Positions 1 to 64,000 of a DNA stretch of 64,000 nucleotides are shown in pieces (position 1 is the first letter of the stretch; each line of letters opens with the position of its first letter). Position numbers and translations under genes: made by a program. The stretch lies in assembly GCF_025602895.1 (NCBI RefSeq), contig NW_026516231.1:124001-188000 (forward strand), written 5' to 3'. The DNA is from Polychytrium aggregatum (lineage: Eukaryota; Chytridiomycota; Chytridiomycetes; Polychytriales). The notes beneath the pieces are model-generated. The model was not told the DNA's origin. It searched no databases and saw nothing but the letters and a program-made list of their open reading frames with translations.

Positions 1-1197
1 TCGATCTGACCGCAAGGAGGCTGGTTGCACCACTGGGTGCCCCACCAGACAACACCGTTGGAGGCGTTGTTGGCATCACCGTTGCGGCCATCCCAGGGAG
101 CGTGGTTGAGACCGACAACGAAGGAAGGATCGGCAGCAGCAAAGACGGCGTTGTGGCCGATGGCCTCGAACTCGGGAAGGACACGGATGTTGCGCTGGAA
201 GGCATACTGGACGATGTCGCGGACATCCTGCTCGTTATAGACCTTGGGTTTGCCGTTGGCATCCTTGTAGGCAGCGTTCAGGAGCTGGGGGTACGAGGGC
301 CAGTCGATGGGGAACGACTGGGAGTCGTAGATGTGCCAGTGGAAGACGTTGATCTTGGAGTAGGCCAGACCGTCGATGATGCGCTTGATGTCGGCAACGG
401 GGAAGAAGTTGCGAGCAGTGTCGAGCATGAAGCCACGGTAGGGATAGGCGGGAGCGTCGTTGACGGTGGCAGCAACGACCTGACCACTGCTGGTGACGAG
501 CTGGGAGAGGGTCTGGAGGGCGTAGATGGCGCCGACCTGGGTGTTGGCTGTTGTGTGGGAGTGGGAGTGGGATTGTGCAGTTGATGGCAGAGACAGTGAA
601 TGGGACAGTATCAAGGTCAGTGAGTGCGACATACACATCAGGGTCGGTGAGTGCGACAGTATCAAGGTCGGTGAGTGCGACAGTATCAAGGTCGGTGAGT
701 GCGACATACACATCATGGTGAGCGTGACATGGCCGCGGTCAAGGACGTGGACAATCAGATCGTGCATCGCAGGGCAATCGATCATGAGCCACATCTCATC
801 CATCCTGATCAGAGTGCATCGCCGTGGCACACAACTCACCCTTGACGTTGACACCGCTCGAGCTCACATCGAGGGTGTACGACTCATCGGCACCGACGAG
901 GTCCTTGGCGGCAAAGCCGTTGTCGTTGGCAATCGAGACGGTGACGGTCAGGGAGCTCTTGGCCTTGGAGGCAGAGAAGCGCGAGCGGGCCGAGGCCTGG
1001 AGACGGCCAAAGGCAGCAACGACGTTCTCGTTGTTCTGGCTGTTGTCAGCGAGAGTGAAGCCATGGGCGCTGATGAGGGCCTTCTTGTCGGTGACCTGGG
1101 CGGGGTAGGGCCAGAGGTAGTCGCCGGCAGCGTGGGACTGGGCAGCGACGGCACCGGCAAAGGCAAAGACGGCAGCAGCGGCTCTGAATGAGACCAT
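1..1197 (-). CDS. GH20 beta-N-acetylhexosaminidase, copy 1, 3' end cut by window edge
   Basis: Partial second copy of the hexosaminidase gene at 8752-6538. Exon 1 runs 1197-840 from ATG at 1197 and encodes a signal peptide (MVSFRAAAAVFAFAGAVAAQ) and the start of the GH20 N-terminal domain. The intron, 839-548, has GTGAGT and CAACAG ends and carries 24-nt tandem repeats. Exon 2 starts at 547 and runs off the left edge, so the catalytic Asp-Glu motif and the stop are outside the window. Every base compared over 1-1289 matches 7556-8844 except one (A at 1270, G at 8825). The visible part is intact. It is either a recent duplicate or an assembly duplication; its function would be that of the complete copy. 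Confidence 0.85.
605..716. repeat. 24-nt tandem repeats in the GH20 intron, copy 1
   Basis: Four degenerate units built around ggtcggtgagtgcgacagta in the intron of GH20 copy 1. The same array is at 8160-8271 in copy 2. Confidence 0.7.
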
Positions 1198-1278
1198 TGT
1201 GAGGAGTTGAGAAGAGGGGAGGGAGAGGAGCGTCGGCAGTGAGGGATGCGGACCGTCCAAGACCGCGCGACGATGGGG

Positions 1279-1284
1279 TTTATA
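1279..1284 (-). promoter_or_regulatory. TATA box of GH20 copy 1
   Basis: TATAAA on the minus strand about 80 bases upstream of the ATG at 1197. The same box stands at 8834-8839 before copy 2. Identity between the two copies ends five bases upstream of it, at 1289, so each copy has a different upstream region. Confidence 0.5.
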
Positions 1285-1289
1285 TCCTT

Positions 1290-2937
1290 TCGCCGCACCC
1301 CACCTCTACCACGCAGGTCAGGCCAAAGGACACGGAATCGACAGAGTCTTGATGGAAACAAGCAATTCGTTCTGTCCCTCGAACAGGCCACGACGCGATC
1401 GCGCAAGCGGCTGGCTCTTGGTGGTGGGGGGGTCAGAAGCAGCACCGTGCCGACGAATCGTTGGCGGATCGCCGACGGGCAACAAGCGCGGCTGGCATGC
1501 TCTTGGAACCTTCGCGTTCACCCGACCGTCAGCTGATGGAAGGGACGGGTCAGGATGCGTCTGCGTGGCATGGGTTTGGAACACCGCCAGCACTTTGTAC
1601 CCGCCCCGCCAGTCAATTTTGCGCGTCTGTGCGACCACGGCGGACAAGGGCGGCGGACTCTGTTTGGCCAGTGCTCCGACAAGGACGGTCGGTGGAAGGA
1701 TGCCTGCCCTGCTGTGCAGCCAAAGGAACGTCTCAGCGAAGCATTCGGTAGTCTCCCGCAAGCGGCTCTGGCTTTCGATTTCGCGATGCAGGGTCTATTT
1801 GCGGCGTCCTGCTGCCCGGCCAAAGCCGCCTAAACCGAGGCCGACAAAGCGAATTTGCGTCAGGGGGAGAGTGCCTGCCCCTCGGATGCCGATCATGGGG
1901 ACAGCGAACACGGCGAGCAGTCCCTCACGCTCGGCGGTGTGTGGGGGGGGGAAGGTGGCTTCGCTCTGGGCCTGCAAGAATGGTTCTGCGGAGCTGCGCT
2001 GCAAGCTCAACACAGAATCCAACAAGCAAGCAAAAGCAAGCCGTCCCCGCACGCCCAGCCATACGCGCTCGACCTGGAGCCAGCAAGGTCAACACGCCGC
2101 CCAGGTGCTCCTCGATTCCCACACACATCTCTGCACAGATGGAACTGGGCATCTGTGGCCTTTGCACCCACCTCGCTGCAAGGCCGGCAAAGACACCGTC
2201 GTGCCAGGTTGCGAGCCACCAGGCGACCACCAGCCCGCAAGGAAGGCCTTGCCAGCGGGCTTCGATCCCCAGACTGCCCCCGATTCCACGAGCACCCATT
2301 GCTCGGCTGACCCGCCGCGTGACTCGTTCTGACCAGCTGTGCAATCAGGATGGGTGGGTGTCTGTCGACGGCTGCCGAGACTGCGAGAGCATTGCCTCGC
2401 TAAATGCGCATTGGTTGGGTGTTTCCAGACACCACCTGAAGGCCGCTCATCTTGCCAGCTTCAGCGGCAATCCCGACCACGCAACTGCTCACTGCTTTTG
2501 TATGGCTCGAGATGGCCAGCGCTTGTTCGGGTGTGCAAATTGCCTGAGCCGGCGCAGTAATTCATTTCGGGACTCGATCCCCAACAGCCACCGCCCGAGC
2601 AAGCCGCACGACCCGGCTCCTGGACCTCCGAGCGCGCTGGTCATCTGCACGCCCACCCTGCAGGATGAGGCCGTGGCTCCTCGGATTGGCCGTCGTCGAG
2701 CTGCTGCCTCGTGTCTCGCCCATGGCGTGACAAGCGGTCGCCGAGGCATTCGGCCTTCCAGCATTATATCCCATACCACCCGCCACGACCACCTTCTCTA
2801 TCCAGGCAGGGCATTCCGAGTGGTTCGCCGATCCTACCTTGTTTCTTATCACCGAGCGTCATTTTATTCGCACTCGCCAGGCCGACTGCTCGAGCAGTCT
2901 CGCTTCGGACAAGATACACCAGCGATCCTCGGACGCA
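1290..2937. other. Spacer without recognisable gene
   Basis: About 1.6 kb between the 5' end of GH20 copy 1 and the 3' end of the SH3 membrane-protein gene. Overlapping open frames exist on both strands, as expected in GC-rich DNA. None shows a known domain, signal peptide or consistent splice structure. Confidence 0.5.
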
Positions 2938-5175
2938 TCACAGTCGGTTGCTGGCTTCGTCGGCCTCGTTCCCCAAGTTTGGGAGCCGTGGCTGGAGACA
3001 ACTCGTACTGACAACACCCCTCTGGCCCTTTTGATTTTCGATCAGCAGCCGGCCATCACCGTACTCTGCCAGGACGGCCACCTGTTCAAAGGGACGCAGG
3101 GCCATATCGCTGTCGACTTGCGATCGGTTGGGGCTGATGACGCTGCGAATCTCGCGTTGCCTCGAGACTGTCTCGTAAGGAGGTGGTTCGTCGGTCCCCG
3201 AGCCCAGGGCTGGCTGTGGAGGCCATTGGCTGGCGGGATTGGCAAGGCTGACAACAAAGGAGGTCTGTGGGATGGCTTGATTCGAGACACGAGCACCGGG
3301 GTGTCGGCTGTGGCTGTCGCGCGAACCCCCACTGGCACCGACGCGGTCACCAGCACAGGAAGCTGGGAAGCCCGGATCGATCCGAGCCGCCGGTATCTGT
3401 GACAGAGGCACAGCGGGCCGGGCATCGTGGTTGGCACCAGCACCGGAGACTTCTGGCTGCCAGCTCCTCTCGCCCGAGACCACTTTGCCACAAGTCGCGG
3501 AGGCCGCTTCATCTGGGCCAGATCCTTGGTAGAGCGACAACCGGATCTTCTCTTCGTGCTCTGGGCTCCTTGGTCGCACATCAACCAAAGTGTCGAGCAG
3601 CGGCGGATTCATCGCTGGGCTTATTTGCATGGACAGTGATTTGCCTTGGGCATGAGATGATCCCCGAGGCTCTGAGTGGGCCCACGTCGGTGCTAGTCAG
3701 TGTTGTGCTCCCAATATGCGTCTCGCAGATCCACAGCATGCTGCGTGAACACAGGCGGCTTACCAAACGGTGCCTCCGTGGGTACTTTCTCCAGGCCGTA
3801 GCCTTCATTCTGAGGTGGGCTGTAGCCATCGTATGAACGAGCCTCGGTGGCATCGATGTCCTCAGACAAGCCATGGGGATTCAGTGGCACAAGCGACTCT
3901 CTGGGATGACCGATGGGCACGGCTCCGTCATGCATCTCCGCGGATCCAGGCTGTGTCGGCGATTGATCTTCGTCTCGCTGACTTGCTTTCCGAGCGAGAT
4001 ATGCCCGACGACGCCTCATCCCAAAAAAGATCAAGAAACCGGCCACCACGACCAGCCCTGCGCCGACGCATCCGCCAATGATAGCTCCACTGGTCGACCC
4101 GTGTCCGATACCGACGGTTGGCCCTCCTGGGGCGGGGGTGGTGCCAGGGGTGCCTGAGAATCATTCAAAGTTGTCATGCCAAAGAAGTGCGCAGTATTTG
4201 CATGATAGCCACAGAGCGTATTTGTGAAAACAAGTAGCCAATACGAGAGGGAACACGGTGAGATGTGCGAAGAGTGCTCACAGACAGCTAAGGCCAAACA
4301 GCACCATCGTGTCCTATCGAGTCAGCATCGGGACATCCAGCACAACGATTCCAACATGGTCTCTTTCGTCGACCTCGCTGTCATGCAAGCATACCTGCGG
4401 AAATCGAATCTGGATTTGCAGTACTCGTGGGTGACGGCGAGAGAGTGGTTGAGCCGGCCGATGGTGAAACCAATGAGCCGCCGGGACCAAGCGACGCGTT
4501 GACGGAGGAGAGGCTGGTGAGACTGCTTTCTGACACACTATTCCATGTTACACTCGGCGAAGAGTATAGACTGGCACTCTGGGGGGATCCGGGGGATGTG
4601 GTCGCAGTGGTGGTGATGAGAGACGAAAGAGAGGATGAGGAGGAGATGGGTGAGGTCGCGGAGAAAGCTGGGCTTGGAAGGGACGCTGTGGACGAGAATG
4701 TAAATGACGATGAGGACGTTGTTGAGGACATTGTGGAGGACACGGTGAGTGCAGATGTTGGAATGGGGCCGGGGGCTGTCGTAGATGTAGATGTAGATGT
4801 AGATGTAGATGTAGATGTAGATGTAGATGTAGATGTAGATGTAGATGTAGATGTAGATGTAGATGTAGATGTAGATGTAGATGTAGATGTAGATGTAGAT
4901 GTAGATGTAGATGTAGATGTAGATGGAGTGGGTGGCTGCGAGCTCACAGATTCTGACTGTGATGATGTCGATGATGTGGGTGACGACGTGGCCGATGCAT
5001 CCGATATTGTCACAGGTGAGATGGAGCGTGACGTTGACGATCGTGACGGTCGTCTCGGGTCGATCAAATCGATAAGCTGCTGGTGCTTTGGAACTTCGAC
5101 TGGAGCTTGCGGATTTGAACTCGAGGCGCCTGCGTGATGCCCATGCGCCAGATCGTCTGGACGGCGGCGGCCCAA
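2938..5175 (-). CDS. Ser/Thr-rich single-pass membrane protein with SH3-like C-terminus
   Basis: Three exons fit together in phase. The first (about 5175-4391) encodes a long Ser/Thr-rich, probably O-glycosylated ectodomain containing a hexanucleotide-encoded Ser-Thr run. The second starts after CTCAG near 4153 and encodes a Gly/Val transmembrane helix (GAIIGGCVGAGLVVVAGFLI) followed by RRRR and a polar cytoplasmic tail, up to a GTAAGC donor near 3763. The third starts after AGCCCAG near 3617 and ends at 2938 with a degenerate SH3-like segment (ALRPFEQVAVL...GDGRLLIENQKGQRGVV). The order resembles fungal Fus1-like or sensor membrane proteins and the gene at 49304-50762. The 5' end is unresolved: no ATG or signal peptide is visible in the first frame, so an upstream exon may be missing. 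Confidence 0.6.
4781..4924. repeat. Hexanucleotide microsatellite (GTAGAT)24
   Basis: Perfect 24-unit array inside the ectodomain exon of the SH3 membrane gene. Read on the minus strand in the gene frame it encodes alternating Ser and Thr. Unit changes of six bases keep the frame, so the stalk length can vary. Confidence 0.95.
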
Positions 5176-6537
5176 CAGCCACGAGTACCCATGCTATATC
5201 ATTCAGGATAAGGTGCGTTGAGTTGTGTCATGGGTGGATGGGAAAGAGAGATTATATCAGGACAAACATGAAGAATACGACCGATTTCGCTCTTGGGTCG
5301 GATGAAACCCTCCTCCCCAAGCTATATTTCCAGCACGCTCTTGTCGGACCCAGGGCACCAATGCAACTCGAGCTCATAGCTTGGGTCGCGTGGGGCGGCC
5401 GCAGCCCATGAGAGCAATCAAGCTTATGCGGTCTCTGCATGTTTCGCCATATCGATGCTTCACTTAACAATTCATCAAACTTGCCTCGACAAAGGTTCGT
5501 TTTGTCGGTGGCATTATGAAATCCACGCTGTTTGGACAGAGCGAGGTTGTACCGCGACCACGTTTCAGCAGAATCGAAGGAATTGTGAGCAATCGAGACC
5601 CAACTCCTGAGAGGCCAGAGGAGACATGATGCGAATATAGACAGATGGTGAACAGAAAAATGTGAACTTTCCGAATCGGCGCCATGACGACAGGACAGGA
5701 CAGGACAGGACAGGACAGGACAGGACAGGACAGGACAGGACAGCACTGTACCCAAATCTCAAGAGCACACTTTGAAGAGCGACGTCTGTGTGTGTGGAGG
5801 TTTGCTGGTTTGGATGCAGATTGAGTGGATGAAACAGGAGTGAAGAGGGCGAGTGGAAGCTTCAACCAGAATGTTCAAGATGATGGAGGAGAAGTGCCAT
5901 AGGTTTTGGAATGAGGAGCTTGGGACTGAAGGCTGCCGATGGTGAGCCCCGGAGGCTGAACGGCGAGCGCGGGAATGACCGTGACGGGGCCATGACTTCT
6001 GGCGGGCTGGCCTGGGGTTTGATCTGGCGCCGAAAAAGCCCACATGGAGGGGCGCTAACGACCTGATCACTTCCATGCCAGTTGCCAAGGAACGGGTCAT
6101 GTACGAGCCGATGACTCAGATGATGTGGCGGGCGGGCCGGCAAGCTGGGCGGGGAAACCATTGACAAAAGCAGAGATAGCCTCAAAGGGGCACTCGAGCC
6201 GTCTGGGCAAACCCGCTCGAGAGTGACGATGGAGACCATCTCGCTGGGTGATTTACGACGAGACCGACTGGTGCTCGTGAGGGGAGGGGGTCTGGGGTCG
6301 GAAGAGCAGTTGAAAGGATCCTTAAGGCGACGAGTATATTTCGATTTCTGTGTACTTTACATTATGCAAGCCGGCGTCGAACTAGTGCGACGCATCATAG
6401 ACGAAGAATCTCATAGACTGCGGCAAGCAGGAGGAGCGAGGGTAAAGGTGAGGAGGATTCATAGAGACGAAGAGAAGATCATAGGTGAGAAGAGAAAGGA
6501 TGGGAGGGATGAAGTAACAGGGATACGCGCTGCTCCT
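5176..6537. other. Spacer with pentanucleotide repeat, no recognisable gene
   Basis: Lies between the 5' end of the SH3 membrane gene and the 3' end of the GH20 gene. It contains a (CAGGA)n array at 5691-5743 and open frames without domains or conserved features. The missing 5' exon of the SH3 gene could be here, but no convincing ATG with a signal peptide was found. Confidence 0.45.
5691..5743. repeat. Pentanucleotide microsatellite (CAGGA)n
   Basis: About ten and a half perfect units of CAGGA in intergenic DNA. Confidence 0.95.
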
Positions 6538-8752
6538 TTAGTAAGGGTAGGGGATGGCCTGGGGAACGGCGTGGGTGTAGGAGTTGGTCTTGTAGGTGCT
6601 GGCGATCTTGCAGTAGTCGGTGTTGTCGTTGGAGGGGAAGTGGTAGCCGACGGTGGTGTCGATGGGAGAGCCGTTGTGGCCGGTGAGGGGCTCACCGGGG
6701 AAGCAGCACTCGTGGGTCTTCTGGCCGGGAGTGGCAAGGTTGGCATCACACCACTCGGGGCGGAAGACGGTGCCCTCCTGGTTACCGAGGTAAGAGAGAT
6801 CAGCAGCGGCAATCTGGAGCTCGTTGACGAGGGTGGTGCGGAAACGGTCGAGACGAGCAGCGGTCTTGACGGCATCGTAGGCAGGGGCGGCGCTGCCAGA
6901 CCAGTAGCGCTCGGCAAAGGCAGAGGTACGGGGGAAGACGTAGCGATCGAGGTTGTGGCGCTTGATGGTCTCGGACCAGAGAGCGACAGAGCCACCAATC
7001 AGAGCCTTCTTGGCCGAAGCAGTCAGGCCGGTGGTGGCATCGTAGGTGTAGATGCGGGTCCAGTTGTGCCACTGGCCAGCAAAGGTGGCATAGCCAGTGA
7101 GGTTGTAGGAAGTGGCAGGGACGCTGCGCTCAAAGTCATCACTGCACCAGTGGGCGGAGGGAGAGCAATCGAGATAGTAGGCATTGGAGGTGGTGGCGAT
7201 GATGTTGGTGAAACCCTGGTCGGCAAAGTTCTGGATGGCCGAGTTGTCGCCCTGCCAGTTCCAGATGTAGGTGTCCTTGGGGATGATGTTCTGGACGTTG
7301 AAGTCGGTGACGATGTCATCCCAGGCACCGTAGTGCTTGTTGTTGGTCTGGGCAACCTGGAGGAGCTTGGGCTCGGCCTGAGCCATGAGCTGGTAGATGC
7401 CGTTGACATCAACAGAGTCCCAGCTGTCGGGAGTGGTGCCATAGACACGGTAGTTGAACTCATCGTGGCCAAAGTTGAGAACGGGGTCCTCGAACCAGGC
7501 ACCAACCTCAGCAACAAGCTGGTTGAAGAAGTTGATGGCGGCCTGGTTGGTCAGATCGATCTGACCGCAAGGAGGCTGGTTGCACCACTGGGTGCCCCAC
7601 CAGACAACACCGTTGGAGGCGTTGTTGGCATCACCGTTGCGGCCATCCCAGGGAGCGTGGTTGAGACCGACAACGAAGGAAGGATCGGCAGCAGCAAAGA
7701 CGGCGTTGTGGCCGATGGCCTCGAACTCGGGAAGGACACGGATGTTGCGCTGGAAGGCATACTGGACGATGTCGCGGACATCCTGCTCGTTATAGACCTT
7801 GGGTTTGCCGTTGGCATCCTTGTAGGCAGCGTTCAGGAGCTGGGGGTACGAGGGCCAGTCGATGGGGAACGACTGGGAGTCGTAGATGTGCCAGTGGAAG
7901 ACGTTGATCTTGGAGTAGGCCAGACCGTCGATGATGCGCTTGATGTCGGCAACGGGGAAGAAGTTGCGAGCAGTGTCGAGCATGAAGCCACGGTAGGGAT
8001 AGGCGGGAGCGTCGTTGACGGTGGCAGCAACGACCTGACCACTGCTGGTGACGAGCTGGGAGAGGGTCTGGAGGGCGTAGATGGCGCCGACCTGGGTGTT
8101 GGCTGTTGTGTGGGAGTGGGAGTGGGATTGTGCAGTTGATGGCAGAGACAGTGAATGGGACAGTATCAAGGTCAGTGAGTGCGACATACACATCAGGGTC
8201 GGTGAGTGCGACAGTATCAAGGTCGGTGAGTGCGACAGTATCAAGGTCGGTGAGTGCGACATACACATCATGGTGAGCGTGACATGGCCGCGGTCAAGGA
8301 CGTGGACAATCAGATCGTGCATCGCAGGGCAATCGATCATGAGCCACATCTCATCCATCCTGATCAGAGTGCATCGCCGTGGCACACAACTCACCCTTGA
8401 CGTTGACACCGCTCGAGCTCACATCGAGGGTGTACGACTCATCGGCACCGACGAGGTCCTTGGCGGCAAAGCCGTTGTCGTTGGCAATCGAGACGGTGAC
8501 GGTCAGGGAGCTCTTGGCCTTGGAGGCAGAGAAGCGCGAGCGGGCCGAGGCCTGGAGACGGCCAAAGGCAGCAACGACGTTCTCGTTGTTCTGGCTGTTG
8601 TCAGCGAGAGTGAAGCCATGGGCGCTGATGAGGGCCTTCTTGTCGGTGACCTGGGCGGGGTAGGGCCAGAGGTAGTCGCCGGCAGCGTGGGACTGGGCAG
8701 CGACGGCACCGGCAAAGGCAAAGACGGCAGCAGCGGCTCTGAATGAGACCAT
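6538..8752 (-). CDS. Secreted GH20 beta-N-acetylhexosaminidase, complete copy
   Basis: Removes terminal N-acetylglucosamine from chitin fragments or glycans; probably extracellular or wall-associated. Exon 1 is 8752-8395, exon 2 is 8102-6538, giving 640 residues. The intron has GTGAGT and CAACAG ends in phase 1. The protein starts with a signal peptide (ATG at 8752; an upstream in-frame ATG at 8815 would put the hydrophobic segment internally). A GH20 N-terminal domain follows, then the TIM barrel from ANTQVGAIYALQTLSQLV, including GFMLDTARNFFP and KINVFHWHIYDSQSFP. The GH20 signature LNFGHDEFNYR contains the catalytic Asp-Glu pair. WSETIKRHNLDRYVFPR closes the barrel. The gene is intact. A nearly identical copy starts 7.6 kb to the left on the same strand. 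Confidence 0.95.
8160..8271. repeat. 24-nt tandem repeats in the GH20 intron, copy 2
   Basis: Four degenerate units sharing ggtcggtgagtgcgac, identical to the array at 605-716. Several contain GGTGAG or GTGAGT-like strings on the plus strand, which is not the coding strand. Confidence 0.7.
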
Positions 8753-8833
8753 TGTGAGGAGTTGAGAAGAGGGGAGGGAGAGGAGCGTCGGCAGTGAGGG
8801 ATGCGGACCGTCCAAGACCGCGCGGCGATGGGG

Positions 8834-8839
8834 TTTATA
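8834..8839 (-). promoter_or_regulatory. TATA box of GH20 copy 2
   Basis: TATAAA on the minus strand about 80 bases upstream of the ATG at 8752, at a usual fungal distance. Confidence 0.5.
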
Positions 8840-8844
8840 TCCTT

Positions 8845-11559
8845 CCAGGGAGGCGAAGGCGGCGGCAGGTGGAGCCGTCGCTGTCAGCCAGCGTTCTCAC
8901 GGCGACAAGGGCCGTGGCGTGGTGGATATTGAGGTGGTCAGCTGGCCTTTGTGGAGGCAAGCAGCTTCCTCGGCGATCGACCGCTCGTCGGCGATGGCTC
9001 AGCTTGATTCAGTGTCTTGCACACGCAGCCGCTCCAGGTCGATGGAAGCCAGCTGACCGGATAACGCCTTGAAACTCAAAGCACCCCGTCGTGTGAGCCC
9101 GTGGTGGGGAGGCAGGTGGCCAGTCCACAGCCTTTGCCCGAAAACGCAAGACCGAGCCGGCGATCAAGGACCGCTGGGGGGTGCTGCAACCCGAGACAAG
9201 GGCTGGGGTCTCGCTGCCATCCTTATGCCCCTGCATCGTTGCTCGGATGACCCCTCCATACCACCGATCCTTGTTGCCGACAAGGCTGGCGCCGCTGCCA
9301 TCGCAGTGGCGGGGCCAGGTCTGTGGCCTGATTCGGTCTGCCGCGCGCAAGCCCGACAGCGCCGTTGCATTCGATCTCTCGCTCGGTTTCCCACGGTCCT
9401 TCGGGCTGCTGCTGAGCGTGCTCGGGTGTTTGCGTCGCGATTTGGCGAGGAACAGATGCAGACCAGTGCTCGGGGTGGGCGTTTCTCGGCCTGCTGTGGT
9501 GTCGACGGCCGCGCTGGTGCTGGGTCGCGGCGCCTGTGCTGGGACGATCCGCCGGCCTTGTCAGCCTTGCTGCATCGCGCTCGGGGTCGTCAAGGGCCCG
9601 CTGTACCGCCGACAGCGTCTGTGCTCAGCCGCACGACTCGGGCTGCGCTGGAGCGGACCCTTCTGCACGGGCTTCGGCTCGCCATCGATCCAGCGGCATG
9701 TTGCATCGGCGAGATGACTGGCGATATGCATGCATCTCTGCAAGTGCAGCTGTAGTTGCATATGCATATCTACGTACATGGGTATGCCTATGTATCATAC
9801 ATCTGTACATCTGTACATAGGTGTGTGTATGTGTATGTGTATGTGTATCTGCATGTGCTGTATGCGGACTGTGTACAGGCAGGGCAGCTTGTTTCTGGCT
9901 CTGTGGGTGTGTGTGCTCACCCGACACGCGTGCGTGTGTCACCCTGTGGCGGACAGCCGCACGGCCTTGCCGTCTGTGTCACTGTCTGTGTCACTGCCGG
10001 TGTCACGGCCCCTGGTTCGCCAGCGCACACGCCTCTTGTGCCACGGGCCGTGCCACGTGTCCAGGCCCGTGCGGTCCCCGCTCAGTCACCGTGACCGGCG
10101 CACCCGGACCTGTTTCCCATTCCCATATGGGCTCTGCGCCTGCCGTTTGCACTCCATTCCTGCTCAGCGCATTCATTTGCGCTCATCCCGTATCCCTCCT
10201 TGTTCCCATCTGTTTCTTGCTGTGGTCTCGCTGTGGTCTCGCTGTGGTCTCGCCGAGATCCCGCTTCTGCCTCGCTGTGGATATGCTGGCAGTGTGCTTT
10301 GAACGTGCCCTCGATGTGTTGGAGCTGCTACCAAATGCGGCCGATAATGCGGTCGATAATGCGGTCGATATGCCCCTGGTGCTTTCCGCTGTCCCTGGCC
10401 CAGCCCGTTTGCGGCAATCTGTCCATGGCCGCCAATTCTGCCTGTTCTCCTATTTATCCAGAATATCCGCTCCGTCTGTGCCCACCAAGGACGACCCCGG
10501 CCTTCTGTCGCCACACCCGCGCTGCCGCTTGTTGCCCTTCTCTGTGGCTCTTGCTGCCATCCCAGAGCGCCTTGCCTCTCGACCCCCACCATCCTGCCTT
10601 GCATCGGCTGCGCTGCCTCGCCAGCGTGCACAGCACCATGTGGTCTGTCGCATCCTTCGTTGGCGCCGGTGCAAATTTGACGCGCACTCGAAAGCCGGCC
10701 GTGCCCTATGGAACCCCAGACCCCGCCGTCGGTCCTGTCCCCAAGCAAATTTGAAATCGCCCCTGGTCGCCCTTGCGGGTTCTGGATGGGTCACAACCGG
10801 GTCACCTGCCCCGATCGCCATTTGCACATTCCAGACAAGAGATTTGCTGCCTGATCGTCCTGGCGGGCCCTTTGGGGTGGGTCCTATCGTCATGTGTGTG
10901 AGTCAGCATGCGGTGCGCCGGGGTTCGCTGGCAACCTCCTGCGTCTGCATCCTCGACATCCCACAGCCCCCCGGGCATCTGCGTCAGCATTTGCATTTGC
11001 ATTTGCATCAGCGTCAGCATCTGCGTCAGCATTCGCATTTGCATCGGCGCCGTCTCCGCGAGCCGGGTCGGGCTTGTCTCCCCCACCCAAGAGCAAGTAC
11101 TCGGGCCATCGGCCGCTTGCTGCTTCATCGGGTGGTGGGTTCTTGCCAACCCGGCCCCCACCCTCCGATTGCCTGTCTTTGCTCGCAGCTCCGTCGGCTC
11201 CACATCGGCTCCATCGGCTCCATCGGCTCCATCGTCTGCCAGTCTCCAGCCGATCCGGGCTCGCCAGGGGGCGGCCTCCGTCATGATGAGCCTGCGGCTG
11301 TCATGACCCACGGGAACCAAATTTGAGTTGCCATCTCGCCACCATTTGATCCGCTTTGGCGGATCTGGCCCTGGGAGCAGACTCTGTCTGGACCAGCCCA
11401 GTCAACCCGACCCTGATCTCACCGCTCCAAGCAACAGAGCCAATCCAGAAAGAAACGGGACACCTTGGTTTTTGGTCATTGACCGAACAATTTGTTACCC
11501 ACCGCTCGCCTGCCAATCTGCGAGCGCATCCAAAATGATGCTTCTGGGCCAGTCATTCA
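8845..11559. other. Long spacer, low-complexity tracts, no gene recognised
   Basis: About 2.7 kb between the GH20 promoter and the 3' end of the EXS gene. It holds TG/TATG-rich DNA (9730-9870), ATTTGC/GTCAGC repeats (10981-11047) and a CATCGGCTC repeat (about 11207-11235). The longest plus-strand frame (9821-11326) is compositionally biased, begins in the TG repeat and has no recognisable domain. A 23-base stretch at 11441-11463 matches the Fanzor 3' region exactly in inverse orientation. Confidence 0.5.
10981..11047. repeat. Degenerate GCATTT/GCGTCA hexamer repeat
   Basis: Interspersed units of gcattt and gcgtca, tandem over about 65 bases. Confidence 0.8.
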
Positions 11560-13963
11560 TTAGGCATACAACTTGGTCGAAAAATTGCCTCGCTCCTTGA
11601 AGACACCAGCTTGGCTCAAGCCTCTCATCACCCACTCGCGCTCGATTCTGAAAAACACCCAGACCCACCGCCGGACAATCTCAAAGAGCTTGATCAGCAG
11701 CTCCAGAACGACGGCCTCCTCCAGGATCGCCAGGGTCTGGCCCGCGATCTGTTCGTGCTCGTCACCGAGCTGCCGGGTCTGCCACTCTTTGACTGTCATC
11801 GTCATCAGCGTGTACATCAGATCGACCTTGAGGCACCACGAGAACCGCACAATGACATCGAACGCCATCGCAAAGTAGTACGGCATGGCGCTCGGAAAGT
11901 GCAGCACCGGCCGGAGCAGCAGACTCGCCAGCTCCTTCTTCAGCCGACTCAGGAAGCTCCCGCTGTTGCTGTTGTGCATGCTGGCGTTGATGGCGTTGCT
12001 AGTTCCGCCAAGCTGCCAGTCGACAAAGATGTCCCAGTAGATTGAAAAGATGGTGTTGATCATGTTGAAGAACACCCTGAGCGTTCGTTTCGGATCGGAT
12101 CGGATCATGGGAGATTGGCCAGCATCGAATCCGAGTCCGAGTCCGAGTCCGAGTCCGAGTCCGAGCCCGAGTTCGAATGATAGGACCGGTCCCGGGGGTC
12201 GTGTTGATGCGCCGATCGATAGATCGATAGCTCATTAGTCGAACAGTCCCGGCAGGTGGCTCATACCAAATAGGGATCCCTCGAACACACAAAAAGACAA
12301 GAAATCGAACCTGCAGTGCAATCCTACCATATGGTTACCGTGAACTTCATATTGGACTCGATCTCGACCAGTGTCGCCGCATCGTCGATATCGCTATAGC
12401 TCTTGAGACGAATCCACGCCATCGAGAACGATGCCGCAATCACGGGAATGGACGAAAGATACTTGAGGGAATTGAGCAAGTGCCGCCCACGGCTACCCCG
12501 ATCGGTGGCCAGACAAAACTCGGCGACACATTGACGCAACCGGAAGAGATATGGCAGACTGATGGGGGGGGGTTGTAGAGAGCATGGCAGGTCGAGTTGT
12601 GAAACTGGGATTAGTTGGTAGTCCAAGATATGGACGTGATGCCACGGGTCGGAGGGGAGGGAGATCCCGATGGAGATGGCTCTGCTGGAGATCAGCAGCC
12701 AGCGCTGACGCAACGGATTCAACTGATACGGCCAATTGGCTCCCTCCAACGATCGGTTGCCTAGATTTCCAGCATCATCTAGGTTCTCTCAGGCCCATCC
12801 AGGCTTTGATTGACCAGGTTCGGTTCTGAGCCAGTGTCCACGGCTCTTCCAGCTGCGAACATCCGACCGTTTCGCTCTTGCCGTCCCAACTCGACTTGCC
12901 TTATGATGACCGGTCCAATCCAGTCCGATAGAGACAGACCCGGGAGCTCGCTGCTGGTGGAGGCTCCAAGCTCGGATTCTTCTGTCCACCAGAGCTCGAT
13001 AAGCGCCAGGTGTAGATCCCCAAACACTCGGGCATATGAAGTCAGGATATCTGCCAGGATGACATCGCAAAAGGGTACTGCCGAAAAGATACCACCAAAT
13101 ACGATCCGTTTCATCGAGCTGATGCAGAAGAAAGTGACGCAGGTTAGCGGCCACCGGTGTACCTTGGCCACGATCGACGCAGCAGTCGGCGAGATGATGC
13201 TCACTGAAATAGAACAGCGACACCGGTATGCAGAAACGACTTACTTCCAGAACTTGATGCGTTCTTCGGCAAAGAGGGATATGGCAGGTATCGCCGCCAA
13301 CAGGAACGAAATGCCTAGTGCTGCGATCGGAAAGAGGATGCTCCTGTCGTCTTTCCAGATCCATGAAACAAGCCCATGTCCAAACAGTGCCGCAACAAAG
13401 ATGACCGTAAAGCAAGATGCCAGAGAGTAGACGTTGTGGTGGGAGGATGACACAGGTGAGTCCGCCGGCGCCAACGCAATCGACGATCCTTCGCTGCTCT
13501 TGTTTGACGACGGCATCGTGACGATACTGGAGCCGCCAGGGCTGCCGCTCTTGGTGAATGCTGCGAGGTTGATCTTGGGTGCACTTGAAGGAGCTGTGCC
13601 GAGGTCCCGGATGTCGATGGACGACCGCAGGTCCAGGCTGGAGCTGCGAGCCGAGCCGAGGGGCGGATGGGCCATCTGATCGACCTGATGCTGCTGGTAG
13701 TGCTGGACAGACTGGAAGACCGAGAGCGACGCCGGAGTATCGACGTGAAGGATATAGAGAGTGTCGATCCCGAACCGAGAGAGGATGTCGAGGTTGGAAG
13801 CCCAGCACCACAGGCCAATGTTGAGCAGAAGCAGGATGTGCAGCAAGGGCGGCAGCCCCGCCAGTCCGGCTGCCGCATAGTAGATGTTTTTGAGAATGAG
13901 GTAGCAGGCAAACGAGACGGCCAGCAGCAGCAGCACGTTGAGAATCTTGGATCGCTTCCACAT
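11560..13963 (-). CDS. ERD1: EXS-domain membrane protein, ERD1-like
   Basis: Multi-pass protein of the EXS family (ERD1/XPR1/SYG1); ERD1 acts in the Golgi in retention and glycosylation of lumenal proteins and in phosphate recycling. Exon 1 (13963-about 13242) starts MWKRSKILNVLLLLAVSF and encodes several membrane helices with a Ser-rich loop. It is spliced in phase 2 (AA|GTAAGT) to CATCAG near 13111, giving SMKRIVFGGIFSAVPFCDVI and DILTSYARVFGDLHLALIEL. A further exon carries SLPYLFRLRQCVAEF and RHLLNSLKYLSSIPVI, ending at 12328. The last exon, 12076-11560, gives VFFNMINTIFSIYWDIFVDW and LFEIVRRWVWVFFRIEREW, the typical EXS end. The absence of an SPX domain favours ERD1 over XPR1/SYG1. The donor of exon 2 was not fixed. 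A TATATAAG-like box lies near 14166. Confidence 0.85.
12129..12170. repeat. (GAGTCC)n hexanucleotide repeat in the EXS intron
   Basis: About seven units, last one variant, inside the 12327-12077 intron of the ERD1-like gene. Confidence 0.9.
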
Positions 13964-14567
13964 ATTGTCGTCAGCAGCGAGCAGGGGAATGCAAGGGGAG
14001 GCAAGAGTTGGTGGGTCGAAGGAAGGGCAAGCCGGGGAGGAATGCAAATGCAGAACGGAAGCAAGAGGCCACGGAGAGACCGAGAGTCAACGCCCCAAAG
14101 ACAAGGCGGATGATGGCGGGGAAGACAGGTGCCGAGACGACGATCTAATGGCCGGAACAGGGCCGTCTATATAAGAGCTGGGTGCCGGGACGCTGAATCC
14201 GTGATGGCGATGGATGGCGACAGGAGGTGGTTGGATCGCCGCTGCTGCTGCCGCAAAGAAAAAGGCACGGCCGACGGCGAGCGGGATGAGGGACCGACAA
14301 AGAGTGCTGCCGAGAAGACGACCCGAGTCGAGACAGAGCGACGGATTGACAGGACGGCCAGCTTGCCCCAGGCGACGAAGCGCTGCCCTCGACGGACAGG
14401 AGACGGCCGAAACATCGGGGCAGAAGCAGCGGGTTTGGCTTTGGCTTTGGCTGTGGGCCTCGGATCGGCGCTGTTTGTGTGGCCAGCGTCGCAGAAGGCC
14501 GAATCGGGCGCTTGTGCTCAGGGCCTTGCCGAGGGGATGGCGCGGCTCGATCTGGCTGGTCTGGATA
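13964..14567. other. Spacer between the ERD1-like gene and the Fanzor element
   Basis: Upstream region of the ERD1-like gene with a TATA-like string at 14167-14173. No gene seen. It ends in the TA dinucleotide (14566-14567) that flanks the Fanzor element. Confidence 0.5.
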
Positions 14568-15415
14568 TCACTATCAATTTTTTCCGACTCCCTCGCGGCT
14601 GTTCATCTCGGTCACCTGAAAGTCACGTTGGATGTGGTGCAGCAAAAGTTGGAATCCGGCCATGGTCCGTTGAAGGCATTTGATATCACCTTGAGCCGAT
14701 TGACGGTGGTGGTGGGCAATTGGTGTGGAGGAATGACCAATTGTATCATTGTTGGAAGCTCCACTCCGATTGCGAACAAGAACCACCACCATCTGAATCT
14801 CTCTGGTTGGAAACCTAGTCAAGCGTGGCTGTGTGTCAGCGAGATGACATGATCGTTTGGCTATCAGGCAAGACTCACCTTGACAAGATGTCTTCCCACG
14901 ACTGATTGAGCGAGCGATGCGTTTCTGGATCTGAATCAAGGACGCCACTGCGCAGTATCTCTGCCAGCCCAAAATGCGCTGGTTTTGAGGAGATTCTTTC
15001 TTCCCCAAGGGCAGAACTGTCATGAACCGCGTTCCCACGCCCGGTGGATGGTTTCATGGGCGCCCCAACCCGTGTCCTGTTTTCTTGATGTGCAATGTTG
15101 GGTAAGGCACTGACATGAAACCTCCCGGCGGGCGAGGGAAACGTTCGGATCTAATTTCCCCCCGTCGCAGATAACTAATCTCCCTTGTAGTGGAAGAAAA
15201 ATCTGCGGCGAACAAGGACGGCGTTTAGAGATATAAACGAGGTGCTGTGGCCTCAGAACCAGCACCTCACCTTGCCTCTTGTATCCTGCCCTTAGCCTAT
15301 TGAATACACTCCCCTTCGTCCTACGACCGTCCGTTCGACTACCATCAGCTGTCTGGTGCCAAAGTCCAGCTCCGTTCCTGACAAGAACCAGCCATCGCTG
15401 CTATTTTCTCGCCAG

Positions 15416-17805
15416 ATGGCTCCCAAGCGAAAGACACCCCCCGATCCCGACCCGGGATCACCCAGTGACTCTCCTGTGGCCAAGAAACCCGTCATCAAAT
15501 CGTGTCGTGCCTGTGGCCTGACCAACCATGTTAGGCCCTTTACCAAGAAGTGCACAGCCAGAATCGACAGCAGCCCTGCCTCGGTCGCTGAAATGGTCAG
15601 CCAAGCACCCAAGGTCCCTGTATGTGCCACGTGCAAGCAAGAGGGTCATGCCAGAAGCAACACCCCAAAGTGCCGTTTCTATAACCCACTCTGGAGCTCT
15701 ACCCTGCCTGGCTGTGGCCCAACGAGCAAGTCAAGGCCGATTACTCGATCATCAAGTGCACCCTCGATGCCATCATCAAGAACGACACCTTGCACGACAA
15801 GATCGAGGAGACTGTCCGGGCCATGACACACGTGCAGTACGAAGCATCTCGTCTCCTGGAGCTGCATCTCAGGCGGTGCTTGGACGAGGGCATCACCCTC
15901 CCCACCGTGTCGTCGAGTGAACCCGCGTTTGTTCGAAAGTGCTTCAATATGGTGCAGACAGGAACAGTGGGTGCCAGGACAAACACCCCAAAAGATGACA
16001 GGCACATCCTCGACACATATGAGATGTACCGAAGTACATGGGGAAAGTCGTGTGTCCTGCCTCCAGTGTCCCTCCCGAAGGGTACTGGCTCGCAGGTTCT
16101 CGCATTGGCTGTCAAGACCTATGCTGTCAACTGCGAGACCCACATCGTGGATCGATACTGGTCTCTCCTCCGTCGATACTGCAATTTGGTCCTGGTTGCT
16201 CCCAAGGATGTGAAACGTCATACACACGTCGATGAGTGTATGAAGCTGATGGAGAATCCCCTCTCCAAGACACTCCTCGGTGATCTGAGGAAATCCTTCG
16301 CCCACCATGCCGACCAGTTGTATGAGTTTCGGTACGAAAGCCACCAGGACCTGTATCGAGTTGTATCGAAACTGGCCAGTGAAGTCTCTCGGCTGACCCA
16401 CCTGAAGGAGGCCCTCTTCATGGTGGTCTTTCAGAAGATGATCATTCCCAGGCTCGCGAGGGTGACCGATGTTCTAAAAGGAGAGCGTGGGCGACTGAAC
16501 GAGGAGATGTGCCAACCCATCCACCACATCGGGGCTGACAGACTCAAAGATCTCCAGACCCAGCACGAGGAGGTGTGCAAGCAGATCGCTGTGAACATGA
16601 AACGGATCAAGCGCATCACCGACCGGCTTGCCCAGACCAAGAAGCGCCTCAACATCCCTCGAGCACAGTGTACCTTGGTCCCGCTCTGCGATGCCAGAGC
16701 CAAGTACATCAAGCTCGACACCAAAGCACTGTGGGAAATCCTTGGATACCAGACTGGCACTGGTCTCAAGTGGGACGACCTGAAGACCAAGGTCAATGGC
16801 ACCACAAAGCAAGAGACCTTCTGGTAGACCAACTTCAAGCTGGAGTCGAGACTCTTTGGTGCCAGGGAGGAAGGCAAGCAGCTCTTTGGTTGCGAGATCA
16901 CCGATGGGGTCGGGTGCTCGATCACCACACTCAAATACAAGATCCTGGAGAAGGATCCTGATGTCAAGCCAGAACCCGTGGACAAGACACCCAAGCTCAC
17001 TCCCGAGCAGAGGATCCAGGCCAGAGTCGGTCCCATCGACGACTCTCGGACCACATGGATTGGGATCGACCCTGGTGTGGGATCGATCTTCGCCGCTGTC
17101 ATTCGAGCACCCGGTCAACCATCCATCCAGGAGCAAGACGGTGTCAAGGTGACCAAGGCACAGCGCGCCAACGAGAAGATCGTGTCGTTCTCCAACAAGG
17201 AGTACCAGCATCGATGTGGCACCACCCAGGCGACCAAGTGGATCCAGAGCACCCACAAGATCCTTGGTCTGCAGGAATGGATGAGCACCACACCAAGTCC
17301 CAAGATCCCTGGGTTGGCTTCCTTCCTGCAATACATTCGCCATGTGTTCGATGGAGACATGCTGGACAAACAGCTGTACTTCAGCCTGACCCGGCGACGG
17401 CGATTCAAGCGACTCGATCTCCACAGCAAGCGACAGCGCACCGTCCACGAGATGTGCAAGCAAGTCATCGACCAGGCACCGAAGGAGACCGAAGTGGTGA
17501 TTGCCTTTGGGAATGCATCCTGGAAACAGGGGAAGGGATATGCCTCCAGTCCCAGGAGACTCAGGTTCGTCAAATACTTTGAGCAATTCCACCATCACCA
17601 GAGACGCCCACCAGACCGATCCGTCTCCAAGATCCATGTGTGCTCGGTGAACGAGTTTAACACATCCCAGGTGTGCTCACACTGCCGGGAAGCCAAGCGA
17701 CTTGAGAAGGTCGAGCATCTTGATATCGAGAAACCACACTTTGTCCGGAGCTGTGCAAGCTGCCATACGCTGTGGGATCGAGACATCAATGCGCCAGGAA
17801 TATGA
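15416..17805 (+). pseudogene. Fanzor (eukaryotic TnpB-like) RuvC nuclease, broken by frameshift and stop
   Basis: Fanzor proteins are RNA-guided DNA endonucleases carried by eukaryotic transposons. ATG at 15416 opens MAPKRKTPP, basic and NLS-like, then two Cys-rich knuckles (CRACGLTNHVRPFTKKC; CATCKQEGHARSNTPKC). The frame shifts by one base between about 15685 and 15700 and continues (LYPAWLWPNEQVKADYSII) through a long helical region. A TAG at 16825-16827 interrupts it, and the same frame resumes (TNFKLESRLFG). RuvC-I is WIGIDPGVGSIFAAV with its Asp. VVIAFGNASW lies at the usual RuvC-II place. A candidate displaced Glu is in VNEFNTSQVCSHC. The four-Cys zinc ribbon is CSHC plus CASC, and RuvC-III is WDRDINAPGI. 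About 795 residues including the break, in the Fanzor1 size range. No intron explains either lesion, so this copy is probably inactive unless the lesions are sequence errors. Confidence 0.85.
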
Positions 17806-18295
17806 TCTCGGTATGCCAGTCGATCATCGCCACAGGAGATCGACCGGGTGTATTCAAGACTGTGCTTCCCAAACCAACCAAAACCACTCGATTGCCAACG
17901 AAGTCAGGAGTGCAATGCCATGGCCTGCCCACTGGGCCTACAAGTCAGTCAGCGGGCTTCAGAAGCCAGAAAGTGACTGTCCCGTTTCTTTATGGATTGA
18001 CTGTAAGTATCTCGCACTGTTCCTTGAGTATTTCGACAGTGGATGCCGGGTCGCCCATATTCTGGGCAGTCCACTTCGGGGTTGCCATCCCTCTTGGGAT
18101 GGTCGATGGGAGGTGGTTGACTCCCTTGTGCAAAGTGTGTGTGTGCAAAGTGTGTGTGTGTGTGACGGCGAGAGGCTTCTCGCCTTCCCTCGGGGGTCTC
18201 TCGCCAGAGACTGCTCTTCTCGCCGACCGAGGTGGCTCCGAGAGCGCGTTTTATCGTTCTCGCTCATTTTATTAACAAGAACTTTTTTCATAGTG
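17806..18295 (+). ncRNA. Candidate guide-RNA (omega/fRNA) region at the right end of the Fanzor element
   Basis: In known Fanzor and TnpB elements the guide RNA scaffold comes from the 3' end of the gene and the right end, and the guide is read from the adjoining host DNA. Here the 490 bases after the stop are conserved with 39512-40038 although the second copy has lost most of the coding region. They contain a hairpin at 18165-18182 (GGCGAG AGGCTT CTCGCC) and another at 18194-18209 (GTCTC TCGCCA GAGAC). The predicted guide would begin in TACGGTGCGACCGCTGGGAG. Boundaries and transcription are inferred. Confidence 0.4.
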
Positions 18296-18598
18296 TACGG
18301 TGCGACCGCTGGGAGCCTTGGGATCTGTTCTGCTTGGTGGGACTGGCCATTGGCTGAGCCATCGCTCCATTCCGGCCATTGGACTGGCCCTGGTCGCTGC
18401 CCGTTTCGCTCGGCACCAAAGCAGCGTCGGTCTGCGCCTCTGCCAAGAAGCGGCCGTTCTGCTCTCTTGGACCCGACCCTTGCCTGGTCGCCGTCCATCT
18501 CCGTCGTCCTTCCGTTTCGCCGTCTTGCCATCCTTCTTGGGTCGCTCTCGCCATCCCGTCGCTCTACTCTCTCGCCTCCACGGCCCAAACCCGTCGCC
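18296..18598. other. Upstream region of the LRR gene
   Basis: About 300 bases between the Fanzor right end and the LRR ATG. CT-rich just before the ATG, as common in fungal leaders. The Fanzor element therefore inserted in or near the LRR promoter. Confidence 0.4.
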
Positions 18599-21194
18599 AT
18601 GTTCCCGTCCCCCGCCTCCGACCTGTTCTTCCACAACTTTGACGTTCACCAGGCCATCCTGAACCTGCTCTCGTCCGAAGACGCTCTTTCGCTCTGCACC
18701 GTCGTCCCCATCCTGCGGTTCAAAGCCCCGCACTTTGTCCACCGGGCCATCAGCAACAAGCGGGTGAAGAAGGGAATCGCCACCAAGAACGTCGAGCTGA
18801 TTTGCTCTTCCCTGAACAGCTCTGACATTACATCCCTCAATGCCACAAGGCTCTTCCGAGGTGCGAGTGGAGGCCGCTGAAGCACATGTCCCGCAAATGA
18901 ATAGCGATGGATGTGCGGGGCTGCTCCCAGCCTGCTTTCGGCCGCATCGGGCTGTCGCGGGTATAACAAATACCGACCATGTTTCATGATTGTGTCCGCC
19001 GCCGCAGCCCGTATCCCCTTCATGACGTTCATCAACACCCTCAAACCCAACCAGAAGGTGACGATGCTTTGCTTGGACGGTGAGCCATCTGCCAACACCT
19101 GCGTCGTCGACTCCCCAGTGTCGATTCCCCAGTGTCGAATTGTCAAACCATGTCCTTGCTTGCACCTGATGGACGTCTGTCGATCCATATGCCGCTCTCC
19201 CCTTCCAGGAAACACCATCGCTGCCGGTGGCGCTCGTGCCATCGCCGAGCTGCTCGAAGTCAACTCGACAATCAAGTACCTCGAGCTCAGAGGTGGGCAG
19301 CGTCGCTGCATCCCAGGCGGCCCTGATTTACTTTGACATCTGCTGAGAACCATGCGGCTCACAGTCCCATATTTCCTCGACCAGCCAACGGAATCGAGCC
19401 CGAAGCCGCTGCATTCCTGGCCGAGGGACTGGTCCGCACCAAAACACTCTCGTTTCTCGATCTAACAAGTGGGGGACCGTCAGGCATCTTGCCTGCTTCC
19501 GTTGCTGCTCAGCTCGACTCGGCCCTATTGGGAGTTGCTGTCATCACGCCGCTCAGTCCTTCATGTCCTTGTTAGCCGCTGCGTTCTGAGCATCTGTCCT
19601 GCACCACACAGCCAATTTCCTCGGGCCCCAGGGAGTCGCCAGTCTCTCGCAGGCCCTCTGCCTCAACACCTCCATCCGGTCCTTGGTCTTGTCAGGTATC
19701 GACTCTGGCCTCCCCGTGGCAAAGTCTGGCTGACCTGCATTCATCGTTAATCGACGACTCGCTCACTTGCCTCGACAAGATGTTTGCATGGGCGCCGACG
19801 GCGCACAGGCCTTGGCTCAACCGCTCCGTCAGTCGAAAACATTGAGGGTGCTCAAGATTCGAGGTATGGGCCGTACGAAAGCCCGTCTCCAGAACCGCCA
19901 TCAGCCATAGGCATGCCAAGCTCCCACTGACACTGACACTGACACTGACACTGACACTGACACTGACACTGACACTGACACCCGCATACGCATACGCACC
20001 CACATGTCGGCGACAGACAATCGAATCGGGCCGGACGGAGCTATCGCGTTGGCGCGAGCTCTAGAAACCAACAGCCACCTTGAAGTCCTCGATTTGCAGC
20101 GTGCGTTTCTCACTCATTGTGCCTCAGAGCGCTGCAACTCTCACTGCGCCTCCAAGGCCATGCGGACTCACTCATTGCGACTCCTATCATTTTTCATCTA
20201 GGCAACGGTATCATGAATGAAGGCGCCGTGGCCATAGCAAATGCTCTCGAAGTCAACCAGACGCTGAAGAATCTCAATCTTCGAAGTCTGTAGCTGCCAT
20301 CTTTTGCAGCGTCTGCTTTTGGATCGATCTCTTGTGCAGATTTATCCGTCGTTCTGTCGGTGTACCACAGCCTCCACAGACCAATCCCTAATGTCACTCG
20401 TGGCGCTCACTCCTGTATATCTTTGTACAGACAATCGGCTCGGCTGGATCTCGGCCGAGGCATTTGGACAGACTCTCAAAGTCAATAGCACTCTGCGTGT
20501 CCTGGGCTTGGATGGTATGGCAGCTACACTCGGAGCCGATGCCAACTTTGCCTCGCTTTTCTTGAATTGAACTCATCACTCACTCACTCAACCCCATAGA
20601 TAACATGATCAAGGACCAAGGTGTGTCGATTCTTGCCGATGGATTGCGCCTCAACACTGCCCTACAGAAGCTGGATCTCAACAGTAAGCACCTCCCCCTC
20701 CCATCACCCTGAGTATGCACGGTCTCGGCCGGATACTGTTCCGGTCTCTGACTACGAGCAATCGACCCGATTCCCCTCCTCCAACTTTCGCGGCTGCTCT
20801 CAACCAAACGCCACGACGGCAGCCTCAAGAATGTCAAGTGTGGGTGCAATGTCCTTGTTGAGTGCCCTGGACTCCAACCAGACCTTGAGGAGACTCGATT
20901 TGACAGGTGCGTGACCTTGACGAGCACCTTGGATATGCCGCAGCGGCACAATAGAGTGCTTGTCTTATCCACGTTTCACGGACTATCTTCCATAACAACC
21001 CTCTGCTGAACATCTCCAACTCTTTTTGTCAACCACAACACCATCGCCCGTGTTGCTATCACCATCGCTCTCAACGCAAACACTCTCGTCACCACCCAGG
21101 CAACTCGGACATCCAACGAGACATTGTCCCCAGCGTCGATCGTCACTCGGCTCGCGTCGAGATTTTTTTGGATCGCAATTTGACGGCAGACTAA
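18599..21194 (+). CDS. Leucine-rich-repeat protein, one repeat per 84-nt exon
   Basis: Twelve exons, all joined in phase 1, sum to 1,182 coding bases before the stop, 394 residues. Exon 1 (18599-18860) gives an N-terminal helical part that could be F-box-like (AILNLLSSEDALSLCTVVP). Exon 2 is 19008-19079. Exons 3 to 11 are each exactly 84 bases: 19209-19292, 19385-19468, 19612-19695, 19780-19863, 20017-20100, 20202-20285, 20431-20514, 20600-20683, 20823-20906. Exon 12 (21100-21194) is a cap ending in TAA. Each 28-residue unit is an RNI/NLR-type repeat, for example NRIGPDGAIALARALETNSH LEVLDL. Such repeats form a curved protein-binding surface. No NACHT or other signalling domain is present, so the partner is unknown. 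Introns are short and one holds a (CACTGA)n repeat. Confidence 0.88.
19925..19980. repeat. (CACTGA)n microsatellite in LRR gene intron
   Basis: About nine perfect hexamer units in the intron between the sixth and seventh exons. Confidence 0.95.
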
Positions 21195-21377
21195 TCCATT
21201 GTCCGCAAGGCGATAGATATTCGCTGTGTACCGCTGTCATATAGGAAATCGAGCGCCTCTAGTTGCAAACGGATTCACTTGGGCGAGAGCGACAAAATAA
21301 AGTAGCACATGCATCACCCCTTGCTCTCAAGCAGACACTCAAGCAGGCTCTTGCGATTATCCCAGAGTATGTGATGC

Positions 21378-24299
21378 TTAGTACTTGAGCACCACCGCTG
21401 TTTCCTCGGTGAAGAAGCGGATCGAGTAGTTGTAGCCCTCACGGCCGATCCCGCTCATCTTGACGCCACCAAAAGGCATATGGAGATCACGGACCATCCA
21501 GCAGTTGACCCATACCGTCCCAACCTGTTCGTTAGAGCAAGAGGTGTCAGTCAAATGCTCTGATCATGCAGTCTGGATCAACTCTGAACAATTCTGAAAC
21601 CGGAAGCTCGCTCGACAAACTCTGCACCAGTAAGTGCTCCAGGACAAATATTGCTCGCATGTTTAGTTCGAGGAACCGCTCTCAACCAAAGCAACAAAAC
21701 GTCATCACAGATCACAGATCACAGATCCGAGATCCGAGATCCGAGACCGATAGCCGAGATCGACTGCCAAGGTCTTACATTCAACTGATGCGCGACCCGC
21801 TGGGCCCTGCGTCCGTTCTCGGTCCAAACCGAGGCCGAGAGGCCGTAGATGGTTCCGTTGGCAAACTCCACAGCCTGTTCTTCGCCTTCGAATGGAACCA
21901 GTGTCACAACGGGCCCAAAGATCTCTTGCTGACAGCATGTCGAGCTTGGACTGAGCCTAATGATCAGAGACAGGCGCACTTGTAAGGCACCGCCACGGTT
22001 GCCTACCCTCCTCACGCTTTGTCAAGGGCCCTCCAACTCCGTACTTGAATGCCATAGGTCGCCGCTCCGATATCCAGAACGGCGAGCGCTCTTACTCTGT
22101 GATGATCGTAGGCTCCATCCAATATCCATCCTCAAACTTGGGCATCTGGACACGTTGACCGCCAGTCCAGATCTTACCGCCTTCCTTGCGGGCAATATCG
22201 ACATATCGAAGCACGTTGTTGAGGTGCTGGAGACTGACCAGAGCGCCAAGATCGGTGCTTGGATCGCCCGGATCGCCCATGCGCAATTGCTTGGCTTTTT
22301 CAATGAAGGCCGACAGGAACTTTGGAAAGATAGTCGATTCAACAAAGATGCGGCTGCCGCCTGGAGCACATGCCCAAGTCCACGAGAGGTTAGTGGGTGC
22401 GAACGCCTCCCTCCGACTGGAATAGTGTCAGGTTCCCTCCACCCATGCCAGGATCTTTGTCGACCAGGCTGTCATCAGGGATCGAATTGGTCTCTGTGAC
22501 CACCGACGGGAGACTCACATAGACAGATCTCGCCTTGGTTCGTGAATGCCGCCTGGACGCTCCCTGCGATGGCTTCCTCGAAACTGCAGTCCGCAAACAC
22601 GATATTGGCATTCTTGCCACCTGTATCGCAAGGCAAGATCAGTGGCATCCGTAAGTTAGCTATCCCGTTGAACGGCCGGCACTCGAACAGTCCCTCGACA
22701 AGTGTATACCAGCGCTCCACACTTGAAATGCTCGCTGGTCATGCTGGTCGATGCTCGCGACTGCTTGCATACCCAATTCCAATGAAGTCTTCTTGAACTT
22801 TGGGACACAGCTGCGGTAAATCGACTCGCCGGTGGCGGTACCCCCAGTAAATGAAATAACAGGCACATTGGGATGCTGCACCAGCGCTGCGCCAGCGGGC
22901 TGGCCCCTTCCAAAGATGATATTGACCACGCCTGCGGAGGACACAGTGGCCCCCCCCGCTTTGGTTAGCATCCGTAAAGCGCGAAGCGTCAATGTGTAAA
23001 TGTGGGCTGAACTGCAGAATAAACCTTCACAATGACACACAACTCAGACACATTCGTCCCGATATTTCGCAAACCGGAGCGATAGATTGCAGCGAAACAC
23101 ATGCCTGGCGGGAAGCCGGCTTCAACAACGAGCGAGCATAGCATGAAAGCTGTCACGGACGTAAACTCGCTGGGCTTGGCCACAACTGTGCATCCAGCAG
23201 CCAGTGCAGGTCTGAGGGGCAGAATCGTTGGAGACGGGACCGATTGGGGGCGTGAGAGAGACGGAAGTGGAATGGAAATGCATTAGCGATCGCAACTACA
23301 GCACCGAACAGCAGCTGGACCGGCTCGTTCGCACGCTGTACTCGCTCACACATTATACTGGCTGGCTAGCTGCCATCACGCTCGACGCATACGCTAATTT
23401 CCAGGTAAGTAGATAAAGAGGAAGATTCCAGGGTGCGATCAGAGCTGCCTGCGGTGCGAGTCAGGAGAAGATGTCAGCGGCGTTGCCCCGCAAGCAGAAC
23501 ACTTCAGAGCACCGACTTGATTTGCCGGGCCCGAACGCATACCACTCCACACGGCTTGCGATGCACGTAGTTGAAAGCCACGCCGTCCAACTCGGTGGCT
23601 TTTTCCTCCAGGTGATTGATGTTCTCCGCAAAGAAGCGAAAGTTCAAAACGGCCCTGGACGCCAAGGGAGCACCAGGTGAGACCAGATGAAGGAATGTCA
23701 GAAAGGATGGGAGACTGAAGTCGGCTTGCGAGTCACTGAGGCCGGGGTCAGGGGTACATATAACCTCGGGATGTCGATGCGCTTCGCAAGCGAGACGGGT
23801 TTGCCCTGGTCCTGCGACTCGGCCTGAGCAAACTCATCGAGTCTGGCCTCGAGAAGATCGGCAAGTCGGCTCAAGCATTTTGACCGGAACTGTCGCGTGG
23901 CCTTGGACCAGGCTGGGAATGCCTTTGCTATTGGAAAAAGCAGGAAATGCGTTGGCCAGCTGCCCCAGGGGCGCCAGGGGGAGCAACGGCGCTTGGGACA
24001 ACCCAGGCGCGGACAAATCTCCGAGGCAAAGCATTGCTCCCAAATCGACAAGGCCAGGTTAGCTCACATGCACTTTCGACAGCAGCATTGACATCGGCTT
24101 CGGTGGAGTCTGGAACATGGGCATGCACCTGCGATGAAATTGCGTCGTCAGAGTCCGCAGCCAAATGCTCGGCCGAGTTTCGCTTCAGTCTCGCGGGACC
24201 TCCACATACCTCGCCAGTCGCCGGAGCAAAGCTATCAAGATACCGGCCGTCGACGGGGCCATGGAATTCACCGTTGTAAAAGTTGCGGATTTCGATCAT
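21378..24299 (-). CDS. Aldehyde dehydrogenase, ALDH8A1-like (2-aminomuconate semialdehyde dehydrogenase type)
   Basis: NAD-dependent oxidation of a semialdehyde; the closest family by memory is ALDH8A1, which acts on 2-aminomuconic semialdehyde in the kynurenine branch of tryptophan breakdown. ATG at 24299 opens [19 protein letters not shown]. Many short exons follow, with [40 protein letters not shown] and [20 protein letters not shown]. Next come [54 protein letters not shown], catalytic-Glu ELG and catalytic-Cys [28 protein letters not shown] and the C-terminus [20 protein letters not shown] follow. The [10 protein letters not shown] form and the C-terminus fit ALDH8. No lesion was seen. 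The stop TAA is at 21380-21378. About ten exons; internal boundaries are approximate. Confidence 0.85.
21710..21755. repeat. Short tandem repeat (ACAGATC / CGAGATC) in ALDH intron
   Basis: Three units of acagatc followed by several of cgagatc within an intron of the ALDH gene. Confidence 0.8.
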
Positions 24300-24853
24300 G
24301 ATATCCTTCCGTCTGAACTAGTCTTGGGCAATCGAGCAGGCAGAGTCTTGGAAGAGGTGGCTACCCAGACCCCGGATGTGTCTGTGGGCAGCGCCGGCGG
24401 TTGGTGGACAATGACTCGGATCAAAACACTGGAATGGATACCGATGCCTACTGGCGATCCATTTTCCACCACCTCGAAGCTCTGGTGGATCATTTCGTTG
24501 GTGGAGCCACCCGCCACTCAGCGCCAATCTATCTTTGAGGCGAGGGGATACTCCGCAACCTCGTCATGCCTCTGTCGAGGAAGGGTATTGATGAAAACAG
24601 TGATGAAGCTGTAGAGGAATAGCAGTTGAATGGACGATTGAATGAATGAACGATTGAATGAATGGATATATTGGAGCGAAACTGTTTGGAGCACCTGAGA
24701 AGCGCCTCAAGCGACAGGAGCTCAACACACCGTTCCGGCTTCCATGAAGACACTCCTGGTATATTGGATGATACAATCGCAAAAGGGGACTTTGGATATC
24801 GAAAGATGCAATTTGACACAGGAACAAGTATTGAATGAATCGGCAGGGTATAA
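24300..24853. other. Spacer between ALDH start and unknown membrane-protein gene
   Basis: About 550 bases. Holds a degenerate GAACGATTGAATGAATG repeat (about 24627-24665). No coding feature recognised. Confidence 0.5.
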
Positions 24854-27525
24854 TTAGAGTGATAGAGATGCATTTTGACTGTCCAGGTCGCAGCTGGCAC
24901 CGACGAGCAGGCTAACAAACACCATGATGTACGCCATTAGTTCGTGGGTGACAATGTTGCGTCCTCCGCGCATGTGAGGGTTCATAGCTTCGCCAAAGGC
25001 CCACAGAGCCAGAGCCGAAAATTCATAGACGTTCTGTGGCATCGATTGTCCCGCACGATGTAATAAGATCGAGGACAGCGCGGTGGATGGTCGTGGATGG
25101 TGTTAGTGCGGGTGCGTGAGCGTGGTATCGATCGTGCGCGGCTGTCGCAAGACAAAATGGAACATTCTGTAACAGTTGCGACGGCGAGTGGCTGGCAGAG
25201 AACGATCCGTTACCTGGTAGAACTTGTAGGTGGTGAAGAAGGCAAAGTAGACAATGATGCCGGCAATGATCCAGCAGATGATGCAATAGATGATTTCGTA
25301 AATGGACCAATACTCGTAGTCCTTTTGAATTGATCGGCTGTATACATCGAGAAACGGCTGTGCTTCAAGGTCGTTCTGAGTTGCCGGAGTTGCCGGGGTT
25401 TCCTTGGACCTTGTTGGCCTCAGGAATTTGGCGAGAGTGCGGCTCAGCAAATCGCTGAAAGCAGTATTCGTCGATTGGCACGGTTCAGGATCGCTGCTGA
25501 CTTTCACGGCGAGGGAATGCTTTTCTTCGAAATAGTAGAAATCCTTGAGCTTCGCGCGAACCCACTTGGGGGCAATCATTGCACAGCCAACAAAGACGGT
25601 GAAGAACGCAATGACGCCGCCGATCGCTTGGGGGAGCCAGAACTTGAAGTCCGCAGTTTGACACACGTAGGTGTAGCCGATCGTGGGGTGCTTTTTCATG
25701 GGTAGAAACCACACACCGATGACCACGAAGAGCTCGATCGCCGAGAGGAGGATCATCTGGAGGCAGATACTCCAGGTCGGCCGGATCTTGATCAGGGCCC
25801 ACCATTCGTCGCGCCCACTTCCAACAGAGTATACCTCTGCTTCCTCGATAAAGTGGTCAGCACAGGGTGCGCTCTTCGGGAAGAAACCGGCTCGGACAAG
25901 CAGCAGGCGCGAGGTGCTCATGGCAACAAGCGGGCCCATTCCGAGGACCACGGTGAGAACGACAGCGATGGTGATTTCGATGAGTGACTTGAGGGCGCCG
26001 TGATACCACTTGTAAGTTTTCTTGATTGAAAACGGACCTGCGTCGCCGTTGTGTTCGGCGTGGGCGCTCTTGAGATCGTTGAGGGTATCGCGGACGGCGA
26101 GCGAGTTCAAGAGATTGGAGAGCGAGTCGCGGCTGTACCCTGCAACGATAAAGTGGCGCTTACTCTCCGACTTGGCAGCGTCGGCAGGGTCAGACTTGGC
26201 AGCGGCCAGGTCGAGGGTCGTGAGGGTGTGCTTGGCCGCCTTGTAGGCGGTATAGTGGCGAAGGAGGTCGCTGGCAAAGTTGGCCGTGTCGCACTGCTCC
26301 ACGGCGCTGACCAAGCGCCTATTCTGGTCGTCATCCAGGCCCGCGTTTGCGGCCAACTTTTCACTTGGCACGATACAGCGCAATAGGATACGCTTGAAGG
26401 AATGATCTTTGGGCTTTTCAGTCGAAGTCGAAATCGAAGCAGAAGTCGAAGCACAAGTCGAAGCACAAGTCGAAGTCTCTGTGTTCTGGAGTATCCGAAT
26501 GGAATCAATGAGCGGAGACAGGGCACGCCTGTTGGCTCTCCAGACGAGGTCGGGCTCCGAGGTGGGCTTTTGGGCTGAGCCATCCCAGGCACAGAGGTCT
26601 TTGACAAGGCGCCGGCCCCAAACATCGATGGGATGCTTGTCACTATCGCTGGGACGTTTGTCACTATCGCTGGTAGACTCGCACTTATCCAGGGCATGCT
26701 TCCAAAGACCCTCGACCAAATCGATGAGCTCCCGGCGAGTCAGCTGCTTGATGCCTTCCTTGTGTTTGCAGATCATGTATGGATTGGCGTTGTTCAGAGT
26801 CAGTTCATTCAGGTAAGCATCGGCAGATGCTTTGAGCGAGTCGTCGACCCCGGTGTATTCGCCGACGTTGACACTCGTGTGTTCGCCATCGTCGGGCTGA
26901 TTATTGAGACTATCACAAGGAGTAGCGGAGCCTCGGGCATCGCCCAAAGTTGTGGGGGTAGAGGCGGCTGCTTCTCGCTTGGCTGGCGTGACGGAGGTGA
27001 TCATGCCAAAGGTGGCGTGCGCCCACCTTCCCATCTGCTCTTCGGCCTCCGCTAAATGTCTTGGCTCTGATGCGGCGGATACAGAGAAGGAGGAGGGGTC
27101 AGTCATAAGCCCACAAGCACATACCCACAGGCACAAACCCACAAGCACATACCCACAAGCTCAAACTCACAGGCACGAGAGCCTCAGCCACCGGGGCGAC
27201 AAGACAGAGCGGACTTACCAGCGCAGGATAGGCTGGCCGGGTTCGGAATACATTCGGGTGGCTGTTGGTCGTGGATGCTGCAGAGGATACCACACTCGTT
27301 CAGCCATCCGAGAACAGTAAACTTATCGTATTCGGAGAGCCCACGATGGAAGATGCCGCAGTCAGCCGAAGGGATAGTTTTCTTGACTAGCCAAAGATGG
27401 TAGCCAAAGATGCTGATGGCGACCGAGAGCTGATTCTCGGCGAGGGCGCCTCCCTTGAAACCCTTTTGCAGGGCAGCAATGAGGACACCGATGGCAATTA
27501 GAGCTCCGTTGTCTCCCGTAGACAT
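24854..27525 (-). CDS. Unrecognised multi-pass membrane protein, 779 residues
   Basis: Three exons join in phase: 27525-27219, 27066-25214 and 25033-24854, giving 780 codons with the stop. The N-terminus (MSTGDNGALIAIGVLIAALQ) may form one helix. A long hydrophilic middle carries degenerate Ser/Thr/Cys/Ala repeats (STCASTCASTSASISTS). The C-terminal part has about five membrane helices, for example IEITIAVVLTVVLGMGPLVA, LLSAIELFVVIGVWFLP, IGGVIAFFTVFVGCAMI and IIYCIICWIIAGIIVYFAFF. No catalytic or transporter motif was recognised. TATATA about 75 bases upstream of the ATG supports the start. It could be a lineage-specific chytrid family. Confidence 0.8.
26425..26470. repeat. Degenerate GTCGAAGCACAA repeat, coding
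   Basis: Repeated gtcgaagcacaa/gtcgaa units inside the second exon of the unknown membrane protein; encode the Ser-Thr-Cys-Ala repeats. Confidence 0.8.
27105..27176. repeat. Degenerate CACAAGCACATACC repeat in intron
   Basis: Several units of cacaagcacatacc/cacaggcacaaacc in the first intron of the unknown membrane-protein gene. Confidence 0.85.
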
Positions 27526-28063
27526 GGGTAGATAAGGAGCAGATGCAGAGAAGAAAGTGCTGTGTGGAGATGGCAGGGGGAAGGGCAGGAAGGGTGGGTA
27601 TATATGCAAACGAGAAAGGGGCGGGTCAGGAGCGCACCCCACCGTGAAGTAAGGGTATCAAGGTGACGCAGCCCATCATTTGGAGTTTGGCACGATTCTC
27701 CCAGGCAAATTTGCCACATCGTGCTTTCTCGATGCTTTGCGCCACCGGCTCATCCGAAATAGGGAAGGCCAAGATCCCCAAAGCTCGTCGTGGATATCCA
27801 GCGCCTCCAATCGCCGTGGCCGCCACCATCGCTTCTCCAGCGGAGACGGGGCAGTTTCGGAGAACGAGGGGAGGCGTCGCGAGCTGCGGTGTTCCATGGC
27901 ACAGGCGACGCGACCTAACGTCCCAAGATACCGATCACATGCTGCGAACTCGGGATCAGACGCCGGGCAAAAGTCGTCTGTGGTTTGCAATCCAAGATGT
28001 ATTGCCGTCGCTGCCGTGCCATGTGCGCAACATGGCATCGCCACACCATGTCTCCGAGCACAA
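27526..28063. other. Spacer between unknown membrane gene and PSMA6
   Basis: Holds the promoter of the membrane-protein gene (TATATA near 27600) and the PSMA6 3' end. No further gene seen. Confidence 0.5.
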
Positions 28064-30025
28064 TCAGTCAGAGTTCTCGACAATGCGGGTCAAGTGGGCC
28101 TCGATTTCGTCTTCTGACAGCGCGCGGAAGTTAGTTTCATCGGCCGTGACAATTCCAACCTCGATGTCCGCCGGTTTGAAGTCGATCGAGAGGGTCGTGG
28201 AGAGCGTTGTGATGGCAAGCTATGACAGGCGAGCAAACATGGGTTGAGACGTGGTCCAAAGCCAGTGCCATAGCCTGGGCCGGCTGGGTATCGATGTGGC
28301 CGAGGGCGACAGGTACGGCGCGGATACCCTGCAAAAAATCTGGTCGGCTGCGCGGGGGATGCTGAGACAGCGGCCGCGATGAGCCCCGTCCTAGTGCCGT
28401 CACAGAAGCGCATGGGGATAGACGGAATCTCTAACCTCGATGGTCTCCTCGAATGAGAGCTCGGGATCCTTTCTCAGCTTCTTCTCGAGGTGGTTCAGAG
28501 CCTCTTGGTGCTTGGCGCCGGCACTCGTGGCCTTGTATCCGACGTAGTAGCTATTATATGCCGGGAGCGCCAGCGTCAGCGATGATGCGGGTGTCGCTTG
28601 TGCAGCAAATCCAGTGCCCAAATGATTCAGCGGCAGAAATACAGTCGGTTGGCGGACTTGTTCTTACCCGGCGGGATCACATTTGAACAGCTGTGGTCCG
28701 CGCTCGTCGTCGTATCCGATCAGCATCATAGCTATCGACAAAGGATAGCAAGGGCAGAATGGATCAGATATGGTCGTCATCGGTCCCCGGGCCTCGCCCC
28801 GGTCTCAAGGACAGAGAAACATATCGGCGACGTGAGAAGCGATCAGGGACGTACACACGCCAAGAGGTCTTGTTGCCGCCTGCTGGGTGTGGACCTGGTT
28901 GATGTTGGCCATACGCTTGGCCAGCTGGTCTGCCGGGATCTCGTAGCCAAACTTGTAGCGCCATTCGGCAGCCTCGAATCGAGCCCGGGTGACTTGGGCT
29001 CTAGCATCGGCTGTTGGGGTTCAGGGAGACCCGGACGGTCACCATTTGAGATAAGCATATCAGGGGCCATCCAAGTCGAGCGGTGGTGTTGGAATTGATG
29101 GGTCCGAAGAAGGCATCCGGACAAGGCGCCGATCGGGAAAGGGGTCTGTGAGCATGACGGACGATATTTTGTCGGGTGGGGCTGCTGATTGTCGAGGACT
29201 CTGCTGTGCTATCCAGTCCAGCGGATCCCGCAGCCGCTCTCGCATTGCCCGCTACCGAGTCGTACCGATCAAGCCTGTCATGACGCAGCCAATCTTGGGG
29301 GTAAGCTGAAAGACATGGGTGATTGTCGAGGGATCCAGCAACTTGTCCTGGAAGGTCCAAAGCCAGAGGGAGCGATCGACCCCGGCCACAGCGGAGGACC
29401 GCGAGGAAAACGAGTTTAGGCATCTGCACACACTGCCCACAGCAATGCACAACAGGTAACAGCCGCAAAGCATACGGACGGGCAGACAGAAGCGCGCTGT
29501 TCTGCGGATGTGCCCGGCGACGGGTTCCCAGTCCACGTCGTCTTAGCGGTGATATGCTCCAACGGCGAGGCCAAGTGTTCTGCAGACATTGCTCGTCACC
29601 CCAGCGCTAGCAACGTACAGGGACTTTCTTTTGAGTGACGACAACCGCCGAGTCCTTGCCTCGGACTCCAACCGCGGTGATTCCGGCGTTTGTGATGGCT
29701 TTGAAGGCATATTCGACTTGGTACAGACGGCCTTCTGGCGAGAAGATCGTGATGTGTCGATCGTATCCAGCTGCATCAAAGTAACAGTAGCGTCAAGAAG
29801 CGAAGTTGCCACGTCTTGATGCTCAGCGGAATGTCGACGCAACGAGGAACGCAAACGCAGCCGTCCGCCCGATCGCGAGGCCACAGCCCCGCGGAGGCGG
29901 CAGCACATGGATGGCTGGGTCGCAATGCAGATATCCCGACGGCCGCCCCAGGAAGCGGCGTGATCGTCGCCATCCAGCCGGCCCCGCAGCCCACAATGCG
30001 ACGTACCACCGGATCCTCTGCTCAT
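28064..30025 (-). CDS. SCL1: 20S proteasome alpha subunit, PSMA6/SCL1 type (alpha1)
   Basis: Structural alpha-ring subunit of the 20S proteasome, in cytosol and nucleus. ATG at 30025 gives MSRGSG, spliced to [20 protein letters not shown], the proteasome alpha signature, then [20 protein letters not shown]. Later exons give [40 protein letters not shown] and AATRPLGV. After these come [28 protein letters not shown] and the C-terminus [20 protein letters not shown]...[13 protein letters not shown]. The FKP-IEVG and EIEAHL strings match PSMA6 rather than other alpha subunits. Stop TGA at 28066-28064. About six exons with short introns; no break seen. Confidence 0.92.
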
Positions 30026-30790
30026 GATGTATCGGCGGCGACGGGGACTGGGGCTCTCCGGGACAGGGAAGGCAGAAGCGGATGCAACGGATGCAGCGGA
30101 TGCAGCGGATGCAGCGGATGCAGCGGATGCAGCGGATGCACAGCGGATGCAATAGCGGTGTCGAAGGCAGGATGGGCGACGGAGCAGGGCCAGCCAACCC
30201 GGCCGGCTATATCCAGCGGCTGCGTGTGTGTGTGCGTGACCTCATGGCGCCAGGGGCGGCGACGACCAGGGTGCCGCCACGTGCTGCTCGCGTGGCTGCG
30301 GCGCCGGCCAGGTGATCTGCACGGCGTCGCCCAAACTTTTTTTTCGCAACTCAGACAGCGTTACACAGGCGAAATTTTTTTTGGAGAGACGACCGCGAGA
30401 CGGCCGCGAGGGCGAGGGCGCAGCCGAGACGCGATCGGCGCGGCTGCGCACGCTGTTTGTGTGCGCGCGGACACAGCGCACATGGGCCGGCGAGGCGCAG
30501 AGCGCTCCTCGCTGGCGGTCTCTGGTGTGCGGCGGTCCTGGTCGCTTTTCTGCCTCTTCCCAGGCTGCTCCAACCTGCCCAGGCTCGCCCAAATCCTCCC
30601 TCCCGGGTCCGTCTGCACAAGCTTGCTCGAGGTGTTGGCCTTGCCGTCTGATCAATAACGTCGCCCAGAGGCCTGTCAGCACATCTCCTCCTTGGTCCCC
30701 TTTCGTTCTGTCCCGAATCCGCCCTCCTGCCGTTCGCTGGTCACTTCCGTTGTCCTCTTGAACCCCACCCGCCACTCCTCATACGCCAAC
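30026..30790. promoter_or_regulatory. Divergent promoter region between PSMA6 and importin genes
   Basis: About 765 bases between two genes transcribed away from each other. Contains a (ATGCAGCGG)n nonamer repeat (30080-30148) nearer PSMA6 and a C/T-rich leader before the importin ATG. No coding frame with a domain was found. Confidence 0.5.
30080..30148. repeat. Nonanucleotide repeat (ATGCAGCGG)n
   Basis: About seven units, first one variant, within 130 bases of the PSMA6 ATG. Confidence 0.95.
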
Positions 30791-33700
30791 ATGGACCCAG
30801 CTGCCCTCTATCAAATCTTTGGCGCCTCTTTCTCGTCCGATGCCAACGTCCGCATGCAGGCCGAGTTGGAGCTTCACAAGGTAAACCCAGCACTTCGGCA
30901 AGGAGCATTGGCCCGCCAGCACCGCAATCTGGTACAGCAATCTCGGTGGAAGCCCACGGCAGATGCGAAGGCCACAGCCGCAAGCACATACCGTCCTGGT
31001 CACTGCGTCTCAGCAAGAGGCTTTCGGCCGTGGCCAGAGTGGCTTGGCTATTCCATTCAGCATTGGCTCGCGCCGTCGACCTTGGGTCGAATCATCGGGC
31101 TCTCGATAACCGGTCATGGGAACTGCGTGTCCTAACCAAACATGATCCGAGACGGCCTCGCAAAATGCACAGGCTGCCGTTGTCGAAGCAGATGTGTCCA
31201 TGCTTGGGTGGTCTTGTGCTCGGTGCTAACAAAGTGTGCATGTTGCTTCGATGCTGCAGCTTGAAGAAAACGATGGCTTCGTTTCCAGCCTCCTGCAAAT
31301 CATCGGCACTCCAGCTTCAGAGCAGGCCGTTCGCCAGGCTGGTGGGTAGTCTGCTGACGATCGTATCGGCCCTTCGATGTTGTTTTTGCGGCCTTACAGC
31401 TCACACGGTGTCTCTATTCCGTCAGCCGCCATTTTCTTCAAGAACCGCATCCAGAAGGGATGGGAGCCTGCCCGTGACAAGGCCATCGGCGAAGCCGACC
31501 GTGCCATCGTGCGCCAGTCCATTGTCGAGGCCCTCTTGATTTCACCCGAAACCATCCGGTAATGATCTTTTCCCGGCAGCTGTTTCTGAAATCAGGCCCT
31601 GGCCAGAAAACATATTGGCGACTGCCGTGCTCTGTTTCCGGTGGCGCGCCTTCTGTCGACGGTTCCTGGCAGATCGCCATGCTGTGATTGTGGACCCCAT
31701 GGAATATGGCTTGGTCGCTCGTACATGCCGTTGCCTCGGAGGCGCTCTGTGCTGATGTCACATCTTCGTCTTTCCCCAGCAAGCAGCTGATTGCCTCCAT
31801 CAGCATCATCCTCAACTCGGACTATCCCGATAAGTGGCCCGGATTTCTCCAGAGCCTTCATTCGATGCTCCAGAGCAACGACTCCACCCACGTCTATGGC
31901 GGTCTTCTGCTCTTGAGGGAGCTCGTCAAGGTCTTCCAGTATGTTGCCGCTTTTGCGCAAACCGGCCGCTATCTTCGTCTGTCCGTCGCCATCGCCCTTC
32001 CTGAGTCGACGACGACTCAGTGCCCGTCCATCTCTCCACTATGTAGTCTCAAGAAGCTCGAGAAAAGAACTCCTCTGAATGAGATCATCCAGCTGGTCTT
32101 CCCGACCATCCAGGCCATTGCCAACGGCGTCCTCGAATCCGAGACGATCGAGGCTGCAGAGATCCTCAAGCTCGTCTTGAAGATCTACCACACGTCGATC
32201 CAGGTAGGAGGCCCTACTCTCTGCCCTTTGCAGCTCTGCCCAATCGTCTGGATAAAGCACTCACTCGGGCCTTGCTGAACCGCATCCCAGTACGAACTCT
32301 CGGCGATCCAGCAGGAATCTTCCTGGATCGTACCCTGGGGCAGCATTTTCATCAAGATCGTCGAGAAGCCTCCTCCGGCCTGCTCGCTCGAGGGCAGTGA
32401 CGAGGATCGCGAAGCCCACGTTTGGTGGAAGACCAAGAAGTGGGCCTACCACTGCCTCCTCAAGCTCTTCTCTCGGTAGGTCTGCATGCGGTTCTCAGGA
32501 GCTGCTGGTACGACAGGACCTGCCATCATGAGCCTTGTCAACGAGTGGCTCCCCGTTGTCCCCCATACTCCAGTGTGCAAAGCCGCAATCTCTTCGTTGC
32601 AATTTTACCATCGCGAAAGAGCTGTTGTGTGCTGAATGCGAGTCATCCATTAAGCGAACGATATCTGACCACTGCGCGCTGCCCTCCCCTCTCAGCTACG
32701 GAACCAACCTCAAAGATCCTAAATACGGTGCCTTCGCCGCCACTTTCCTCAACCACTTTGCCCCCAACATTCTCCAAACCTTCCTGGCCCAGATCCACCA
32801 GCATGTTGCCGGCCAGTGGCTCTCGAGCCGTGTCAAGCAGCAGCTCGCCACGTTCATTGCCGACTGTGTCAAGCACAAGAATACCTGGGCGCTGATCAAG
32901 CCTCACCTCGAGATGCTGATCCAGAACTTCATTTTCCCTGCCCTCTGCTTCAGCGAGCAAGATCAGAGCGTCTGGGAAGAGAACCCGGTCGAGTTCATCA
33001 ACAAAAAAGTCGGTCGGTATCGTCGCCTTCACTGATGGCCTTCGTGGAGTGCGTGGCACTTGCACCTTCGCGCTCTGGGAAAAGTTACTGGCGATCCGAT
33101 CTCTAATCGTGCTGTCTTTGCATAGATCCCATCGAGAGCTTTTATAGCCTGTCTGCTGCCGCCGAGGTTCTCCTCATTGGCATCGTCCGCGATCGTTTCT
33201 CGCAGACCTTCATCCCCGTGGTTACCCTCATCAACAACATCCTCACTCAGTATAACAGCACTCCTGAGGGCCAGCGCAACCCTCGCCGCAAGGATGGCGC
33301 CCTGAACATGATGGGTGTTCTTGCCTTTGATGTGCTCAAGAAGCAGGTGAGAGTCTCGAGTGTGTCAATGGTCGCGGATCTACCTGCTCGAGCAGATTGC
33401 GGTCGACCCTGCATTTGCTGACCCATCATTTCCGCCACCCAGTCTTCGATCAAAGATCAGATGGATCAATTCCTTATTACCCACGTGTTCCCCGAATTCG
33501 ATAGCCCCCACGCTTTCCTGCGTCTGAGAGTGAGTCTGCGCTTGTATCTTTTGCATCATGTGCTCAGACGCATAGCCTCTGCCGTTTCTGTATTGACCAG
33601 AGCAGAGCGCGCTGAGGGCTGAAGCTCCTCGCCTGAGCCGCTGAACGCTGACCTTGATATTTGCTCGCACAGGCTTGTGACCTGATCCACCGTTACATCG

Positions 33701-36318
33701 ATGTGGATTTCGCAAACCCCGAGGTAGGCCGAATCGTCGGAGTTCACAGCCCGCCGCGGCTTCTCGAGACTGCTCTCCGTGCCATACTGCTGACTGTCGC
33801 ATCACGCCGTCGCTCACATCCTCGTGTGTGGATTTCGTTCAGCACAAGATCTTCTCCTTCCAGAAGGTCCTCAACGCCATGCAGGACCCTGAACTTCCTG
33901 TCCGCATCACTGCTGCTTTGGCTCTCGGCCCCTTCCGGGAATACGCCGAAAGTGGGTTTTTGTCCGTTGCCTTCCGCTTCTGTGAACTTTTTGGCCTATC
34001 TCGGCCCCATCCTCGAGCAATGCAATGCTCTGTCAAGGAGCTGGCTTGTTGCTGCTGCAGGGGCTGACCAATGACTGTCTCCTCCCTTACCACCACTGAT
34101 AGTCCACGCTGCCATGATCCCCCATGCACCGGAGATCATGCAGGCGTTCCTCAACCTCACCAACGAGATTGACATGGACACGCTGTCCGACGTCATGGAA
34201 GACTTTGTTGCCGATTACGCCGAGCAGCTGACTCCCTTTGCTATCCAGCTGACTACCCAGATGGTAAGTGGCACTTTGCGTCGGCCAGAGGCGTCTCTCG
34301 ATGGGTGGATACTCCGTCTTTGGGGAGAGCCTTGTGCCACCATTAACCAGTGCCGTTCATATCCGCATTTCAGACCGCCACGTTTATGCGTATCCTTGGC
34401 GAGGTCAACTTTGACAGCGACGATCTTGAAAACCTTGACGAAGATGCCGACAAGATTTTGGCGGCCTCTGGTGTTCTCAAGACTCTCTGCACTCTGGTCG
34501 TTGCCGTTGATGCCTCCCCCGACGTAAGTAGTGTCGGAGTCATTGCTACTGTCTGCGCCTCTCTCCACTGCGGCAGTGCGTATCGTTTTCGTTGCGCTCT
34601 TGCCGCTTTCGTTGCGTTCTTGCCACTTTCGACCATTACTGAGCCTTGGTATCTGCTCGAACCAGATCTTGCGCCAGCTTGAGGTCCTCGTCGCCCCTAT
34701 CATTATTTACGTCCTTGAAAAGAACGTCATGGGTAAGACTTTGAAATGGTGCCTCACCTGCTCGAAATGGTACCTCCCCTGCTCCGCGTATTTGTACGCC
34801 CTCTCACTCAGGATCTCGCACACAGATCTCTACGAAGATACCTTCGAGCTCCTGGATTCGTGCACCTACTGCCTGAAGGCCATCAGCCCCGTCATGTGGA
34901 CTGTGTTTGACTATGTCTACCGCGCCTTCAAGGCCGATGCCGTGGACTATATCCAGAGTAGGTGTTGAGATCTCCAAGTTTGGCAGTGTGCCGCACCGCT
35001 TTACAACTGTACCTCGCACAGCGAGCCAACTCCACGATTTCCCTCCCGCAGATATGCTTCCTTCTCTGGACAATTTTATCTCCTTCGGCAAGGAGGTCTT
35101 CGTCCAGAACAAGGCTTACCAGCACATCATTTACGATATCATCGAATCGGTAAGATGGCTGGCGATACCAGCTCCTTCTGGTCATTCATTCGGCCGACCC
35201 GCTTGTGGCTGCTACCGTGCCGCCTACTCTCCAGCTAACAATGGCTTGCCTTGTCCACAGGTGTTTGTCTCCGCCCAGGCCGGAGAAACCGACCGAATCT
35301 ATGCCTGCCAGCTGATCGAGTCCTTGCTCCTCAACCTCCGTGGCCAGGTTGATCAGTACATCCCCCAGTTCCTCGACCTTGCTTTCCGCTACCTCAAGGA
35401 CGACACCCAGGCCATCCGCTCCCATCCTTTCCGCATCCATTGCCTCGAGGTCGTCATCAACTGCATCTTCTACAACCCCACTGCGACCCTGGCGCTTCTC
35501 GAGCAGGCGGGCTTGACCACCACCTTCTTCACTCTGTGGTTCAAGCATCTCGAGGACTTTACTCGTGTTCACGACAAGAAGCTCTGCATCAGCGCGATCT
35601 GCGCCATCATGGATCTTCCTGTCGAGTCGCTGCCTGCCTCGGTGCAGTCCGGCTACGCCCAGATTGTTGCCGTCATGGTCTCGATCTTTGATTCCCTCCC
35701 TGCTGCCCTCGAAGGTGAGACTTTCTCTCCGCCAGCATAACCGAGGCCCTAACTCTCGTGCGATGATATGGATCGCGGCTCAGAGCACGATTGTCTCGCT
35801 TCACTGCATTCGATTCTGGATACGCCACTAACGCTGCTCCAACCTACCTGATGTCGCTAGAGCGCCAGAAGGTGATCGACGATAGCAATGCCGACTGGGA
35901 AGAGGATGAGGACGATGACGAAGGCGACGAGGATCTCGATGAGATCAACGACGACGACGAAGCCGGTGGCGACGTTGCCAATATCAGCGAGGAAGAGTAC
36001 CTCGAGTTCCTGAGCAAGGAACAAGGCAAGATCAGCGCGGGCGACGACGACGAAGACGACTTTGACGACTGGTTTGTCGAAGACATCATGGAGGAAGACC
36101 CCTTCCACACCACGCCTCTCGACGACGTTGATGCCTACATCCGCTTCCAGGAGACTCTCAACAGCATTGCAAGCCGCCCCGCTGCCTTTACTCTGCTCAA
36201 GCAGGTCGTCAATGCCGAGCAGCAAGCCAAGTTGGATAACATCATAGTGACTGCCAACGACAACCGGGTCAAGCAGGCTGAGGCCGCCGCCAAGAAGCAG
36301 CAGCAGCAGCAGGCCTAG
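30791..36318 (+). CDS. Importin-7/8 type karyopherin beta (NMD5/SXM1 family)
   Basis: Nuclear import receptor for ribosomal proteins, histones or transcription factors. ATG at 30791 opens MDPAALYQIFGASFSSDANV, the family start. Later exons encode HEAT repeats: LEENDGFVSSLLQIIG, AAIFFKNRIQKGWEP, the LNSDYPDKWPGFLQSLHSML motif, EKRTPLNEIIQLVFPTIQAI, YELSAIQQESSWIVPWGSIF, PHLEMLIQNFIFPALCFSEQ and EENPVEFINKK. A long acidic stretch (EDEDDDEGDEDLDE) follows, then EEDPFHTTPLDDVDAYIRF, as in the C-terminus of importin-7/8. The last residues are Gln-rich. At least fifteen exons with short introns and no lesion noticed. Assignment between the yeast NMD5 and SXM1 paralogues is not possible. Confidence 0.9.
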
Positions 36319-36998
36319 AGTACGGCGCTACACTTTGTTACCTTGGCCCCGGATGTGAGGTCAACTCCATATTTCTATCGTGTTTTGCGTGTGTGCGCAT
36401 ATCTGGTTTGCATTTCTGTCTTGCTATTCCATTATTGTCTCGCTCTATCACTCCCCCCCCCTATTTCTACTTCCACCATTCCCTCGCCAATCCATGCCCG
36501 CCCACGTTTGCCCCTCCATCCTCTGTTGTCGTCGATTAGGCCAATCCCCCTGTCTTTTGCGAGACCCAGTGTCTCCTCGATCTTCCCCGATCCCCCACCC
36601 TTTGTCATCTGGTTGTCGTCTGTGCTTCGTTTGGTTGCTGCCTGGCATAGATGAGTCTCATCAACATACTGCGGTGAGAATCAAGTTGGGCGACGACGTG
36701 TACAGCTTCCCCAAGAAAACAAAAGCGGCACCCCCCCCCCGTTATTTCAGAATACTTGATATGTATTTGAGTGGCATCCATGATAGCCATTGATCCGTCG
36801 TTGCCGCTATGGGTGTCACCAGTCGCTGGCAGCGGGATGTTGATCTTGGGTGTTGCTCTTGCACGAGCCATCGTCTGAACCATCACCATCACAGCCATGG
36901 CATGGCTTGAGCACCGCGATTTGACCCGAGGAGGAATCCTTTCTACCTGGCAGCCAGAGATGCAGGCCAGCGGATCAATTGGACGGCCTCGCAGCTTG
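36319..36998. other. Spacer between convergent importin and F-box/ankyrin genes
   Basis: Shared 3' region with pyrimidine-rich tracts. No coding feature recognised. Confidence 0.5.
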
Positions 36999-38180
36999 TT
37001 AGTCATAGTCCGAGTGGCCCTGCTGCCGCTGACGGCGCTGCAGATATGACCGTATGTCCTTGACTTCGTTGTTGCGAGATGCCGCTGCCGCAACAGACAC
37101 ATCGCATCCCTGCCGAAGCAGCAGCTTGACAACACCAGCATGGGTGTTGCATTCCGCGGCGAGCCTCAGCGGCATCTGGTCCGAGACGAACGGATCGGCA
37201 CCGTTCCTGAGCAGCAGCTGGACCAGCCCAACGTTTCCGTTCATGGCAGCCATACAGAGTGCATCCTCCTCGGCAGCATGGATGTCTACGCCCGAGTCGA
37301 TCAGCAGCCTTGCGAGCGAGACGGCCTCGGGCAGAGAGTCCTTGCACACAGCTCTGAGAGCGGCGCTCCCTTGGGTGTTGACGTCGGCTCCGTGAAGAAT
37401 GAGGTACTCGACGAGTGCCGCATTGCCGCTCTCGACCGCCAGCAGCAGGGGTTCGTCCTGGTCGAGGTGGATGTCAGCCCCGGCTTGGGCCAGGATCCGG
37501 ACGGTTTCGAGCCAGCCGGCGGAGCAAGCATTGCGAAGGGCCTCGTTGTTGCCGGCCTCGATCCATGCACCACACCGGACCAGCAACTCCACGATAGATG
37601 AGTGTCCGTTGAGGCTGGCTTGCCGCAGCGCAAGGTCGTCGCGAAAGTGGATATCGACGACATGGCCGCTACGTCGGTCGCTCGCATCGATCGAGACGAA
37701 TGGCTGGTGAAAGCCGAGGATACGCTTGACCAGGTCAAGCTGTCCCTCTCGCGAGCAGCAGACGAGACTGGTATTGCTCGGCAATGCACCACAGTCCAGG
37801 AGCCGGTCGACCCAGCTCCAGCGAGAGCGCTGGGCAGCCGTTTCGGAGGCCTGTTCAAGATCAAGCAGCGAGTGGACGGAGATCAGAAGTCCGCGCTGGA
37901 CGAGATGCTCTGCCCAGGCCAGGAAACGCCGACCAAGGACGTCCTGCTCTCGGTCAATGAGAGCGGCCAGAACCGACTTGCTCTCGCAGGCAAAGTGGAT
38001 CCGACAAGCCTCCAGCAGCTCGGAAAAGAAGCCGAACCGCAGGACCAGTGCATGGCGAAGCCTCATGTTGGTTGCGGCAAGGCGCAGAAGGTCTCGTGGT
38101 GTGCTGAGAAAGGTCGAGACATTGAGGAGGATCTCGATGGGCAGCTCGGCGAAGGGGACTGCGGGGATGCTCGGAGCCAT
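36999..38180 (-). CDS. F-box and ankyrin-repeat protein, intronless, 393 residues
   Basis: Single exon from ATG at 38180. The N-terminus AELPIEILLNVSTFLSTPRD LLRLAA is F-box-like and would bind SKP1 in an SCF ubiquitin ligase. Residues about 135-375 form ankyrin repeats, for example LALRQASLNGHSSIVELLVR, ALRNACSAGWLETVRILAQA, LLLAVESGNAALVEYLILHG and CMAAMNGNVGLVQLLLRNGA. These probably select the target. It is the kind of fast-evolving family common in early fungi, so orthology is not assigned. A truncated Fanzor copy lies 248 bases upstream of the ATG, within the likely promoter. Confidence 0.85.
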   Translation of the reverse strand: MAPSIPAVPFAELPIEILLNVSTFLSTPRDLLRLAATNMRLRHALVLRFGFFSELLEACRIHFACESKSVLAALIDREQDVLGRRFLAWAEHLVQRGLLISVHSLLDLEQASETAAQRSRWSWVDRLLDCGALPSNTSLVCCSREGQLDLVKRILGFHQPFVSIDASDRRSGHVVDIHFRDDLALRQASLNGHSSIVELLVRCGAWIEAGNNEALRNACSAGWLETVRILAQAGADIHLDQDEPLLLAVESGNAALVEYLILHGADVNTQGSAALRAVCKDSLPEAVSLARLLIDSGVDIHAAEEDALCMAAMNGNVGLVQLLLRNGADPFVSDQMPLRLAAECNTHAGVVKLLLRQGCDVSVAAAASRNNEVKDIRSYLQRRQRQQGHSDYD

Positions 38181-38890
38181 GGCGGCTCAACCAGCGCGAG
38201 CAGACGAAGAACACGATCGCTGACGGGAATGTTCCCGGCACAAAGAGGGACATCCCGATCACCGCATTCACGACTGCAATAATGGACTTGGGCCTGTACA
38301 GTTGATCCAGAAGAAACGGGACAGTCACTTTCTGCCCTTGGGCAAGAGAGCGAAAGTCGAGGGTGTGGCGAACGGTCATGGCAAGTAAGCGTTGGTGTTG
38401 GGCAGCAACATATCTGCTCAACGACTAACACTATCAATTTTTTCCGGCCCCTCGCGGCTGCTCATCTCGGTCACCTGAAAGTCACGTTGGATGTGGTGCA
38501 GCAAAAGTTGGAATCCGGCCATCGTCCGTTGAAGGCATTTGATATCACCTTGAGCCGATTGACGGTGGTGGTGGGCAATTGGTGTGGAGGAATGACCAAT
38601 TGTATCATTGTTGGAAGCTCCACTCCGATTGCGAACAAGAACCACCACCATCTGAATCTCTCTGGTTGGAAACCTAGTCAAGCGTGGCTGTGTGTCAGCG
38701 AGATGACATGATCGTTTGGCTATCAGGCAAGACTCACCTTGACAAGATGTCTTCCCACGACTGATTGAGCGAGCGATGCGTTTCTGGATCTGAATCAAGG
38801 ACGCCACTGCGCAGTATCTCTGCCAGCCCAAAATGCGCTGGTTTTGAGGAGAATTTTTCTTCCCCAAGGGCAGAACCAGCCATTGTCGCT

Positions 38891-39511
38891 ATTTTCTCGC
38901 CAGATGGCTCCCCGCAAGCGAAAGGTACCACCCAGGCGACCAAGTGGATCCAGAGCACCCACAAGATCCTTGGTCTGCAGAAATGGATGAGTGCCACACC
39001 AAGTCCCAAGATCCCTGGGTTGGCTTCATTCCTGCAATACATTCGCCATGTGTTCGATGGAGACATGCTGGACAAACAGCTGTACTTCAGCCTGACCCGG
39101 CGACGGCGATTCAAGCGACTCGATCTCCACAGCAAGCGACAGCGCACCGTCCACGAGATGTGCAAGCAAGTCATCGACCAGGCACCGAAGGAGACCGAAG
39201 TGGTGATTGCCTTTGGGAATGCATCCTGGAAACAGGGGAAGGGATATGCCTCCAGTCCCAGGAGACTCAGGTTCGTCAAATACTTTGAGCAATTCCACCA
39301 TCACCAGAGACGCCCACCAGACCGATCCGTCTCCAAGATCCATGTGTGCTCGGTGAACGAGTTTAACACATCCCAGGTGTGCTCACACTGCCGGGAAGCC
39401 AAGCGACTCGAGAAGGTCGAGCATCTCGATATCGAGAAACCACACTTTGTCCGGAGCTGTGCAAGCTGCCATACGCTGTGGGATCGAGACATCAATGCGC
39501 CAGGAATATGA
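38891..39511 (+). pseudogene. Deleted Fanzor nuclease remnant
   Basis: The ATG region (ATGGCTCCCCGCAAGCGAAA, near 38904) is joined out of frame to the C-terminal third of the nuclease. The retained frame (TTQATKWIQSTHKILGLQKW onward) keeps VVIAFGNASW, the VNEFNTSQVCSHC and CASC zinc ribbon, and WDRDINAPGI. It lacks the RuvC-I GIDPG aspartate and all N-terminal domains. It cannot encode an active nuclease. An open frame of 248 codons (38765-39511) runs through left-end DNA into this part, but there is no sign it is a designed fusion. Confidence 0.85.
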
Positions 39512-40038
39512 TCTCGGTATGCCAGTCGATCATCGCCACAGGAGATCGGCCGAGTGTATTCAAGACCATGCTTCCCAAACCAACCAAAACCACTCGATTG
39601 CCAACGAAGACAGGAGTGCAATGCCATGGCCTGCCCACTGGGCCTACAAGTCAGTCAGCGGGCTTCAGACATCTGAAGCCAGAAAGGGAAAGTGTCCCGT
39701 TTCTTTCTGGATTGACTGTAAGTATCTCGCACTGTTCCTTGAGTATTTCGACAGTGGATGCCGGGTCGCCCATATTCTGGGCAGTCCACTTCGGGGTTGC
39801 CATCCCTCTTGGGATGGTCGATGGGAGGTGTTTGACTCCCTTGTGCAAAGTGTGTGTGTGCAAAGTGTGTGTGTGCAAAGTGTGTGTGTGCAAAGTGTGT
39901 GTGTGTGACGGCGAGAGGCTTCTCGCCTTCCCTCGGGGGTCTCTCGCCAGAGACTGCTCTTCTCGCCGACCGAGGTGGCTCCGAGAGCGCGTTTTTTCGT
40001 TCTCGCTCATTTTTTTAACATGAAATTTTTTCATAGTG
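39512..40038 (+). ncRNA. Candidate guide-RNA (fRNA) region of deleted Fanzor copy
   Basis: Homologous to 17806-18295. The hairpin GGCGAG AGGCTT CTCGCC (39910-39927) is preserved. A 15-nt repeat (CAAAGTGTGTGTGTG) has four units here and two in the full copy. If transcribed, it could still give a guide RNA working in trans with an intact Fanzor elsewhere, reading into AAAATTCGGGGTGTCCCG beyond the right end. This is inference. Confidence 0.35.
39847..39906. repeat. 15-nt tandem repeat in Fanzor right end
   Basis: Four units of CAAAGTGTGTGTGTG; the full-length element has two at about 18131-18160. Confidence 0.9.
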
Positions 40039-40206
40039 TAAAATTCGGGGTGTCCCGTTTATTGGATTGGTTGTATTTGGGCCCAGAAACAAGCGACCGG
40101 CTGCCTCGAACATACCACGCCCTGCTTCATCGACGCTGTGCCCGGTTTCGCATGGCGGGACCCGCAGCGAAATAAAAGTACTTCCTTGGGCCAACACACT
40201 CACTGC

Positions 40207-42219
40207 TCAGTCTCTCACAGCCGGCTCGAGCTTCATGGCATGTTGCTTGGGCGGATTTGCCGGGATGGGAAACTTTTTGATGGGCAGCTTGAGAGGCTGG
40301 TTGCGCTTCCAGAACTCGATCAGCGAATCGCCGACTTTGTGCGGGACGTCTTCTTGGATAGCATGTCCGGACTCGGGGTAGATGGTCATCTGGAATTTGC
40401 CTGCACACATTGTTTGCCATATTCAGGAGCGAGCGACACATGCGGGAGTGGGCGACACTGGTGCCGATGATTCATGCCCACCAGCCATATCGGTGGTATC
40501 ACCGCAGCGAGTGGCGATCCTTCAACGGGACGGCCGCTTGTGCCGACACATACCTTGCATCTGACCGATGGTCAGGGGCTTGTCGAGCCGATCCGTCCCT
40601 TCATGTTTGAGGTAGCTACGTTAAGTGATTCCCCGGGGCCCCATTTGGTCCCAGATTCCCAGCTCGAAACGGCCGGATCCACACAGGAGAACGATCATTC
40701 ACTCACCTGCAAGGATCAGCAGTCGTGCTCCTCTGACGGTCAGGAACTTTAACGAGAGATCCGTGAACCATCCTGGTGAGCGACAGATCGGTTAAACTCG
40801 ACCGTCAAGAGCCGTCTGCGGTGCGTACGATCCCGAGCCCAGGTGCAATCAGGCAACAATTCAGTGGGCCTTACCCATCCAGTATGGCTCCGAGTTCAGC
40901 AGCTTGGCCCTCCATTCATAGTAGAGGACTTTGGAGGAGTCGGCGCCCATAACGGGAACCAACTGGGACGGGATCGAGACACTGGCTGCCTCATGGTTCT
41001 TCACGGTATTGCTGTGGAGACTAGCAAGACATAATCCGCAACACATCAGCCCCTGGATCGATCTGCCCTTTGCCAGCAGGGCGTCCGAAGCTCCCTTGCG
41101 ACATTGTCCCTCGCTCCAGCTTACGCCCAGTCGATAGCCTCGGCGGGCGACTTGAAGCGACTTGGGCGGGATCGGATCAAAGACCGCATGTGCTGCAACG
41201 AATCAATCGCAGTTCCTGCAACGAGCCGGCAACCACCAATATGGCAAGCCCTGGAAATCAGTAACCCGATATGATGGGATCGACAGAACACATGTGCATC
41301 CAAACCGCCCATGTTGGCATTGCTCTGCGAATGCTCTGCGAATGCTCTGCGAATGGCCCAGCCGCTTGGTTTGGCTCATACACTGTTCTGCATCAGGACT
41401 CACCCTCAACGACGTCAATGACGACGACGCCCAGAACGTTCTTGATCAACTTGCGGGAGGCTGCATCGACCACGACAGGGCCGCCCATGCTGGAGTGAGT
41501 CAGCAAGGCAGGTTGTGGGTCAGCGGATGAAGCCGGTTCGCACGGTGGTCGTTGACTCGAGTGTACGGCTGTCGATGCAAAGCTACCTGTGTCCGACCAG
41601 AATGACTTGCTCCGGCAGTGTAGGGTAGAGGAAATTGACAACATTGGCAAGATCATCGGCGAGTTGCGCCAGACTGAGGTTGTCGTCGTCCGAGGTGTGG
41701 GTGGATCCTGCCAAAAGCCATCCGCGGTCACAGCAGAGTCAGCAACTGAACACTGGCTCAAAATCCATCCAGAGTTAGCCCCATCCCCCAGCCTCATCGG
41801 TGCATACCAGGCTCTGCCTTTCGACCGAGAACGCTCACCGTGCCCACGACAGTCCATGCAGAGCACCGAGAAGTCGTTCTGGAGCTGCGACTTGATATGC
41901 GCCGAGACCAGGGCCCAGGTCAGGGCCGAGTGGCCGCCGCCATGGTGCATAATAAACAACGGGCCGGCCTGGGATCTGATTTGGTAGACTCGAAAGACGT
42001 TGAGGACGCAAAGCAAGCCAAGTCAAGGATCAAGAAGCGGGAGCCGGCGCTGAGCGCCAGAAGCATCCAGGACGAGATCGGCGATGCGAGCGCGCAGGCC
42101 GCTGTTTTCAGATGGAAGTAAAAGGATATATCGTCTGTTTCGGGCAGCCGGACGTCGTCGCAAGAGTCGAAATACGGGGCCCACGGGGCGGTTGCGGGTG
42201 CAGGTTCGGCCTGGCTCAT
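40207..42219 (-). CDS. PPE1: Protein phosphatase methylesterase 1 (PP2A demethylase)
   Basis: Alpha/beta hydrolase that removes the methyl ester from the C-terminal Leu of the PP2A catalytic subunit; cytosol/nucleus. ATG at 42219 opens MSQAEPAPATAPWAPYFDSC, the family start before the domain. Further exons give VFRVYQIRSQAGPLFIMHHGGGHSALTW (HGGGHSALTW is a PME-1 signature) and LCMDCRGHG. The nucleophile Ser is created across a splice: GTCGGACACAG joined to CATGGGCGG gives GHSMGG. Then come VVIDVVEGES, RPSRFKSPAEAIDWA and KFQMTIYPESGHAIQEDVP, with the catalytic His. About eight exons. The stop at 40207 is 168 bases from the right end of the deleted Fanzor copy. Confidence 0.9.
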
Positions 42220-42408
42220 TGATGGTGGAGATGCAGTTGCAAGTCGATCTCGCAGACACGCGCCCATCAGATGCTGTTCAGGGCCGGCGAGCACCGGGGC
42301 GGATCGGCCTGTGGCGATGCGTCACGTGGTCGTGTTTGCAGGCATTTTTCTGCCGCCTCTGCGGAAACGACGGGCCAGGTTCGTCAGCCAAGCACCGATC
42401 GATCAGCC
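42220..42408. promoter_or_regulatory. Divergent promoter of PPE1 and TAN1
   Basis: Only 189 bases separate the two ATGs (42219 minus, 42409 plus), so the genes must share a promoter region. No TATA box is evident. Confidence 0.6.
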
Positions 42409-44187
42409 ATGTCCGGGAAGCGCAGAAGCGAGACCGCGCAGCATGCCCACCGCAAAAAGCTGAAGAAGGTCTTCAACAAGGCAAGTGAGCGAGCGAGGAG
42501 CAGACCGAGGCATCTGACGCCAAGCGAGACGGCCGGGATCAAACTCGGCGCAATGTCCAGCGATTCACTGCGAGCAGCCCCGATCGACGACACCACGGGC
42601 CGATCGGTCTGTCGATGTGTTCGGCGAACGACAGGAAGCACACCGCCTCACGGGAAGCTGTGTCATCGTCTAGCACGGATCCTGTTTCCCTCCTTCGATC
42701 GGCCGCGCTCGTGTGAACAGCGTCGGTGGAGCATCGGCATCCGCATGATATACGATTGGCTCACAATACACCTTGGTGCTGGTGCGGAACTCTAGCCGGC
42801 AGAGAAGCACAACCGGCCCTTCCAAGTTGAGCCCGGCATGGTCGGCGTGTTTGTCTCATGCACGCTGGGCCGCGAAAAGTATTGCATCAAGGAGCTCTAC
42901 AATCTGTTCGACGAGGTATGTTCTTGGCGTGGCTGTGGATCGTCGAAGAGGCCCGACGAACTGCGAACCAACGATGCAGCCGTGCGGGCTTTGCAGGATT
43001 TTCATGCTTTGTGAATGAAGCTGATGCCATGTGCGCATTTTCTCATCGTTCCAGTATGCAGAGAGGCTCTACGGAAAGGATATCGGTCTGCTCGACAAGC
43101 CAGGCGCAAGTCAAGGAAACGATCTGGAGGACGACCCCGCAGAGGACGACGACGACGATGAAGACGAGTCGTTTGAGGCAGCTTTTGCGAAAGAGGTCCA
43201 GGGCCTCAAGACCTCGCGTTCGCAAAAGCGGTTCGTGAACGTCAACATCAGCATCGATTGCTGCGTTTTCATGAAGGTGAGGGTTGGATCACACAGGCAA
43301 CTGGTTGATTCCACGAGCCAGTCATGGGAAGATTCCATCAACCGATCTGATTCGACAACGCAGCGCACTTGATGCCAACGGCAATCCTGTCCCGGGTGCT
43401 ACCGATCCATCTACTTTGGTGCCAATCGATGCCACCCTCGGGCGAACTCCACCCACTGACCTCTTCATCTATGGCGCTGCTGTTTACGGCCGTATGTGTT
43501 CGTCCAAACCTTTAGTTTGCACCTCCGATCGTGCCCACCGAATTCGTCCACACCATCCTCAGCGATCTTTACGACACAAAACTCAAAAAGTGTCGCTATA
43601 CACATCGCCTGATCCCCATCTCCGCCACAACGGCTGCGACCATGCCCTCGGTCGTGATCATGGCCAAGAATGTGCTGAAGCCACACTTCCACGACGCAGC
43701 CGAGCCCAAAAAGTTTGCCATTGTCTTCAAGGCAAGAAACAACGACAAGATCGACAGAGACGAGCTGATTGCGACCCTGGCCCAGATTGTCAACGAGACC
43801 GAAGCCAAGCACACAGTGGACCTCAAACAGCCGGATCTGGTCATCATCGTCGAAGTGTTCAAGGTGCGCTGTGTGTCCAGCTGCCCGTGTCTGGTACCAG
43901 AGCAAGATCGGGCTTGGGGCTGCTCTGCATCGATAGAGATTCATCGCTAAAGTCCCCTCCCTTCGCAGAGCGTTTGCGGCATGTCCGTTGTGGAAGACTA
44001 CTACAAGTTCCGGCGATTCAATCTCCACGAGATCTTCGAAGGCGACGTCCATGACGGCCCGCGCGATCGGCAGCGCAAGTCCAAAGACGATAAGGGAGAC
44101 AAGACCATCACAAAAGCGAATGCAAGTGTGGATGGTGCCGAGGACAGACCCGTCCAAGATAGCGCTGAGTCAAAGGAAGCGCTGTAG
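42409..44187 (+). CDS. TAN1: THUMP-domain tRNA acetylation adaptor TAN1/THUMPD1
   Basis: Partner of the KRE33/NAT10 acetyltransferase that makes N4-acetylcytidine in tRNA-Ser and tRNA-Leu. Exon 1 (42409-42480) encodes MSGKRRSETAQHAHRKKLKK, basic. The next exon starts at 42796 (PAEKHNRPFQVEPGMVGVFV, CTLGREKYCIKELYNLFDE). Then come YAERLYGKDIGLLDKPGASQ, an acidic stretch, and SQKRFVNVNISIDCCVFMK. The THUMP core follows: PTEFVHTILSDLYDTKLKKC, THRLIPISATTAATMPS and KKFAIVFKARNNDKIDRDEL. Next is VDLKQPDLVIIVEVFK, then SVCGMSVVEDYYKFRRFNLH, which aligns with the THUMPD1 end. Exon 1 joins exon 2 in frame only if the first intron has a GC donor (AAG|GCAAGT). Confidence 0.92.
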
Positions 44188-44608
44188 ATTGATGTTTCCG
44201 GAGGGCAGATGCGGCTGGAGGATGACAGCTTTGCGCTGCCGTGCTACACACCGAGAATGCGCATCAAGCCACATAGCGAGAGTTTGTCGTGGACCCATAC
44301 CGATCGCCAGCGGCGATTCTTGCACAGTGCACTGTGTACGGCGCCGGGTGATGCGACTCTGGTTCATTGTCGAGTCATTGATGAGATCGGGGTACTCTCG
44401 CTGGCGACAGCTCTGTCTGGACTTGAATACACACAGTTCTAGCTGCTGCCTTTGATCAACCTCCACGCAACAAGCAGCCTCGGATCTCGACTCGAGATCT
44501 GTCAAGGACCCGTTTCCGCTTTATCCCTCGAGAGTCGTATTATGAATCGTGCCAGGAAGTATCAAGTGAGGATAGCACATTAACCATTGCTTGGGCACAC
44601 CAGAGCGC
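44188..44608. other. Spacer between convergent TAN1 and GH47 genes
   Basis: Shared 3' region of about 420 bases. No coding or structural feature recognised. Confidence 0.5.
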
Positions 44609-47157
<2,549 letters not shown>

Positions 47158-47484
47158 TCTGGGCTCGTCAGGGCTTGCAGGATTCGGGGGCGAGATGAAT
47201 GCAGCGGGAACGATTGCCGTAGCGTGGCTCGACAGATGCAATGAAGCACGATGTATTGATGCCGATGCTGGCAAGGGCCGGATCTGGGGTTGAGCAGGTG
47301 GAGCCGTGCTCGAAGAGAGGCAGCTCGGGGCAGATCAACGGCAAGAAGTCAGACGCGATGTCAGGGCGGAACGCCAGGGAAAGGCCGTCAAGCAGCAGGA
47401 GCCCGGGCAGAATGCCACACCCTCCTATCAATCGGAGCCAATCATTTATTCACTGATCGACTCAAACTAGTATCCATGAGGCCG

Positions 47485-48489
47485 TTACGACCATAGCTGC
47501 AGATCAACACTTTTGATCTCGCGGGCGTCTCTGTGGACTCGAGTCCATTGGCGGTCGACCGGAATGGCGATCGGATATGTGATCGCGAGCCAGTGCGATT
47601 TTCGGTACAGGATGACGCTGTCGGGCCATTCTTCGCCATCGAGCTCTCTCTGCACAAGCTCATCGTCGACGATCATGCAGACGCGGCGGTATTCCTGCAG
47701 GAGCTGCTGCACCCACGACCGCACCTTGGGCGACATGGTCCAGTCGCTGCTGTCGTTGTTCTCGTCGTCGTCGGTGATCGAGATGACGCCGCGGCTTCCG
47801 TCGCTTGAGAGAGAGTAATGGGCCGAGCTAACGTTGACGACCTTGTGGCTCTGCTCGCTCGGATGCAGCTCACGGTATTGCTCGTGAGTCATGATCTGCC
47901 ATTCGCTGGTGCCGGAACGGGTGACGTCTTCGGGCTCGATATCCTTGATCTGGCGATAGACCGATCCGACAGGCAAGGCGACTGCTGCCATGGCACCCAC
48001 AACTCCCAGCACGAGGACCGGAAGCGCAACCAGAAGCAGACCAGAGAAGCCGACTCCAACAAAGGCGATGAGCAGACCCAAGCCCCCGAGCGGAAGTGCG
48101 ACGCTGAGTACCGTCGGGCCGACTACGAGCACCGCCATGGGGCCGACAAAAAGGATGAGGGTCATCCAGCCAAGCCCCTGGATAAACCGCTGGAACAGGG
48201 TATAGCGGGGTTTTAGATAGACTTGAGTCGGGTGCCGGTCCGGGCCAGATCCCCATTGGCGAGCCATCCAAGGAGAGGAGTGGAGCCGTCGATGCTGGAG
48301 ACCGCACTGAACCTGAACCGAGGCGATGCCGATATGAGGCGAGGAGACTTGTGGAACGGATGTTCGTATCAGCGCTAAGGCGGCTGGCAGAGGCGGCAGG
48401 AGTAGAGAGTCAGAAACGGTTGCATGCGACTGTGTTGATGCGGCGACCGGAACTCGCTTTCCCAGTCCTTGTCCACCCCAGCCAAACAT
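47485..48489 (-). CDS. Unrecognised membrane protein with possible mitochondrial presequence
   Basis: Intronless frame of 334 residues from ATG at 48489. The first about 75 residues lack acidic residues and end in QHRRLHSSPWMARQWG, which resembles a mitochondrial targeting peptide with its cleavage site. Two or three hydrophobic segments follow (MTLILFVGPMAVLVVGPTVL; LLIAFVGVGFSGLLLVALPV; LVLGVVGAMAAVALPVG). A soluble C-terminal half of about 150 residues has EWQIMTHEQYRELHPSEQSH, an acidic DDDENNDSSDW run and a WVQQLLQEYRRVCMIVDDEL segment. No family recognised. An internal ATG before ARQWGSGPDRH is an alternative start that would remove the presequence. Confidence 0.7.
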   Translation of the reverse strand: MFGWGGQGLGKRVPVAASTQSHATVSDSLLLPPLPAALALIRTSVPQVSSPHIGIASVQVQCGLQHRRLHSSPWMARQWGSGPDRHPTQVYLKPRYTLFQRFIQGLGWMTLILFVGPMAVLVVGPTVLSVALPLGGLGLLIAFVGVGFSGLLLVALPVLVLGVVGAMAAVALPVGSVYRQIKDIEPEDVTRSGTSEWQIMTHEQYRELHPSEQSHKVVNVSSAHYSLSSDGSRGVISITDDDENNDSSDWTMSPKVRSWVQQLLQEYRRVCMIVDDELVQRELDGEEWPDSVILYRKSHWLAITYPIAIPVDRQWTRVHRDAREIKSVDLQLWS

Positions 48490-49303
48490 CGATGGAACTG
48501 ACCCAGAGGCCGGGAAGATATGGGGAATCGGAGAGCATCCCGTGCGACAGCTTGCAGATGAGGATATTGAGCGGCTCCTCTGACGAGGAACGGCTGGCTG
48601 GGCAAGGCGCTCCGTGAGATTGGTCGAACCCAGAGACCAGAGTTAATCCTGGGGCGCAACATGTGTCTGGCGAGGGAACTCATGGCGCAGGTGGAGGACG
48701 GATCGGAGGCAGCAGTGCCCGAATTGATAGACAGCAGCGGGTCGATTCTCTGGGATCTGAAATCTGAAATCTGAAATCTGAAATCTGAAATCTGAAATCT
48801 GAAATCTGAAATCTGAAATCTGTGATCCTGGTCGAAGAGGACCGGCGCGGCGTTTTGTCTTGGCGCCAAGGCAGCCAGAGAAAGCGCAGCCCAGACAGGA
48901 ACCGACAAGCGTGCGTTCTCACTCGCTGTGCGAGCAGGCACCTGCCTCGGGAACATGGCTCTGCAAACGAAGCGCCCTTTCCGGCTGAAACAGGGCATTT
49001 CTCCAAGCGAGAACCGAACGATCGGCGGCTGGGTTGCTATAGAACTGTGCGGCTCTGCAGCTGTTCTGCCGTGCCACTGTTCCGCCGTGCCACTGCACTG
49101 CTGTACCACCGCACACCGACAGAATTGCTGCTGTGCGACAGAAGCAAGTCCCGACCTCTTGCCGCGCCACACAGATTCCAGATCCGCCGTCGAAGCCAAA
49201 ATATTTGCAGCGGATGGTGGGAGAGGGCCAACCTGCGGGTTTTGGCCGCCGATCGTCGCCTCCACCATCTCCGTCTCTCCACCACTTGCTTGCCGTCTCA
49301 ACG
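48490..49303. other. Spacer with heptanucleotide repeat
   Basis: About 800 bases between divergent genes, with an (ATCTGAA)n array at 48755-48822. No coding feature recognised. Confidence 0.5.
48755..48822. repeat. Heptanucleotide repeat (ATCTGAA)n
   Basis: About nine and a half units, perfect. Not a telomere-type (TTAGGG) repeat. Confidence 0.95.
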
Positions 49304-50762
49304 ATGCTCGCTACCGACTCAGCCCAGGCGCGCCTGCTTCTGCTGGGCCTGGCCCCGGTTGCAGATGCGCTCTACCCGGTGTTCAGCACCAAGGTTTGTC
49401 TGTCTGCCGCTATCCGCTGCATGATCTGTTTCCTCAACTTTGGATGACTTGCTACCGTTTGCAAGGCTTCCGCCATCTGCTTCGCATGCCATTAACTGCA
49501 GCGGCTCTCTCTCACCTTCCGTCGCCCCGCTATCCCTCTCGCTTCCATCACCCTGCCATCCCATCGACCGCGGAGACATTACTAGACCCCGGCCATGATC
49601 ACCACGAATCAGCCGACAATCTTGACGCTAACCTGGTACAGCAGCCCCCCACCAAACATCCAGTATATTCCGTCCACGGTCGATTTATCGTCTGCCTACA
49701 ACGGCACCTTTGTCTACAGCATCAGCATCTCCCAACCCGAGGTAGCTGTCGTGCAGTGCCGGCACCGTTGCGTGCGACTCGTTTTCATCGGCCATCGCCG
49801 ATTTCCATTGCTATTCAGCTTGCTTGCACTCCTTGCATCGATTATAAGCAGACTGATCACACCGCAATCCTCGGCTCGATGCACATGTCCTTCGCGCTTG
49901 CTAGGTCATCCAAAACATCGGCGTTTACTCGTACCCAACGGTACTGGAGCCGTCAATTACCCTGCCTCATGTCAACAACCTGACAGACACCCTGACGCTC
50001 GGGATATGTCTCATCGACAGCTCCAATGTCTACACCGAGTGCATCACTCCGCCCACCGTGAACATCACGATCCCAGGAAACGCCAGTGTCATTACCCCGT
50101 CGCCTCTGGCCAGCACCAATACCCCGACTGCCAGCTCAACTCTGGCTTTAAACTCAACCCAGAGCCCTGCATCCAGCAGCGATAGCCCATCGGATACATC
50201 CCTGCCGTCTCCGAGCAACTTACCGTCGCCCGATGCAACTCCGCCAGTCAACCTAACGCCCATCATGTGGGTTATCATCGGGGCAGTGCTTCTCCTCTGT
50301 TTAACAATCTGCGTCGTCGGCTATGCGATCTTTGGACACAGAAAGCAGATCAAGGTGGCCCAGCCGACCATTGCCGAGCCCGCCGCAAACCTCGATACCC
50401 CCAGTGGAAGTCCCAACACTGCCAGCAGCGAAAAGGCCCTGTACAGCCTGGGCTTCAACAACACCGAATCAAACCCTTTGCCCGAATATACCCCGGCGCT
50501 CAACAGCGAATGCGACTTTGTCCAGCCAGAACGGGCGGCCCTAGGCCGGAGCAGAACCGGATCGACATCGACGGGTCAGTTCGACCAAATGTATCGAGTC
50601 AAGACCCCTCGAAAGCGGCAGAACGAGGATGAACTCAACTTGGAAGCCGGGGACCTTTTGGTTGTCACAGAGATCTTTGAGGATGGCTGGGCGATCGCAC
50701 GCAACCAGAACGGGGACATGGGCGCTGTGCCTCTCAATTTTCTGGAAGCTGGCCACATATAG
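49304..50762 (+). CDS. Type I membrane protein with cytoplasmic SH3 domain
   Basis: Three phase-0 exons: 49304-49393, 49613-49741 and 49905-50762. Exon 1 gives a signal peptide (ATDSAQARLLLLGLAPVADA). Exons 2 and 3 give an ectodomain with several N-glycosylation sites (NGTF, NLTD, NITI, NASV), then a Ser/Thr/Pro stalk. The membrane helix is IMWVIIGAVLLLCLTICVVG, followed by a basic stop-transfer. The tail ends in a clear SH3 domain: MYRVKTPRKRQNEDELNLEA, GDLLVVTEIFEDGWAIARNQ, GDMGAVPLNFLE. The architecture recalls yeast Fus1 or cell-surface sensor proteins that assemble signalling complexes. Ligand unknown. It shares its layout with the gene at 2938-5175. Confidence 0.82.
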
Positions 50763-51216
50763 ACAAGAAACCATCTTTCCAAAATACAGTCGATCGATCG
50801 CATTCGGGAACCGCATCGTCCAGATTCCCACGGCGGCCCTGGCAGATGGAGCTGGTCGTGCGTGTTGGCCGGCGTATGTCCAGCACACTCGCTTTGTGCA
50901 TCCTTCGTCGATGGCCGGACATTTCGCATCGGCTACACCGTCGCACTGACAGACCAGACTATTCCTCGGCCACATTTCCGCTGTCCTTGCCCTCGCTGTC
51001 GCTCAGAGCACCCCCCCCCGCCTGAGCCCGAGCCTATACTCGCTTGTGATCGCCTTCGTGTCGAGCAGCACTTGTGGACAGCCCCGCCCGGGCGACTGCG
51101 CTGCCGGCTGCGCCACGCACATATTTCTTTTTTGTTCTCCTTGCCGACCCAACCCGCACCATTGCCAGGCATCGCAGCAATCTCACCCAGAGCACACCGA
51201 CAGACGATCGCCGAGC
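50763..51216. promoter_or_regulatory. Upstream region of SYO1
   Basis: About 450 bases between same-strand genes; pyrimidine-rich near the SYO1 ATG. No separate gene seen. Confidence 0.4.
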
Positions 51217-54200
51217 ATGGGCAAGCACAAGAACAGAAAGCGATTTGGGCGGCCGCGGGCCACGCCCGTTGCGCCGTCCGACCAGCAGATCGCATCGGAC
51301 GACACCATGGCAACCCATGTCAACCCGCAGGATGTTGCCCCGATCCTCAAGAAAGTACGATTCTGGCCTTGCAAACCTGACCTGCTCTCGGCCTCCTCGG
51401 CTGGGTGGATCGAGACATGGCGAGCCAGGTGCGGGCCGGGCGCCCATGCAGACGTTGACAAGCGTCCTTCAAACTCCCTCCCTCATCTAGCTCAACCGAC
51501 ACGACAAATCGGACGAGCGGTCGTGGGCTGCTGCCGCCATCTCGAACCTGGTTCAGGACCCTGCCACCCTCAAAGTCCTGCTGTCGGGGGGTTTGGTCTC
51601 GGCCCTCATCGGAGCCCTGAGTGACCCTCATCGCGAAGTCGTTGTCGAGGTTACCGGTGCCTTGAGGTTCGTGCACACCGCTTGGCTCTCGTGCTGGACA
51701 GGTTGCATTTGGTGTTTGGTGTTTGGTATTTGGTGTGAAGCACCGGGGATGTCTCGGTAGTGCTGTCGTCGTCGTCGTCGTCGTCGTCGTCGATCGATCG
51801 ATCGGGGCTGGGGCTGTTCTTGGGCATTCCATCGATACCCTAGTCCGAGGACATCGAGGGATCCTCGCTCACATCGCTATTGGTGCTCTTATGGATGACT
51901 CCAGGAACCTGGCCGTCGTTGGTGGCGATGATGTCTGCAAAGAAATGGTGCGCAAGGATATCTTGACACCACTACTGGCCCAGATTCCTTTGGTAGGTGT
52001 CGTTTTCCTCATTGTTCTGACTCTGTCTGGCCGTCGATGTGTGGCCGTCGATTATGCATCCGCGACCAGAGATCACTTGCTTCGTTGGCCCTTCGTCTGT
52101 CTCCTGTCCGTCGCCCGCTTACTCAACGCCTGCATCTCACCTCTAGCTCTCCGAGTTTCTGACTCGAATCGTCACCAAGGCCCCCTCGGAAGGACCCGAG
52201 GACGATGTCAACCGAAAAACCACGATCGACTGCTCTGAACAGGTCATCTCGCTGGTATGGTCGCTATGGTAAGGAAGCCTCCTGGCTGGTGCGGGTTCTT
52301 GGCAGCTTCATTTCTCGGGAACACAAGGCTCGCAACAGCATCAACAGCAACGTCCCTTTGCGGCCCATCGTACCTGCCTGACATTTCTTGATCGTCTCCA
52401 GCGAATCGTCGGACGTTGCCGTCAACCGCGTCACCCAAAAGTCGACCCTTGGCTTCCTCATGGAGATTTTGAACCCGGAACACGACTTCATCCCGAGCCT
52501 GGTCCAGGCTGCGGGCCAGTGCCTGAACACCATCACGGAGGAGAACCAGCCCTGCCACATGGCGTTCCAGGCCAATCCGCGATTCTGCGATCTCCTTGCT
52601 GCCATTGCCAACGGCGACATTGAACACTTCAACAATTGGGACGAAAACAGGATACAGATCCGGGTGCTGGCTGGCAGCATTCTGTACAATGTGCGCGATG
52701 CTATCAAGGTGCAGCCCCTCGATCTCTGCAAGCAGATATTCCCGGCCATCTCCACGACGCTCGACTATGATGTCAACCGCGCGATCGAGTTGGCCTGCAA
52801 GGCGTCGACAGAGGTACGGCTATTTGCAACGTTGTGAAGCGCACCGCCTTAAAGGTGGGATGTCGAACAGCCGGACCATCGAGGACATTCGCTGACTCGA
52901 CGATTGCGTCGTCTCGTAGATCCTGAGCGGCGAGGTCCCCGAAGAATCGGGCAAATACGTCCGTCTTTCGTCCAAGAACGAGGTAGGACCCCTGTGATGG
53001 CTTGATATCGATCTTGAGCCACTGCCATCTGTCTTGATTAATGAACCGTCTTGTGTTTTTCCAGAATTTGATGGTTCTGCTGGAGGCCCATGTTGCCACT
53101 GTTCAGCTGGGATTGGAGCTGCTCGCCAATATCTGCGCCGACGATATCCCGGAAGGTAGGATCGAGTTGTCCCGGAGTCGCGGACCAATCTCTGTTCGCC
53201 GACATCGAGGGGATTCGTGACGAGAGGCCGGGCCAGTTGTTTTTACAGAGACAAGCTTGCCCACGAGCTATATCGGCTGGCACATGTGCTGCTTGGCTTT
53301 CACAAATCTCCTCGAATGAGCCACCAAGCACGTAGCTGACTTTGGCCGCTTCCCCGTCATCAGAGGAGAACTGGGAAGAGATGGACGCTGCCGAGGAGGA
53401 AAACGACGAGGTCGAGCTCGACGAGGATCTACAGGACGTCATTGCTTCTGAATCGCAACCGGCCGAGCCCGAGAACAACGAACGCAACCACCTTCTGGAC
53501 CAGTTCAACATTCTGCCCCGGGTCCTGAAGCTTGCATCGGGCTTTGTGGTTCCCATCACCAACGATATCATCAGCTCCTTTGCCTCCGAGTTAGCCCAGC
53601 TGCAGTATCGCGCGCTCGGATGCCTGAACAACATCCTCGACAATGTGCCGGGCCCGTGGTACCAGTCCGAGGCACCCAAGCAAGTCTGGATATGGCTTTT
53701 TGATGTTGCCAATCGCGGCGCACAGCAGAGCGGCCCGAAGCTGGAAGGCTCGGCTCTCGAGCTCGTGGAGGCATGCGTCTCAGCGATGTGGGCGCTGCTG
53801 CGGGGACTCAAAAAGTCCAAGGCCGATGCGAATATTGTAAGCGCTACTTGATTGAACTGCGCTCCATCGCTGTGTTGTTTTGCACAAACGAGCTGGATAG
53901 CGCCGACCGGAAGAGTATTTGCGCATCCGTTCACTGTCGACGCCAGTCTAACACTCTGTCTGTTGACTGCCCTAGGTCCCTACGGAAGCCCATGTCGGTG
54001 CTCTGATCCACACTGCTGGCGGCGACGTCCCAGACTCTCTCAAGATCAAGTGCATTGGCGTCCTCAGCATTCTCGGACGAACGCAGGGCCAGATCGAGCT
54101 CAACAAGGTAGTTTGTCTGTTCTCGAGCTTGTGCTGTCCATCGGCGATCGTGCTTTGCAAGCAGTCCTGAACGCTGAACGTCGTTGTGCTCACGCTACCG

Positions 54201-54500
54201 GGTTTCCAGACCATCGGTATCTTCTTGGGCAACACCATCGAGTCCTCGTTGTCGCTGGCCGTCGCTGCAGAGTGCCTCGATGCCATCTATGACGTCTACG
54301 GCGACAAGGCCTACGACTACGACGGCCCTGTGTTTGTGCAGCTCGGTTTCCTGAACAAGCTCAAGCAGCTTCTACCGGTGCTCAAGGCCAAGGCCAAGGC
54401 CCTCGACAAGCGAAAGAGTCGGGATGTCCGCGGCCGCATCGACGAGGCTCTGGTGAACCTGCGACACTTTATTCTGTACAAGGAAAAGGAGCGCAGATAG
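51217..54500 (+). CDS. SYO1: Symportin SYO1 / HEATR3, ARM/HEAT-repeat ribosomal protein import adaptor
   Basis: Chaperone that carries uL18 (Rpl5) and uL5 (Rpl11) together into the nucleus with a karyopherin. ATG at 51217 opens MGKHKNRKRFGRPRATPVAP, the family's basic N-terminus. Exons then encode ARM repeats: ERSWAAAAISNLVQDPATLK, VLLSGGLVSALIGALSD, DDSRNLAVVGGDDVCKEMVR KDILTPLL, LVQAAGQCLNTITEENQPCH and IRVLAGSILYNVRDAI. A central acidic insertion follows (EENWEEMDAAEEENDEVELD), as in SYO1 where an acidic loop binds Rpl11. More repeats come next, and the end is LDAIYDVYGDKAYDYDGPVF to NLRHFILYKEKERR. About ten exons; no lesion noticed. It was recognised mainly from the two ends and the acidic loop. 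Confidence 0.87.
51765..51805. repeat. (GTC)n then (GATC)n repeat in SYO1 intron
   Basis: About ten GTC units followed by three to four GATC units. Confidence 0.9.
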
Positions 54501-54876
54501 CAGATTGCGCTGCGTGCGACTCTCCAGAGGGGGCGGGCTGGTGAGCGCTTGCCTTGCTCCGTCGATCCGTCCCTCCGTCCGGGATTCTAGGATCCTGTCC
54601 GCAATCAAATGGACCTCTTGCCTTGATCTCTGCCTGTCCTTGATGGAATATACACACCGCCTATCGCCCGCTGTGGTCAAACACAGCACTTGATCGCTGG
54701 TCTGACTGAATACATGGTGTTGGGTCGAACCTGTCGTGGCGCAGGCTGGACGACCGTGACGCTCACATGATCGCACTGTCCAGCCGCCTTCGTCCCTTCG
54801 TCCAGGGACCGCTCCGCGTCCCGATGGCCTGCCTGTCTGCCACAGACTCGCATCTGCCGCAGCGAACGTCGGCAAC
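54501..54876. other. Spacer between SYO1 and PFA4-like gene
   Basis: About 375 bases, SYO1 3' end and promoter of the next gene. No other feature recognised. Confidence 0.4.
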
Positions 54877-56680
54877 ATGTCCTCGATATGGGACCGTCTG
54901 GCCGTGCTGGCTGTGATTGTGCTGATCACCTTCGTCCCGTTCACGATCGAGGTACGCTTGTGGTCCAGCCGATCCACCAGCCGATCCACCAGCCGATCCG
55001 ATCCGATCCGAGCATCGCTGGCGTGCTCTCGGGGGCTGCGATTTCTGACGACTCCCTCTTCCTCCTGCGTTCCTCGTCGCAGTACTTTGTCTTTTGGCCA
55101 TGGCTGTCATTCAGCTCCGAAACCAAGGCGCTTCTCTATCTCCTGCCGTTCAACCTCAGTGTCCTATCGATCTGGACAAACTACTACCTCGGATGCACAA
55201 CGGATCCCGGGAAGGTCCCAAAGGAATACGACCCACTGCCGGCTGCGGACGTCTCTGTCGCCGGCCCAGAGAAGCGTGCCGGCAAGTCGAGGATGCGAAG
55301 ACCGAGGCGATGCTACACTTGCAAGGTCTACAAGCCCCCGCGCAGTCACCACTGTAGCTACTGCGAGCGCTGCGTCCTGAAGATGGATCATCACTGTGAG
55401 TGAGAGCGGGAGTGCGACAGAAGCTGCTTTCAGTTCTGGACAGATGCCATCGCCCGATGGGCAATGCATCCATGGCATCGTTTCATATTGCATTTTGCAT
55501 GTGGTCGGGCTACTCGGTGCATCGGCATGTTGGCCGCACCCTGCGCAGATCCTCATCCGCACCGACCTCGTTGCTCCCCTCAGGTCCATGGCTCAACAAC
55601 TGTATCGGCTACTACAACTATGGCTACTTTGTGCGCTTTGTGTTGTCCGTCAGTTTTGCGAGCTCTTACTGCGTCTTCTTGACGGGCATGCGGATGTGGG
55701 AGCTTCTAGAATATCAGAAGCGCCAGCAACTCGACCCCTGGAACTCGATCCAGTATTACACGCCGCGCCTCCGAGACACCGAGGTGATCTTTATGATCCT
55801 CGACATGATCATCCTCTTCATTTTGCTCTTTACCGTCGGCATTCTGTCGATCTTCCAGACGTCGTATTTGCTCCAGAACGTCACGACCATCGAGAGCTTT
55901 GAAAACGCCAAGATCGAGGAGCTGAAGCGCAAGCAGGTCATCCCGCAGGATCGCATCTTTCCTTACGACCTGGGCTGGTTCCGCAATCTCAAGGCTGTCC
56001 TTGGTCCGCGCTGGTATCTCTGGATGTTGCCCTTGCCCGCGATCGGAACCGGCCTCGAGTTCCCCATCAATCCATTCATCAAGGACCAGATCAAGGCCGG
56101 GGAGTGGCCGCCCAAAGAATACTACATTTATAAGAAGGATCCGGGGCGCTTTTCGCAAACAGAGCTGCAGAAGCAGCGAGCCGACAAGCGACGCAACTAC
56201 GGCGTCCACGTTCGCCGTGGCAGCGAGGGATACATCGTCCGCCCGGTTTCGGCCGAGGAGCGAGAGCGACAGATTCAGTTCTACCTCAAATCCAAGTCCG
56301 GCGACCAGCCCGATATCGACGGGCACGAGAACCCCAAGCCCCGACATGGCCACGACCACAGCCACGACGATCACCACGACCACGAGTATGACGAGCACAA
56401 CGGGCACAACGAACATGAAGAATACGACGATTGTGAAGCCGGAAGCCTCTCCGAGGATGAATACATCCCCACCGACGACGACGACGTCGGTTCAGAGTAC
56501 AGCTATTACGAGCACAGTGAATACGATGAGTTTTCGGAAGGAGAAACGCCCCTGCGTCTATCAAAGTCCGCATCTGCCGACACAGAGGTCCAAGACGACG
56601 ACTCGAGCGACAACGAAGTTCTTGGTGTCCGACTACGGAAATACCAGGACGAGCGAGCGGCAGACAGCATAGATGAATAG
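54877..56680 (+). CDS. PFA4: DHHC palmitoyltransferase, PFA4/ZDHHC6-like
   Basis: Attaches palmitate to cysteines of membrane proteins; in yeast Pfa4 acts in the ER on chitin synthase Chs3. Exon 1 ([25 protein letters not shown]) gives the first helix. Exon 2 gives [20 protein letters not shown] and [16 protein letters not shown], then the Cys-rich domain [31 protein letters not shown]. Exon 3 continues [18 protein letters not shown], completing the catalytic DHHC. Two further helices follow ([20 protein letters not shown]), the NPFN-like region is absent or altered, and [20 protein letters not shown] is the PFA4 hallmark. The C-terminus is long, His/Asp/Glu-rich ([20 protein letters not shown]) and then acidic, which is unusual for the family. 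Confidence 0.9.
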
Positions 56681-57080
56681 CACGCCAAGATCATCTCCTT
56701 GACTCTGCCGGCACTGCTTGTCCGCAGTACTGATTTGAGCAAAGTGCGATTATAACAAAATACTCGATACAACAGCCACCGCGACCCCGATTTAGAGTGG
56801 TCGCCAGTGTATATTCGGAGAGTAACAGGACGGGCCACCATCAGATCCAGGGTGATTGAGTATTAGTGTGTGTAGAGCGGGGGTGGTGGTGCGAATCAGG
56901 AGAGATTTGCAAACGACAGGTGTGGCAGAAGGGAGGATTCGGCATCGGGTTGATTGGGTTGATCGGGATCGAGTTTGCGAAGATAGATATGTGTGCCTCT
57001 CCGCCTCGTGGGTGGGGAGTGCATCCCAGCACCGAGATCAACATGAAGGATCAACAGGCGATATCAACAAAAAGGCGCCT
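56681..57080. other. Spacer between convergent PFA4-like and VID27 genes
   Basis: Shared 3' region of 400 bases. No other feature recognised. Confidence 0.5.
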
Positions 57081-58853
57081 CTATGCCCTCTCTTTCTTCA
57101 AGATGCTCTCGGGCCGATCGAGGTTGCCCTGGAGAAGCTTGACGTCATGCGACAGAGCCACCACTATGGCTCGATCCGAGCCATATTTGAACTGGTCGGC
57201 GACAATAGTGCCAGCGCATTTGCGGATGGTGTACTCGTACAGCTTGCCCAACTTGATCTTGCGAAAGTTCCACTTGATGACGAAGACGCCGCTGGAGGTG
57301 AGGATCGAGGTGGGTTCGTCGACGCCCTCTTCACAGTTGAACTTTGCCGGCGTGAACTCGATCTGTCCACCAAGAAGAGTAATGTGCTCGAGCTTGAGCT
57401 GGAGCCGCTTTGGTGCCTGGCGGCTGTCGGCGCTCATGCGGGTGGAGAACCCGTTGGTGGCAGGGTTGTGCTTCAGGGATGTGTCCAGAAGCAGCAGGTA
57501 GTCGCCGCAGGTGATGAGCACATAGCGACCATCGTTGGAGGTGTCGATGGCCAGGATGGGGTCGCCCAGCGACGGAAACAGCGTCGTGGCTCGGCTTGCT
57601 GGCAGTTTGCTGAAGAGCCGGATGTCGCCACCGTCGCTGCCGACGGCCAGCTGCCCCTTCTCTGTGGTTGCGCATGAGCTGAACTTTGGGTTGCCAGAGT
57701 ACTGCTTGGTGTCGCTCTCGACTCGCTTGTTTCCGGCGAGTCGCGGATCGATGCTGAAGATGGAGTTGGAGTTGAACGCAACGACCTTGTTCTGAGGACG
57801 AGTTTGGGCGTACTTGCTGTCCGGCACAATGTCGGTGATCGGGGTGCGGTCGTCGACTTGCCATTCCTCGACAATCTTGCCGACGTTGAGATCCATCCTG
57901 TAGAGCTTGGACGACTCAGCGGCGTCCATCATCAGCAACGACGAGTCGCTGTCGTAGAGATGCACCTTGGATGGGCTGAAGCCCTTGCGGCTGAGATTGG
58001 TGACGTTCACGGAGACATCAGGTTTGAGCTTGTTGTCGTCGTACTTGAGGACAGTAATGGTCTCGCCGCTGACGACATAGGACTGTTGGTGGCGGATGCC
58101 GATCACCAGCTCCGAGTTTGGAATCGATGGCCGTGACAGCGAGGACCGCTTTGAGCCGCTGGATAAGGAGCTCCGGATGCTGCGACGACGGTTTTTGTGC
58201 TCCTCCTCTTCCTCTTGCTCTTCTTCTTCCTCTTCCTCCTCAGCCTGGTTCTCGGTCTCGTCGCCGCTGTGGGCCGACTCGTCGGCGGCTCGGACACTTT
58301 CATAATGCCTTATAGTGGTCTTTGCAGGCGAGGCACTCTTGACGGTGCCTCGGCCGGGTGTGCCTCGGCCGGGTGTGCGGGAAGATGCAGACGGTTTCGC
58401 TCGGGTGCTTGTGGGTCGAGCTGGTGGCTTCTCGGGCTCATCAATATCCATGGGCTCGCTGTAAACCTCTCGGAGATAGTCGAGGTCGTCGCCAACGGGG
58501 ACCTGGCCATGCTTGGCTTGCTGTAGGCAGCGCACAAACTGGGTCAGAAAGTCCCAGAAGGAAGCCTGGTCCGGCAGAGAAATATACAGCGGGCTGCGGA
58601 TTCCGGAACCGCCGGAAGGATCTGGCGGAACCCACGAGAACAGCAGAGCGGCCTGCTCAAAGTGAAAATAGAGCGCCGGCGAAATCGGGACCATGGTGAC
58701 TTGCGACGGGTTGTGGTGGACGGCGAGGGCATGGGTCTTGGATGGGCCGCTGATGAACTCGATCTGGACAGGCTGGGAGTGGCCCTGGACGCTCTTATCG
58801 CCGGGACGCTGGGCCGAGAGAATTCCGCTGAAGATGCTGGGTTGAGCCGCCAT
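57081..58853 (-). CDS. VID27: VID27-like beta-propeller protein
   Basis: Intronless, 590 residues from ATG at 58853. Yeast Vid27 was linked to vacuole import and degradation of fructose-1,6-bisphosphatase; its biochemical role is unclear. N-terminal about 110 residues form the PH-like part (ALYFHFEQAALLFSWVPPDP). A low-complexity acidic linker follows (EEEEEEEEQEEEEEHKNRRR) with TPGRGTPGRG repeats. The C-terminal propeller shows MDLNVGKIVEEWQVDDRTPI, SIFSIDPRLAGNKRVESDTK, FSSCATTEKGQLAVGSDGGD, IRLFSKLPAS, LGDPILAIDTSNDGRYVLIT and YLLLLDTSL. These match the Vid27 family. The end is GNLDRPESILKKERA. No defect seen. Confidence 0.92.
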   Translation of the reverse strand: MAAQPSIFSGILSAQRPGDKSVQGHSQPVQIEFISGPSKTHALAVHHNPSQVTMVPISPALYFHFEQAALLFSWVPPDPSGGSGIRSPLYISLPDQASFWDFLTQFVRCLQQAKHGQVPVGDDLDYLREVYSEPMDIDEPEKPPARPTSTRAKPSASSRTPGRGTPGRGTVKSASPAKTTIRHYESVRAADESAHSGDETENQAEEEEEEEEQEEEEEHKNRRRSIRSSLSSGSKRSSLSRPSIPNSELVIGIRHQQSYVVSGETITVLKYDDNKLKPDVSVNVTNLSRKGFSPSKVHLYDSDSSLLMMDAAESSKLYRMDLNVGKIVEEWQVDDRTPITDIVPDSKYAQTRPQNKVVAFNSNSIFSIDPRLAGNKRVESDTKQYSGNPKFSSCATTEKGQLAVGSDGGDIRLFSKLPASRATTLFPSLGDPILAIDTSNDGRYVLITCGDYLLLLDTSLKHNPATNGFSTRMSADSRQAPKRLQLKLEHITLLGGQIEFTPAKFNCEEGVDEPTSILTSSGVFVIKWNFRKIKLGKLYEYTIRKCAGTIVADQFKYGSDRAIVVALSHDVKLLQGNLDRPESILKKERA

Positions 58854-59690
58854 GGTAGGTGAGGATGTGTAGGGCGAGATTCAAGGCTGGGTCTTGGTCG
58901 TATATGCGGGGAGCAATATCCTGGCCAGTGGGGATGTCGTGCGGGATGCCGTGCGGGATGCCGTGCGAGTGAGATGCAGAGCAAGTTCAGACAGGATTGT
59001 GGAGATGGGAGTGTGCGGATGGGGCTGGAGAGCGGAGGGCGAAAGCGGCGGGGTGAACAGCGCGGCGCCAATACCGACGATCACGGGACAAGCGCGGGCT
59101 GATTGTGTCGTTGGACGATTCGGATGGCGAATCGGCGGATTGCATGATTGCAGGATTGCATGATCGCAGGATTGCATGATCGCAGGATTGCATGATTGCG
59201 AGCGACTGACGATCGGCGAGAGCGGTGGGGACAGATGAATGCTCGCCACCGAGGGAGTGGCAGCGACGGACAGTCGAACGACCGGGCCGAAAGACGCTCG
59301 CAGTGGCTGGGCGTGCAACAACTCAGATATTACAGCGTGCCGAGGAGATAATTAACGACATGATTGTTAAACGGCCCAAGGCTTTTTAACGACTCGGATG
59401 TATTATCCAGCGGCCGTCCGCACGCCCGGCGCCGTCTGCGCTCCCGCGAGCACATCCGTCGCGCTGCTGGCCGCAGAAGAACCCCCCCCCCAAATGTCTT
59501 CGCCGCGCTCCTCGCCTCCATCTCGCGGCCTGTTGCGCGGCCCCAAGCAACAGCCCATCGCCGTCTGCTCCCCATCGGCCTATGGCACTTGGCCCCATCG
59601 CTTCCTGACCGTCCGTCCTTTCCTCCGCACGTCTCCGGGCCCCACGGACTCTCTTCGGCTTTCCTCCTCGGCAGCAGCGTCCCCAGCACG
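58854..59690. promoter_or_regulatory. Divergent promoter region between VID27 and DCAF7 genes
   Basis: About 840 bases between genes transcribed away from each other. Contains GCCGTGCGGGAT repeats (58937-58968) and a GATTGCATGATCGCAG repeat (59140-59205). No gene recognised. Confidence 0.5.
59140..59205. repeat. Degenerate tandem repeat (GATTGCATGATCGCAG)
   Basis: Four units of about 16 bases alternating ATTGCATGATTGCAG and ATTGCATGATCGCAG, intergenic. Confidence 0.85.
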
Positions 59691-62160
59691 ATGAGCCCAA
59701 CCAAGGATCAGTACTCGTTTCGGGCCGACTGGAGCGTCTTTGCCCTCCACTGGTCGCAGCGCCCTGGTCTCCTGCGATTGGGACTGGGAAGCTTCCTCGA
59801 GAAGCAATCTAACAAAGTAAGACCCACACGCCGACCGGCCTGCGGCTGCGAGAGTCGCTGGTCGTATCCTGTTGCTGGAAGCCCGCTGCTGCCGGACTTG
59901 ATTGGATCCTTCAGCATGCGCACAACGGCTGCTGCTGCGACTGTGGCCTTCTCCGGGACTGGCTTGATAGAGGTCGTGCTCTGCTGGACGAAGCGAGAGC
60001 ACACACAGTGTATCGGCTGGGTCCTGAGTCCTGGTGGAGACCAGTGGACCCGATGGCTCGGCCGAGCCGGCGTCGATACCCGATCGCCCCGAATGCCCCT
60101 CGCCCTCCATCCCCCTCCCCCGCTCCTGCTCGGCCTTCTGCTCGGCCCTCTGCGTCTATCCGTCAGTGTGGTATTGATCGATATGTCCGTTCGTCTTCCG
60201 CCTCTCGGCTTTTCGTGTCCGCCGACGAATCCGGGTCGCCACGGCAAACACATATCCTGACTGATACTTTGGCCGCCCAGCTTCAAGTCATCGAGCTCGA
60301 CCCGGAGAGCGAATCCTTCAACATCGTCACGACAGCCGACCACCAGTATCCATGCTCCAAGCTGATGTGGGCCCCTCAAACGGTATTGCTTCTGGATTGC
60401 TTGATAACGGGAGCGCCCAAGTCCACGGCAGAGCCTTGGAGATGCAGCGACGGCTGAATGCTGGAATCGGAGCACGAGCACAGGCTTTTGGACCGGAGTG
60501 CATTGTATGGGACCACAGCAAAGCGTCTGGAAACGAAGCAACCAATTATTATGGCTCTCGGTGCTTGTGCTTGGCCGGCCCCTGGACGCAGCCTGGACGC
60601 AGCCTGGACGCAGCCTGGACGCAGCCTGGACGCAGCCTGGACGCAGCCTGGACGCAGCCTGGACCTGTATTCTAACGCACGCTCTCACTCTGTTGTACCT
60701 CAATCCATCCCGCTGCTGCATCGGTTGGGCGACATCCAGGCTCAACCGGGACCGGAGCTGATGGCCACAACCAGCGATTATCTGAGGCTGTGGGAATATC
60801 GAGGCTCCGACTCTGGCGCTCCGGAGCTCACGTACAGACTGACGCTCAGTAACTCTCGCAAGGGATCACAGGTACGGAGGCCGAGCTCAGCATCGATCAC
60901 AGCAGCAGCAGCAGCAACAGTAGCCATGACATCGTCGGTGATGTTTCGGGAATGGGTCTAATCCTGAGAGCATCCTCTCTTGATCCAGCGCAAGGATCCG
61001 GCTCCGTTGACGTCCTTCGACTGGAACGACACCAATCCTGCCCTGTGCATCACCAGCAGCATCGACACGACCTTGCACCGTCTGGGACATCGAGGTACAG
61101 CGCCTGCGAGCTGGCCGAATGCTCGATAGCATGAAACCGCTATCGGTGATCATCGCCCGCTCGAGCCAACCATGCAATGCATCTCCCCGTGCTCCGCGCA
61201 GACCCAGCAAGCCAAGACCCAGCTCATTGCCCACGACAAGGATGTGTTTGACGTTTCGTTCAAGTCCAAGTCCACGGACGAGTTTGCGAGTGTCTCGGCC
61301 GATGGCTCGGTTCGGCTATTTGATCTGAGGTCCGTGGCACACCGCCGGCTGGGCACTGGCCCGCCGCAATACCTTGGTCTGCTTTGCAAGAGTCGAGCGT
61401 CACCCAGAACGCCTCTGGGCTGGTGCTTATCGAGCATTTCTGTGACATTTGCAACTCGATCACTGGACACTTTCTTTCGATCTGTGGTCGGGGCCTGGGT
61501 TTGCTGCATATCACGCTCTTCACTTTCTGACCGCATGTGTATATCAAACCTGCAGGGCACTGGACCACTCCACGATTTTGTACGAGGCTCTACCACTGGC
61601 GAACGGCGTCAGCCCCAGCACCAGCCCGGGTCTGGTTCGGATATCCTGGAACAAGCAGGACCCCAACTTTGTGGCAACGCTGCAGGCCGGGTCGGACTCG
61701 GTCATCATCCTGGATATCCGCATGCCGGGAATCCCTGTGGTGGAGCTGCGTGCCCATGGGGCACCCGTGAACTCGGCCACATGGGCACCGCACTCGACAA
61801 CCCACCTGTGCACCGGAGGTAACTTTGCGGGGGGGGGAGATTGGGGGCGGATGCGGCGACTGTGGCCGTGGGCCGTATTCGCCGATACGGCGCCACAGGA
61901 ATTCGCACATGGAATCGATTGTCTTGATTCCCACACGATCAATGGCCGCTTATCCATCTTACACTTTCCGCCGGACAGGCGAAGATTCCACGGCGTTCGT
62001 CTGGGACATTTCCAACTCGATGAAGCAGAAGGTCATTCAGAACCCAATTCTGGTGTATCAGACCGAGTCCAAGGTCAATCAGGTCTCCTGGTCCACGCAA
62101 CACTCCGAGTGGGTCGGTGTTGCCTCTGGAAGAAGGGTCGATATCCTCAAAGTAGCCTGA
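59691..62160 (+). CDS. WD40 protein DCAF7/WDR68 (AN11) orthologue, with one-base frameshift
   Basis: WD40 scaffold that binds DYRK/HIPK kinases and acts as a CUL4-DDB1 receptor in animals; plant AN11/TTG1-like. Exon 1 (59691-59815) opens MSPTKDQYSFRADWSVFALH and LGLGSFLEKQSNK. Further exons give VIELDPESESFNI, YPCSKLMWAPQ, ELMATTSDYLRLWEYRGSDS, APLTSFDWNDTNPALCITSS, QAKTQLIAHDKDVFDVSFKS, EFASVSADGSVRLFDLR, LVRISWNKQDPNFVATL, VIILDIRMPGIPVVELRAH and STTHLCTGG. The last is EDSTAFVWDISNSM to VASGRRVDILKVA. At about 61073 an extra T in ACGACCTTGCACC shifts SSIDTT out of frame from CTVWDIEVQ. No intron removes it, so it is a sequence error or a lesion. About seven exons. Confidence 0.87.
60582..60663. 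repeat. 11-nt tandem repeat (CTGGACGCAGC)n in DCAF7 intron
   Basis: About seven perfect units within the second intron of the DCAF7-like gene. Confidence 0.95.
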
Positions 62161-62562
62161 GCGACGCCCTCCTCCCCTCGTCCGCAACCGGAGGGTCTTC
62201 CGGGCATTGCTCTCACAATCCAACATATCCGCTCTTCTGGATCAGCCGTTCTCCGCGCCTTTGCCTGCGCCTTTCGTGCCTCTACTTCGACCCCCCCGTT
62301 TCTTCTCGCCCTCGAGGACTCTGTCTTGACGATATTCCCCCAAAAGCTTCGCTTTCGACCGAGTTCCACTCCTCGCCTCTATTATGACTGCCAGACAATC
62401 CAAATACACCCTACATCGGATGGAATCTAGCCGTGCGGGAGGTGGTGCGAGCTTCACCAGTGTCCTGATGCCACGCAGCGAGGGGGTGTGTCGCAGTAAT
62501 TGCAGGTAGCGACAGAGGCAGTGTATTGGCTTGGCACATGTCGGTTGGCAACCGCCGAGGCC
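62161..62562. other. Spacer between convergent DCAF7 and PEX13 genes
   Basis: Shared 3' region of 400 bases. No other feature recognised. Confidence 0.5.
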
Positions 62563-64000
62563 CTACAGAAACCTGGGCGAGACTGGCGAGGCGTCCACCA
62601 CAGCTTCGGAAGAAGGATTCGCTTGGGAAGATTGCGGCGGCTGAGGCGGCAGTGGCGGTGGTGGAGACGCAGGACTGCATCCCGCCTTCTTCTGGATCAG
62701 CTCCACATAGTTGGACGGAAAGAGACCGATCCGGCCGTTTTGCAGTCTTCCCAGCCACCATGTTGACTGCTGGCCCGTGGGTATCGGGATCTTGTTGAGG
62801 ATGGCAATGAGCTCGCCCTTTCGGAAGGCCAGCTCATTTTGGGGATCCTGGGATTCAAAGTCGTACAGGGACCTGCAGAACTCGAGGTTTTGGATCTGAT
62901 CCGGCGTCAACTGCGCTGGGTTGACGGGATCTGGTATGGTAGTGAGTTGATGCGATGTTGAAGGGTCGCATGGGCATCGGTGACGTTGAATCGATGCGCC
63001 GGTGTTTCGGAAGGGCGTTCGATGAGATGGGCGAGGGAAACGTTCGATAGTGTTGGCAATGTTGTCCGTGCAGGTTTGTGCGCGTGGGTGAGCAGGTTGG
63101 AGATGTCGTAGAGCATCAATTGGGTTCGGTCGAGGTTCGAGGTTTGAGGTTCGGCGTTCGACGTTGAATGGACAAGACAATCAAAATGCGGGAATGTACA
63201 GTCCGACACTAAACCCATCACGATCGTGCGGGCTCAGGCCCGTGTCTCCATAAACCGTCGTGCGGCTCATGAAGGCAAGATCACCACAGATGGCCATCGC
63301 GGAGTAAATCGGATACTTACATGCAGACTCCGCACCAGCCTGTGCGTTCAGACCAGCCTCCTCCAGCCGCTTGCGGTTGATGCGCTCGACCCACTTTGAC
63401 ATGAGCCACGGGAAGCCCACGAGAATGAACAAAAAGATCCAGAACGGTCGCTGAGAGCGAGCGGCCTTTTTGACATTCTGCTGCTCCGTGGTGAAGGAAT
63501 CAAAGTTCTCGGCCGAGATGGACTCGGGCCGGACTGGGATCCAGGGCGACAGAAGACGAGTGACAAAGCTCCGGAGGGACCGGAACAACACAAAGGAGGA
63601 GAGGGTGTTGTGGAAAAAGGTCTTGAGGAACTGAAAGTGGTCGGCCAGGCCGATCATGGACATCCACGTGGCATGGGTCGTCTGGAAGGTCGACTCGAGC
63701 ATGTGTGCGAATCCACCAAAGGTCTGGACGATCTGGTCGAGCAGCTGGAAGGCCGAGCGTGTGGAGGCCTCCATCTGGGCGCCGATCGTGTTGGGCATGG
63801 CGGCGTTGGGATTGTTGGGATCGTTCTCGCCGAAGCGGCTGTACGGGCCGAAGCGATTCATGGGGCTGTAAGAGCCGTAGTATCCAGAGCCGTAGCCGGA
63901 GCCGTAGCTGTTATAGCCACCGTAGCTCCCTCCATAGCTCCCGTATCCGCCATATCCTCCTCCGTAGCTTCCATAGCCACCATAGCCGCTCGACAGCGAG
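62563..64000 (-). CDS. PEX13: Peroxin-13, 5' end beyond window
   Basis: Peroxisomal membrane docking protein for PEX5/PEX7 cargo receptors; forms a pore with YG-rich phases. The visible N-terminal part is a Gly/Tyr/Ser-rich stretch (GYGGYGSYGGGYGGYGSYGG), typical of PEX13. Then MNRFGPYSRF, the helical domain (TRSAFQLLDQIVQTFGGFAH; MIGLADHFQFLKTFFHNTLS; LRSFVTRLLSP) and the hydrophobic segment FWIFLFILVGFPWLMSKWVE. Exon end at 63321 (GTAAGT) joins 62930 (CCAG) in phase 1. The second exon encodes the SH3 domain: EFCRSLYDFESQDPQNELAF, RKGELIAIL, TWWLGRLQNGRIGLFPSNYVE. The tail is Pro-rich and ends at 62563. The start codon lies right of 64000. Confidence 0.94.

Follow-up and report, generated by a model that had tools for sequence, protein, structure and literature searches.

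A decayed Fanzor gene on an apparently non-autonomous CACTA-type transposon of the chytrid Polychytrium aggregatum

The Fanzor gene of the window

The 64,000-nucleotide stretch of Polychytrium aggregatum DNA analysed here (the window; C212:124001-188000 in an assembly of 64.7 Mb and 418 contigs) holds an interrupted gene that resembles a Fanzor nuclease, which raises the question of what this protein is, what carried its gene here and whether the nuclease takes part in the upkeep of its carrier. We read the locus as a decayed copy of a multicopy, transposase-less EnSpm/CACTA-type transposon that bears a Fanzor, probably a Fanzor1, together with a candidate guide-RNA scaffold inside its right end, and whose insertions would be retained in a motif-guided manner; taken as a whole, this reading has in our opinion about an even chance of being right. 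The window copy itself is a real, ordinary-looking dead member of an unusually rich and informative family. The parts of the gene are as follows:

15416..17870, + strand: Fanzor gene, broken, delimited from open frames and by comparison with other copies and a sister family
15503..15673, + strand: two Cys/His knuckles, CX2CX4HX7C, seen in the sequence (zf-CCHC 0.0067, below the cut-off)
17062..17076, + strand: RuvC-I, GIDPG, seen in the sequence
17650..17793, + strand: RuvC-II glutamate at the alternative position (NEFNTSQVC), zinc ribbon and RuvC-III (DRDINA), from the sequence, Pfam and the alignment

The protein starts at MAPKRK, and the original prediction, made from the bare sequence, was right about this start, the two knuckles, GIDPG, CSHC...CASC and DRDINA. 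Three open pieces make up the gene, namely 15416-15826 in frame 2, 15685-16827 in frame 1 and 16828-17805. A syntenic copy (L009) on contig C418, which is 98.9% identical over 7.5 kb and occupies the same insertion site, has an open frame of 901 codons from stop to stop (861 aa from the ATG); C418 is probably the other haplotype of the window region. The frame of the window copy carries three lesions: (i) a frame switch at codon 103 (~15,711-15,724 by comparison with L009), downstream of the 15685-15700 first proposed; (ii) the predicted TAG stop codon at 16825-16827; (iii) a frameshift at codon 794 (~17,790-17,796), to be added to the two lesions originally counted. Of the 21 long copies compared, only that of the window has the first two; the third is also found in the short copy of the window (see below) and in L033, and its recurrence in three copies makes a sequencing error there unlikely. 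Since this third lesion creates the stop at 17,805, that stop is not the native end, and comparison with the sister family and with another copy, L109, suggests a conserved protein end near codon 820 (~17,870). The predicted gene span, 15416..17805, therefore stands for its open pieces and falls for its right limit, and the element described below (14,569-18,295) reaches far beyond it. Introns in place of the lesions were considered and rejected, the syntenic copy being open through all three places. Elsewhere in the window, three of the eight other long frames scanned gave Pfam hits (VID27, DHHC and F-box/ankyrin).

The original prediction named a Fanzor1-type protein and proposed a profile search as a check. 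Pfam Cas12f1-like_TNB (PF07282) is found in the C-terminal piece at 1.1e-7, with 32.4 bits where the cut-off asks for 26.3. In an alignment of four full-length copies (88-92% identity to the first), GIDPG, which is invariant in all four of these intact copies, is followed by a glutamate, C-x2-C ... C-x2-C and D-x-D-INAARN, in that order. The RuvC-II glutamate lies six residues before the first zinc-ribbon cysteine (E747-FNTSQV-C754), and the combination of DPG with such a displaced glutamate is the Fanzor signature published in PMC10711439. The TnpB/Fanzor signature given in PMC3627910, D-x(125,275)-[TS][TS]-x-x-C4 zinc finger-x(5,50)-RD, is present as D552, T750-S751, C754/C757/C780/C783, five residues and RD, the latter in its majority form (L009 reads DQD). 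PMC10711439 also provides a search expression, DPG-x(120,160)-E with C-x(12,18)-C between the zinc-ribbon pairs; the spacings here, 192 and 22 residues, fall outside it and, because the expression was written for prokaryotic TnpBs, speak against a prokaryotic pro-Fanzor TnpB only.

Using a profile widened with the sister family, we retrieved from the PDB Cas12m (0.0033), TranC (0.0081), SpuFz1 (8gkh; 0.0095) and mimivirus L79 (0.018). Cas12m and TranC score as well as SpuFz1 or better, and the best stretch of the SpuFz1 match taken alone has an E-value of 0.054; the SpuFz1 match is, however, the only one that continues through an RPxVFxxxxP stretch to two residues short of the C-terminus of SpuFz1. 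The latter was reached solely by the widened profile, PDB searches with the window piece or with the four full-length copies giving no convincing match. The TnpB/Cas12f2 models of NCBIfam scored far below the cut-off, an alignment-free structure prediction for the 325-aa window piece gave a pLDDT of 34.6 and was set aside, and a scan with two N-terminal peptide patterns, a weak negative, confirmed no viral relatives. Altogether, the TNB domain over the cut-off, the DPG and the displaced glutamate support the Fanzor part of the prediction, and RNA-guided double-stranded DNA cleavage would be the predicted function. The subtype is likely, not proved: the carrier is a eukaryotic transposon other than IS607 (CACTA ends, 3-bp duplications), so the protein is probably a Fanzor1 rather than a Fanzor2.

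The carrier and its copies

The carrier was delimited by comparing copies and their flanks, which gave the following features:

14566..14568, no strand: left target-site copy, TAT, from the flank comparison
14569..18295, + strand: whole Fanzor-bearing element, 3,727 bp, with CACTAT...ATAGTG ends, at both of which homology to other copies stops
14569..15017, + strand: left non-coding end, common to full-length and short copies, from the copy comparison
15018..15383, + strand: optional segment, missing from many copies, with a short direct repeat at the junction, from the copy comparison
18040..18250, + strand: conserved non-coding block with several hairpins and a microsatellite interruption (~18126-18166), a candidate omega (right-end) RNA scaffold
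18283..18295, + strand: right terminus, TTTTTTCATAGTG, whose reverse complement is the left terminus of tnp2-bearing CACTA elements
38429..40038, + strand: second copy in the window, a 1,610-bp deletion derivative with a perfect TAA duplication, the same right block and the codon-794 frameshift

Across copies the element ends in CACTATCAATTTTTTCC and GAAATTTTTTCATAGTG, the window reading GAACTTTTTTCATAGTG, and its terminal inverted repeat (CACTAT...ATAGTG) is short, the inverted match extending over ~6 nt. Thirty copies were read, from which 20 distinct target sites were scored, the ten other rows being second alleles, copies that miss an end or alternative forms at sites already counted. An identical 3-bp target-site duplication is present at 11 of the 20 sites, with ~0.3 expected by chance; that of the long window copy is imperfect (TAT on the left, TAC on the right). 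On the strength of these ends and duplications we assign the element to the CACTA type, of which it would be at most a non-autonomous member: Pfam finds no tnp2-type transposase in its three ORF pieces.

Such transposases are present elsewhere in the genome, where Transposase_21 matches occur in 29 places, 28 of them over the cut-off. Two complete 5.7-kb elements, L029 and L030, have Transposase_21 over the cut-off, perfect 3-bp duplications and the ends CACTATGAAAAAA...TTTTTTCATCGTG (a DUF4218 match, tested in L029, is weak and sub-threshold). Ten further tnp2-type copies have the same left end, nine of which also have the same right end, and exact 3-bp duplications flank 6 of these 12 copies, the 12 including one whose right end was not read. 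The terminal 13 nt of the left end of the tnp2 elements are the right terminus of the Fanzor element read inward, whereas the left end of the Fanzor element has little in common with the tnp2 ends beyond CACTAT. Compared to EnSpm/CACTA elements (tnp2/Transposase_21), the Fanzor element thus has CACTA ends, 3-bp duplications and one 13-nt terminus in common with the tnp2-bearing elements of this genome, and differs from them in its largely dissimilar left end, the absence of a transposase and the presence of a Fanzor and a conserved non-coding block.

The Fanzor1 carriers named in the literature excerpts searched comprise Mariner, Sola, IS4, Helitron, MuDR, Crypton and hAT elements (PMC3627910 among other sources). 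CACTA was not found as a Fanzor carrier in these excerpts, and those that name both Fanzor and EnSpm treat them as separate repeats. The present element may extend the list of carriers to CACTA transposons. A 2023 Science Advances survey reportedly lists several carriers.

The intact relatives that had been predicted to exist elsewhere were found by a genome-wide search, the 861-aa frame of L009 being one of them. A DNA search with 1,001 bases scored 40 of 75 candidates, which are 88-98% identical (the window itself aside), and a protein search scored 123 of 1,160 candidates. According to a hand count, 50 of the 123 scored matches cover the query from residue 1/2 to 322-325; stop-free frames of 850 aa or more, measured between stops, hold 34 of these 50, some of which form allelic pairs. 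With one mismatch allowed over 18 nt, the left terminus is present in 119 places, alleles and short copies counted, and a control in none. Recent activity, which had also been predicted, finds no support in the window copy, since the same site is filled on the 98.9% identical C418 and the other scored copies are 88-93% identical to it over the 1,001 bases searched.

Insertion sites and the right-end block

If a Fanzor contributes to the retention of its carrier, the insertion sites might bear the imprint of its target-adjacent motif. With the last three bases before the element taken as the duplication, all 11 sites with exact duplications read [A/C][T/C][A/C] at positions -4 to -2. Because the base classes were chosen on these sites, only a separate set counts as a test: for 40 of the 72 exact left-terminus matches listed, already-read ones excluded, the left flank was retrieved, and eight of these flanks repeated another, leaving 32 independent sites, of which the left side only was read. 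The three positions match in 28, 28 and 27 of the 32 sites, and all three together in 22, against 11% expected (p 1e-14). The first duplicated base is a T in 20 of the 32. A G at -4 occurs once (p 7e-5); the right end of the element (CATAGTG) puts a G at this very position, so a filled site would not match the motif. The motif is one-sided, being found on the left of 14 and on the right of none of the 20 fully read sites, which include the 11 derivation sites. We therefore propose [A/C][T/C][A/C]N on the left of the element as a candidate target-adjacent motif for the Fanzor.

How such a motif might arise can be pictured as follows: (i) a tnp2/CACTA transposase would move the element in trans; (ii) transcription leaving the right end would supply each copy with a guide consisting of the DNA that adjoins its own insertion; (iii) intact copies would provide the Fanzor protein; (iv) the RNA-protein complex would cut the matching empty site when the 4 bp to its left read [A/C][T/C][A/C]N; (v) repair from the filled copy would restore the element, so that insertions beside the motif would accumulate; and a G in the first motif position of the filled site would spare the latter. 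Since its gene is broken, the window copy could at most supply RNA. Most lasting insertions would thus have [A/C][T/C][A/C]N on the guide side, since the Fanzor could there re-cut the empty site and the element be copied back; the insertion sites would be a natural imprint of the target-adjacent motif and the deletion derivatives guide-RNA donors served in trans. We put this forward tentatively, as a proposal that is somewhat doubtful in this specific form. If it holds, one genome would provide many natural guides for one enzyme family. It predicts a motif, a guide start and an absence of bias where elements with these ends lack a Fanzor. The genome offers both open and deleted copies on a single chassis, a sister family on a different one and a motif that depends on orientation, which makes the idea amenable to a test from sequence.

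The same retention logic, with a guide drawn from the insertion site and cleavage of the empty site, has been proposed for IS200/IS605 TnpB as a form of gene drive (PMC11870625); here, in contrast, the chassis would be eukaryotic and cut-and-paste, and the logic is deduced from insertion sites only.

The left-sided motif may instead reflect the target preference of the mobilising transposase, aware of orientation because the two ends differ, with no involvement of the Fanzor. Transposases often have target preferences, and the motif overlaps the 3-bp duplication. Moreover, the left end of the Fanzor element is unlike the tnp2 ends, so the mobilising enzyme may be absent from our sample. This explanation has to face the tnp2 copies that have the right terminus in common with the Fanzor element: the motif is present in 2 of 12, or in 0 of 11 if the opposite orientation is taken (Fisher p 0.003 and 6e-5). 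It must also account for the one-sidedness noted above, which is unusual for a transposase treating both ends alike. Given that the tnp2 sample comprises only 12 copies, with ends that beyond CACTAT are little like the left end of the Fanzor element, another CACTA transposase with its own target taste could be at work, and we consider a transposase preference to be a strong contender, not far short of an even chance.

The guide RNA required by motif-guided retention has a candidate scaffold in the block at 18,040-18,250. Divergence was computed on 24 copies (16 long and 8 short), six second alleles having been dropped from the 30, and the block limits were chosen after the alignment was seen. 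The mean divergence of the two halves of the block is 1.42% and 0.68% in long copies and 1.21% and 0.63% in short ones, compared to 6.3-7.6% for the ORF in long copies, 5.1-7.0% for the 3' part of it that short copies retain, 4.9-5.0% for the terminus and 4.1-4.4% for the left end; in full and deleted copies alike, the divergence of the gene exceeds that of the block ~four- to elevenfold. Variants found in at least two copies occupy 3 of 170 columns in the block versus 118 of 573 in the adjacent ORF (p 1.7e-11), 7 of 45 in the terminus (p 8e-4 versus the block) and 54 of 449 in the left end, while private mutations are alike (9 of 3,843 versus 51 of 13,360 cells, p 0.21). As read from these alignments, the pattern is that of constraint acting on spreading lineages, with individual copies decaying afterwards. 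Low divergence is also found at ~14749-14928 in the left end (0.5-1.7%, comparable to the block), which is possibly a promoter, in the optional segment (1.2%, on fewer copies) and in one 25-nt window of the ORF (1.0%).

The block folds only mildly better than shuffled sequences (z -1.8 and -1.3, versus -1.35 for an ORF stretch), is too invariant for covariation to be read and has no match in Rfam. Its 44-nt core is present in 153 places at up to three mismatches, all those among the matches listed being exact, and an ORF stretch pattern in 285. The latter was dropped as a control for block conservation, since the window ORF carries an uncommon variant there, and the usual form is well conserved in its own right. 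The block is no obligatory companion of the Fanzor protein: in addition to the difference between 285 and 153 places, L109 has an 879-aa open frame after which it matches the element only up to ~17,869 and then continues into an unrelated right end. The sister family has no match to the block either.

The block may instead act at the DNA level, as a cis element of one transposon subfamily (transposase binding, replication or promoter), rather than as a guide-RNA scaffold. The block would then be linked to the chassis, as its absence behind the Fanzor frame of L109 suggests; it is kept in short copies devoid of a complete protein, its folding is unremarkable and the left-end stretch is about equally conserved. 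Against this, the terminus, on which any transposase has to act, diverges more than the block (4.9% versus 0.7-1.4%), the block is absent from L029 and L030, the two complete tnp2 elements read, and its location at the right end fits the known Fanzor right-end RNAs (PMC10711439). A cis element is thus a possible explanation, clearly below an even chance, and we keep the block as a candidate guide-RNA scaffold.

Among known systems, a similar one is the non-autonomous Fanzor1 element of SfAV, which is also transposase-less, with a right-end RNA, inverted repeats and duplications (PMC10711439). That element is viral, of unknown transposon family and present in two copies (PMC10711439), whereas the chassis described here is of the CACTA type, with its left terminus in 119 places.

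Selection on the protein, short copies and related elements

For the Fanzor protein, dN/dS over 16 long copies is 0.29, which indicates purifying selection in the shared variation. Of the 20 other long copies, four (L009, L012, L014 and L019) are lesion-free from the MAPKRK start to past codon 820, and the remaining 16 are broken or cut short. Private mutations are under weak constraint (124 N and 79 S, omega ~0.64, codons 1-793). This wealth of broken copies and the weakness of the constraint on private mutations would suit a Fanzor that is dead cargo, without effect on the spread of the transposon. The purifying selection in shared variation and the long open frames in many copies make such a dead passenger unlikely.

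The short copy of the window lacks 15,443-17,217 as well as the optional segment. Its junctions agree within a few bases with those of the six other short copies first read, and two later ones have the same arrangement. The long and short copies of the window lie 24 kb apart and are unusually alike (98.1%), with the codon-794 lesion in both. Over eight short copies, dN/dS in the shared region is 0.21; their private mutations (13 N and 8 S, omega ~0.74, p 0.33) are indistinguishable from neutral. The low ratio thus seems to be a legacy of full-length copies, and we read the short copies as non-coding. That they encode a functional mini-Fanzor (RuvC-II, zinc ribbon and RuvC-III), as the ~300-aa open frames kept in many of them, the low ratio and an in-frame ATG near the frame head in L037 would allow, is very improbable given the near-neutral private mutations, the lack of an ATG before mid-frame in five of seven short copies and the broken frame of L033.

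The nine joined flank pairs retrieved no empty site, and hence no instance of copying into an empty allele. A second, filled copy is present at six of the nine sites, being of the short form at two of them. In the same-site pair L024/L038, the left flank and left end are 98.4% identical, the right end and flank 99.7% and the body 94.7%; the body is no closer than in unrelated copies, and the left end alone is not closest to the copy at its own site. This pair looks mosaic. In L022/L039, by comparison, the body differs as much as the ends do and has its closest match in the copy at its own site, so this pair gives no sign of gene conversion.

We take SpuFz1 and the SPu-1 element of Spizellomyces punctatus (Fanzor1) to belong to one and the same family. 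Like the protein described here, they display a Fanzor with a zinc ribbon and an RPxVFxxxxP stretch near the C-terminus, and SPu-1 is likewise a single-ORF, multi-copy DNA transposon (PMC3627910). SPu-1 measures ~2.1 kb, encodes a protein of 633 aa and has inverted repeats of 33 bp and putative TA duplications (PMC3627910), whereas the present element has 3.7 kb, CACTA ends, 3-bp duplications, an 861-aa frame and two N-terminal knuckles. The motif of SpuFz1 is CATA (PMC10432273), compared to the candidate [A/C][T/C][A/C]N here; if SpuFz1 and SPu-1 are indeed one family, CATA ends in TA, the putative SPu-1 duplication (PMC3627910), just as the candidate motif overlaps the 3-bp duplication.

Finally, the genome contains a second, sister Fanzor family, with 58-60% amino-acid identity in the C-terminal part. 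Its elements end in ...GAATAAAGTG followed by TA and start with TA followed by CAGGCAATCC. As TA stands on either side of the two copies whose ends were both read, this family may be mariner-like. Its right-terminus pattern is present in 296 places.

Short copy in the window and forms sharing a site

The window contains a second copy of the Fanzor-bearing CACTA-type element:

38429-40038: deletion derivative with a perfect TAA duplication

This short copy and L009, the syntenic long copy, have left ends that agree at 99.8% identity; with the window's long copy, the short one has in common the frameshift at codon 794 of the Fanzor gene. In two locus pairs, L024/L038 and L022/L039, a single insertion site is filled by the long form on one contig and by the short form on another. 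The members of the L024/L038 pair match better at their ends than in their bodies, a pattern for which gene conversion may be responsible; in the same comparison, the ends of the L022/L039 pair were no better matched than the body.

Many contig pairs in the assembly look allelic, i.e. like unmerged haplotypes (for example, C212, which carries the window, and C418, which carries L009), with the result that alleles are included in element copy counts. Several insertions lie directly upstream of an ATG, as judged by eye, without a count, from the right flanks of L022, L024 and L025. At L029, which holds a complete tnp2-bearing element, two CACTA elements, inverted relative to each other, are separated by about 40 bp (about 8329-8366).

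Conserved non-coding stretches

Two features concern the non-coding parts of the element:

18126-18166, with equivalents in other copies: GT-rich microsatellite interrupting the conserved right-end block
about 14749-14928: left-end non-coding stretch

The length of the microsatellite differs greatly among copies. Among copies, the left-end stretch has roughly the same level of conservation as the right block; it could be a promoter, an RNA or a cis element.

Other Fanzor contexts in the genome

At L109 (positions 1-107; one copy read), the Fanzor reading frame is followed by a right end unrelated to that of the window's element, the break point coinciding with the end of the conserved protein; this locus is possibly a third chassis for Fanzor. 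A sister Fanzor family has TA at each end (L040-L043, L046, L107 and L108), and its right-terminus pattern occurs at 296 places. Additional, shorter Fanzor/TnpB-like families are found at L044 and L045 (frames of 447 and 477 aa); their zinc ribbon, GEEYTSKTC, has a displaced glutamate, and they resemble Fanzor2 in look.
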